In this document: positions 1 to 64,000 of the stretch, in pieces
How positions within the stretch are numbered: the stretch's first letter is position 1
Layout: every line of letters begins with the position of its first letter
From: Dillenia suffruticosa
Lineage: Eukaryota > Streptophyta > Magnoliopsida > Dilleniales > Dilleniaceae
DNA length: 64,000 bases
Assembly: GCA_033439265.1 (NCBI GenBank)
Contig: JAVTVX010000012.1
Location: 34,536,261 to 34,600,260 of the forward strand
Reading direction: 5' to 3'
Made by a program: the position numbers and the translations under genes
The notes under the pieces: generated by a model
Database searches by the model: none
Told to the model about the DNA's origin: nothing
Seen by the model: the letters and a program-made list of their open reading frames with translations, nothing else

Positions 1-580
1 TGTTAGAGTATCAAAGTCAGTCCTTTCCAGAGCTCTCAAATCATGAGCTTAGCCAAAGCTAGTTGCAGCATACTTCATATGGTGCTTTGTATAGAAAGCA
101 TTATTGACAACCTTCCGCCCAATGGGGGAATTTTGTTTTTTTATTTTGATTTTTTTTTTTGAGACGGGGGAGGGGAGGGGAGGGGGTCCAGTCTTCAATT
201 TTCTGCAAAATCATGAGCTTCTTGGGGCAGGGAATGATTGTTCTCATAATTGTTCATAAAAGTGTGCTAAAATATGTAAGGGGCAGTTCATTCATTTTAA
301 AATATCCTGAGAAGTTCCATTGGTGTCATGCAAAGTTCAATCCTGCAAAATTGCTGTGACTTAGAGCCCTGGGTGTGAGTTATGTCATGTAGACGGTTTC
401 TAGAGATATCCACATTTTCCATAAAGAAAATTGGGTATTAGCTGTTTTTGTTGTGTACAATTCAAAACAGGCTTAAAAAGTGTGCATGCTTAAAATAGTG
501 GTTGATAGATTTGCATTTTTTTTCTCCCGGGAAGATTTCAATGTTTTGATCCTCAAACTTAGATGGTTTGAAGATAAGCT

Positions 581-648
581 CCAGTATCACTAATCATAGT
601 CAAAGTTGGTTTTAGGATAGGCCCCAGTATCACTAATCATAGTCGAAG
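581..648. repeat. 25-bp direct repeat in a CPL1 intron
   Basis: The motif CCAGTATCACTAATCATAGT plus RAAGT occurs at 581-605 and again at 624-648, with a single A/G difference. The rest of 1-805 looks like intron: no conserved coding sequence is seen before the acceptor at 804-805. Confidence 0.8.
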
Positions 649-805
649 TAATGATGTTTGAGACACTCCTTTAATTTATGCAGATGCAAATTGGCTTGTT
701 GCATGTTCCTATCGCCTGATTTTGTTTATTGAATGTTTGATTATGTATAATTGTTTTAGTAGGCTTTTTGGTTCATCTTGACAGTTGTGTTGTTTGTATT
801 GGCAG

Positions 806-2343
806 ATAGATATTTGTCATATGTTAAACCTGATGCTGGCTCTGTCCAAGGAGATGTAAGTAGGTTTTCAGCTGGAAATGAGAATGGATTTGTAAGTGAT
901 TTGAATTCTTTGGGTTATCAGCGATTACCCAAGGAGGATTCCGTCCCACGTCCAACAAATGCTGCAGAACAGTCCAGACATCTGGACCCAAGGCTGGATG
1001 GTTCTTGGAAAGCAATGGGCCCGGTCTCTGCGCTTAAAGAAATAGTAACATCCTGAACTAGAGTCTTGTAACCTTTTTCTTTGTTCAACAATTCAATTCA
1101 TGTATATTGATGGAATTGGTCTTTTCTTTCTCCAGTGCATGATGGAAGGTCGTGATGTTGTCTTTCAAGCACAGCCTCCACACTCAAATAATGAAATCCA
1201 GAGAGACGAAATATGCGCACAGGTTTGGGGCTCTTACATTATATGGCTGATATATATTCAAAACGGGTTATGATGATTACTCTTATGTCCTATCTGCAGT
1301 ATAGTCTGATCCTGACAAGTATGGATAGTTTTTGTTGATTATATGGTTTGTCATTAGTCACCTTTTCCATGTTAATTGATTGTTTTCTGTTTAAAATGAT
1401 CCTTTAGGTTGAGATAGATGGACAGGTCTTGGGTATTGGCACTGGATTAACATGGGATGAAGCTAAGGCACAGGTATTGTTTGTTTTTGAATTTTGTCCT
1501 ACTTTTTGGTATGCCACTTAATGTTCATGTCCGAGCTTGGTTGCTTTTAATTTTAGGCTGCAGATAAAGCCCTTGGACATCTCAAGTCTATGCTTGGTCA
1601 ATTTAACCAGAAACACCATGCTTCTCCAAGGTGAGTTGATTTCACTTGTATCCAATGTTACATAACAATTCAAGAAGGAATTTTATCTGCTCTTTCTTTG
1701 CATAATTAGAACAAAAAGAGTAAGGAGGGATATAAATACATAATAAAGTTTTGCTGCACACTGTATTTTTAGATCTTCCAATTTTGGTTTGTTGTGTCGT
1801 GATTCCTATATATGCACAAATATTGGAGAAAACTAATGTAGTGGGCACACTTGGCCAGTGGGACTAGAGGATGGGAAGAGGATAAAAGCAAATGAATAAT
1901 ACTGTGGTTTTGTTATGAATGTACTCGTTGAGTTCCCATAATCTACCAACTGATACTGCTCTGACTGCACAACATTACTTTCTGATGAGGTTGTTTTGAA
2001 AAGCCAATACCTAATTGTTGGGGCACAAGGCTTTGCTGGTTGAAGACGATAGGAGAACATTAGATACCTTGCTAAGTTTTTTTTGATCATTTTTTGCATT
2101 TTACTTTTGGCTTTTGCATATTTCTTTGCTGGTGTAAATCTTGAGGGCTTGTTGCAGTTAAACTGATGGCCATACTTGGCTATTTTGATGAGTAGTAAAT
2201 TTTGTTATTGAATTTTGTGATACTGTGGAATTAGGTTATTTCACGGGATGCCAAATAAACGTTCGAAGTCAGATTTCTCAAGGTCTTTGCAACAGATGCC
2301 TTCTTCTGCTAGATATCCCAGAAATGCTTCTCCTGTGCCCTGA
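806..2343 (+). CDS. CPL1: RNA polymerase II CTD phosphatase-like protein CPL1/FRY2, 3' exons only
   Basis: Partial gene whose 5' part lies before the window. Exons: 806-1044, 1136-1222, 1408-1473, 1557-1630, 2235-2343; all junctions are GT-AG and the frame stays open to TGA at 2341. CPL1 dephosphorylates the Pol II C-terminal domain in the nucleus and represses stress-responsive transcription (family knowledge). The phosphatase and BRCT parts are not in the window. What is visible is the C-terminal dsRNA-binding domain: ALKEICMMEGRDVVF, then AQVEIDGQVLGIGTGLTWDE, then AKAQAADKALGHLKSML, with the alpha-beta-alpha pattern split over the second to fourth exons here. The tail is basic (MPNKRSKSDF) and ends in RYPRNASPVP, like CPL1 homologues. 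CPL2 lacks this second-dsRBD arrangement as far as I recall, so CPL1 is preferred. The first exon opens in phase 1, so it needs one base from an exon before the window. Confidence 0.88.
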
Positions 2344-3974
2344 GAACCAGTGAAAGTTTTGTTCCTCATTTTTGGACATTACGGTTGCTCCTACATCATT
2401 CATCCTCCCTTGTACAAATAATTGGATAGAGGGTCAATCTTGAGATAAGGATCTTGCTAGCCGTTGAGACTTTTCAAGGCTGTGGTGGAGTCCAAGCAGA
2501 CTTGTATTTGGACAAAATTTATTGACATGCATTCAAATTCTTTGAAAGGAGAGCTGTTAATTCCAAGCAACCACTTGTTCTAACAAGGAGAGCTGCTTAA
2601 GGTTGACATGCAGTAAAATCTGTCGAGACAGTGCTGTACAATTCTCGTGTATGATCTTGTAAGAGCTTGCCTTTTTGCAGCGATGCCATCATTGTCAAGC
2701 AGAGACACTATGGAACATGGCATATGACCTGCAATTGCTTCAGCCTTGCTCTCCATCTCTCCGATGATGTTACCTTTGGCCTTCATGGGCGGTTAAGCAC
2801 ATATGGGATGATAGATATTGAGAGACTTGACGGCGTTGAAAGACTACAGTGACATTATTTATTTTGTGTCGATATAAACAGTTTTTGACCCGCTGTGTTA
2901 TGCAACTCAATAGGTTTTGAATTTATGGTTCTCTAGACTGAGAATGGCTGATTATTGTAGATAGTAATTTTCAATGTCTAACCCATTTGGCTCTTCTGTA
3001 ATTCTTTCCTGTGAGATTGTCTTATTTGATTCCTTAGCTATTTTTTCGCAGTGTGCTCAATGTCTCAATCTTTAGCTGATCATAAATTTGTTGCTGATGA
3101 ACATGAATAATATTACTTGTACATTTTTACAGGAAAAGGAATATGTTGGTCACTGAAAATTTTGACGCCAAGGTAAAGCCTGAAATTTATTCAGGCTGAG
3201 GGTACATTATGCATATGAGCTTATAATATCAGGGTGGGAGTTCATACATTTCAAGCTAAAGAATATTTGAAATTATAATTTTTAAAATTTATATATAAAT
3301 TTTATGATAATACTTTATAGTATACATTTCCACCAATCAAAGTGCGCCATGGGATGCTATTTGGTTTTTCATTTTTCTTTGGGTACCTGCAAATATATTT
3401 ATATAATCTGCCAAAATAATTTTTGACTTAAACTCTTTTATTATTGCTATGTTAGTGAAATAATTTTTTTAAAATGATTATATAAATACTTCAACCATTG
3501 GTTTACAGGTGCGAAGAGAACCAATAAATACATCTGCCTCTAAAACTGAATGTCTCTATTGAAATTAGTCTTTTGGGTATATGCAATTCCAATCATTTAT
3601 GGATTTATGGTAATGTAATTTAATTGTTAAAACATAAAATATAGAGTTTTGAATTTAAAAAATTAAAATAAATAAAAACCGCTAATTCTAGTAAAATGGG
3701 AAGTTGAGTACAGATTAACCACTAAACTTAGGATTGAGAGAGAGAGAGAGAGGAGAGATGATGATGATGATTTAACTTCTGCAGCTCCTATATTGAAAGT
3801 TGAAAGAAATATTTTCTTCCCAAAAAACTCCATTTAAATGGTCATTTTCTTAAAAGAAAAAATCCAAAGTTAATTTCCTATTATACGACTATACTTGGTC
3901 TGATTTGGAAAATTAAAATTAGATAAAGTTGATATTTTGATTATTTAATATTAATATTTCCGTCTCTCCCAAGG

Positions 3975-4020
<46 letters not shown>

Positions 4021-4323
4021 GTATATATAATAAATGAAATTGAGGGGCTGTTGGGTTGGTTGCCTAATCGCTTTGGTCAAAAAAACAAAACAGCTTGTTT
4101 GAAACATCAAGCCGACACGGTTGGACTTTTTTTGACAGCTGATCTTCTTGCACTGTTAAAAGCTCTCTCTCTCTACACTATCTTTCTCTCTCTTCGAAGC
4201 TTACTTGGAGTTGGAGTGCTTAAAAAGGAAAGCCAAAGGAAAACGAAACAACACCAACTGCAACCCACGATAGGATAGAATAAAGTACCTCACCATTTCT
4301 AGAGAGAGAAGAGAACTGCAACA
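2344..4323. other. CPL1 3' region and clathrin light chain promoter region
   Basis: No conserved gene is seen. The first few hundred bases probably hold the CPL1 3' UTR. Short open frames at 2580-2852 match no family I know. 3738-3754 is a short GA run. 3976-4018 is a (TA)n microsatellite of about 43 bp. 4160-4195 is a pyrimidine-rich patch typical of plant core promoters. 4300-4320 is a GA-rich leader just before the clathrin light chain ATG. Confidence 0.6.
3976..4018. repeat. (TA)n microsatellite
   Basis: Nearly pure alternating AT run between the CPL1 3' end and the clathrin light chain promoter. Confidence 0.95.
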
Positions 4324-7035
4324 ATGGCTTCTTCCTTCGATGCCTTCACCAGTGACGGAGACGAAACCCCAACTGTTCCATCCTCCACCACTCGTCCTTT
4401 TGACGACGACGGTTACCTCGGCTACGATCCTCGTCTTCCTTCTCAACGCTTCGACTCTTCCTCTTTCTCTCACTTCAATTCCGACGCCGTCGATGAAGTC
4501 ATTGCCGCCGATCCGCCTCCCCCCAACTACCATCCCTTCGGTGATGATGACGGAATCTCCATTTCTCAATCTCCGGAGACTTACACTTTCGCTAGCTCCG
4601 AAGATCCGATTCCAAACCCTAACTTTTCGCAGTCTCCGTTTTTGGAGATTCCGGTGGAGAACGGGAATGGCAAGGCGTATGATATTGGAGCTGATGGGGA
4701 TTTCAGCTCCGACGGACCGATTCTTCCTCCGCCAAGTGAAATGCAGCTGGAGGAAGGCTTTGCGTTTCGTGAATGGAGACGGTGAGTGGTTTTTGGTTCA
4801 GATCTTCTATTGTATTGCCTAGATCTGATTTCAAGCTTTCATTTTGAGTGTTCAGTTGACTTGATCTGTGGTTTTCAACGGTCGTGCTGTGTGATGATCA
4901 TGGTGATGTGACTTTTTTTGGAATTTACTGCTGTGCTGACTTGTTCTCGGAAAGAATTTGACTGATCTGTGAGTTTGAGCAATTGGGTGTTGTGAATATG
5001 AAGAGTCATTTGTGTTATACAAGGAAATCATAATAGAACTTGTGAAGATGCTGTTTCTTGATGCCCTAATTCACAGTGTCATTATTAGATCTTGATGAAT
5101 ATACGTGATCGATTATGATAATTTGGTGGTATTATAGTCGTAATACTATGAGGTACAGAGAGACACGGACACAAACTATATACTATTTTTAAGTTGTGGA
5201 GTGCCTTTGTGTCCAAAGAATGCGTCTGCAATATGAACCCCTTCGTTTTGAGAGGTATCTATACAACATAGATTGTTTAGTTTTCGAAGGATTAGATCTT
5301 CTATCGAAGTTTTGCGCTTTTGGCTGCAATTTTATTTGGTAAATGAAGATTGTTGATAACATGCGTAAGGCCATGGTATTTTGTTTACGTGAATTTTGTT
5401 TCAGATTTTTTCAGTTAACGTAATCAGCTAAAACAATTCTTGGATCTAATTATTTCCTTTTATGAGTGTTTTACGATGTCAATAATGGTTTTTGGAGTTG
5501 ATAGTGATAAGATGGTCGGTAATGGGATGTTGGGTCTTGCTGCGTGGCAACTTTTAGAGCGGTGATGGTTTCAGTCAATAATTTCTACTTGTCTCTCATC
5601 GACTAGCTAGAATGTGAATTGTGTTGAGGGCCATTCAGGTCTTACGTTGGTTGGCTTGTGCAAATGATTCAGGAAAAAAAATGTATATTTTTGCCTCCTC
5701 GCCCTCCCCTTTTTAAAATATTGCATGTGTTGAATAGCATTAATTCGTGGCTATCTGTCTCAAGGTTGAAGAAATATATGTGTTTGGAGTTGACCCCCTT
5801 TGGTAAGGTGTTGAATTATATGTCCTGGGAAGTTACTTCTATCAAATTGAATAAGCATGTTCCCTTACTAGACATTTAAGATGGATCAGCATTAGTGCAA
5901 AAAACAGTTGCAAGAGACATAAAAGATATCCACCATAACACACCAATAAATTTAGTTTTCCATACATCTTGATCTTTTTGCAGCGATTGGTAGTCTGAAC
6001 AAAATTTAACCACTTTGCTAATTAATAAAAACAGTTTTAGTGTTAGCATAACTTCAAAGTTAGTTTTTAGATTTAAGGCACTTTTGAGTTGCAGTCTACT
6101 GCAAAACATGTTGAATTTCAATGAGTTTAACTGAAGCAGCCAGTGTTCAGATGATTGTATATATTGGCTAGTATAGAGGTCATGCTAAAGGCTGCCTTCT
6201 TGCAACATATTATCTAAATATTGCATCATAAGCTTGAGAATCTGAAAAGAATTGCAATGTATGGGACAAGAGATATCTCTGATAGCTTTTTATATTTTTA
6301 ATTTCATTGTGATTGTCTACATTTCCTCATTATGGAGCCTCATGAATTCGCCGGTGCAGTCAAAATGCCATTCAGCTCGAGGAAAAAGAAAAGAGGGAGA
6401 AGGAACTCCGGCTACAAATCATTGAAGAAGCTGAAGAGTTTAAACGTGCTTTCTATGAGAAAAGGAAGCTTAACATTGAAACTAGCAAGACCAATAACAG
6501 AGAAAAAGAGAAAGTAAGTTTTCTGGAATTTCCTTCAACTGCCAATTTCTGTTTATTTTCTGCTTGATCAAGATTAATGGGTCTGTAATTGGACCAGTTA
6601 TTCTTGGCCAACCAAGAGAAATTCCATAAGAATGCGGATAAGCAATACTGGAAGGCAATAGCCGAGCTTATTCCTAATGAAGTGCCCAACATTGAGAAGA
6701 AGAGAGGCAAGAAGGACCAGGAGAAGAAGCCATCAATTACTTTCATCCAAGGCCCAAAGCCTGGGAAGCCCACTGACCTCTCGAGGATGCGACATATAAT
6801 TCTGAAGCTGAAGCACAATCCACCACCTCACATGATTCCGCCCCCTCCTGCACCAGCCAAGGACACTAAAGATGGAAAGGATGCCAAATCAGTGACCAAC
6901 GGATCAGCAGCCAAGGAAGCTCCTGGTGGACCCACTAAAGATGCTGCTGCTAATGGATCTCCTAATAAATCTGAAGAAGCTGCTCCTCCAGCTGAGCAGC
7001 CAGCTGCAGGAACTGTACCAGCCACAACTGCTTGA
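4324..7035 (+). CDS. CLC1: Clathrin light chain
   Basis: Complete gene, 349 aa. Exons: 4324-4781, 6360-6513, 6598-7035. Clathrin light chain binds the clathrin heavy chain hub and regulates triskelion assembly in endocytosis and trans-Golgi traffic. The N-terminus ([13 protein letters not shown], then [17 protein letters not shown]) is the acidic, Ser/Pro-rich region of plant light chains. The central coiled coil that binds heavy chain runs from about residue 140 to 235: [34 protein letters not shown], then [40 protein letters not shown] and [11 protein letters not shown] are conserved plant motifs. The tail from about residue 280 is a Lys/Ala/Pro-rich low-complexity stretch. Start context AACAATGGC fits plant initiation. 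The length is nearer Arabidopsis CLC1 (about 340 aa) than CLC2/3 (about 260), hence the symbol, which is tentative. Intron 1 is 1578 bp and holds no recognisable element. Confidence 0.95.
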
Positions 7036-7977
7036 TCGCAGGCTACAAATGCCTTGACCTCAATCAGCGTTATTTTCTTTCCTCAAAATTTGAGTTCTTG
7101 TTTCGATCTTGCTTAGCTCCGAGATGGGAGCAGTTTTCTTACATTTATTCAAGATGCTGTTTTGATGATCCAAAATTGTTTTTCTAATCTTCTCACATTG
7201 GGAACTATCACAAAATCACTACTTCATTTCACGTCTGCTTATCTTTGTTAAGATTGGTTTTTCCTATTGTCTCCCCCTGTATTATGGTAATCATACTGAG
7301 GTACAATAAAAATGAAATGTTTGTGGGGGCATGGATTTCTACCTGTATTGCACCTCGTATTCTTATAGCATTTGGTTTTGTTGGGGGACAGATTGTTGTT
7401 TTGCCGTACCATGTGATTTTGAACATCCAAGGGACGAACAGCATGGTGACTTATATTGTGTGATGTGTGGTCTGATGTGATATTCTTCCTCTTAAGGGTT
7501 GTAGGGAATTAGCCAAATAGGTTCAAGGCATTTCATCTCTCAAGGCCTATTTGCTCAACCACCAAGGTGGGATGTGTGATGTGACTTGCTTGCATCGTTG
7601 TTGGATCGAAACCAAGGACAAGTCGAGCTGGTGGCTCATCTACCAAGTTAGTTATGTTAATGCCATTGAATGCTAAATAAAAAATGGTTAAAAATAGCTC
7701 AAATCAAAGCTTTTTTACGGCATCATTGGATAAAATGAAGCTGGCACGTTAGCATGCAAGCAATCCATTGTTCTCAATATATTCGAGCAGTTGAATCAGT
7801 GCATCTGTTTGAAACGTTTTGAAGAAAGTCTTGTTTACAAAAATTGGCAATATACCATATACATTGATCGTGCCAAACATTGGTTTCCTGTCTAAAATCT
7901 ACAAAATCAATACTAGATAAATATTTATCATTTGAATCCTAATAAAAAAGTACAAGTAGATTTTGAAGGGGAAAAAA

Positions 7978-8037
<60 letters not shown>

Positions 8038-8117
8038 TCTCGCACATTGACTGAATTGCCTATGAATGTTTACATCAAACCCTCTTAGAGGCTCAATGAG
8101 AATGGCCGACCTCATTT
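7036..8117. other. Convergent intergenic region between clathrin light chain and the kinase
   Basis: 3' ends of a plus-strand and a minus-strand gene face each other here. The clathrin light chain 3' UTR likely covers the first 300-400 bases. Overlapping open frames on both strands at 7229-7463 match nothing and are taken as chance. 7980-8041 is a long CT microsatellite. Confidence 0.6.
7980..8041. repeat. (CT)n microsatellite
   Basis: About 60 bp of almost pure CT on the plus strand, about 80 bp beyond the kinase stop codon, so it reads GA in the kinase transcript 3' region. Confidence 0.95.
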
Positions 8118-11100
8118 TCATCGCGGTGTCACCTGAGTGATGGTTTCAGGGACTGAACTCAACTGATAACTGGACTCTGTAGATGACCTTTTGTTTGAAG
8201 ATGGCCCACTTAACCCACCAGATTCTCGAAAAAACCCAGGAGCTGTAATTTGATCCTCTTTGAGCCGAATGTTTCTCGAGAGCATGTCAACCACTTGGCT
8301 CATTAGAGGTCTTCGGCTTGCTGTTGATTGAGTGCAGAAAAAGGCTACTTTTAAGAACCTAATTACCTCTTCCTCGGGGTATTCTTTCAACTCTGGATCC
8401 ACAAGTTGTAAGAGTTTCCCTTCTTTGTAAAGCTGCCATGCCTATAGAAGCAAAATTTGGCGATCTAGTAAATCCAGCAACCAACAACTTACCACCAACA
8501 AGGTTTAGTATGCAGTAAAACAAAAATTTTTAGACACATAAGTTCCCAAAGTAACTCGAGTTCTAACAATTGATGCATTTCCCAACATATTGCCAAAATG
8601 AATGACAATTAGATCTAACAGCAAAGAAATGTTGAGGTGCTTTTTGACTGAGAACACCACATACCCATTCCAGCAGAAGCTTCTCTTCCTCACCACAGTC
8701 TGCCTTTGAACTGCGCATTCCAGAAATGATTTCAATTATGAGGACCCCAAAGCTGTAGACATCAGCCTTGAGAGTTAACTGACCGCCCAATGCATATTCT
8801 GGTGCTAAATAACCACTGCATAGAAAAAGACCAAAGAACATTAATATGAGCAAGCACATAATATAAGACGTAGATAAGCATCTCAAAGTCATTAGCCTAG
8901 ACTTGGACAAAAATGGGGGGAAAAAAAACAACAGTGGCTTTGCCTTGGCAGCATGATGGCATTTTCCACATCTGAACCCATGTTTTGACAAAGCCAAAGT
9001 CTTGACATTTTAAAGTCAAATGGTTGAACATTACTTTACTCTAGTTCTTCTTTTCAACTTCCTAGTCAAGTCTACATACATTACTCTCAGGTAAGTTTTG
9101 ACTCTCAATCTCCAAAGAAGACCCAAGCCTCAACTCATATAATTCAGGTGCCTAGCCAAGATAGATCATAGCAAGTTATGCTAACAACGACAACTTAAAG
9201 ACTTGAGCATATAAGGACAAAGCCAGAAATTTACATCAGGAGGGATGAAGAACATGTATTTGGGGCTATAATCTCAAGGGATGGGGGTTATAATTTTTAG
9301 GGGAAACAACATTTGGGGATTTAATTATATATATATAAGGTGAATTTTTTATTAAAAATTCAGGGCGCAAGCACCCCCCCCTGCGCGGCGGGCCTGTGAG
9401 CATATAGCATGAAATGAAATCTCAATAGAATCAGTTGTACATTCACACAGAGCCTTGAAATATTTTGATCAGTGACACAAATGAAGGAAGAAAGTGTAGC
9501 TTCTAAGAGTCATGATGCCCCAAGTTCATATTGCTCGACATGAAATATATTAAGTTCTTTTCTTAGACTTTGGACAAAGTAAAGGACTACATGAAAGGAT
9601 ACAAGAGGACCTGCCCAAATTCGGCAGTCACACACCCAATCCCACTAACTTATAACTTAGTTGCCGAGGTTGTGATCAACATAATTACCTCAGTTCTGTG
9701 CATTAACAGGGAAGCAGAGAACTTTTCAGCTTAATCTTATCCATGTTAATTTATAATGCAGTATCAACATGGAGAAGCAATAATTATGCAGGATCTTTAT
9801 GCATCCTGTATGCCGTTGAATTTATATGCACTTTTCCAGTAAGTTCCTTCTGCTTCTCTCACACTCATGATGCCAACTTCAGGGCCTAGCATTATTCTGT
9901 TCATAGAATCCGTTCGTTATTTATTACCTCAAGCAGGACATCAAGGATGGTCAACTTAATTTCAACTTTTTGCACCCAAATATCCCTAAGCAGCTCTACA
10001 ATTAGGATAACTGATTGCAGAAACGTTACAGTAGCGATCCAAAAAAATATTATTGCAGACATAAACAATATGCACATTGTAAGGGAAGATTTCAGAAGTT
10101 GTGGATTTATCAGGAAGAAAGAAAAAAGAAACTTATATACAATAAGCTAGACGAAAGAAGAAGACTACATACGTTGTTCCTGCAATTCTTGTGCTAATGT
10201 GAGTGATGGTATCTGGGAAAAATTTAGCCAATCCAAAATCTCCAATTTTAGGATTATAGTCTTGGTCAAGAAGTATGTTACTAGCTTTGACGTCTCTGTG
10301 CACAATACGTGGTTCAACGTCTTCATGAAGGTATTTAAGACCCCTAGCTGTACCCATGCAGATATTAGATCGCTTCTGCCAATCCAATTTAATTGCTTTA
10401 TGGTTTGAATCTGGAAGAACAAGAAAAACAAGTGAAATTGAATTCAATTCTGTACAAAGTTCTAAAGACTTCCATACAGGAGCTGCCACTGGTGCTACCT
10501 AGCAATGCATGATCAAGGCTATTATTTTCAACAAATTCGTAAACCAAAATCCGGTTTATTCCTTCAGAACAGCACCCTATTAGCTCAACAAGGTTGGGAT
10601 GCCTAACATCTGACATAGTCTTAATCTCATTTAAAAATTCTCGTGCCCCCTGTTTTGACTCAGTAGATAGTCTCTTCACTGCAACTTGTTTTCCATCTTT
10701 AAGGATTCCCTGATAAATAGTCCACAAATGAGTAAACTAATGAAAGTTCACATTGAAACCTACAATTTGATCAACAATGACCCAAATTTGAAATAGTTGG
10801 GTACCTTATACACTGTTCCAAAACCTCCCCGCCCGATCTTGTTGCTTGGATGAAAATGGTTTGTAGTGAGCTTTATTTCATTGTATGAAAGATACTTGAT
10901 ACTCCCAAGAGTTTGCACTGGAAAAGGAAAAAGTTATACCAGTTCAAAGAAAAGGCAACAAAATTTGATGTCAATGTATTAAATGCTTATTACAGGTTTT
11001 TGAATGGATATAGCCTTATTAATATGAACTTTACTCCAAACAAGAATTGGATAGAAATACTGATTCTTGACATGTGCACCTCTCATCCAGTAGTGAGATT

Positions 11101-11409
11101 GAAAGAAAATATTGTTTTAGGGGCTGAACATTTTGGTATGGAAGGTATATGTCAATGTCATGCAGACTGTAATGTTTAAGGATATTAACAAAGCTAAGTT
11201 AACTAAATTCTAGAAACTCAGTACCGTACTTCCCAATGAAGTAGAAAGTAGCCCATATAGATAGATCAATCAAAAAGCAAAAAAAGAGATGGAAAAGGTA
11301 AACCTTCAAATGCAAAAGAACTCGATATCCTCAATGCTCTATCAAGTAGTGTTTTATGTGATGCAATTAGATGGTACTTCCTTTGACTCTCAATGAATGA
11401 ACATGCCAT
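8118..11409 (-). CDS. Receptor-like cytoplasmic Ser/Thr kinase (At1g16670/CRPK1-like)
   Basis: Minus-strand gene, modelled as 387 aa. Exons in transcript order: 11409-11304 (tentative), 10917-10805, 10709-10478, 10410-10173, 8815-8665, 8441-8118; stop TGA at 8118-8120. The kinase domain is intact: Gly loop [12 protein letters not shown] (about residue 63), catalytic Lys in VAVK (85), HRDVKASN (188-195), DFG (208-210), activation segment [15 protein letters not shown], and the C-lobe [14 protein letters not shown]. There is no transmembrane segment or ectodomain, so it probably acts in the cytoplasm. Arabidopsis members act in immune and cold signalling; the substrate here is unknown. The first exon was chosen because it ends in phase 1 at an AAG/gtttac donor and gives a length near the family's roughly 390 aa, but its sequence (MACSFIESQ) is not a conserved N-terminus. 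Exons 2-6 are secure. Confidence 0.88.
8816..10172 (-). other. Intron 4 of the kinase gene with GC-rich spot
   Basis: A 1357-bp intron splits the activation segment, between GT and GY of GTTGYLAPE. It holds no conserved coding sequence. A short GC-rich spot at 9361-9398 stands out in AT-rich DNA and resembles a transposon scrap, but no ends were found. Confidence 0.55.
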
Positions 11410-12500
11410 CATCGTCTTACAACAGATTTCGACATGCATCATCGTTAATACGTTCACACAATACACACATGATATCCAGATTGGCTAATCCATACCATCA
11501 AAGTCAGGCCGAGCATCAATGCCACGTCTTTTTGGTTCAACAACTGACGCACGAAAGCAACGACAACTCATATCTGTCTGCAATATTCACGATTAATGCA
11601 CATTAAAATTGCACAATTGTCCAGAATAAACAGAAACAAGGTTAACATGTCATGAATTTGAAATTTGCCCTTTTTAGTAGCACTAAGGTCCTGGAAGAAT
11701 ACGTTTACAAATTTAAAAAATAGAAGAAAAACATACACAAAAAACCTTGAAACACCAAATATGAACATTAGATCATTAGAAGGTGAGCATACAGCATAAT
11801 GAATATAACTTCAGAATCATGAATTGCTTCAATAGAAGAGACTTTCCCATTAATTACAGCACAAGACTTCGACTCAACTCTCAATATCAAGCTCTCCAAA
11901 GACATAGCCAAGTAATCTTAAATTCTCCGTTTTCTCGAACCACACATGCAGTGACTAGGTTTCTATCACCACCAAAAAATTCAACTCAAGAAAATCACAT
12001 AATTCTCAAATTCAACTCAATAAATCCTCCAAAAACACCTTAAAACATAAATTGGTTCATTTTAATTTACAAATTGACCCTCACCAAAATCACCATATTC
12101 TACGCCAAACCATCCAACTATAGATCAACAAAGACCAATAGACCAATAGATCAACAAATTCAACTATAGACAATAAAAGGGCGAAAAAAAGGTAACCTTT
12201 TTCTTCTACACCTTCACCCCAAGACCGAGACTCTGAAGGCTCTAACAAGACCCCATCAGGGATTTAGCCCAGAAATTGAATTTTTTTTCTCTTCCTAAAT
12301 TTGTGGGTTTTGCTGTTTTACGTAAGTTGGCGTTTGAAGGAGCGAAAGAAGAAGTGGAGGAAGAAGAAGAAATAGTCACCAGGCATGACTAGGAACAGGT
12401 GGGAAAGGAGCTAATTGTGCTCCCGCTCCTCCCCCCCCCCCCTCCCCTGACTGTCGCATCGAAAGTGATGGCCAGCTTGTGTATGGAGAATTCTTTTGGT
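11410..12500 (-). promoter_or_regulatory. Putative 5' UTR and promoter of the kinase gene
   Basis: No conserved coding sequence. On the minus strand, 12335-12375 reads as a CTTCTTC-rich tract typical of plant 5' UTRs, so transcription probably starts near 12.3-12.4 kb and a UTR intron may precede the first coding exon. 12430-12440 is a C homopolymer run. Confidence 0.4.
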
Positions 12501-15500
12501 GTTGACCACTTCAGGAGGAAGAGTAGCAGTTTTCTTTGACATTCGTCAGGCAAATCTTTAAACAACGATATTGTTTAGTCTTATCTTTAAGAATTAATTT
12601 TAAATCTTAAATTTTGCATATATACCTTAAAATTTTTTAACAAAGTATGGATATGATACCCACGAAAACATAATCATGGAACAATGATCCGCATAAGTTT
12701 GTCTAAGTAACCTTTGGTCGAACTTAGATTAAAATCTCGAATTCAAATATTAAGAATAAAAAAATAATCATTGAAATACCGATTCGTAAATTAAATCATA
12801 TAACTAATTCAAATTATCGAGTTTTTAAATATTAACAATCAAATAAAAGAAATAAAAAAAATAAAATTAACAAGTAATATAATAAATCACAACACTAAAT
12901 AAAAACATATTTGTTTCACAATGGTTCAAATAAAATTGTGTCTATAATTGAGTTTGAGAATTGAAACCATCAAATAGATACCTTAGTGGCACCGACAGTA
13001 AGGTAGTGCAAGTTCATGCCATGCATGGTTTAAATTTATTAGGCAGAAAAAAGTTTAAAAATCAAGCTTCCATTGATGATGGGTGTTGGAAACTCTTTAT
13101 AAGGTTATAATAAGCATGATTTATACTAAAATTTCTATTTTAACAAAGGGTAAGATCATAATTATAGAATCAAAAAGCTAAAATAATTCTCATATTTTTG
13201 GTTTGGGTTCGATAGCCGGTGTCAGAAGTGATATTTTTAATTTAATATATGATATTTAAAATTATTATACTTTCTTGTACAAATTAATAATTTTTAAAAT
13301 CATTATAAGAGTAATATCGTATTAAGTTTAATTTATTCTTTTATTATCATCATCAAGATATATTCAATTTCACAAAAGAGTAATGATATATAGACCGAAT
13401 AAATTAAAAATTAATAGGAGAGCAAATTATGAACGGATGATTTTAAAATGATAAAATTATATTTGAAATTCTTTTTTTAAAATATATTTAAAAATGAAAT
13501 GAATAAAAAGAAAAAAAAAACTTAAATTAATTTGAGATAAAATTAAAATCGATAATATTACATCTTATTTAAGACAACTAGACTCGTTCTTCACTAAAAT
13601 CCAGCAAATTGACTTATGGTTGTGAATTGGATTCTGTTGGCTTTTACTTGTTCAATGTAATACTCACTGCCAATGGTATGAAGGGATTTTCTCCGCTATC
13701 TATGATTATTTTGGAAATGCGGCTTGAAAGGTCGGTTAACAGCCACCCGGTCCCATGAACTAATCAATAGTCAAAGAAAGACCACGTGAATGATAAAATA
13801 GTTATTATTTACATATCTTTCCACCGATAGATATATTCTTTTAATTAAAATTATAAATTTGATTCGTGATTTGAGTATAGAGTAAGACTATATTAGAATT
13901 ATTATAAATTCTGAATCTAATTAGTCAGAGTGTGACTTTAAATATCGATCAATATAATAAAAAAATATTTTTAAAATATAATATTTAAATTTTTAAAAAT
14001 ATATATATTTTTATGATTTTTGTTATTATTATATAACAAAAGAAAGTTAAACGGATTTATTCGACTCTAATCAAGATCAGTAATCATCACTAATTAATCT
14101 TCATTTACTTTGGACTCATAACTGGAGTCAAACAAAATATTGAAAAATCTAAAAATTTTGAGTTCCGGATTTTTTTGCATAGTCTTGATAATAAAATTAG
14201 AACTCTAGCAAAGGAAATAGAATAAGGTAAGTCAACGTACCATAACTCTACTCTTTTATCCAAATTTGAGATTAATAGTATTAAAAAAGTACGATAAAAT
14301 TATACTATTTTATTTTTAATATTTTAACAAAATAAAAATATATAAAATTTTACAAACATATATAATATTTTGATCAAATAATTAAAATTATTATTAAAAA
14401 TCTTATATAATTTCAACCAAAACTAATATAACTTTCTCAACAGACCTATAGCAAGAAATTGATATTCTATTTTAGTTCCATGGTATTAAAAAAAATAAAT
14501 ATAAATATCATCTAATTTATTTGGACAAATAGTCCTAACATGGAAAAAAGAAAGATAGAAAGAATAAGAGTGTGGATTCGGTTATTCTCTTTTGACTCCG
14601 TCGAACACGCGAGGTTGAATCTCACGGACTTCCCTCCCATGGCTGCCGTCTTGTCCTCGACTTGGTCAGCATTGGGTTACAGCCAAACCGGGGGCCGGGG
14701 GGAGGGGGTCATCGCTAAGCTGCTACGTGTAATGATACCACCCACCTCACAACCAAGAAACAAAAAAAGAAAAAAAAAGTTTATTTTAGTAATACCTAAA
14801 AAAAAAAAACAGAGGATTCGAGACGATAATTCTATTTTATATAAAAAGATTCAAATTCGAGATTATTAAAACAGAAAGAAGGATAATACAGTAATAATGC
14901 CCTCGATTTAAAACTAAAAGATCTGGGTATAATTTTTACGGTTGAGATTTCACATGTATTTTTATTTTTTATTTTTCTTATTTTCTATTAAATTAATAGA
15001 TATTTGTTGTAAGTGAAAAAATATTAAATTAATATAGTAAATCATGATAAAATCTCAAATGCTTGCATTATATTAGTTTCAAAAAGTTGAGATGCAAGCA
15101 AACTCATCTGATAAAGTGAGAAAAAAATTCTCATATCATAAATATTAATGAAAAATTGAGATTATATTTTATTGAAGGTATGGAAATTTTTAATATAACA
15201 TTTTAATTGAGTTTGTGGATAAATTTGATTTTTATTTTTCAGATCTATATTTCATATAAAAATATTATTTAATCGAAACATATAACAATTAAAATATAAT
15301 ATAATATAAATATAAATTAATTAATATAATTAAAATTTTTTCAAAGAAGACTAAATTCTCTTGTTATGAAGGTCGAATCGGGCTTAGCCTAACCTACTAC
15401 ATGAACATGACCAAAGTGTGCTTTAAATTGCTTGCTAGGCCAATCAAAAAGGTAGCCCGGCTTGCCAAGTAGGGTTCTAGCATTTTTTTTTTGGACCGAT

Positions 15501-16419
15501 TCGTATCTTGATTAAGTTATCTGTTAGACCCATTTAAGAATGAACTCTTACGGTGTCTATTTTTTTAATTCCAAACTTGAGAATTTAATTAAAAAATCCA
15601 ATCTCCTTACCATTGGAGCAGCAAAGCCTTGGTGGATAGAGTTGCTTCTCATAAAACCATAGGCGAAACTCTATCCAGCAATTCAAACTAATTGTGGAAA
15701 AAAAAAATTTTTGAGCACAATATTTGATTTTAATTTTTTTAATACGTGACTCATAATCTAAACAAGATTACATAATGAGTTATAATTTTACTCTATACAA
15801 TCATCAAATATATCAAAATAAATAATAAAATTTGAATCGATTTTCTTGAATTAAGTTATCTGATATGCCTTTACATGCTAAAATATATGAATTTAATAAT
15901 CAAAAAACTTAAGTACTATATATTCTTTTCAACATTTGTCGATAATTAATCTTTACTCCTTTTTAATCCAGATTGAATTGCCAATAATCTGATTAGGGGA
16001 GACACCCTTCTTGATCATTCGATTTTCGAGACTTCACTTTGACTAATCTAAATTGATATGCTTGAGATCTCTCTTCAAAGGATAGGTTCGCCCAATGCAG
16101 TAAGTTGAACTCGTAATTTTAGTTAAGAGACTGAGTGACCTATCCTCTCGACTAACTGTCCATAGGTAAAGGAAAAAGAGTTTTAAGAATGTTTTCCTTT
16201 GTTAATAAATATTATTTCAATTGATATTATTTCTTATAAAGGTTTTAAATTCAAATTCGAGTTATCAAAAAAATAAAAAATAAAAAATAAAAAATAAAAA
16301 AGAATACGCCCCGAGTGGTGCAACTTGGGTTGCATAGCCCATGAACCAACCCGACCTAGCCCATCATATTGGTTCCAATTGATTTATAGGTTGGGTATGA
16401 GTTGGAAAATTTTGGACCT
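12500..16419. other. AT-rich gene-poor intergenic region
   Basis: About 3.9 kb with very high AT content and no conserved protein in any frame. A small GC-rich patch sits at 14640-14720 inside an otherwise chance open frame (14540-14869). 15365-15480 looks like an old dispersed repeat (GGGCTTAGCC and GTAGCCCGGC), but no ends or coding are visible. 16263-16302 is an (AAAAAT)n run. Confidence 0.6.
16263..16302. repeat. (AAAAAT)n tandem repeat
   Basis: About six copies of an A-rich hexamer to heptamer unit. Confidence 0.85.
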
Positions 16420-17261
16420 AACTCGCGACAAAGTCCCTAGAGAGAGAGAGAGGAGTCCGCTGGGGGGCGGAGGGGGAAGGAGAGAGAGAGGGGAGGACCG
16501 TGGCGGGGTGCAGAGGGGGGAGGGAGGGAGAGAGAGAGGAGGGCTGTGGAGGGGGAGGGAGGGAGAGAAAGAGGGGAGGGTGGCGGGGGGTCCGCCGGGG
16601 GAGGGAGAGAGAGAAAGAGGGGAGGAACGCGACGGGGGGCAGAAGGGGGAAGGAGAGAGAGGGGAGGGGTGCGGCGGGGGGAGGGAGAGAGAGAGGGGAG
16701 GGCCGCGGGGGGGCGGAGGGGAGAGGGAGGGAGAGAAAGAGGGGAGGGTGCGGGGGGGTTCGCCAGGGGAGGGAGAGAGAGAAAGAGGGGAGGAGTGCGG
16801 CACTGCCGCTCCCCTCCTCTGTGGCTCTGTCTCTCTCTCCCTCCTCTCTGCCCCCGTCCTCCCCTTTGTCTCTCTCCTCCCCCCTCCGCCCCTGGCTCCT
16901 CCCTTCTTTCTCTCTCTCCCCCTCTCCCCCTCCCCCCCTCCCCCTCCCCCCCTCCGCCCCCTCGTCGAGGTCCTCCCCTCTTTCTCTGCCTCCCCGTCTG
17001 CCCCCCGCAGCCGTCCCCTCTTTCTCTCTCTCCCTCCCCAGGCATACCCCCGCGGCGCTCCCCTCTTTCTCTCCCTCCCTCCCCCCTCTACCTCCCGCGG
17101 CCCTCTCCTCACTCTCTCTCCCCCCTCCGCACCCTGTTGCGGTCCTCCCCCCTCTCTCTCCTTCCCCCTCCGCCCCCTCCCCTGCCGCTCTCCTCCCCTC
17201 CCTCCCTCCCTCCCTCTCCCACGGACTTCTCTCTCTATCTCTCTTGACTTTGTTGCGAGTT
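16420..17261. mobile_element. Foldback element with purine-rich left arm and pyrimidine-rich right arm
   Basis: The ends are inverted repeats: left AACTCGCGACAAAGTC then AGAGAG...AGTCCG, and the right end, read in reverse complement, AACTCGCAACAAAGTC then AGAGAG...AGTCCG. Between them the plus strand is G/A-rich minisatellite to about 16803 (units of roughly 40-50 bp built on GGGAGGGAGAGAGAGA plus GCGGCGGGG), then C/T-rich units to the right end. The turn is at GTGCGGC-ACT-GCCGC near 16803. It encodes nothing I recognise; long open frames on both strands (up to about 310 codons) are low-complexity by-products. No clean target-site duplication was found, so the class is unknown. A foldback or MITE-like DNA element is the best reading. 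Confidence 0.65.
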
Positions 17262-17920
17262 GAAAATGCGATATAGTGTGTAACGTCTCAGACTCCTGAT
17301 AAATGTAGATTAGAAACGTAAATACCTTTTCATTTAGGTTATTTTATTTTATTTTTTTGTGTTATTTCAAAACATTAGTATTGGATTGGGTGTATCTAGA
17401 CAATGATCACCATTTTGGAATTGCCGATTTTGATTTTGGAACACTCACTTTGTAATTTAGGGCTATTGGAATCGAAAGATAAAGCGGTGGTCACGATTTA
17501 GGAATTCTGAACCTGTCAATGGCGTGGTTAGAATCTTGGTTAGAATCTTGATCATGATCTTGTGGATAACAATACTCTCTCTCTCTCTCTCAAACAAATC
17601 GAGTGGATCAAAAAGTCCAAGCGACGTTGACAGCACCAAAACCTGAGAATCCTCCTTTTGTCTCCTCTCTCACACCTCTTGTCCAACTAAACCCTTCCAC
17701 GCAATCCCTAACACCCCCCCTTCTCTCTCTCTCTCTCTTCAAATTTCCAGAGAGAACATAAAAATAAAAAACCCCAAAGCCACTAAAACCCACTAAAGAT
17801 CTCTCTCTCTCTCTCTCTACAGTGATTCCTGTCGCCCTCAATTGACGGCTTTCCCACCACTTCTGTCTCCCTCTCTCTCCCCATATAAAAATTAGGGTTT
17901 TTCTTATTCATTTTTTCCAA
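17262..17920 (+). promoter_or_regulatory. MED16 promoter and 5' UTR
   Basis: The stretch before the MED16 ATG is CT-rich: 17575-17592, 17720-17740, 17800-17820 and 17866-17880 are CT runs. A telo-box-like TTAGGGTTT lies at 17892-17900, common in housekeeping 5' leaders. The transcription start cannot be placed from sequence alone. Confidence 0.5.
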
Positions 17921-20900
17921 ATGAATTCAGCCTCAGGAGGAGTCAAGGACTCTGAGGACGAGTCCGTGTCTGGAGCTATCGAGCCGACGACGACGAAGAG
18001 TTCCGAGAAAAACGAAGAGAGTGGAGGCGAAGAAGAAGTTGTAGACAAAACGGCGACAATGTCCGACGATCCTATGGACGAGGATTCTGTGAATCCCTCC
18101 GCTGTTTTTAGTATTCGACTGAAACAACCTAGGTCCAATTTGCAGTACAAAATGAGTGTTCCTGAACTCTGCCGCAATTTCAGGTTTGTTTTGAGCAAAT
18201 TTTAGTTTTTGATGAACAAAAATGGAAATACGTAGCACATTGAATACTCGACTAAGCATTAACGTTAATCCCGTGTTTGTTGAATTCATAGGACGCGCCT
18301 TAAAATGGTAGCATTTGTGCAATTTTTCAAGTTTGGTTTGCTATTATTAACTTTTTTGTGGAAATTAATGATGGGGATGGGAGTTTCATGAATTGGTCGC
18401 TGAATTTTGTAGTGTGGAATTTGTTGAATTTTGATGTGTTTTAGGCATCAGTCTTGTATTGGATGTTATAATTTGTGAGGTGTTGGGGTTATGAATCATG
18501 GTATCCACTTGTGTGACCTAGATGGCAATGCGGGTGAGGACTAGGAATAGATTTCGGCGTCCTGTCCGTGCCGATTTGCTCGAAAGAGAAAAAAATTTGC
18601 TCCTATAATCCGTTTGTGTAGGGATGAACATCCCTGATGGTGCCCTTCCCTCCTCTCTTCTCAACTTCTATATCCTTTGTGTGTGTGCGTGTGTGTGTGT
18701 GTGTGTGTGGGAAAGAGAGAGAGGCTCTGTCATTTCCACCGTGACAGAAGTCACCTGGAGGACCTTTCCAAGGATTTTTTGTTGGGGGGGTGGCAAAAAT
18801 TTTACAAAATGGAGGTTATGTTGTTGCAGGGGCCTCTTTGAACTTAATACTTATTTTTGACCTTTCTTACCAAAAAAAGAATAAAACTCATTTTCACCTC
18901 AATTGTGGGAGTGATTAATTGGAACAGGGTGGCTCACTTTCTACAACCTGTTTCTTTTCCTACAAATGCAAATCACGTTGTGACACAATACTATATCTGG
19001 ATTAGTGAAACCCGTGTCACCAAGGTTATGGTTAGATTTCTTGCTGCGTTAGGTGAACTTACAAATGGGATCGGTGAAAATTTGAAAAAGCTATGAAAAT
19101 CCTCCAACTTTGAATCATTTGCTTGTTTGCTAAAATTGATATTCAAAAAACAATGGTTACCCTGTAGAGAAATCAATATTTCATTAATGCCTCTTTATTT
19201 TCGGCCAACTCATATTAGTCAAGAAGATGATTCTTTGATTTCTAAAGAGGCGTTAGTGGACTCCTTGGTTTATCTGCAAGGTGATTACTGTTTCCAAATG
19301 TGAAATGTGAAGGAAGAACTCATATAAGTCAAGGAACCAGAGCCACACCACTCATCATGCCAAAAAAGACTCTCAACTTATTATCCACTTTGAGCTTCAA
19401 CATGCTCCTAAAAATTTATCATGCTGTCCTAATCTTCTTCCACATAGTCACCCCATGAGGCTTAAAAACCTCATTAGACATCCAACTATTACGAGAAGTC
19501 CCATATTTAGCCACAATAACCTCTTTCTAAAGGAAGTTGTTCTTGTCCAAGAACTTCCAAAACTATTTCCACTACAGAGCCACCTAACCAGAGTAAATTT
19601 CATCACTTCCCCAAGGGGATCTTCTTTAGATACTGCCATCTTTTTTGCTAGTGAAGTAGTGATGGGAAAAGGGACACAAAATAATCTGACACGTTAGAAA
19701 ATGTGTTTTGACGAGATTAAGTACCCTCTTTGCCTGCACTAAGAGAGGTACCCACTTCTCCAACCTGCTAGCTGTTTCTCAAACTTCTCCATAATTCCAT
19801 CCCAAGTAGCATTCTCTTTATGCTTTGCTCCAAAAGGAAGCCCCTATATGTTGGTGGTGTCCCCATTTTCCACCCAAGAATAGTTGTTAACAAACTACTA
19901 TTAACCTTGTCATCCAGTGGAATAATCTCACTTTTTGCAGGATTCATCCTCAAAGCAGATGCCATCTTGAAGATCAACAACATACGAGAAAGAAAACCCA
20001 TTTTTGTCATAGAATATTGTTGTGTCATCTGCGAGCAAGATGCAAGAGATAGAAAGAGCTGCTCCCTCCTTTGAACCTTGAAACAAGTAATCACTACATT
20101 TTTTCTGTGGTGGAGAACATTTTGCTTAGCACATCCATGATTAAGATAAAAAGAAAAGGGGAGAGCGAATCTTTTTGTCTCACACCTCAGAGAACTATGA
20201 AAGGGGCTACTAGAGGAACCATTCACTAATATCGAGAAAGAAAGTTAGATAGATTTCCAAATAGAAGCCATCCATTGGCAACAATAAGGATTTACTTCCT
20301 TGGCACAAAGGCATGCTGGATTTTCCAGACCACACCCTCAGTAACCCCTTGAACCTTCCTAGTAAGACTTTTAACAATAGCTTATACTGTCTCTGCTAAT
20401 CTAATGGGTCTAAAAAAAGTCTTTTAGAAAAAATAATAATAAAATTTTTAGGAATAGGAACTAGGAAAGTGCTAGTCAAATTTCTCTTCAAATCATTCGA
20501 GACATGAAACTTGGCAAAAAAAGTCCATTTCCTCTTCCTTACCCCCTCTCAATTCTCCTTAGAAAGCCATCAAGAAGAAATCCAAGTCAGAAGGCTTATC
20601 TCCATTGCACTCCTTTAAAACTGCAACTACTTCCTCCTTAGAAAAAGGCTCTCTAGCCAGCTTGCTTTCTCCCCTGTACCTTTATAGTACTGAAAGCTAT
20701 GCCATTGACCTTTGGTTTCCATGAGCTATGTTTACGTACAGCTCCTTATAATTATTGCATATGTCCTCCTCCATACCATTGCCCTAGTGAAGCAGCTCCT
20801 CGTCAACTTCAATACTAGATGAAGAGTTTAGTTTGGAATAGATATTTGCTATTTTGTGAAATTGCCCTCTTCATTAAGCCAAAGAACCTGGATACCTGAA

Positions 20901-21512
20901 TTTCGGTCTCCAAAAAACTGGTCCTTACCCAAGACATGAGTGAACTTATTTTTAAGAGCTGTGCACCTGTTTGCATCCTCCGCCCAAAGATTGATGCTCA
21001 ACTGCAAGTTGTGTAACCTATTTATCTCTTCCAAAATTTGCTCTTTTTAGCTTCCTCATCTCCAATTGGCTTCTTGTTTGAAAACTTTAGGTAGTTCTTG
21101 TGGTAACATCAACCTTGTTACAATAATGTAGCTAGCCTGAACCTTTCTTTCTGATTATAGTGCCATTTAAGAATTGATATTGACCACACAACATTGTAAA
21201 CTTTCCTATTTTCTAACTAGTATGAACCAGGGTTGGCAATGGATACGTCTTGTGCCATAGATTTAATGATGACAATTAGGTTATCTTTTCTCTTGAGACA
21301 TGAACTAAGAATTTAAGCACAAATGTTGGCATGCAGTTGAGCACAAAAACCTTCACAAAGCACAGTCATCATTTTATCTTGTAAATGCAATGGTAACTAG
21401 ATTTTGCAAAATCTTGAATTCAGATTCTATTTGAGTGCCGATCTATGGTGTTATATTATCCATTGTTGGCCCAAAATTTTGACGTAACCATTACTCATGA
21501 GCAATATCCTGT

Positions 21513-21560
<48 letters not shown>

Positions 21561-24500
21561 GTATTTCATTTGTTCTTCATGCTTTGGATAGATTTTAGCT
21601 GCAATAACAACAACAACAAACAAACTGGGCCTTAATTCCAATATTTGGGGTCGGCCATTTGAGAGACATTTTAAAAAGATGAGAGAAAAGAAAAATAAAA
21701 TAATATATATATATATATGTAAAATAAAAAAAATAAAATACAAAAAAAGGAAAATAAATGAATAAATCAATAGATAAATATCTAAAATATATTGGTTTAA
21801 TTTATACGGATTCTTCTATGCCATCCATTCCTATCTAAAATCATTTCCTTTTTTAAATCCTTAATTTTCATATCTTTACGAATAACTTGCATCCAAAATT
21901 TCAACGGTTTATCACTACGTTTTATTAGGTCTCCTATATTAAGTTCTCGGTTCTCTTCACCGATGTATCTTTGGGTCTTCTTTGCACATGTCCGAACTAC
22001 CTCAAACGGCATTCTCGCATCTTATCCACAATTGAACTAACTTCTAAATTGTTACGAATCTCTTCGTTTCTAATTCTATCTTTTCTAGTTTTTCCACACA
22101 TCCATCTAAGTATGCTCATTTATGCTACAACCATCTTTTGCTCTTGTTATTATTTAATAGCCCAACATTTAATACTATACAATGTGTAGGTTTAATCACA
22201 GTTTTATAGAACTTTCCTTTCAAATGCAATGGTATCGTGCGATCATAAAGAATTTTGGATATTTTTCTCTATTTCATCCACCCGCTTGAGTCCTATGGTT
22301 CACATTTTCATCTATATTGCTATCGTTTTGAATGATGGAATCTACATATTTAAATCGTTTACTTTTGGGTACATCTTGACCATCTAATCTAATCGTTTTT
22401 TCATCATTCCTATAATTTTCGCTAAACCTACATCTCATATATTCGGTTTTCGATCTACTCAATCTAAACTCTTTGGATTCCGATATAAGTCTCCATAGCT
22501 CTAGTTTAGCACTAACATTCTTCCTAGTTTTATCAACTAACACTATATCATCTGCAAAAAGCATACACTATGGTATTTGATCTTGAATATTTTTTATTAT
22601 TTCGTCTATTACTATTGCAAAGAGGAGGGGACTTAGTGCCGAACTTTGATGGAGTCTAATATTAATGGGGAAGCTATAGCTCAAACCCCCATAAGTTCTA
22701 AATACCCTTGTGCATTCATCATATTCTTTGGCAAGGCATCCAGGTCACAAGATTTTGTTTCAGTTTATCTAGAGAAGTTTGACTTTAAATTCTCTTCGTA
22801 TCTTGTTTCAGTGCTGTTGCATGGTGTGGGAGGTTGAATGCTATAGCATGTGCATCAGAAACTTGTGCAAGGATCCCAAGGTTAGTCTATCTATTGTGTA
22901 AAGATTCTAAATTTCTCTCTATCTTGAGAGTGTGTACTGATGAATGAAAACTTGCTATTAAGTTTCTTATACCCATGTAATGTGATTATTTGCTTGTCTC
23001 TTATAGTATTGTATTGGAACTATTATTCATTTAAATTGAGGGATATCATCGATGAAAATGAGATTCGAAGGCCAATATTGCGAAATAATGGGCATACAGC
23101 TTTGTGGCTTTTACTCCTTGCATCATTTCGGTCTTTAGATAACATGATTTAATAGCTATATGGGATGTCCTTGTCAAGTTGTTGTTGTTGTGCTTATCCT
23201 ATTTTTTGCTTATTTTGTTCTTGTTATTTGCTCTAAGGAAAGAGAAAAGTACATTGTGGAGAATGGGGTGCCTTCCATGACAAAGTAATATTTGTTCCTG
23301 TTCTGTCTGGCAAGATCTGCCACATTAGTCAAAAAGTATAATTAAATTTATGTTGTCTGCATTGCACAACTGCTTTCTTGTTATTGGTTTAGAAGGTGAT
23401 TGACATATAAGCATCATCTATTAAAGTAGTTGGCTAAGCTGCAACAGGCTAGCACCATGGTAGATGATAGTTGTTGGTAAGCATCTGTTTGTGCTTCTTA
23501 TTCTCAAGCATTAGTTTTCTTTGCTAGGTTAAAATGTTCCATTGATATGAATGCTTGGTGTCTGTTTGAGCCTAGCCTTATAACGGCAATCAGCAAAAGC
23601 CTGTTTCAGTTTGATTAATTTATATTAATGTGCTTTTTTTGTAGCTCTACTGCAAATCCACCATTTTGGATCCCTATACATGTTGTTAATCCCGAGCGAC
23701 CTACTGAGTGTACAGTATTCAATGTTACAGCAGGTAAGTTCGAGCTTCTGCTTTACTATGGCATCATTGTGGTTTATTGTTTCAAGAATTGATACTTATG
23801 TAATTTTTTTAATGGGTCGAACATTCGTTGACTTGTTAAGGTAGAGACACAATATGCTATGACTAGAGCTCGGGGCGGAGACCCAAAATCTCCTGGTTTT
23901 GTAAACCATGAATACTTTTTTCATAATTTGACTCTTAATGTGGCAGGATCTTAAAGCCTACCTTCTTTCACTTTATTTATTTGATAGAAAAAGGAAGAGG
24001 AAGGTAAAAAAGAAAGCAACAAAATAGGAGAGAGATTGGGGGGTCCAGTAACAAAAGCTTTCCAATATCTCTGTACTGCGGAGTGGAATTCCTCTAGAGA
24101 AACCAGCCGCTACTATCAATAGAGTTGCTAAGAAAACTATCTTGTTCCTAGCAAATGAATGCTAAGGGGGAAGAGGAAGGTAAAAAAGAAAACAACAAAA
24201 TAGGAGAGAGATTCGGGGGTCAAGTAACAAAAGCTTTCCAATATCTCTGTACCGCAGAGAGGAATCCCTCTAGAGAAACCAGCTGCTACCATCAATAGAG
24301 TTGCTAAGAAAACTACCTTGTTCCTAGCAAATGAACGCTAAAGCGATAAACTTTTGCGGTTACAATCAGCATCAGCTGCAGCCTGTTATTCACGTCACAG
24401 AATAGAGTAAGACCCTAATATTCTTGAATTCCTCTTTATGTAATGCACCTTCCAATTGCAAGCCTTACACAATTCAGAGGTTTCTAAATACTTAACTCCT

Positions 24501-27500
24501 TCCAAAACCCTTAATCTAATTAACAAGAGACTCTGATAAGCAGGAGGAGAGGTTCAAATTTCTTCTTAGATATCAAAAAGGCAATTCTACGATGACCTAG
24601 ATAACTCATAGTGGAGGAAGAGATAGTTCCAGTCATATTTCTCCTCTGGCATGTTACATGAATTTTAGGATGGACATCTAACCTGCAATTTATTAGTATC
24701 AATTCAACCAAGGAGTAGTGGACCAAATGAAGGCTATAACCTTAAGCAGTACTTCACAGATCCACAAAAACAGGAAGAGAGTTTGGTCAAGTATGGTAAG
24801 ACTATCAAAAGAAGAATTGCAAGTGAAGACACTAGAATTGTGAACTTTGAGAACTTTTCTAGTGTTCCTACATTTTAGGCCGGTAACCTTATCAATTTCT
24901 CTGAGTCGATGAAGTTGGTGATATACTTCTTGAATCAGATTCCAAAGCAAAAGCAAGATCGGTCCTCTTGCAGATCAAATATGGGTTTTGTATACATGTT
25001 GCTTTTTGAAAATAATCATGTCCGGTTGCTTTGACACCAATTACTGAATTAGTTACTATTATTGGATCAGAGGAGCTTTCTTGGACTTTCTTTGTTCTTT
25101 AAGAGGCTAGATTGGTAGAGGTTCTTTATCTCCTTGCCTATTATTTGTAGTGCTGGAATGTTGGGTAGACTGCTTTTGAAAGGTGGAAAAAGGGGTTCAT
25201 GTTGGGATTTTAATGTGGGTTGGAGGGAATCAGGAAAGGGTTGAAGTTTCTCACCTCTTGTGAGCTTTCAGTTAAGTATTGTGGTTTTGAGATGCCAATG
25301 AGGACTGGACTAACTTGAGGTGCATCATCATGAACTTATTGGTGCTACCAGACAAAAGTAAAGACAGTTCTTGTTCCTATGGTTGGAGCAGGTTACTTAT
25401 TTAGGATCCTTGATGACTGTGTGGGAGAGGATATCTCAATGATTTTGCTTGAGTTGCTAGTTGTAAACATAATATGCTTATTGCTTATGAAGGTGTTCCT
25501 TTGTGCGGGAATCTGAATGTTGTTTTTTTGGATCTTGTGATTGCTGGCATGCACAAGAGACTAGATAGCTGTAAGTCTGTTTTCCGCTCTTGTTGTTTTC
25601 CTCTCTTTACAAGAGCACATGACATTCACCTGATGCTTGTTTATCTAGCATGTGAGGGAATTCGATGCTTTTATTTTTTTTTTCTTCTTTTGTATTTCAT
25701 TACTTTGTTTAGAATTCTTGCTGGGATATCTAAGAGTTTAGAGAATGCCAATGAGGGATTTCCTTTCTCAGATTGAGATGAAAGGAAAATTTTGATTACT
25801 TTGTATATGATAGGGAAATTTATGTGGGACAACTAGCCAATGTGTAATACCTGAAGCTCTGCCTTGTTGGGACTTTTGAGTCTCACTAACCCCCTTGATT
25901 GCTGGTAATTGAGAAGTCTTATTCTATTCGAGTTAAAATTTTGGTATTTGATTGTTTATTTCTTGATTTAGTATTTTAACATTGTTGATATGTTTCGGTA
26001 TGGAGGTAAGATTTGCATCTACACATTTTTTTTGGAGTGGAGGATTATGCTGAATATGGCTTGCGATCTAAGCTTATTGCAACTTTCTTTTTAAGCTAAG
26101 CAGAAATTACAAAGATGACTAAGTCTCATCTTTGGCATTATTTTGCGGGTTGATTATTCTGAGAGGCTTGATAATTGTGCCATTGGATTCTTTTCACAGA
26201 TTCTCCACGGGACTCGGTTCAGTTTATTGAATGGTCACCAATTTCTTGCTCACGTGCTCTATTAGTAGCCAATTTCCATGGAAGGATAACCATCTGGAGT
26301 CAGCCCTCTCAAGTACGGTGCCCTTCTGACCTTTTGTTCAATTTTTATTTTTTTTTTCCTTTTTGATAGAACATTCTTTATGTATTTATCTTGCCTTAAT
26401 AAAATTCTAAGTACTTGATATATAAACTCGAACGAATATTGAGTTTGTTTTCTTGTCTTTTGTTGCCAGCAAGTTGTAATTGGTGGTTTAAAGCCTTCAG
26501 TTCAACATTTTCAGATAATATACAATATACAATTCCATGTTCCAATTTCCTCACCCTGCATTTTAATTTGTACTTCTTAGATTTTAATCTAATCTGCCAG
26601 GAGCCAAAGGATTCATGTATGAAAGTTCCATTAGTTATTTAGTGGTAATGTGTTGATCATGGCTTGCACATCTTATTTGGTTATTTTTGATTCTGCAAGA
26701 TTAGTGCAATGTTGAAATATGAGGGCAACCAAAAGCTTTCCTACTGTAGGATTAAATGTATCAGAAGGGTCAGAAGGGGAGTGGAACGGAGGGTGGCAGT
26801 CATGTTTCTCTATTTGCATTTTTAGTGTATAATGGGAAACTGATGAATAACTCCTGCGAAGACAAAAGGGAGACTCGTGGATGGTGTCCTTTTTGTCAGT
26901 TTATTTACTGATTTTGTCTTTTGATAAGCAAAAGGGAACATGTTATAAGTGTGTTTCTTTTCTACATGGGTCAAAATAGCGGAACATAGGTTTTTACCCA
27001 TCAACTTTAGAAACAGAATGAATGATTTTAGATTGATTTGCCCCACACCGAAAATGTGTAACTATTGGAGAATTGTATTTCTTTTAACAAAATAATTTAA
27101 CTTCTTGTTTTTTCTTGAAATTTTACGTGGAAATCGTTCATTCACTGCCTTCAAAGGAGCATATTCTTTTCTGTTCCTGTGTGTGGCACCTAACTCCCTT
27201 GTACACTAAGATAATTAAAATTCTCCTTTGAAATTCTCCTTGAGCTCATGTGATTTGATTGATGAAGCAGGGGCCTGCTAATCTGGTACGTGATGCTAGT
27301 TGTTGGCAGCGTGAGCATGAGTGGCGGCAAGATATTGCAGTTGTTACAAAGTGGCTATCAGGGGTGTCACCAGTATGTCATCTTCCTTTTGCTTTAAGTT
27401 CCCACCTAGTGGGGAGGGGGAGGGAGGGAGGGCGGGAGAAAATAAAATGAGGAGATAAATTATAGGTTGAGACCAGTTCAAGTCAGTTCATGAAGCTTCC

Positions 27501-30500
27501 ACTTTTTGGGGGTAGGAACGGTCAACAGAATGTGGTCTTAGACTTGATATGGAAGATTGTTCATTAGCTTCAAACATTATGTACATCTATCATTTAATAT
27601 ACTTCTAGAAAATAAGGAAAAACATAAATTCCTCTTAAATTAGTTGGGAGGATGTGTTTCCTTGGTGGTGAGTGAGAGAAATGGGTTTATATGCTGATCC
27701 CATTTAATGGGGTTATAAAATTATGGTTTTTGTGGAGCTTTTCCTTTCTTTATTTGGTCTTTGATGGTTTGTATCCTTCTATGTCAAATTAGTATCAGTG
27801 GCCTTCCTCAAAAACCAATAGTGCAACAAATACAAAGTCAACTTTCGAGGAAAAGTTTGTTCAGCAGAGGCCTCAACATCCAGGTTTGATCTTCCTTCTA
27901 GTTTCTTCAGTGTCTTTGATGTGCTTTTCTGTTTGTTAATATCAATATGTTAGTGTTACTTTTCCGAAGGTCTTAGCAGTTTTGACTTCCAGATTAACAA
28001 TATGTTAGTACCCTATATTGTTTTTTGATTATTGATATACCACAATATTCTTGTCATTCTTCCTGCACTGCAATCTATTGGTCAAGATTTATTTGGTTGT
28101 CTGTCATTATTTTTCTTTTAGTATTGAGCACAGTTTGTTGATGGGATAGACTTTTGTCTTTCCTTTTCCTTTTGAATTTGTTTATTTATTTATTTATTTT
28201 ATTTGGTCAAAAGGTTTGGGTGATGGAAAACATGGGACGGAGCTCTTGAACATTAGGGTGACTTGCAGGCGATGGCCATTTCTTTATGTGTTGGTCGTGG
28301 CATTTGACTCTGTTGTGGGAAGTCACTTTAGAACAATGGATGGAGCATGTTTAACATACGTCAGGAGCAATAAGATGTTGTTGTCTCATAACTCAATTTA
28401 AATTTTTAGAAAATGTTATGAACTTCAGCTGCTACATTGATGTTTGTTTCATTGTCCCATGATTTTCTTATGGTGCTATTCTCTTACTGCGAATTGCAGG
28501 TGTTTTAGTTCTTTTTGTATGACTCGATTTTTATATATAACTAATGTTATAGTATGATGGTGTTTGCCGGACGTTGTAAAGTGTGGGATTCAAATGAGAG
28601 CATGTGATTTGCTATAATTGAGACTATTATGTAGCCTACAGATGATTATTTTTTTTCCCTCCCATCCTTAATATTTCTGGCATTGTAAATGACTTAATGT
28701 AGCATGAGTCTCTGCATTGCAATCTTTTGATTTTGTTTATTTCTTTTTGGTTTTTACTCTCCATGCTTACTGCAGATAAGTGGCCAACTTTTCTGTGTGT
28801 GTGTTCGGTTTTCTCATCTGGTTCGGTCCAGCTTCATTGGTCCCAATGGCCACCATCTGTGAGTAATGCATCCTCAAAATGGTTTTGCACGAGTAAAGGA
28901 CTCTTGGGAGCTGGGCCTAGTGGTATTATGGCTGCTGATGCAATTATAACAGATACCGGTGCCATGCATGTGGCAGGTGTTCCAATTGTAAACCCGTCTA
29001 CAGTTGTTGTTTGGGAGGTGACACCTGGTGCAGGGAATGGGTTTCAAGCAACTCCAAAGTGGAGTGCAACAAATGGAATTGTCCCACCTTCACTTAATCC
29101 TCCTTCTTGGGTAGGCTTTGCCCCTCTGGCTGCATATTTATTTAGTTGGCAAGAGTATTTTGGACTTGAAGCAAAGCAAGGGAGGAAGTTGACATATCAA
29201 GATTTTGCTGACATGGTCTCACTTCATTGCTCACCAGTTTCAAATTTTTCTGCCTATGTGTCTCCTGAAACTGCAGCACAAACAGCAGCAACAACTACAT
29301 GGGGCTCAGGGGTCACTGCAGTTGCCTTTGATCCAACTAGAGGGGGCTCTGTGATAGCTGTTGTAATAGTTGAGGGTATGATCGACATCTTTCGTAAACA
29401 AATTTCATAGTTTGAGATCATTATCTGCCCCTACATTACTTATAAATTGCATGAATCTTTAAGATTGGTTGATGTGATTACTATCACTTTTTCCCCCTCC
29501 CTGTTTTCCTATGTGTTTGTCTTGGGGGAGAAGGGGGGAGGTTTGAAAGATTGATAGTCATGATAGTTTTGTGTGGGAGGTTGTGAACTTAGATAAATTT
29601 TAGTTTCAATTTGCAACTCAGTAAATATTTTTGTTCTGTAATTTCTTTCTTGAAATTCCTAAAGATGTTCATTTTTGTTATAGAGATGATTGATTCTTGG
29701 TCACGATATATCTTGTGCTATTCTGTTGCAGTTTGATGTTAAATTGCACATCAGGCTGTTCAGATGCAAATTTCTGTAGTTTCATATGTGCGTGACGCTT
29801 GTGAACATTAGAAAGTCCTAATGTTCTTTTTTTTTTCTCTTGTAAAGGTTTTATTTTTATTTTCCTTTTGGTCTCTGGCATGGTTGTTGCTGATCTTGTA
29901 GATCTCTTGGACCTTAGTGGTTGTTACATCCAAATTTCTTCCTGTGTAACTTAAGACATGGCACTTTGTCATTTAAATCCCACATGGTTTGTGAAATATT
30001 CTTTATTTTCTGATTCAGAACTTCTCTCACTCCCCCCTTAAGATGTGCTGTTATCATTTTTATGTCTTTCTGCTCGAAATTATCTTGCTATTGTTGAAAT
30101 TCATCTAAATGAACTTCTATCTCACCCTTTCTGTTTTATATCCAGAAATTCTTTCATGCCTCTCGAATCATGCACCATCATTTGATTTTAAATAAAGTCT
30201 GAGAAGCTACGATTTGAATCTTTATCCTTCTGTCTGAGTTTGTTGAACTCAAGTTTCTCAACGTTTAAGGGTGAGAATGAAGTTTGAGTATTGACAAAAA
30301 ATGCTTGCACACCTCTTCATGGCATGTCACTATTGTTTGAGTTTGAGCATTTTGTTGAAACCTCATGCTTGTGTCTGAGTTTGGTGAACCTAAGGGTCTT
30401 AATATTAATTACGAATCTGTTTGCCTGTGCAGGGCAATACATGTCCCCTTATGATCCAGATGAGGGTCCATCAATTACAGGATGGAGAGTGCAACGATGG

Positions 30501-33500
30501 GAATCATCTCTGCAGCCTGTTGTTCTCCATCAGATATTTGGGAATCCTGCTTCAAGTTTTAGTGGGCAGACACCCATGCAGACTGTTTGGGAGAGAAAAG
30601 TAAACAAATCCATTTCACCGACAAGTGACTTTAAGTCTCATCAGGCTGCTGTGACTGGGCCAATCTCTAATGTGCAAAACCTATCTGATTCTCTTGTGGA
30701 GAAGGTAAAAAGGGTCAGTTTTGACCCTTTTGATCTTCCAAGTGATGTTAGGACGCTGGCCCGCATTGTATATTCTGGTCATGGTGGTGAAGTTGCTGTT
30801 GCCTTTCTTCGAGGTGGTGTCCACATATTTTCTGGCGCAAGCTTCGCACCTGTTGACAACTACCAAATAAATGTTGGCTCTGCAATTGCTGCTCCTGCAT
30901 TTTCTTCTACAAGTTGCTGTTCAGCTTCTGTTTGGCATGACAATAGTAGGGATCAGACCATATTGAAGATTATTCGGGTTCTTCCTCCTTCTGTTCCAAG
31001 TAGTCAAGTGAAAACAAACTCATCTGTTTGGGAACGTGCAATTGCTGACAGGTGATTTTCCTTGTGAAATTCATTGTAATTCATCTGCTGCACGTTGCAG
31101 AGTAGATAATTAAATAAGTGATGTAGATCATGTCAATTTCACTTGCTTGGAGAAGGGGCAGGAAAAATTGATTGATTTAAGAGAGTTCATGATATTTTAG
31201 GGCATTTTGCATTTTGATACCATGGCTTGGAACAAGTTTAAATGGGCTTTTCAAAGGCCAAATAGAATATGCTTTTCACAGTTAAGGGGACAATGTTCAA
31301 TTGAACTTCTGACTGGAGGTAGAGTGTGCGGCACTTGTCAGTTCTTGATCTCACACCACATAGCTGATGTTGGATGATGCCTTAAAGGCAAAAGCAAAGA
31401 GAGGGATTTCATCAGGGTGAGGCAAGAGAAGAAATAGGGGGACATTGGTGGATGAGGGTTAAGAAAGAGGCAATGAAACAAGGCGGGCATAGAGTATAGG
31501 TTTCTAAAGGGTAGGAACTTGTTATTTCATTGAATTGGTGCTTAGGTAAAGTTCACAATACAAAGTTAAATTATGTTATGGAAAAATTTGCATCCCTTTT
31601 CTTAAAATGAAATTAAGTTCTCCTGTCATTCTAAATCATAAATTTTATGTCAAAAATGAAGTAAGATCTGGTTATAAAACACTTAATTGTTCCATATCAA
31701 GAGGCAAATTTTATCAATGCAACCATTGCTTCATGCTAAAGGCCTTGCACATCTTCAAACTCATCAGAAATTAATAATGGTTGTTGCAATAAGTTGAAAA
31801 ATCATTTTATGTTGCGATAAGTGCACTACCAACTTTGGACATCTATGAACCTCCTTGTAATGATTTTTGCCTGCGACTCATGCACAGATAGAGCATCAGA
31901 ACTAGTGTTTGGATTGTTGAAAGTTGATTACTATTAAAAGTTACTGAGTGATGTAGGTCTTATTTGGATCCATACGCCGAAGTCTCAGTTCCTGAGACTT
32001 GTACACTGTGACTTATGTGGCAAGAATCAATCCCCTAAAAAACGTTCTAAGAATGCTTAGGCCTCTAAACTAGAACTTATGCTCTATCAAATTTACATTT
32101 CATTTTGACGAGATACTTTCTAAATTGCTGTTATGGGTTATTTGTTTTGTCAGAGCAGGTTTTGGTGGAGTCTTCTGGTTGGAGTTGATTGGTGGGATGC
32201 TGTAGGCTGCACACAAAGTGCTGCTGAGGACGGTATTGGTAAGAAATCCTTGGATTACCACTATTATATTTCTATTTTATTTTCTTGTCTAAGTTCTTAC
32301 CTTTAAGCTTCGTATATCTTAACCATAGATTGAATTTTAGTCCCATATAGCATCTTTGTAAGGATGGAAAAGGTAATGGAGTGCAATATTGGGGAAATTG
32401 TTTTTCATGAAATGTGAAAAGAATGCTTGAACTGGTGTAATTTGATGGGAAATCATGATGGCAAGTCCAGGAAGTTCTCTAACATGGTATAAAGAGGCGG
32501 TTGGAAGGGGTTGAATTTTGGTTATGGGGTGGCATGAGAACCTATAAGCCAAGGGGAGCAGTTGTTAGGAGACTCATTGACCAATTTTTGGTCAGTCTGG
32601 ATGCTCATAAGCAAAGTGTTTTTGAGGGGCTACAAAACACTTGACCAATTCCATTCATAGTTTTTTGATTTTCCTTTTGCCTTTTCTCAGATTTAGGAGA
32701 TCTTATTTCGGTGCACCTCCTGTGTTCTTTTGCTTCCTTAATAACATCTTTTTCATTGCCCATGTCTAAAGAAAAAAAATGTAAAGAAGCTTTATCGTAT
32801 GCAAAAGTGACAACACAGCAAGAGCATAATTTGCTAGAAATTATGTACATTTCCTTAGTATATTGCATGATGGAATTGCTTGTTGTTGATAAATGTTTTG
32901 TTTTTCCTGCCAGTTTCTTTGAACAGTGTTATTGCTGTATTAGATGCGGATTTCCATTCTCTTCTGACTGCACAACACAGGCAGCAGCATGGCCCCGTAT
33001 GTTTTTGTGTCTTCATCATATCTTTCTATCTATCAACTTTACGTTACTTTCACTTCCTGCATTCTTTGCTGCTGGATTTTTCATAGAAGATGTCTACTAG
33101 TTAATATCTCAATCCTTAATGTATCACAGATGAAATTGTAGGGTGCACTAATGTTATCCTGCTGAGATTAAAATGCACCAGCTGAGAATGAAAAAGAGCA
33201 AGTTACCCTTTTAATAACATTTCTAGTTCATCTGTAGATCATTATGTTTGTCTTTTGATGCAATAGGTATTTCTTTGTTATCATATGGTCATATGGCCAA
33301 TTGGCTCGGATGGTGTGCAAGTGCATTAAGCATTGGACCTGTCAACGTGCACCTTTAGCTTTCTTTTGGTTGGCTTACTCAAGGAATTGACCATCAAAAA
33401 AGATGACATAAGCCTGGCTGGATCAATGTTCTCTGCTAGGATGTTGATACAGATGACTTGGCATGGTCATCTTCATTCAAATTACATGTTGTACCAGATG

Positions 33501-36500
33501 AAGCTGCACTCAGCTTCTTAAAATGATCTTTTTCTCTCAATGAGTCTCCTATGGATTGGGTTTTATCAACAACAATCGTAGCTAGGAAAAATCTTAAAAT
33601 TGTTTTAAAGCCAGCAAGTTCAGGCATGGTGAATGCCTTCTGGCAAGCAACATGGAGGGGTGGTATTTTATGAGTGTGGCAACTATGTTCATTTTGTTCT
33701 TAGTAAATCATGAGCCATGAAATCTAAGTATTTCAGTTTCTTTCAAGTTTCTTGGCATGGTTGACTTGCTTTCACAGGCTAATGCTGTCATTTGAGCTTT
33801 CCTTGTTTGCTGCTGTAGTTCATGCATGTTTCCATTTCGGTTCGCTTTGTTTCACTAGTTGTTGCCTTAGGTCTCTTCCGATAGACTCCATTTTCCATGT
33901 ATTTGTTTCTTATGTCATCATCATGGCTGATGACCTTCATTATTAGTGCATGGGAGCATCTTGCACCTTTTGGCTGTCATTCTTAGATTGTATTCTCCTT
34001 TGTTTAACCAAATTTGGATCCATGACTGCTGCAGAGCCTAGACAGGATAAAGTGTAGGCTGTTGGAGGGTACAAGTGCTCAAGAGGTCAGAGCAATGGTT
34101 CTTGACATGCAAGCAAGGTTGTTGTTGGATATGCTTGGGAAAGGCATTGAATCAGCTCTAATAAACCCTTCCGCTCTTGTACCTGAGCCATGGCATGCAT
34201 CAGGTGAAATGTTATCAGGCATTGATCCGGAGGCAATGGCTGTTGATCCAGCTCTGGTAACAAGCATTCAGGTACAAATTGTGTTTATCATTTTTTTCCC
34301 ATCCTCAGATTAGTTGATAATTCCTGTTGCAACGGCGATCCAATTTAGAAATTAGTTGATAATTCGTGACTTTTCTAGTTTCGTTCGCCATTACCTTTTG
34401 CATCTTGTAGATGTAATCATTTGGCCATGACTTAAAAAGCACCCGCTTTTTTGGGATGCTATATGGATAATATAAGCAGTGAAACACTGCCTAAAGCAAC
34501 TGTGGCCACGTATCTTTGTCTTTTTTGTGCATCCCATGCTTTGGCATAAATGTAGGTTCTTCCTCTAGCCTAGGTTTCATTTGCCACCTCATTCTGGGAA
34601 GTGCTTGAGTTGCAGAAATCGTGATACATTATATGCAGGCATATGTTGATGCTGTCCTTGACCTGGCTTCACACTTCATCACACGGTTGCGGCGCTACGC
34701 AAGTTTTTGTCGCACATTAGCGAGTCATGCTGTTGCAGGTACAGGCAACACCCGAAGCGTGGTGGCTAGTCCAATGCAAAGCTCTGCTTCTCCTGCAACA
34801 AGTCAAGGTTAGTCTGCCCTTATTGAAACATGGTTGGGGTCATGCTTTTAAGCAGCATTCGGTTTTGCAATGTCCATCTTCCCTTGAACATGCAAGTTCA
34901 TAGAACTTGAGTGTCATGCCATTTTTACTTTTAAATTCGTGAAGCTTTTTTTTTTGGGGGTGGGGGGGGCAGATAGAAATACAAAATGTATTCGTAGAAG
35001 AAGAATGTGCATAGAAGATGATAAAATATCCTCTTAGAAAAGAATAAAGATCAAAAGATGAAAAAGAATAAGGATTATCTCATTCTAACAATAAAAGACA
35101 TTACGATGAAGCAGCTTTAGTCCCTCATAACCATTTCCAAAGAAACACATATAAAGGTAGGGATGTAAATCGGACGAGTTCTCAACAAGTAGTTTGGGCT
35201 CGACTCGGTTTGCTCGTTTATTAAATGAGTTCAAGTATAAGATTAACAATTGAGGTCGTTTAATAAACGAGTCGAGTTTGAGGTTTTTATTACTTGGCTC
35301 GAAAGCTCGCTATCTGCCTCGTTAAAATATAATAAATATATTTGTATAAATTTATAATCTTAAATTTTTATATGTAAATAAATATATATTTATATATATA
35401 TTTATTTATTTTTGCAATTTTAATTTTGAGAAGTTCGAGCTCGAGTTTGAATTGCATATTGAGTTTACACGAATTGAGCTTGAGTTTAGGTCAATTCGTT
35501 TAAACTCAAGTTCGAGATCGAACTTGAGCTCGAGCTCAACTTTGGAGTTTTATGACTTAGTTGAGTTTGAGATTTTGAATATTCAGCTTGACTCGGTTCG
35601 ATTGCAACGCTACTTGAAGACTCGTGCAGATAACCCACCATGTGGTGAGAAAAGCAAGCTTATCCGAAATGAGGAATAGTAAGACTTTAATCTTTAAAAA
35701 TACGACAATTTCTTTATAGCCAAGTACATTGAATATATTTTGCACAATTTCAAAGGATTGTGGAATCAGTAGAAGATACAAATCCCTTTCAACTTCCTTA
35801 AATTTCAAGAACATACACAATGTAGTGAAAATTCATTTGTGAAAAAGTACTTAACGAAATGATTTTCATTACTAAGGTTTGCTAATTTCAAAGGGGATAC
35901 ACAATTGAGGACTATAAAGCACAAATGTGGTGGACACGACTGCAGACATAGACAAGGAAATGTTGAATTTTCAAAAAGTAGGACATGGATGCACCAATTA
36001 AATAATATATAGATTTATTACGATAATAATATTTATTTTTTGACCTACTAATTTTTTTAACATTAATAAGGTTTAAATGTCAACTCTAGCGGTCGTTGCT
36101 AGAATCAGCAGCAGGTTGAATGGTTGGAAAGGTGATTTCGTGTTGCTAAGTAGGCTTATTGCCCTGATACATGCTTGTGTTTCTGGCATCCTCCTTTATT
36201 TTCTAATAGCATCCCTTTCCTCTCTAGGAGGTCAAAATAGCACAACAAGTTCCACAGGAAGCACACAGATGCAAGCTTGGGTACAAGGCGCTATTGCCAA
36301 GATTAGTGGCACCTCTGATGGTGTTTCAAATTCAACTCCAAACCCAATTAGTGGTCCATCATCTTTTATGCCTATCAGCATTAATACAGGAACATTTCCA
36401 GGAACACCAGCAGTTAGACTTATTGGAGACTGTCATTTTCTACATAGATTATGCCAACTTCTGCTTTTCTGTTTCTTCTTTCGGCGGATGCAATTACCTC

Positions 36501-39500
36501 GCTTTGCTGGGGCTGCTCAGAGGAATGCTGATTCAAGTATGCAAAAGCCTCAGCCAAATGGTCCTGGAAAGTTGGAAGAGGCAAGCAACATTGGGGCAAA
36601 ACCAGCATCAGCTGTTGCTAAGTCAGAAGAAACTCAATTAGGTCGAACTGGTCAGCTTATTCCTGGAGCAAAAGGTGTTGAAGAAGTTCCAGCTAGCCGT
36701 TCAAGATGGGGCTATGGTAATGCTGGTCAAGGATACACATTTGAGGAGGTATGATCCTCTCTCAAAACAATCACCTCGATTCAACCAAAAAATTCTCCTT
36801 TATAGAATTTGTTGTATAAAATTTCAAACCTGTTCAGATAGATCTGTTTCATGCATGCTCATACAACAGTCAAAAGATTCAATTCCTTTTTTCTTGTTTG
36901 TGAATACTGAGAAATTTATCTAAGTGATTTTCAGTATATCTCTGCAGAATGTAAAATTGACTGACTTTTGACTTTTGATGTTCATTTTCTTTTACTCGTA
37001 GCACAGGTGAAAGTCCTTTTCCTTATACTCATGGATCTATGTAGACGCACAGCCGGCCTGGCCCATCCACTTCCTGTCTCCCAAGTGGGTAATCCTAACC
37101 TCCAAGTTCGATTGCACTATATTGATGGAAACTATACCGTGTTACCAGAGGTGGTGGAAGCATCCCTCGGGCCACATATGCAGGTATATCAATTCTTAAC
37201 TTGGGATTAGAATTCTAGAGGTTTACAATACTTGATTCTCTGAAACTCTTGTACTTGTGCATCCTTCTTATATTGACATTAGCGAAGAAATTCATTGATT
37301 GAACCAATCGGTAGAGAATCATTACTTCTTTGGAGACTTGAAGCCTATTTAAGAATTGTTGATAAAAAGGGCTCATCCGATGCACAAAGTGTTTCCTTGC
37401 TTAGTGCGGGGGCAGGGGGAGAGTGGATGTATTGTACGTAGCCTTCCTCTTGCATTTTTGCAAAGAGGTGGTTTCCACGCCTCGAACCTGTGACATTGAG
37501 GTCACCAAATGAGCAACTCCACCGTTGCACCAAGGTTCGCCCTCTATTTAAGACTTGTCGTTAAGTTTTGAAATTCAAGAAAATTTTTACATTCTTGCGA
37601 GCTGATACAAAACCACTCCAGAGAGATGTTGGGGGCATTAAAAGTCAACATGTCACCCAAAGACTTTATTTTAGTGAAAGTCCATAATTAGTTTAAATTT
37701 TTGCAAGTTTGGACCCTGAAACAATTTAAGAAGCTTTATGTTTTAGCTTTAATTAAGCTTTGATATATCATAACATTTCGTACTGTAGAGGTAGCCTACA
37801 ATGTTTTTCTTTGAGCATTATGCCACAGACTATATTACTTGAGGCCCATTTAAGTTGAAATGAACCATTTTTTTGAACATGGCCTATTGATTTTCGCTCA
37901 TAGCCTTTGAGGTGAATATTAAGATTATTTATATGGGCCTTGTAATTTTGCAATCCCTTGTTTTGTGATAAGTGTTTTTTTTGGGTGTTAAATATCTATT
38001 TCTTAAGCTGCTGCTTATTACTTTTCCTTGCTTAATTGGCTTGCTGCATAGAACATGCCCCGGCCAAGAGGTGCGGATGCTGCTGGGTTGTTACTGCGTG
38101 AGTTAGAACTCCATCCTCCTGCTGAAGAGTGGAACAGGAGGAATTTGGTTGGACATTGGTCTGATCCAGAGGACATGGGTCCTGCAGAAGATAATCCCAA
38201 GTTGGGAAGTTCCATTGATCCACTTGATTTGAGCACATTGGAGGACTATGATATCTATTATGGACCCTGTGGCCTTTGGCCAAGGAAGCGCAGGTTGTCT
38301 GAAAGAGATGCTGCTTTTGGTTTGAATACTTCTGTGGGTCTGGGAGCATATCTTGGTATTATGGGATCACGTAGGGATGTTGTCACTGCTATGTGGAAGA
38401 CCGGTCTAGAAGGTGTTTGGTACAAGGTTTGTAATGAGTCCAAACACAAATATAAGTTCTGTCCCTTTTGTTGTGTGGTTAAACTTTGCATTATTGTTTT
38501 ATTTTATATCCTATAGAAGTTATGCATGAAATGTAGAAGTGCCATCACTTGATGGGGAATCTTGGGGTCGAGGAACTGATAGGATCTCATTGGATAGAAG
38601 ATCTAAATGGCGTGATTTTCCTTGTTAATGCAATTGGGCCTAACATTGTTGTCAAGGGTTTCTAATTCATTTACTTTTTTCCATCTTATTTTTGTTGCGA
38701 GCACTTCTATTATTGTATTCCAATTTTTCATGTGGCACATTGGACTGTTGTTTTGCATTTTCTCATTTTTGGCATTAACCCATAAATGTGCTTTAGGATT
38801 TCTAATACTGTGTGGCGTGTGCCATATAGCAATATTGACTTACATTGTCCAAGTTAGGTTTCCATCAGAGGAGGAAACAAAAAAAAAAAAAAAGAAAAGA
38901 AAAGAAAGATGTCCATCAGTCATCTTGTAGCTTGTTGCCTAGTTGAAACCTACCATATGCCACATTTGTTGACTACAGCATCGCTCTGCTACTAATATCC
39001 TGTGGCAAATTACTTTGTCATGTTCAGAGAATTTGTTTCTGCCCTAAATTCTTGTTTTTCTGCAACATTGAAGTTTAATGTATAGGCCCACTAGACAAAC
39101 CCTGCAATTGTCGTGATTATTCACTTGATGATGCATGCATAAACACATTATTAGGATTCTTCTCTAAATTATTTTGGGATGATCATAGGATGCTGACAAA
39201 TTATTACTCTGGCTTGTCTACAAAGGCTAGTGGACTTTGACTTGTTGGGTTCAGTTGCTCGATAGGTTCCTCGTGTTAAATGGGCCTTGGGAAGTTGGTC
39301 CTATTTGGTATCAAAGAGGGTTACAGATTGCAAGTTTACTTTTTTTGGATATTCAGAGCACTATTTCTTTCCAAATAAGACATTCTCAAAAATATGAATA
39401 TGTAGGATAATGCCAATTTAAGTAGTTAAAACATCACTTATGGAAATTATCAGTCCTAGGTAAGTTAGAGGAGTTTCATTTATATCCTTTTTGTGAGCAT

Positions 39501-39947
39501 TTGATTGGGGTGCTTGTTCACCAGATGGTTCTGCCCTGTATGGTTGGCCTACACCGAAGGTAGCCATTGGTGAATCGGAACATGACCTTCCCTAGTCTTC
39601 TACCCCTCCAGCATGAATGACTACACCAAGGCCCCTAAATCATTGTTCTTACCCTTAAAGTTTGTGTCAAAGCTGGACATGTGGTGAACCACCTAATTTT
39701 CAGCTTGCTGCACACTTTTTCAATGGAAGATGGTAGACAAACCAATCTGTGTTTTATTAGATGGTCTCCATCTTTGTAATTTTGACCCATTTTCTGGATG
39801 CAGTGCATCAGATGTTTGCGGCAGACTTCAGCATTTGCCCCACCAGGTACCAATACATCTAATCAGAATGATCGGGAGATCTGGTGGATCAGCCGGTGGG
39901 GTTATCTCTGTCCAATGTGTGGTGGCACATGGGTTCGAGTTGTATAA
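17921..39947 (+). CDS. MED16: Mediator complex subunit 16 (SFR6)
   Basis: Complete gene, 1242 aa. Exons: 17921-18183, 22812-22880, 23645-23733, 26200-26312, 27271-27372, 27793-27883, 28776-29375, 30433-31051, 32159-32238, 32914-32996, 34035-34271, 34639-34807, 36231-36748, 37007-37183, 38052-38426, 39804-39947. MED16 is a Mediator tail subunit that links activators to Pol II; in Arabidopsis it is SFR6, needed for cold, iron and defence gene expression. The N-terminus is acidic and variable. From KMSVPELCRNF on it follows plant MED16 closely: WCGRLNAIACASETCARIP, the WD40-like part (VQFIEWSPISCSRALLVANF, SGVTAVAFDPTRGG), VEGQYMSPYDPDEGPSITGW, RYASFCRTLASHA, CHFLHRLCQLLLFCFFFRR, and SERDAAFGLNTSVGLGAYLG. 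The C-terminus carries CIRC and CPMC, a likely zinc-binding pair, and ends GGTWVRVV. It is slightly shorter than the Arabidopsis protein (about 1270 aa), mainly in the N-terminus. Confidence 0.97.
18679..18710. repeat. (GT)n microsatellite in MED16 intron 1
   Basis: GTGTGT run with a few GC interruptions. Confidence 0.9.
19440..21060 (-). mobile_element. Decayed L1-clade LINE fragment in MED16 intron 1
   Basis: Minus-strand frames, broken by stops and frameshifts, match the plant L1-type LINE reverse transcriptase in order. They include an upstream part (LWLNEEGNFTK at about 20850), LLIFKMASALRMNPAKSEIIPL (about 19930), LGWKMGTPPTYRG, then WDGIMEKFEKQLAGW and a tail with FPITTSLAKKM near 19640. 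It is truncated, cannot be active, and lies antisense to MED16. Confidence 0.75.
21513..21548. repeat. (AT)n microsatellite in MED16 intron 1
   Basis: Alternating AT run followed by (GTAT)n to about 21563. Confidence 0.95.
21600..22655 (-). mobile_element. 5'-truncated RTE-clade LINE in MED16 intron 1
   Basis: Minus-strand reverse transcriptase of the plant RTE type. Visible in order are ALSPLLFAIVIDEIIKNIQD, the catalytic MLFADDIVLVDKTR (about 22560), SESKEFRLSRSKTEYMRC, LDGQDVPKSKRFKYVDSIIQ, then, after frameshifts, SILRWMCGKTRKDRIRNEEI (about 22100) and GHVQRRP. The 3' end has the RTE-typical GGGGTCGGCC and a TTGTTGTTGTTGTT tail near 21605-21650. The W before CMLFADD is a stop. The copy is dead and starts about 150 bp from MED16 exon 2. 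Confidence 0.8.
23995..24345. repeat. 176-bp tandem duplication in MED16 intron 3
   Basis: Two adjacent copies, 23995-24170 and 24171-about 24345, differ at only about a dozen positions. Both start AAGAGGAAGGTAAAAAAGAA and end near CTAGCAAATGAAYGCTAA. The unit may belong to an unrecognised transposon that continues to about 24960. Confidence 0.85.
25080..25620 (+). mobile_element. Probable LINE reverse-transcriptase relic in MED16 intron 3
   Basis: Plus-strand frames with many stops show a weak L1-type pattern: LECWVDC, VEVSHLL followed by a broken ADDT-like stretch, DANED, NLRCIIMN, a Val-Pro-rich segment, and finally HKRLDSCK (compare KRLDSWK of LINE RTs) near 25550. It is strongly decayed; the assignment rests on motif order only. 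Confidence 0.42.
34808..36230 (+). other. MED16 intron 12, repeat-rich
   Basis: A 1423-bp intron. It holds a T/G homopolymer spot at 34946-34972 and the hAT-like repeat listed separately. Its acceptor is a tandem TAGGAG, so exon 13 may start at 36228 or 36231. The earlier start would add one Gly (SQGGQN), which other plant MED16 proteins appear to have. Confidence 0.7.
35158..35612. mobile_element. hAT-like MITE in MED16 intron 12
   Basis: Imperfect terminal inverted repeats: TAGGGATGTAAATCG at the left, and TAGCGTTGCAATCG when the right end is read in reverse complement. This fits hAT-type ends starting YAGGG. The interior is rich in CTCGAGCTCG-type palindromes (around 35425-35560). No 8-bp target duplication could be seen, so confidence is moderate. 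Confidence 0.45.
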
Positions 39948-41298
39948 GATTACTTAATCATCAATTTCCATTCTCAGGTTGCTTGCTGCTGTTCTCTCCT
40001 TTTGTGCAACTTCTGTCTGGGGTTCTTATCTGCTTTTCATTTTGTCAAGCTTCAAGCTGTACATGTAAATCAGAGTGTAATTGTTCAACTATTACTTTGC
40101 ATCCTCTTCAACTATTTCTTTGTGTCCTTTGTCAATTTGAGAGTTACAGAATTTGTTGATTTGCCATTATGGTAAGAAGATATTTGTAGGTTTAAAATAT
40201 GTAGCATTAGTGAGTAGGGGCTGATTAGGTTATTGGGTAAGGACGGAGGAGAATATTGAAACTTTTCCCAAGGTTATAGTTAAATGTTCATTTTCATTCA
40301 AACTGCTGCTTTAGTTTTCTGCAAATAGTTGAAGGTTTTTCATCCGCATTAGTTCATCACCACTGGTAGTCAAAAGCATGGTACTCAGTTTATTAAGTTT
40401 TCCAAAATGCTCATAACTAGGAGGTTTAGATGTTTGCTCTTTATTTTATTTTATTTATTAATTTTAATAATTCTTGATAAGACAAAATGATCATAACTGA
40501 GAATGAAAAGTGCATGGCTGTTGGAGTAGTTTAGATACTTGACAAATGTAAACTAAGGGTCCTAAGTTTTGTGTTAGAAAGTAACTCTGATCTTATGACG
40601 TCTCAACTTTTTCTAAAAATTCAAAGCTTCATTTCCAGTTTTCTGGAACTGTGACTGAGGAAATTAATTCCTAGTAATTGCAGAACCATTTAGCTTAGCA
40701 GCATTTTTGTTAATACTCTGTCTCTTGGGATGCTTCACCTACCATGCTGTTATAGCTGTGAGAGAGTTTACAAATGGTTTTCCTTGGTTGTGACATGGTG
40801 CAGATTAAGATTGGCACTTCTGAGCTCTGACATATTTCTCTTCTGCCACAGGTGAACTTGATGGCTGCAAATGGATCGATTTCTCTAAATTCAGTGTGTC
40901 ATGGACTATTACCTCTCAAATCCGTTAAAATGCGAACATCACAACGTGAAGGGGTAATGTGGGAGAGGTGACCTTTGAATCCATTCAAGGCCTAAGAGGA
41001 GCAGCATTAGCATTTTGGTTGCCCATATGTATGATGCAAGTATGGCTGGATAATCTCTTGCGGTTGCTCAACACAAGTGCTGTGATATGTATGATACAAA
41101 CTACATTCTCTCTGTTACTCAAATTTCTTCTTCTGGGACCACATTTTTGGTTCATTTTTGGTTCAGGGGGTTCCAGAATAAGCTCAATGTAATTAATCTT
41201 ATAGATGGCTCGACTGTATAGAGTTTGGCCTAAGAAGTAGATGACTACAGAAGTAGTCATCTGATCATCTCTTTTATCTCTTCTAATGTTTGCCTTAA

Positions 41299-41348
41299 CA
41301 AATAGCATTTCTAGTACCAAAAAAAAAAAAAAAAACAAATAGCATTTC
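41299..41348 (+). mobile_element. Minimal poly(A) retroposon insertion with target-site duplication
   Basis: CAAATAGCATTTC occurs at 41299-41311 and again at 41336-41348. Between the copies lie only TAGTACC and a run of about 17 A. This is the signature of target-primed reverse transcription that copied little more than the tail. Confidence 0.65.
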
Positions 41349-42298
41349 CCTTTTGAGCTCACAAAGGCTTAATGTGAATTGTGTCGGAGGTTTTCTTTTG
41401 CAAACAATTTGCTTGTCTTGTTTTTGACCATATTTACTATGATTAGTAGCATAAATTGGCATTAAGATTTTGGAAGAGCTAAGATTTAGAAGCAAAGAAA
41501 TTCTAGAGAGCTTACCGGCATTCTTAGTTAAGAATATCTTTTGTAATTGATATGTATAAAATTTATGGTATGAGAGTTTTTTTTTAAATTGAGTTTGATA
41601 ATGTTCTGAATAGATTAGTTTAAGTATGATTATGGTTATCGGTTAATTATTAAAAAAATGGATACATAGGTAGAATCGGACACTGGATTTGGATCTAATT
41701 GGAGTGTCTCATTTCCGCGGAGGGTGCATGTTGGAGGCCCAAAAAATCAAGTCTCAAAAGATCAATTTCATTCAAATAACAAACGCAACGTTTTATATGG
41801 GCCACCCGGTACAAGATCTCCACTATTTTCTAAAAGATATTACATATTATTTGGGGTTCAAAAAATATTAGAAACATGATATCACAATGGGCTCGATGTG
41901 GGTCGAGTGGTGGTAGAAAGTTCAATATCTCTAATTGGGGTTCAAAAGATATTATAAGAGTCAAAGCTAACAAGTCTCAGCGTCCTGGTAGTGGTAGAAT
42001 ATTCGGCAACTATTGCAACCTTGCCTTTTCAAGTGGAACTCTGGGTTGGGTTGAAGGGTTATAGTAGCAAGAATATTTCCAATGAAGAATCGTTCGCAAC
42101 TCCAAGCTCTGGCCATCGAACCAAATCTTCCCATTTAGATTACGTTGGTTTCGACTAAAATTAGCTAATATTACCATTTTGATATTAAGAATCAAGAGTC
42201 AATCATTAGAAGTAAATAGATCAACATTATCTAATATATTTTCTTTACCATCAATTCAATTTGGGTCAGCTTAGTCCATGCCCGCCCACTACTCATTT

Positions 42299-42302
<4 letters not shown>

Positions 42303-42337
<35 letters not shown>
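42303..42337. repeat. (GA)n microsatellite upstream of TRAPPC13
   Basis: About 34 bp of pure GA about 390 bp before the TRAPPC13 ATG. Confidence 0.95.
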
Positions 42338-42340
<3 letters not shown>

Positions 42341-42358
42341 TGCAAGGACATTTTCACT

Positions 42359-42626
42359 TGGGCCCGGCGGCCCAACCCAACGAACCCACACAATAACTCT
42401 CTTTTTTGTGCTTAACCAATCGTTGTCCTATAGTCAATTTTATTGATTCCGACTATTTTACTTCGAGTTAACTGTTAAGTCCATTTAGGGGCAAGCTCTT
42501 CAAGCGACTGTTTTTTCTATTTTAAGATTCGAATCCAAAATTTTGGTCAAGAAAATAAAGTGCATGTGCAATACCAACAAAAAAAAATGACGGGCAATTT
42601 CATTCAGGTCGGCCCGGCCCGGCCCA
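42359..42626 (+). promoter_or_regulatory. Site II-like (TGGGCC) promoter motifs of TRAPPC13
   Basis: TGGGCC at 42359-42364, its complement GGCCCA at 42369-42374 and again at 42621-42626, the last about 100 bp before the ATG. TGGGCY elements are typical of plant housekeeping promoters bound by TCP factors. Their activity here is inferred from position. Confidence 0.45.
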
Positions 42627-42728
42627 AACCAACGTAACATACCCGTTGACGGATCGACTCTGATACAAAACAGCTGAAAATGAATAGAAATGAATAGTTG
42701 CGGTGATCAGGGGAAGAGAGAGAGAGAG

Positions 42729-43011
42729 ATGAGTGCAGCAACGGCAGGATCACACTCACTGGCTTTTAGGGTAATGAGATTATGCAGGCCATCATTTCAC
42801 GTAGAAACCCCTCTTCTCCTCAACCCTAACGACCTCTTCTTCGGCGAAGACCTTCATGACGATCTCTCTCTCTCCTCTCGCCTCAACGATCTCACTTCCT
42901 CATTATTCCACAACTCCGATTCCGATCTCTCCTACAAGTCCAGATTCCTTCTTCCCCACTCTTCCGATGCTATTGGCCTCTCTGGCCTCCTCGTTCTTCC
43001 TCAGTCTTTCG

Positions 43012-43048
<37 letters not shown>

Positions 43049-46000
43049 TTGGATCTGTTGAGTGATTGATTAGGGTTTGTTTGGGGTTTTTTTTTTCAGG
43101 GCTATTTATCTGGGAGAGACGTTTTGCAGCTATATAAGTATCAATAACAGTTCAAATTTTGAAGTCCGGGATGTCACGATCAAGGTTTGTTGAATTTATG
43201 ATTTGAATAATGCATGATTTAATTAAATTCATGGTAATAACGTGATATGTTGATAACAAATTGGAGATTTTGAGGTTGCTATTCCAATTGTTTGACATTG
43301 TGAATTCGATTGCCCATTGTCGTGGACAATCATAATTCCATAGAAAGGCTGAAGATTGCTACCGAAGATTGCTAATGGGCGGCTAGCTTTTATAAAAGGA
43401 AAGGTCAAATGTGCGAGACACTTCGCAAATGTGTATGTATATATATCTTTGAGCTTTTCTAGAGCAATAGCAAAATAAGCAAGATGAAGTATTCTCAGTT
43501 TCAATCAGTAGCTGAGTTCTTTCCACGTAGATAAAATTCAGATAAAGAAAATACTTGAAACAAGTGTATTTTTGTTCAACATTGTGGTAAACGTCTGTGT
43601 TGATGAATAAAAAGATTGACTTTTTGATGGAAATAACTACCTGGGAAATTTAGAAGTAACATGTTTGTTGATTTGTCAAAGAGGGCATACTTACTAATAA
43701 ATAGAGATGGTGAAGGGCAAAAAGATGAAAGTTCATAAGGTACTTAAGTTGATATGGATTATTGAAATAAAGATTATTAAGTGGATTCTTTATAAATTGA
43801 GGTAGTTCTGTCAATTATTTGGTTGTCTTTATGTGGCAGCTCATAGTTTCAATAATCTTATGAATGCAACACGCAAAATGGGTTAATGGTTTCAGGCAGA
43901 AATTCAAACAGAAAGGCAGAGAATACTACTTCTAGATACATCCAAGTCACCTGTTGAATCAATAAGAGCAGGAGGGCGATATGATTTTATTGTGGAACAT
44001 GATGTGAAGGAACTTGGTGGACACACGTAAGTCGTTTCTCTAGTAGTTTTCTCGGGATAATTTCTTGATGAATGTAACTTAATCTAACTAGCCATGTTAC
44101 TTCGAATTTTAGGCTGGTCTGCACTGCTTTGTACAGTGATGGTGAGGGTGAACGGAAATATCTTCCACAATTTTTCAAGTTCAACATTTCAAATCCACTA
44201 TCAGTGAGGACAAAGGTACAATACAGGATGTTAAAAAATTTAAAGACATCACTTATTTGATGCATTGTTTACTCTGGTTTTTTCTCTTGATAAACAACAG
44301 TTTCTGGCATTTCAAATTTAATGATCATTAGTTTCTTTTACAGGTTCGTGTGGTGAAGGTATGTTGATGTTGAATAGTTTCTCTGTAAGTCCACAAATCT
44401 TGTCTTATTGTTCATCCAATCTTGAGGAAGCGAGATTGTTGGCGCTCTTAATTCTAAATAATGTCTTTTTTGCTAAGCATTAGTAACAAGGTGATTTCGA
44501 TCAAGCAGACCTCAACTAGTTTGGAATATATGATCTAGTTGAATCGAGTTGGTTCCTAAGATAAGGAGCTATGGATGTGTCAACATTTTCCGTGGTTCAG
44601 ATGGTAAAGACAAGATTTTAATTTCTTCAGATTAGGTTCTTAGAGAACGGAAGAGAGAAATGGGGTTATTGCCAGTGATATATATATAGTGCAAATAGTA
44701 ATTAGCTACCTGGAATTAAGTGTAAACACTCATGTTTATTCTTGAGTACATACTCATCTAGTTCCCTTCTGGAATAGGTTGATATTGCATGCTGATACCC
44801 TTTGTCCATCAAAGAATTTTGACCTTCATAACAACATGTGGCCTCATATAAATAATTGTGTGAAATGAAGCCACATATGATGTTTTCCTGTTCTGTAAAA
44901 AAATGTTTTCTTAGAATCTTATATTATTTTAATAGTGGTCCTTGAATGTCAGGAAACAACGTTTCTGGAAGCTTGCATTGAGAATCATACAAAGTCTAAC
45001 CTTTTCATGGACCAAGTGGAGTTTGAGCCTGCTCAGCATTGGACTGCAACAATGCTTAAAGCCGACGAGCATCCATCTGAGAACAATACTTTGGCTAGGT
45101 ACTGAGCTAGAATTGCTTTAGGAATGAAATACCTGCAATTTATGGATACGTGGTCTTGCTTGATTTTGTTGTAACTCCTAAGATTTTCTATCTAACTTAG
45201 ATTTCAACTATTGTATGTCTTACCTTTATTCTGGCTCATTGTTTTTCACTTATTAATGTGCTGACAGAGAGTTTTTCAAGCCACCAGTTATTATCAGATC
45301 GGGGGGAGGGATTCAGAACTATCTCTATCAGTTGAAATCCTCTGCTCAAGGTTCTGCTTATACAAAGCTTGAAGGAAGCAATGTTCTTGGGAAGCTTCAA
45401 ATTACTTGGCGGACTAATCTAGGTGAACCTGGGCGCCTGCAGACACAGCAGATTCTTGGCAGTGTGGGTACTTGTTCATTACCTTTAAGTCCATTATATC
45501 TATATGTTAATGATTTTCTTGCCTTCCTGTTCTATAAGTCAATCTTTCTTTTCCTTTCCTGATTAATCTTTCTTTTCCTTTCCTGGTTTGTCACAAAATG
45601 TATGTCCAATTTGGCACACATTCTCCAACACCCAACAACTCCAACCTGTGTCACAAAATATATATATTTTTTTGTCTTTGCATGTTCAGAGTTGCATCTT
45701 GAGCTTCATCCTAAATTCCTCATGTTCTGATAGGTTTTGACGAGCTTTGTACGCATATATCCATTAAAAAAAAAAAATTTAAAACATCTCCCGTTGGAAA
45801 AAATTTTCGAAATTGACACAATATGTCGAAGACTCGACATGCATGAGCAGTGCATGTCGAGTCTTGAAGACTCGACATACTTAAAAAAAAAATGAACAGT
45901 GCATGTGGAGAGTTGAACTCTCGACATGCATAGTACATGTGGAGAGTTGAACTCTCGACATGCACTATGCTCTCCTCCCTCTCTGCCTCTCTCCTTCTCT

Positions 46001-48481
46001 CCCTCCCTCCTTCCCTCCCTCCCCCACTCTCTCTCCCGAAATCCAAGAGGGAGAGAGAGAGAGAGGGATGGAGAGAGAGAGAGAGAGGCAGAGAAGCGGG
46101 AGGGAGATAGAGAGAGAGAGAGAGGGGGAGGGAGGGAGGGAGAGACAGAGAGGGAGGAGAGCACAGTGCATGTCGAGAGTTCGACTCTCGACATGCATTG
46201 TTCATTTTTTTTTTTTTAAGTATGTCGAGTCTAGTGCATGTCGAGTCTTGAAAACTCGACATGTTGTGTCAATTTCGAAAATTTTTTCCCACGAGAGATG
46301 TTTTAAAATTTTTTTTCTCATGGATATATGCGTACAAAGCTCAGGTTTTGACTTCAGATTGTCAATAAATACAAATTTGAGCAACAAAACTTCCTGATTT
46401 GGAAATTGAAATCTGGTGTTCTGAGATACAGGTTGTTTCAAAAGGACCATCAATTATGACTAAGCATATCCATTCTACTGACAAGTGGGCCAGTTAGGCC
46501 ACTGGATTTTTAGAAATAGTAGAGTTTTGCTACTTAAGTTTTCAGATAAGTCACCAGTGACACCATTAGCTCACATTCATCTGCAACATCTACGGTCCAG
46601 AATCTGATAATGTTCTTTTCTGCAGCCCATTTTGCGCAAAGAGATCGAGTTGCAAGTTGCGGAGGTTCCATCTGTTATCATTTTTGAAAGACCTTTTCTG
46701 GTAATGATATCCATCATATGTTTCCTGTAATTGTTCATCTTGATGATGTACATGGGTAGTGGTTGCCTCCTTTTAATAACTGAGGCAATCTGTCTCTACT
46801 TCTAAAATAAAGTAATATCAGAGTCAGTACTCCAGAAATGCAAGTTTCCATTTTTTCTTTTTAAATCTCTAGTTAGTAGTTGTGAACTCTAGTGCTTTTA
46901 GTAAATGAGTATTCATTTGTTCTGTAACTTGGAATCAGAATAGTAAATGATTAGGCAATCCACCCACATATTCTACAATAGTGACAGGAATCCCAAGGGA
47001 CAGCCCCTCTCTCTCTCTTCCCCTCCCCCCTTTTTTAAGGCCTTTTCTTATATATTGAGTAGTGGATCCATGCATGGACACAGAAATTAATTTTAGGTTC
47101 CATTATTTTTATGCCTTATAGGTACAGCTGAATCTCATTAATCAGACAGACAGAACGTTGGGTCCTTTCGAAGTTCAGTTATCACAAAGTGACTCCATGG
47201 AGAAGGTTGTCATGGTTAATGGTCTCCAGAAAACGGTAGGCCTTCTGTAGACTTTTGGGTCATGATACGTATTTTCTAATATTCTAATGAATGAGTAGGT
47301 TTTGTTGCTTCTCAAGTAATTTTTCCTATATACACAGTTTGTTTTAAGAGCTGGGAATGTCATATTGTTGAGTTTGCATTTAGTTCTAGCATCATTGTCA
47401 AGCTTAAAGTTCTCTTTTTAAGACATTGATGCTTGACACTTTGTGCAGGCTGTGCCACAAGTTGATGCATTTGCGTCCACCAAATTCCATGTGGTAAGCA
47501 CACACTTTGGACAGCTTTTCATAAAAAGAAAATAGGACACACTTTGGACATGGACTAATCAAGCAACTTAGTTTCAGATGTATCTTCTTCTCCAAATTTT
47601 GAAGGATATCATCTTGTTTCCTGATGAGAATTTGTGAAGACATTTTGAAATAAATTACACTTATAAGTATCTACAATCAGTCAGGACACAGGAGCTGAGA
47701 GGTTCAATGTTAAATTATATCCATTTCCCTTTATGCAGAATCTAATTGCTACCAAGCTTGGTGTCCAGAAAGTCACAGACTTCACAGTGTTTGACATACA
47801 TGAGAAGAAAGCCTATGACCTTTCACCAGATTTGGAGGTTAGTATATGAAATTACTATTTTGCTTTAACCTATCCTCACTGCTCTTATGATTATGCAAAC
47901 GGATCACTCTGTTGTTGAAACTGCTCAAGAAGTTTAAATGTTCCTGTGCTATAGTCTAGTTTTTGGGGTTGGGCTGTCTTGTCCGAATTTGATCAAAAAG
48001 TAGTCATGATTACAAGGCAAAAAATTTTGGCATTGATAAATATTTAATACTTTATTTGGCCATAAATTAATTTTAGTGGAAACTGGGGGATTGTTGTGTC
48101 TTTTAACTTCCCAATCCATGTATCCTAGCAAAAAAAGTTCAGAACTGTATATGCATTTCTAAAGAAAGTCTTTGACAAAAATCGCACTGTCAAATAACCA
48201 AGGTTAAAGCCATGCTCAAAATTCATATTTTACTATGCAAGAATCCGGTCCTAGTTCCTGCGCAAGTGAGAATGGCACTGGACCATGATGTAAGGAGTGT
48301 TGTACAATTGCACACCAAGGGTTTTCTTCTCCTTTTTCTCTTTTTGTTTCTAAAGATAGATGACTACCCAATTTTTATTTTGTGTTCGTTCGGCATTTTG
48401 CAGATATTTGTGGGTTCAGATGTGGCAAATCAAGTAGGAGAGGAACAACCTGCATGTTCATTTGACTCGCGTTACATATGA
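42729..48481 (+). CDS. TRAPPC13: Trafficking protein particle complex subunit 13 (TRAPPC13)
   Basis: Complete gene, 456 aa. Exons: 42729-43012, 43100-43184, 43896-44026, 44113-44215, 44344-44358, 44953-45098, 45268-45463, 46626-46700, 47122-47235, 47449-47493, 47739-47837, 48404-48481. TRAPPC13 (DUF974 family) is a peripheral TRAPP subunit, a Rab exchange complex acting at the Golgi and in post-Golgi traffic. Family features in order are HSLAFRVMRLCRPSFHVETP, IYLGETFCSYISINN, VRDVTIKAEIQTERQR, YDFIVEHDVKELGGHTLVC, FFKFNISNPLSVRTK, EACIENHTKSNLFMDQVEFE, LGKLQITWRTNLGEPGRLQT, and a C-terminal part with VPSVIIFERPF and FASTKFHVNLIATKLGVQ. The inner ATG at 42729 was chosen over 42690 because homologues begin just before SHSLAFRVMR. 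Exon 5 is a 15-nt microexon encoding VRVVK. Intron 7 starts at a weak donor (AGT/gtgggt) and contains the foldback element. Confidence 0.95.
43013..43044 (+). repeat. (CT)n microsatellite at the 5' splice site of TRAPPC13 intron 1
   Basis: The intron begins GTCTCTCTCT and stays CT for about 30 nt, so the donor sits inside the repeat's edge. Confidence 0.9.
45732..46352. mobile_element. MULE-like foldback element with 10-bp target duplication
   Basis: The element proper is 45742-46342 (601 bp). It is flanked by the direct repeat AGGTTTTGAC at 45732-45741 and 46343-46352. Its ends are long inverted repeats beginning GAGCTTTGTACGCATATATC at both termini, and they remain alignable for about 90 bp (AAAACATCTC, AAATTTTCGAAATTGACACA). 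Further in are palindromic CATGTCGAG/CTCGACATG blocks, then a C/T-rich left arm (45970-46035) facing a G/A-rich right arm (46048-46160). The 10-bp duplication and long terminal repeats fit Mutator-like non-autonomous elements. No transposase is encoded; open frames of up to 180 codons here are low-complexity. It lies wholly in TRAPPC13 intron 7. Confidence 0.88.
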
Positions 48482-49540
48482 ACAGCGCATGTATATTCAA
48501 TGGATGTTACCATAAAATGACCCTACTGGTCGGACCCGAGGCACTCCCAAGATGCCATGACATTTGCTGTTGGTGTTTCCTGCAGGAGTTTTGGATTGAA
48601 AGAATCATCCTTTCCGAATTATTTATTGTTCACCAATTGTTGGCTCTCTTCCATCAGCCGCAATTGATTTGAACAGTTGAAAAGATTGCAAAATTTTAAT
48701 TGTATACCTGAGGTACCGCTGAAGTAGTGAGATGAACCATGACTTTGTGTTCAAGCTTGACGCGGTTGTGTCGTGTACATTAGAAGTTGTTGATTTCTGT
48801 TTTCTACCATGTGGAAATTTTTATTTTGGCATGAATTTTAATAATTACAAAATTCATATTAGCAAGAACAATTTTGTTTTTAAGAATAAAAAAGTTGAAA
48901 TAAAAAGTGGCAAACATGGAGGAAGCTCATATGGCCAAGGCCATACCCTCTTGCTCTTGGAAAGTCCAGCACAACCTCAAAGGCCACAACTAATGACTGC
49001 ATAGGTTCAACATATAAATCCAACAAACGACTAGAGGGATGTTGAACTGGTTCTCCAATGCGTCACCAACATAGGCCATGAGCCTCTTTCCTCGTCATAG
49101 GGCCCCCCAGGCATGCATGTTGCTCTTTGCCCTTTCTTCTTTCTTTCTTTGATTTACCTTAATTTTGCCTTTGGCATTTACCATGATTGACTAAATTATC
49201 ATATTAAGAAACATCCAATCATTTTATGCCAAATCAACGCTGAGGCAAACTTTGGGCCAAAATGGCCTTGAAGAATACATTTTTCTTTTGTTGCATTGGA
49301 ATTGTAGAAAGCAACTGAGAAAAGAAATTAGATTTCATGAATTGGTAATTAAACTTCATGGAAAGCGACACTGCTAAAAATGTAAATGGAAGTCTTCTGG
49401 TCCATTTCCAATTCGCACTAAGAATGAACCTTTGTACATCCTCTAATTAAGAAGAAAAAAACATTCAGAATGAAATGAAACTTGAAAGCCAGAGATTGTT
49501 TATTTTTGATGGTTCATGTCAGAGAAAGTCTCAAATGCAA
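48482..49540. other. Convergent intergenic region between TRAPPC13 and the TSJT1-like gene
   Basis: Both genes end here. TRAPPC13 3' UTR probably covers the first 300-400 bases. Open frames at 48478-49004 are short and match nothing. No repeats of note. Confidence 0.6.
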
Positions 49541-50456
49541 TCAAGCTTGTGAGCCCCAGGCTGCCCAATTGGTTGAGCTTCCAACCCGCGGCATGCTGCT
49601 GGCTCTGGAGTAGACATCGACCTTGAAGTTGGCTCCACACATTGCACCTTCACTGTCGATCCTTGGCATTGCCTTCAACTTGTGCATTGGATGCTCAAAG
49701 CTCTTTAAACCTCCTTCGCTATGGAACATACACCCTACATACACAACAACATTAATTTAGATCCACACCATTGTGTTTGTGAGCATATTTTGTGTTTCCG
49801 ATATTTAAAGCACCAGGTCACTTCACGTACCAGCTGGGAAAGGGGCAAAAGATTTAGCACAGCTGCTTTTGATGACCTCCAAGTCATCAGATATAACAAC
49901 AGACCCATCAGCTGCAATGCCCCAGTAGAGTCTCACTCCTTCATTTGCACCCTACACAACGTTATATTAAGTGTTGTATTACTGTGTTATCTTAAAAATA
50001 TTGAATGCCAAACGAATGGGGACATGTATTGCAATATTGTTGACAAAGATGAGATTGGAACTTACCAATGCAACAAAAACAGCGCCAGCCTCGCTATCAA
50101 AGACCACAAATCCAAATCTCCCCTCCAGTTCTTTCAGCACCTGATCTGCAGGGTAAGGCCCGCGGTCACGGAGAGTTCGGTAGGCCTCAATCACAAACAT
50201 GGCCTCATTGCCATTCTTTGATAAGCCATATTGCTTGTTAAGGATGCTAAGGTTGTTCAAGCTTCCTAAGAACATGCAATATATGTCCCCAGAACCACAA
50301 AACATCCTGCCCAAAGAAGAAAAAGACATGCAATTTCATTCATTTCTCCTTATCAACCATTTCTAAATTCAAAACCCCTATAGTCTCCTGAGGCCTTTAA
50401 CCTAGCCTCCGGCCATCTAATTAGGCTATGAGACCCAAATGTTGTGAGAATATACG

Positions 50457-50493
<37 letters not shown>

Positions 50494-50711
50494 TACCTTT
50501 GAGTTTGGAAAAGGGAATTGCGGGACTGATTTGGAAGGAAAGCAAGAGAAGCATTTGCAAAGCAAAGGGAGAAGGCATTGGAAGATGTAGAAGACATGAA
50601 TTCATTGAGGATTTCGCGTGGGTTCTTAGGCATCATTGATGCCTCCATTGAAGCAGGACTATTCAGCTCTCTGGGAGGATCACACATTCCTTTATTGAAT
50701 ATCGCTAACAT
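49541..50711 (-). CDS. Stem-specific TSJT1 / aluminium-induced protein (YGL and LRDR motifs)
   Basis: Complete minus-strand gene, 256 aa. Exons in transcript order: 50711-50497, 50306-50066, 49951-49831, 49734-49541. It belongs to the DUF3700 family with a class II glutamine-amidotransferase-like fold, related to the N-terminal domain of asparagine synthetase but usually lacking the nucleophilic Cys at position 2. Here the start is MLAIFNKG, so that Cys is absent and amidotransferase activity is unlikely. Family motifs: PRELNSPAS (residues 13-21), YGL (98-100), LRDRGPYPADQV (from 117), LEGRFGFVVFD, RLYWGIAADGSVVISDD, FPAGCMFHSEGGLKSFEHP, and NFKVDVYSR near the C-terminus. Arabidopsis relatives are induced by aluminium, sugar starvation, auxin and darkness; the molecular role is unknown. 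An upstream in-frame Met (MIDHLLFRRR, 50750) was rejected because homologues start at MLAIF. Intron 1 opens with a CT microsatellite in the sense strand. Confidence 0.95.
50459..50490 (-). repeat. (CT)n microsatellite (sense strand) just after the 5' splice site of TSJT1 intron 1
   Basis: Plus strand reads (GA)n. In the transcript the donor GTATTA is followed at once by about 30 nt of CU. Confidence 0.95.
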
Positions 50712-50837
50712 TTTTCTTTTCCTTCTTCTAAACAACAAATGATCAATCAAATTGATGACAATATTATCAAGAGTCTGAGCTGATCACAAGATTGAAGAAC
50801 GCGAAATGGGTATTGAGGATATGGCGTTCTAAGATTG

Positions 50838-50845
50838 TATTTATA
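50838..50845 (-). promoter_or_regulatory. TATA box of the TSJT1-like gene
   Basis: TATAAATA on the minus strand, 127 bp before the ATG. Transcription would start near 50805-50810, giving a 5' UTR of about 95 bp. Confidence 0.65.
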
Positions 50846-50881
50846 AGGGGGGGGGAGAGAGAGAGAGAGAGACAGAGAGAG

Positions 50882-50888
50882 ACGTGGC
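50882..50888 (-). promoter_or_regulatory. G-box/ABRE core upstream of the TATA box
   Basis: ACGTGGC on the plus strand (GCCACGT on the gene strand), about 37 bp upstream of the TATA box. This is the core bound by bZIP/ABF factors and suits a stress- or sugar-regulated gene. A GA/CT microsatellite lies between it and the TATA box (50856-50881). Confidence 0.5.
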
Positions 50889-50889
50889 A

Positions 50890-53402
50890 TTGTTATCCGA
50901 AGTTGTCGTTGATCAATGAATGAAAGGAAAAAGATATACTTATTATAAGACTATATTAGTAAACAAACCTATTACTAGGATGAGGTAAATTATAATAATC
51001 ATTGATACTAAACTTAGGATTCTCTCTCTCTCTCCTCCTCTCTCTCTCCCTGTCTCTCTATCTCTCTCTCTCTCTTTACGCGGAATTGGTCAGGAATCTT
51101 ATCCGCAAGGAAAATGACTGTGAACCAAGTCAGCAGAATTTATTCAAGTTGAGTGATGCTCCCTCTGACTTCATCCGTTCATCTATATTGAATTTCTTAC
51201 ATCGTACCTTATCATACGTGTGTTCCCGTGGAAATGACCTGGACTGATAAAATTGAATTTATTGATAGTTATATTTTTTTTGAACGTAGAAAAATATAAA
51301 TATATATTTTTTAATCAAAAAGCTTATATGCATAAAAACTACACCATAAGAATAACTTTTTTCTTTTGACATTATATAATAAATTGAAATAAGTTTTTAT
51401 AGAAACGGTTAAATAGTAAAAAAATTCTTATTTAAATATTTTTTTTGAGATATATAATTTAAAATTTCATAATTATATATATTTTTACGATCGTTATGTA
51501 AAAAAAGAAAATATGAAATAACTAGAATTTTGACCTACTTTCCGGGGAAAGCTAATCAAATATCCATTTCCACTATCCCCATTTGGTAGGTTTTTTCCCA
51601 CTTTGTGAGAGTGGACAATGGGTATGGATAGATGTAGAAAATATTTTTAAGGGCAGAGTATGGTACAAAATGCACATTTTGAATTAATTAAAAAATTTGA
51701 ATATCTAAAAAGAATTAAACCATTTTAGTTATATACAAAAGCTTGCCATTTAAAATCTCAAATTTAAGAGCTTAATTTAAAAATCTAAACAAATTAATTA
51801 ATATGCTTTTACATAATAATATGATTTTTCTTATAAATAAAAAGATATCATGTATAAATTTCAAGAAATCTATGAGTAATACATATACCAGAATAAGCAA
51901 AATGACTGTCATTTACCGACACTTATTGACATTAGTGGGATGAACACTTTTATCCCTTTAATCAGATCGAGAGATCGACTCCTCTTGGACACGAAAAAAC
52001 CAATATTGGGAGATCCACCCTTACAAAGTGAACCCTACAGTTCAAATTAGTTGAAACAAAACTCCAAATATTAAGTGGTAGCCAAGCTATGGTACAAAAA
52101 AAAAATGGCTGTCATTTTATCATATGAGTACATTTTAAGAAAGTTATAATTTTAATTCAAATATAACATAGATGTATGCTAAAACCCCCCAAAAAAAAAA
52201 TGTAAGCAGTGAATTCATTAAAAAAAAAACCCTAAAAATTTTTGTCAATTAGATATTCGTAGTAAAAATGATATTATTCTTCTAACAATTAATCAATTAA
52301 TCTATCAATTAAAGAAAAAAAATTAAAATTAGCTTCTTACCATAAAAGAAGAAAAATTAATAAAAAAAAAAATCTATCAGCTAATCTATTAATTAAAAAT
52401 GATAGATTAATAAACAATAAGAGGTGGGAGGGGGCTGACGGCCGTGTTCTTACCTAAAAAGAAATCAACCCAATGTGAAGAAGTGAGAGAGAGAGAGAGA
52501 TAGAACAACGTTGTTTGGCTTAGTAAGATGAAGCGTTATGATTTAATAACAAGCTTATTGCTCAAGACGTCTTCATACTATCTCTTCCATTATTTGCATA
52601 AGAAGCATGATAAAATCAATTGTGACAAAGGTCGTGAGCATACCAGATGTATGACAGGAACACACAAAGGTTAAAACTTAATTACGAGTTTACCTACAAT
52701 TTCCTCTACATAAAGAAAGCATTATTGAAAAATAATATAAAACTATAATATATTCTTTTTCATGAAAATATGACATTATCATATTACACTTAAAATGAAA
52801 TACATGAATTAAAGTAAAAACTAACTTTCTTTTTTTTTTTTTGGGTTACTTGGGAGGGCATTCAGTCGGTTGAGGAAAAATAGGAATTCGAACTCAAAAC
52901 CTCATGACCAGGTATTTCTAGACCGAGCCAAAAAACCCTCATTTCCAAAACTATTTAAATACTAGTAGAAACCTCTAAGGTTAGGTTTGTGACAAAATTA
53001 TAACATCAAAAACAATTTTTGTTACTCTTGTAAAATTTAATTTAAAACCATCAACAACTACATTTCCCCTAGTAGAAAATTTAACTGGGGGAGGGGAGGG
53101 GGGGGGGGGGTTTCTATGAGCTTTGCGTTTATTTTATTGCATAGATAAAGAATTGGCACAAAATAACCGAAACCAAACCAGCCTGCATATGTAGGCTAAT
53201 TCATCTCAAGTATAAACCACAAGCACACAAAGAGATGGAGAAAATAAAGAAGAAAAAGGTTTAGCATTAAATCGAAACCTTAAAAATACCATCCGATGGA
53301 ACATCAAAAATTAACTTAAATGTAAACTAAATATACACTAGTAGTTCTTGTACATTTAACCAACCTCTTTTCTTTTCGGAAGAATGAGGCAGCCTAAATC
53401 AT
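50890..53402. other. AT-rich intergenic region upstream of TSJT1 and downstream of U2AF65
   Basis: No conserved gene. 51019-51078 is a CT-rich tract, 52487-52502 a short GA run and 53087-53111 a G-rich homopolymer tract. 52840-52975 looks like the edge of an old repeat (GGAATTCGAACTCAAAACCTC), without recognisable ends. Confidence 0.6.
53087..53111. repeat. Poly(G)-rich tract
   Basis: GGGGGAGGGGAGG followed by about 12 consecutive G. It lies about 290 bp beyond the U2AF65 stop codon. Confidence 0.9.
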
Positions 53403-56400
53403 TTATTCACTAAAGTCTCGGTTGTAAAATTTGTCTTCTGGAAAATAAATAGCGCTCACAGTGTTGCCTGCAAATTTTCTCCCGCTTAGAGCATTCCTTG
53501 CGCTAGCAGCACCACCAGTGTCAGCATACTCCAAGAACACCTGCCAGGCAACCAAATATTAGGAATTTCTACAGCAGTCCAGGAAGATCATCCTTTAATG
53601 CACAGAAAAAAGGAAAGAGGCAACAAATAGTTTGTCAAATACTAAGAAAAAGTATAAATCTGAGGAGGATGATCCTCAAATCTTATGCATTTGTCGCTTT
53701 CAAAGAGATGAAGTATTTTGCAAAAGCATGCTAACCAATAATGAGAAACAATTCTGGAAAACTTAAGATTCTTTCCGGGCACACAACAAAAGGAACACGA
53801 ACGATCACTAGTGTTGAACATGCATCTCTTTTCACTTCAAACAAATAAAGTTGGAGCTAACTTTTATACAAACAAGTGGAAATAGAGATTCAATACATGG
53901 TGATATGAAGAAGATCCTATTGAGAAATGATGAATTGTTCACATTTAGCAGCTTCAATGTATTATGGAGTTAATCTTCTTTTGCAAATGTGAACAAGAGA
54001 GATGCATCAAGTCCCCAGAGAGCACAGTAAATCTAGTACCTTTCCAACACCAGGATTCTGCTCTACATCTGGATTTGGCCTAGGAATTACAACATTAACC
54101 AATGCTCCTGTGAATCCAATAGAAGAAATGTTCTTATTACATAGATAAGCAGTACAGAAGTAAAAACAAGACTGGTACACATTAACAAGGCTCCTACAGT
54201 TCAGGGAGAACATGTAAGGTTATTGTGCTATCAAAATCTATATAAGCAGAACAGCAGAAATAGGGCATTGGGAATATCAGCACTAGGCACATAAAATCTT
54301 AAGCAGTGGCATCATGATGATCAAATGATAGCAGATGAGTTTGAAATTTGTTGAATTCGTTAGGACCAACACAATAGATATTCCCAACTCAGATGCATCT
54401 GAAAATTAGCATGAGAATCACATTCTACGTCCAAAACCCCACATCCTAGCAAGAGGTTTACAGAGAGAGATAAAGATAAGTGGGTGTATTCTAGAAGTTC
54501 TACATGCATGTACTCAAAAGCACATCCATTTTCCCATTCCCAAGGGAGAAGTGTAAAACAAAACAATCTTTACTAAATGTCAAAATAAAAAAGTTGGATG
54601 TGGCTGCATACCATATTTTGCACCTTCCTCTCTCATATCATCTAATATTTCCTCATACTCTTCATCATCCATCAGTTCTTCGGCAGTAATTACCTTTACG
54701 GGCATGGAAAAGTATTAGCATTTGCAATTAGCCATTCATCATCAGGTTTAGAAGTTATCTGACATGTGCATGACAATAAAGTTTTCCGTTTCTTTTCTAG
54801 TCAGTGTACAACAGATAATCTTAAAAATGAGCTGCAAATACACATTACTCTTCATTTAAGCTAGAAAAAACTACAAAGAGAGAATATATTTATGTGTTTG
54901 TATGTGTGTGTGTCGGAATATTGTCTCAGGTTTTCTGAAGGATAAAGTCCTGCAGATAACAAGAAGAAATTTTAGAATACTGGAGGCAGGAAATACCTTA
55001 GTCAAGCATAACACTTTGGTTGGGCTTTCTGGAGCTGCCATCGGTGATAATCCAGGCAGATTAATACCACCGGCTTGCAAAGCCATTTTCTAATTCCGAA
55101 GAGTATTGTCAAAATAAGAAAAGATAGGGCAGAAAAGATAAGAGGAATAAGGACAAAAATAGAATAAAAAGACTGGAGGTTAATACAGGGTACTTTGCCT
55201 TTACCTGCACAGCTATGTGTTGTTGGGCCTGTGCTAATATATCATCTTGTTCTGATTTTATCTGCCCAGTGCTGAAAATTTAACCGTAAGAAGGTTTCAC
55301 AAAGCAAAGTATGTTGGGGGGGGGGGTTCATTTTTTTCCTATTTTCTATTTTGTGGGGGTGGGGTGTCTAGTTCCAACTAAACTTCAAAACTTAGGAAGA
55401 TCTTCCTAATTCTGGACATAAGAGCAATGTCCAGGTGCATAGCCAAGAAAGTTTTCAAGCAATCAAACTTTGTAAGACATACAAAAGCACACCAACCTGG
55501 CAGCTGCACGCCTTACGGTAAGCGTTTTATCACCCATTTTCAAACCATTGAGTGCAGCACAAGCAATATCTGTTACTGCTGGATCCTGAAGTGGTTGCAC
55601 AGTTGCGCTTAGGTGTTAGGAATGACAATCTAAATTCATGAAGACAAATATGATATTACATGGTGCTTAGCTATGAAATCTAACAAAGTTTATAAGCATC
55701 CTTTGTTCCAGGAAAAAAAAAAAAAGAAAAATGAACCATTGTAATATAGATATAATGTTTCACATCAAACAGTGAGTACAAAGATCTTGAGACTGATCAT
55801 TTTGATAGAAGATCAAGCCAAGATAAGAATTTTTAAGTAAGTTCACCTGATAGACACAGAAAGCATAGCCTTTTGAGTTTCCAGTATCTCTATCCTTAAC
55901 AAGGTTGAACCCACGCAGTGGCCTGCAACATAGTTAAGTGTGCCCATGAGTATAAAACATCAACTGAGAACAATGATTAGCCAAGAGCCTTTTTACTGAT
56001 ACTAAAGCAGCGGACGTGCTAGCATATTCCATACCCAAATGATTCCAACAACTCCCTTATTTGTGCTTCAGTGAAGTAGTATGGTACTCCGCCTACAAAA
56101 ACACGATCTGGTCCTTCTGCCCCACCAATTGAACTATAAATACAACCAAGCATCAGCTTGTGATTATGACATATTGATCAATTTATCAATAGGAATAAGT
56201 ATGAGATCCTGAACTAGTCACACCATTATACCGCTAGAGAGAACAAAGGAAAGATAAAGCCATATAAATCCAGTTAACAGGAATAAGTCTGATATCCTGA
56301 AACATGATGATCGTGTGCACTCACGGAAACACTCTTTAGAGAGACCTTTTGAAAGGGTGGATGGAAAGAAACAAATAAAACACAATACAACTTTGCCAAT

Positions 56401-59400
56401 TCTGTAAGGCATGGGCAGATACTTCAAAGATAAAAAGAGAGAGAAGTTGCTCGCATGTAGGTTGATTCGGAAGTCTTCAGCTCCCTCCAGGGTCCTTTGC
56501 TCAAAGCCACTCAGCATAGAATTTGGACTAAAGAAAGCTACAGAGAAGGAGATTGTTCTTATCAACAGCTACCTTCTTAGGAAGGGGGGACTCTAAGACC
56601 ATTTTTACCACTTGATTTTACCATATTGTGCACAGAAGGTCAAAGCACTTGAACGCTCAAGCAAAGTTATCATACACTAGACAGCTTGGAGGACCATTCA
56701 GGACTCTAAAGCTAGAAACAAACCTTCTTTCCACGCAGAGTTTAATACCAAGGAAGAGCTAAGAGACTCGTGCAAGACATTCCACGTGGACCTAACACAT
56801 GACGACGAAATTTATACTTAGAATGCCCTAAACATCTCTACTATGTACAGAAATAAGAGAGGGTGAGAATAGATCTCTCCCCTCGTATTTTGGTTTTTGG
56901 CTCAATATCGTGCAAAAAATTCTAATAACTCATTCCATACACACTCTTGATTGCTGTTAAAATACAAAAGTCCTTCTGATAGGCACTTTTATATATTTCT
57001 TATTCCTCTTAAAAAATTAGGGGTACTACATTATGAACATAGTTTAAGATGTTTAGTAGGCATCCAGCAACGAACATGTAACCAACTAATAAGTTGGCCC
57101 ATTGAATTCAAACTGAAAACAGAATAAGGACAGTGTATATGTTGACACCAAATCTTTTAGAAAAAAGACTTGGGCAACAACCCATATGCTAAAAGCTGAT
57201 ATGAACTGCATTTTACCTTTGACCAGCCAAACTCAACTAGATGCCACTAAGGGAACACAACCTTCTCACCCAAGGATCCAATTGAATGAAGGTGGCAACT
57301 TACCCTTGCATAAGTCCAACAGCAGCTAAATTAAGATGAGGACTTGGCTGGCTGGGACCAAGTGCAGCAGCTAATGATGGATTGTAGTCCGTAGGCCTTC
57401 GAATCCTAACAGAAACTCCCTAGTGGGAGCAACAAAAAAGTGTCAGATGAAGCACCATTGCTGTAGTTTCAATTCAACAATAGCACTTAATAATGGAAGT
57501 ACGTGTTTTATGACATCTGAGAATGAGGCGCCAATGGTCACTTGGGCAGATGCTCAAAATAGTGACTAATGTAGGCTAATTGTCATATGCCATCCATAGA
57601 TGATCTAAGAAAAATCAACCCAAAAAAAAAAAAACCAGGAACAGGGATCAGCCATTAACCCACTTTCATGAATAAACCCATCTCACTACCAAAGGAACAG
57701 ACAACACTCTATGCCACGACTAAGTAGAACTTACTTTTTCACAAGATCTTAATTGACAGGCCTTGCCCAACTCCAAAAGCCACATTATTTTTTGCAAGAT
57801 ACTAAGCCTGAACGTTAACACACCATGGCTACGAACTATTAAGCCACTCCGAATCTCAATATGAAGTTTCTTTATTGGGTTATACTAAAATATTTATCAT
57901 GTTAAAAGTAACATATAATTTTGGTTGACTGCAGCAAAACTTTACAAGCCTCTAAAAAGAAACTTGTAGACCATATAACCTTAAAAGATGTCTCTAATAT
58001 AAATGAAAAAGGAAACAGTAAAATGCAAATTTTTTCACCTAAATATTTTGGATTCTTTAGCTCAACGTCCGGTACCTACCGGACAGCAGAAGACTTCCTT
58101 TTGCATATCTCATTTGTGGTGTTTAGTGAAAGAAATGAATTTGTGGCCCTTAGTGAACATCACACAATCACCACCAACAAAGTGGACACCAGTCTGAAAT
58201 TTTTGTCCTTTCTAAACATCATGAAGGAAAGATACAATTTGCATGATCAATCAATAGAAAATTAGTGGCCAGACATATAAAAGTTTAATAGGTAAGGTTC
58301 ACATGCTTACTTGGATAAGCACATTTGACATTTCGTGTCTGAGAAAATAATTCAAAAGCATGATGAAGTATTAAGTCAATCTCATTATTGATATTGTATA
58401 GAGAGAGAGAGAGAGAGAGAGAGTAGCATGCCTCAAACACAATCCCATCTAGTGCCATGGCATTACTTGCTTCCTCCACAGTTCTCATCTCCACAAACGC
58501 AAACTTCTTTTCATGATTAATGTACACATTGACAACGGCATCACCTGCAAAAAGGAAGAGCAACTTCATTTCTCAATTAGACAAGAAAAGCAAGGAAAAG
58601 TAAAAGGACAAAAATGTACTTTTTTCTTGGCAATGTGGAAGAGGACGACTCAATCCTCAGACCTTTATGACAGGCAAGAATTTCAAATCATTTGCCTGAT
58701 GATTTGAGCCAAAGTACTGAAGATCTTAGGAAAAGATCTAACTGAAAAAATTTATGGAAAGGTTTTTCACATGAACTATAAAGCTAACAGCACTTGATGC
58801 ACAATAATTACCTGGACCAGCAGAATTTCCACCAAATGCAGCCATAACACGACTAAAGAATGTAGCAATTGTCTGCTTAAAAAAGTTGAAATAAGTAAAT
58901 CTTGAGATGGATCAGCAATAGAAGGTGAAAATCAATGAGTATAGACAAGTTTTTTTCTAGCATAACTGCAGATTTACAAGCAACAACTGATGGAGCAGCC
59001 TCAAATTTTATACATAATTGGTGGCTTATCAACATACAACTAGACCAGAACCTTGATATCCATGCATGAAGTGCTACAATAGTTTCATCAATTATAATGA
59101 ATCAATAAAAATGACTAGAAACTATTCATTTAGCATTAGAAGAGAGTGGAAGATGGAGACAAGAATAAGATAAAAACCAAGAAAACCTGAAACGGGGGGA
59201 AAATAGAAAAAGATATCAACGTATTTAAAATCCAACAATCTATCATCAAAAGCTAGTCTCATTATTAAAAGAAACTAGAAATTCTTAATCTATCTTGCAT
59301 CAACAATAGCTTAATACAGCTTCATAACTGAAAGAGGTCCTTGATCTTCATCTTACAAGCATGAGAAACTTATCACTTTTACCTATCTATTTAAAACAAT

Positions 59401-61661
59401 AAGGGTAAAGGTTGCAGCTCATGCACGCTACTAAATCTATTATTTGATTCTAGCCAAGTGAATTAGATATGCAAGCATAGCTTAAATCAAGTTCTCAAGA
59501 CACATACTGAACCAGGGAAACAGGGGCTGTACAAATTGGAAGGAAAAACTATATAAAACAATCAATCAAAACCTGCTCATTGGCTGTGGGAGGAAGGCCA
59601 CCAACATATACTCGTCGTGCATGCCTTGTTGCCTAGAAGAGAAAAAGGTGGACTCATTAAAATGTCCAAGTAAAAAATTACTAAAAATTATATAATTACA
59701 CATATAAAAATACCTGTTGAGTCATGGCTTGGACTGGCATCAAGGGTAAAGCTCCCAACTAAATGATACATGAAATGCATATGTCACCACATAAAGGAGG
59801 AATATATCAATTAAAAGAAATTTCCAAGCAAGCAAAACTACCTGTGTGGCCCCAAAAGGGATCACATTTGGGAACATTCCCGGTATTGGCTGAGGGACCA
59901 TAGACAATTGCCCTGAATAATGATAGAGAAAAAAAAAATGCTAGCAGGTAAACAAGAAATGAAACTCCCATAAATAAATAAAATCAATTTTCTCCTACTG
60001 CATGTTGCATAAACATCACAAAGTAAACCTACATTTATTCCAAAGCTGATGGTATAAACAAAATAACAGAGAAAAATAGAATCTACGATTACAAATGTTG
60101 GGAAAATATTTGTATGTCTACCAAATGGCAACAGTTGCCGGTTGAAGGCGAACAAGATCCAGCTAATCGGTGCATTGATTCCCCGTTGAACAATAAATCT
60201 ACAGTAGTCACGCCCATGGCTAGTACGGTGGGACATGTAGCCCAACATTGCCTTCTTACCCAATTGATAAACACATAACACAAGAAAAAAAACCACACAC
60301 AAAAGCCAACAAGACAACAAGGATTCTTAGTTTCAGTAGTTAAGTATAAAATTAAGAAAACAAAATGCATCTTAATGGTAGAAAGACAACGACTCAAATA
60401 AGAATGCAGAAAGTAGTTGAGCCTCAGATCACTATCATTCTTAAATAGTAAATAGAAAACAGATTTATACTTGAGCAAAGAGCTTGCATACCTGAGACAG
60501 CAGTGGTGGGCAGCATGGGAACCACAGGAGGTGCCATGTCAAAACCACTCGCCCGCTTGCTGTAGACAAAATGTGATTCATAATGTGGTAATAACTGATC
60601 AAAAGAGTTTCAGACCAAAACAAGAACATCACATGGCAATACTCTATGTAAGTTGAATATTAAATATAAAATTATAGCGGGCAGAACTCAATTTTCATGG
60701 TGATAGTCCATCATAGGCATCATAAATACACCAAGATGGTAGCTCTGGCAACTCATGTTTTTCGTCTATGTGGTTATTTGAGCATCAGAAAACAGGCGTA
60801 GCTTCCACATGGTAAGTAAGTACTTACAAAAAGGAGGCTACATAAAATAACATGATGAATAACAAGAAAAACAATTATTGTGTAGTAGGTTAATAGTTTT
60901 AGCAGCAGTAACAACAATAAAATGAGAAGGGTTGTCAACTATTAGATGTTGACCACAAATACAAGAAACTTCATACCTTTTTGATCGGGAACGAGAACGG
61001 GACCTAGACCTGTTTCGAGACCGGGATCTAGACCTGTTCCAAGACCTATCTTTTGACCGGGAACGTGATCTATGTTTATGTCTTCTCTCTCTGTCTCGAT
61101 CATAATCACTGTGTCTGCAAGAAACAAAGATCATGTCATAAATATTAAGATTGATTAACGAATTACAGCAACCACTGCCCCTGAGGATCTGTGGACACAC
61201 TTGTAAGCCCATTTGTACATATTGACTATAAATCCATAAGTGTAGCTTGCATTTGAGAAGTGACAAATGCATATACAAAGAGCTACAAAAATATTCATAG
61301 TCCAGTTGAGAGCTAGGGAGAGGAAATGAAGTGATCATATTAGACCCTGTTGTGCTAAGAACTCCCATACATTGACAAATTCCATAAGGGAGTAACCAAT
61401 TTTAGCACATAAAATTGTTTATCCTTTTCTTAGTGATGATACCTGTCACGGCTCCTCCGACCATCATAATCATCGTATATGTCCCCCACTCTATCATCCT
61501 TTCTACTTCTATCCTTGCGGTCCCTGTGATGTCGGTCTCGATCCTTTTCCCTCTCATAGTCTCGCTCTTTTGACTTAGAAATCTCATGATTGGATCCATG
61601 AGACTTGTGCTGAGAAAGAAGTTGGCCAATCATATACCCACAGAGTTAGTGGATGCTACAC

Positions 61662-61693
<32 letters not shown>

Positions 61694-63153
61694 TACAAGA
61701 TAAAATATGATAGACAACAAATGAAAGTTAACAACAGAAACACAGTGCAAATATATATTTATTCACATATGATTTAGACATTCCAAGAAAGATTGGGTAG
61801 CTCATAATTTCTATTTAGACATCTTATGACTGGAACTGTATTCATCAAAAGAATTATATTGGGCAAGTGGCATTAAAAAAAAGCGGTATTTTTGTTCCAT
61901 TTACACTTTGCATAACATTCTTTTAAAACCTAACATTTAGATAACTACATTTGTAACTAGTTACAACTAACATGTTTGAGCATGTTAAATAACTCTATTT
62001 TGTAACCAGTTACAACTAACACGCCAGGCACATTACTGTCAGCTTACACATTTGAATAAGTGCAAATCGTAAGTGTTAGATATGGAGAGTAGGTGTAGTA
62101 TATAAGGCAGGCAAATTATGTTATTTTATTTTCCTTTAAGAGAATGTCAGAAACCTTTTAATTTAGTATGTTAAATGTAATTTATGAAAAGAAAATATGC
62201 AAAGTGTAAACAAAGGGAAAATACAGTATGTTTCTGCAATTTTCCCAACTATGTTAAAAGCATGCATCCTATCATGAACATGCAATGGCACAATTTAAGA
62301 ACATAAAAGTCGAGTTAATGCTACATAACTAATGCATTTTCTGGCCAGATGGCATTTGGGTCTTCATCTTGGTGGCAAGATTTCCTGATGTTAAATTTTG
62401 CATTGGCAATTCAGAGGATTGAAAAGAAAGTATTAGGATGAGAGGAAGCATCCATCAAAAGCATATAACAAGATGACCAGCCACTTGATCAAAGAATATC
62501 AAGAATCCACCATGACATGGAGTTCAACGAATCAAACCTCCCCTCCCTGGCTCCTCTTTCATTGTCCACAGGAGGCACAGATTTTAACATTATTCCCTTT
62601 TTTCCTATCCCAAAAAAAAAAAAACACTTGCCTACTTGGTGCCAAGTAGTTAGAGGAAGCCCAAATTGGCAACAAAGTTGTTGCATTAAAATAGGCATTG
62701 TTGAATCCCTTATTTAAACAAGCTATGTTCCGAGGGGTCACTGCTCACCTCTTTGATCCATTTTTTGAAATTAAACGATTATCCCTCTATCCAATTCGCA
62801 TAGCTCCTCTATGAGCTTAATCATATTCATCTAATAAAATTTTCCAATACTTATCCAACAAAGGAAGAGTGAAAATTAAATATCATCAACCTATACTTAT
62901 CCAACAAAAGGAAGAGTGAAAATTAATTGTCATCAGTACATTAGAACCGTAAAAAATCAATGATTGAAATAACAAAATTTGTCAAGGTGTGGTTCCGTTC
63001 CACCATGTGCTTTTCAGTGAATACTAAAATCAAACTGGATTTTGTCGATTCGGTCAAACAACACTGAATAAATTCCTCACTTCAGACAAATTTAGTGGGT
63101 GGGTCAACATCTTCAAATGTCACTACTGAATTACCTACTCCCGTGGCTTGTGC

Positions 63154-63223
<70 letters not shown>

Positions 63224-63456
63224 ATCACAAATTACCAAAACCTAATCGGTTCAAAATAGGTAGAAACAATTGAAATAACAGTTCAATCAAATTCAAACAT
63301 TAAAAGGCAAAGGCCAAGCGAGAGAAGAGAGAAAACCTTGGTTTGATAGTCGCGATCTTCGAAGACATCATAGGGAGAAGATCCACCATCATCACCGACC
63401 TTACTTCGTGCGTAGCCATAGCCATTTCCTTCGTATCGACTGTCGTAGACTGACAT
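53403..63456 (-). CDS. U2AF65: Splicing factor U2AF large subunit (U2AF65)
   Basis: Complete minus-strand gene, 556 aa. Exons in transcript order: 63456-63337, 61609-61443, 61114-60977, 60559-60492, 59912-59842, 59758-59714, 59632-59573, 58872-58812, 58544-58432, 57419-57304, 56133-56035, 55922-55847, 55585-55497, 55271-55205, 55089-54997, 54693-54612, 54107-54040, 53540-53403. U2AF65 binds the polypyrimidine tract at 3' splice sites and recruits U2 snRNP. Parts in order: MSVYDSRYEG; an RS/RE-rich region (SKERDYEREKDRDRHHRD, then RSRSRNRSRSRSRSRSK); the segment SKRASGFDMAPP, where U2AF35 binds; RRM1 with RVYVGGLP and KFAFVEMR; RRM2 with RVFVGGVPYYF and KGYAFCVYQ; a C-terminal UHM with VLCLTK, DDEEYEEILDDMREEGAKYG, RPNP, GVGKVFLEYAD and the loop GRKFAGN. 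Close to Arabidopsis U2AF65A/B in length (about 570 aa). Intron 9 has a GC donor (GAG/gcatgc). Confidence 0.97.
58401..58431 (-). other. GC-AG 5' splice site of U2AF65 intron 9 with adjacent CT repeat
   Basis: Exon 9 ends TTTGAG at 58432 and the intron begins gcatgctac then (CT)n (58401-58423). The acceptor is at 57420-57421, and the join gives the conserved IVFEGVSVRIRRPTDYNPS. No GT near the junction keeps that sequence. Confidence 0.85.
61660..61688. repeat. Poly(A) tract in U2AF65 intron 1
   Basis: About 28 consecutive A on the plus strand (poly(U) in the U2AF65 pre-mRNA), roughly 50 nt upstream of the exon 2 acceptor. Confidence 0.95.
61940..62022. repeat. Direct repeat (period about 49 bp) in U2AF65 intron 1
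   Basis: TTGTAACYAGTTACAACTAA occurs from about 61950 and from about 62000, each preceded by ATAACT. The core GTAACTAGTTAC is itself palindromic. Confidence 0.75.
62847..62935. repeat. 46-bp tandem duplication in U2AF65 intron 1
   Basis: Two adjacent copies start at 62847 and 62893, sharing ATACTTATCCAACAAA, GGAAGAGTGAAAATTAA and TCATCA. Confidence 0.85.
63160..63222. repeat. (CT)n microsatellite in U2AF65 intron 1
   Basis: About 62 bp of pure CT on the plus strand (GA in the transcript), 115 bp into the intron. Confidence 0.95.
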
Positions 63457-63477
63457 TTTTCAAGACTCCCAGAAGAG

Positions 63478-63492
63478 AAACCCTAACCCTAA
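63478..63492 (-). promoter_or_regulatory. Double telo-box in the U2AF65 5' leader
   Basis: AAACCCTAACCCTAA on the plus strand, 22 bp before the ATG on the gene strand. Telo-boxes are common in leaders of translation and splicing genes. Confidence 0.7.
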
Positions 63493-63626
63493 TTTTCTCT
63501 TCACCAGTCGGACGATGGTTTGTTTTGTTTTATTCCTTTTCCCTGCTATTTGTTATCTCAACTGTAATCCTAAGCTTGGGATTTAGGACTCAGACAAGTG
63601 AAAAATGGGAAGACGTATTAATGGGT

Positions 63627-63728
63627 TGGGCTGGACCCAAAATTGGGCCCTCCCCATTGTTTGCCCTCTCCTCTCGTTGTCATCTATCGGAAGTCCCACT
63701 CTTACTCTTTTGTCTAACCTGAGGCCCA
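63627..63728 (-). promoter_or_regulatory. Site II-like motifs upstream of U2AF65
   Basis: TGGGCT at 63627-63632, TGGGCC (inside GGGCCC) at 63644-63649 and GGCCCA at 63723-63728. Together with the telo-box they form the usual pair of plant housekeeping promoters. The rest of 63457-64000 shows no gene that I can support; the open frames at 63408-63977 match nothing. Confidence 0.5.
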
Positions 63729-64000
63729 GTCGAGTTTTGAGGGGTGAATGGTTTTAGGACCCTTTTGGTGGACTGGTTGCTGGTTTTATTTGTTTTTGTG
63801 TCATGCTTGTACCCCCAGGCTTGGTGCAAGTTGCGGGATTTGATTTGTCGCATAGCTGCCCATTTAGGGGCTTTCCTGGTCATGCTAGGTTGGTGTTCGA
63901 CTTGGGCTTTGGTGTCTTTTGTTGTCTCCTTAGCATTTTTTTTTTTTCTTCTTTATTATCGATATCCAAAATTTTGAATTTTTTTTTATTATCAGTATCC

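Follow-up and report, generated by a model that had tools for sequence, protein, structure and literature searches.

In Medicago truncatula, the MuTAnT/AutoMuTAnT system is described as a MULE family whose short, modular foldback members have a larger mudrA-like partner, and its study also used paralogous empty sites, as we do here (PMC4486113). As characterised there, MuTAnT elements are mostly 200–300 bp, carry GGGG ends, target TA microsatellites and generate 9-nt duplications (PMC4486113), whereas the Dillenia family analysed here has 10-bp duplications, other ends, 27-bp palindromic modules and a plant mobile domain in its long members. FARE of Arabidopsis, which we liken by its published description, is likewise a plant foldback element with a MULE transposase and long palindromic end repeats (PMC4486113, PMC3169594). 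Tm1 of root-knot nematodes and Muta1 of Aedes are MULEs with non-autonomous derivatives and composite foldback ends built from repeated short motifs, and the Muta1 tip is a 10-bp imperfect palindrome; in these accounts, however, the motifs are 9–15-bp tandem repeats rather than 27-bp palindromes, and the duplications measure 8–9 bp (PMC3169594, PMC5225508). In several grasses and in Amborella, a MULE transposase and a plant mobile domain of one element have been described as fused in a single protein (Ikeda et al. 2017, PMC5418596), while here both domains lie in broken frames of one element, compatible with either a fusion or separate genes.

The 601-bp element described below is almost certainly a non-autonomous, MITE-sized foldback member of a MULE family, most likely placed in a TRAPPC13 intron by transposase-driven cut-and-paste insertion after the TRAPPC13 copies separated. 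The window (the whole 64-kb stretch analysed) was scanned by script for inverted ends (10-bp exact seed, element of 100–3000 bp) directly flanked by 8–11-bp duplications, and the element was the sole match. As the original prediction held, it is bounded by inverted ends that match each other and by a perfect 10-bp target duplication; both termini start GAGCTTTGTACGCATATATCCAT, each directly adjoining a duplication copy. The terminal 23-mer (up to 3 mismatches) matches twice in the window, both times within the element, and never in 100 shuffles. The host gene carries the Pfam domains TRAPPC13_N and TRAPPC13_M on the + strand and its frame is clean across two junctions, which confirms the proposed intronic location; a PDB search with one TRAPPC13 exon gave no matches. 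The features are as follows:

45464..46625, +, TRAPPC13 intron holding the element, 1162 nt (551 nt minus the element and one duplication copy)
45732..45741, +, left target-site duplication AGGTTTTGAC, abutting the left end of the element
45742..46342, +, complete 601-bp element, classed as a non-autonomous foldback MULE from shared ends, target duplication and genome copies
45742..45824, +, left outer terminal inverted repeat, ending where palindromic module 1 starts; the outermost 23 bp are shared exactly by the two ends
45825..45843, +, palindromic module 1, its centre shortened relative to the right arm
45854..45878, +, palindromic module 2, TCT/AGA version, with 12-bp arms
45902..45962, +, two AGT/ACT-version palindromic modules in 34-bp direct repeat, against a single one in the right arm
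45970..46037, +, CT-rich arm
46035..46049, +, core CCCGAAATCCAAGAG, found with up to 2 mismatches in 20/46 distinct fetched places and 0/6 long elements
46046..46161, +, GA-rich arm
46167..46197, +, right-arm palindromic module, AGT/ACT version, with 14-bp arms around TCG
46222..46263, +, TCT/AGA modules of the right arm, starting with a half module
46264..46342, -, right outer terminal inverted repeat
46343..46352, +, right target-site duplication AGGTTTTGAC, abutting the right end of the element

Automatic alignment of the inverted arms gave 220 matches, 14 mismatches and 69 gap columns. Terminal inverted repeats of MULEs are about 100 bp or more; here an outer repeat of ~83 bp is joined by the modules, and 220 of the 234 ungapped arm columns match. 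The internal palindromes were largely anticipated: the one with 14-bp arms around TCG had been placed at about 46166–46196, one base from its position, the 12-bp arms of module 2 include the 11-bp arms reported near 45860, and the CT arm facing a GA arm is present at the centre. Stop-to-stop frames of 100–182 codons overlap the element and, judged by eye, are low-complexity read-through of the CT/GA and palindromic stretches. When the element was compared with the rest of the window by BLAST, the matches listed were mainly CT/GA and poly-A/T simple repeats. The exact 23-bp end was absent from viral and prokaryote collections and the AGT/ACT module, also searched exactly, from the viral collection, which a plant origin would lead one to expect.

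RNA folding of the + strand of the element gave −385.9 kcal/mol, compared with −168.7 (sd 7.2) for 20 shuffles (z −30). In the predicted fold of the intron, 494 of the 601 bases of the element find partners inside it and none pairs with flanking intron sequence, and the five longest uninterrupted helices span 22–25 bp, in line with the earlier suggestion that the intron transcript could form one long hairpin. An Rfam search returned 58 matches up to E = 1, mostly microRNA models on the CT/GA core, none of which reached the gathering score of its family; identity as a microRNA gene was not supported on this basis.

Introns are as a rule removed quickly by splicing, which argues against the idea that unspliced TRAPPC13 RNA folds, is diced to 21–24-nt RNAs and either silences the family with the same ends or lowers expression of this TRAPPC13 copy. 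The length of the predicted helices and the extent of internal pairing would suit such a role, as would the arms of the element, which contain the ends of the family; MULE ends are described as holding transposase sites and promoters (PMC3310237). Maize Mu killer, a hairpin-type MuDR derivative that includes MuDR ends, is the likeness in point, but as reported it is about 4 kb, contains transposase sequence and silences (PMC3440606), whereas the present element is 0.6 kb and lacks transposase sequence. The same report found that Mu killer silencing did not come from transcripts reading through from the flanking gene (PMC3440606), and the Rfam result, with its concentration on the CT/GA core, also speaks against small-RNA production here. 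We regard an active role of either kind as improbable; in TRAPPC13 today the element most likely rides along passively and leaves with the intron at splicing.

The classification as a mobile MULE derivative draws on copies elsewhere in the 596-Mb host genome. Termini of the same type (up to 2 mismatches to a 20-mer) occur 108 times (62+46), compared with 0+1 match for a reversed-pattern control. The original prediction had proposed searching the ends for flanked copies, and in 17 of 21 paired elements the 10-bp duplication agrees at no fewer than 8 positions (at all 10 in 11 of them), as against 1 of 420 mispaired flanks. Mean flank identity at the boundary of these 21 pairs is 83% at 10 bp and 31–38% at 8, 9, 11 and 12 bp. 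At the fixed boundary, no good duplication is seen in four pairs, L009, L012, L018 and L031, the last of which reaches 9/10 once its right end is moved by one base. Five further pairs, fetched later, include two with a good 10-bp duplication, bringing the overall count to 19/26. MULEs duplicate about 9–11 bp of target at insertion, and the 10 bp common to 17 of the 21 pairs falls within this range. Since the ends of the family lie 7–32% from their consensus (8–11% for the 601-bp element), the family is not freshly amplified.

Six relatives of 4.4–6.2 kb share these ends and between them contain pieces of a MuDR-type transposase and of a plant mobile domain; the family is therefore a MULE family, and its 601-bp form is a foldback derivative that is not autonomous. 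Within elements bearing these ends we detected DBD_Tnp_Mut (1.1e-7) and SWIM (9.7e-10) in L030, a MULE domain (6e-15) in L032 and a plant mobile domain (3.9e-41) in L031. DBD_Tnp_Mut was also found in L040, and the MULE domain passes the Pfam cut-off in L032 only, falling below it in L030, L034 and L041. The MuDR-type DDE transposase is thus represented by fragments only: the inspected long elements held no full-length open transposase frame, and the longest open piece among those listed has 368 codons (L030). The shared termini, the common duplication length and these coding relatives together uphold the MULE-like foldback assignment of the original prediction.

Target duplications are 8 bp for hAT, 3 bp for CACTA and PIF/Harbinger and 2 bp for Tc1. 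These superfamilies were rejected on the 10-bp duplication; read as 8 bp, the mean abutting match drops to 35%. The foldback form does occur in several superfamilies, for example in Galileo, with a P-type transposase (PMC3169594), yet a foldback element of hAT, CACTA, PIF/Harbinger or P-like origin with its 10-bp duplication by chance is extremely unlikely, given that the duplication is common to 17 of 21 paired members and that the coding relatives have MuDR-type domains.

Insertion of this MULE derivative can be placed relative to the history of its host gene. A second TRAPPC13 copy in the same genome (L052) carries this intron uninserted, with a single target copy, so the empty site that the original prediction proposed comparing in related species exists in an in-genome paralogue. 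The host flanks, minus the element, align through the junction to this copy (introns of 551 and 553 nt), and its single target copy, AGGTTTCGAC, is one base off AGGTTTTGAC. Because the paralogous intron is uninserted, insertion most likely postdates the TRAPPC13 gene duplication, as far as these sequences tell; that the paralogue precisely lost its copy, with no gain at this locus, is formally a less likely alternative. The earlier view that insertion was fairly recent holds in this relative sense, but the intact 10-bp duplication on which it leaned is a weak clock, and the ends are 8–11% from consensus. Dating by that distance was dropped: it exceeds half of the divergence between the two paralogous introns (0.15), which means that a good part of it either arose before insertion or stems from faster decay. 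The original prediction named a lack of both other copies and an empty site as one outcome that would count against it, and the genome holds both. Although the centre is CT/GA simple sequence, of which the window has many tracts, formation in place by inverted duplication or microsatellite expansion is given next to no weight in view of the uninserted paralogous intron, the target duplication and the dispersed relatives with the same ends.

The MULE family is marked by 27-bp palindromic modules repeated in its ends, in two versions whose arms differ symmetrically. Between 2 and 8 module matches occur in 36 of 38 members scanned, and the long members examined carry modules in both ends. Across 140 modules, mutual information over 300 column pairs peaks at partner columns 10 and 16, which also rank first within the TCT/AGA class alone (114 modules; 90 distinct). 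Partners 9/17 are complementary in 134/140 modules (shuffled mean 95) and partners 10/16 in 95/140 (shuffled mean 49), a covariation signal part of which kinship of the copies could explain. The other ten partner pairs showed no excess over shuffles in these 140 modules, eight of them being constrained by module picking and two nearly invariant. Tentatively, the palindromes may form a dyad-symmetric recognition array for a transposase or plant mobile domain protein, kept palindromic by selection or hairpin-guided correction, with the foldback subfamily using its own AGT/ACT end code in place of TCT/AGA; we hold this to be possible but doubtful.

Neither the AGT/ACT modules nor the core CCCGAAATCCAAGAG is present in the six long elements, and with the core at 20 of 46 places the foldback form appears from sequence to be a subfamily of its own. 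It is foldback in structure, consisting mostly of an inverted repeat of repeated modules, and MITE-like in being short, non-coding and multi-copy with ends common to coding elements. In the long elements, a separate CT tract lies in the transposase-upstream end, and a GCTCCTCTCC-like junction resembling the foldback junction in the other. The foldback form probably began as two terminal segments that joined head to head with a CT/GA core between them, and would then have spread as its own subfamily. With regard to captured host-gene fragments, the mark of a Pack-MULE, a source of the CT/GA core with CCCGAAATCCAAGAG was not found among the fetched loci with which it was compared. Transposase from a long member would have recognised the GAGCTTTGTACG... 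end, possibly along with the palindromes repeated there, and carried the short element into the intron in a cut-and-paste step once the TRAPPC13 copies had separated. As only decayed transposase fragments were seen, we infer this mobilisation from structure.

As a class of object the element is familiar; the element itself is new and well documented. A single genome gives the whole case, with a short foldback form, larger coding relatives, target duplications and an uninserted site in a duplicated gene. The two TRAPPC13 copies, with and without a 600-nt intronic hairpin, form a natural pair in which small-RNA supply or a change in expression could be tested, and the family could be used to test repeated palindromic modules as candidate transposase sites.

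The 601-bp foldback element at window 45742-46342 is a member of a MULE family with coding relatives in the same genome, and it has both a target duplication and an uninserted paralogous site. Its anatomy is present in the sequence as the original prediction described, a foldback unit with a 10-bp target duplication. The terminal 23 bp are identical at both ends, and the duplication AGGTTTTGAC adjoins both ends exactly (45732-45741 and 46343-46352). When all 64 kb of the window were scanned for inverted ends with 8-11-bp flanking duplications, this element was the sole result. The + strand has a predicted fold of -385.9 kcal/mol, 30 standard deviations below shuffles (n = 20). When the entire intron is folded, 494 of 601 element bases are predicted to pair within the element and 0 with the flanks. 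The arms are unlike by indels located in palindromic modules, 27-bp units within the element ends.

Differences between the arms of the window element
Module 1: 7-base difference at the centre between the arms
Right arm: half module
Left arm: 34-bp repeat

Such indels are as expected for hairpin-prone DNA, which would be their cause.

Elsewhere in the window, 16430-17265 holds a second foldback-like structure of ~800 bp, in which GA-rich minisatellite-like repeats are followed by CT-rich ones and the inverted ends lie near AACTCGCGACAAAGTC / GACTTTGTTGCGAGTT. Inspection by eye gave no clear target duplication for it, and open frames reaching 321 codons overlap it. The open frame at 19768-20244 (-) resembles a LINE reverse transcriptase fragment.

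The predicted location in a TRAPPC13 intron is borne out by + strand Pfam matches among six stop-free stretches tested, and by the reading frame across two introns.

Pfam matches of the host gene, with E-values
42684-43058, + strand, TRAPPC13_N (2.1e-6)
43887-44027, + strand, TRAPPC13_N (2.8e-6)
45257-45559, + strand, TRAPPC13_M (2.3e-11)

The three remaining stretches were without a Pfam match. The frame runs on as QQILGS / PILRKEIELQVAEVPSVIIFERPFL / VQLNLINQTDRTLGPFEV over introns 45464-46625 and 46701-47121. Since it is continuous across the first of these, the element lies inside this 1162-nt intron; together with one copy of the duplication it accounts for 611 nt of the intron length.

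The left stretch of this intron (45465-45741) has a single further match, C31:16859976-16860266 (locus L052), which by alignment lies in another copy of TRAPPC13. With the element removed, the window flanks align to L052 without a break at the junction, with 627 of 780 columns identical and 58 gap columns over the intron and neighbouring exons. The paired introns of 551 and 553 nt (432 matches, 68 mismatches, 104 gap columns) have a Jukes-Cantor distance of 0.15, and the paralogue reads CTGATAGGTTTCGACTTCAGATT, in which one target copy is present, one base unlike AGGTTTTGAC. An empty site, which the original prediction proposed to compare in related species, is found in the genome's own paralogue. 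The simplest reading of these alignments is a precise insertion into the window intron, later than the TRAPPC13 duplication; a possible alternative is that the element was precisely lost from the paralogue instead of gained in the window copy. For the insertion we give no absolute date, because an intact duplication fits a long span and the element ends differ from the family consensus by 8.2% and 10.7%. A second TRAPPC13 copy at 0.15 intron divergence suggests that Dillenia suffruticosa underwent duplication of the gene or of the genome.

The host genome was searched over 596,357,000 bases in 37 contigs. With the element as query there were at least 143 matches (40 of 841 candidates scored), and the terminal 20-mer has 108 occurrences at ≤2 mismatches (62 forward, 46 reverse), with 1 for a reversed control pattern. 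The loci examined, six from the search and 36 regions, then eight more, cover part of these 108 termini; L001-L050 represent 46 distinct places, because four were fetched twice. Pairing of ends in these loci (≤5 edits to the 23-mer) gave element sizes from 481 bp up to 6.2 kb. With a boundary kept at the element ends and a constant length of 10, at least 8 of 10 positions match in 17 of 21 paired elements and the duplication is perfect in 11, so the anticipated genomic copies with flanking duplications do exist. Among these pairs, L002 carries an extra CTTTG at its end, for which its start was adjusted by eye by 5 bases, and L039 is counted with a G-rich, low-complexity duplication. L009, L012, L018 and L031 fall below 8 at the fixed boundary, and L031 reaches 9 once its right end is shifted one base. 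Mean boundary identity is 83% at length 10 and 31-38% at 8, 9, 11 and 12, and mispaired control flanks reach at least 8 matches in 1 of 420 combinations. Five further pairs gave 10 (L048), 8 (L050) and below 8 (L043, L046, L049).

Six elements of 4.4-6.2 kb (L030, L031, L032, L034, L040, L041) have ends in common with the window element. Twenty separate open pieces from them were compared with Pfam, seven of which were without a match.

Pfam matches of the long elements, with E-values
DBD_Tnp_Mut: L030 (1.1e-7), L040 (9.9e-8)
MULE: L032 (6e-15)
MULE, below the curated cut-off: L030 (1.3e-5), L034 (0.0066), L041 (0.0077)
SWIM: L030 (9.7e-10)
Plant mobile domain: L031 (3.9e-41); also L034, L040, L041

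The frames seen are broken, and the longest open piece is at least 368 codons. Fragments of the plant mobile domain here lie within a MULE family; MULEs carrying this domain are described from several grasses and Amborella in the accessible text of PMC5418596.

The nested palindromes of the original prediction proved to be repeats of one 27-bp module, CATGTCGAG and CTCGACATG separated by nine bases, that long and short members alike have in their two ends. A fuzzy scan, with the second boundary set by hand where one end alone was recognised, found 140 modules in 38 element definitions, 2-8 each in 36 and none in L013 and L025. Two classes, TCT/AGA (n = 114) and AGT/ACT (n = 26), make up this set. 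Foldback members typically carry AGT/ACT modules and the core CCCGAAATCCAAGAG, which lies between the CT-rich and GA-rich arms; neither feature occurs in the six long elements. The core is present in 20 of 46 distinct places. The overlap of the two features is incomplete: AGT modules occur without the core in L008, L016 and L045, and the core without an AGT module in L012, L013, L025 and L043; at ≤3 mismatches there is one AGT match in L017 (1.8 kb) and two in L049 (2.3 kb). Multimeric centres with GGTGGGTCCCACC palindromes are seen in foldback members L004, L007, L010 and L043, and the core is doubled or tripled in L004, L007, L043 and L046, as if it had undergone repeated duplication and inversion.

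Partner columns 9/17 and 10/16 covary among the 140 modules. Both belong to four partner pairs left out of module selection; the eight used for it show no excess over shuffles. Columns 9/17 are complementary in 134 of 140 modules (shuffled mean 95, maximum 110 in 2000) and columns 10/16 in 95 (mean 49, maximum 68), while the other two unselected pairs are nearly invariant (136/140 and 135/140). Within the TCT/AGA class alone, 74 of 114 modules are complementary at 10/16 (shuffled mean 54, 0 of 2000 shuffles as high). This pair also ranks top by mutual information of 300 column pairs, with shared ancestry of the copies partly controlled.

By analogy with maize, where MURA is described as binding a conserved ~32-bp motif (accessible text of PMC3310237), a transposase of MuDR type from the long members would mobilise the element in trans via its ends. 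The palindromes are possible additional binding sites; such extra sites are reported for Galileo in its long repeated ends (PMC3688188). Small RNAs may arise from the predicted hairpin, with Mu killer as the nearest precedent. The odds for this are lowered by the report that, in the Mu killer system, silencing did not come from read-through transcripts of the flanking gene (PMC3440606).

The closest published case among those compared is MuTAnT of Medicago, a foldback MULE that has a mudrA-like partner and for which paralogous empty sites are described (PMC4486113); ends, duplication length, palindromic modules and the plant mobile domain set the present family apart from it. FARE, compared by description alone, has long palindromic repeats at its ends according to the accessible text of other papers. 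Word searches of the open literature, in the text available, found no MULE ends described as arrays of 27-bp palindromes.
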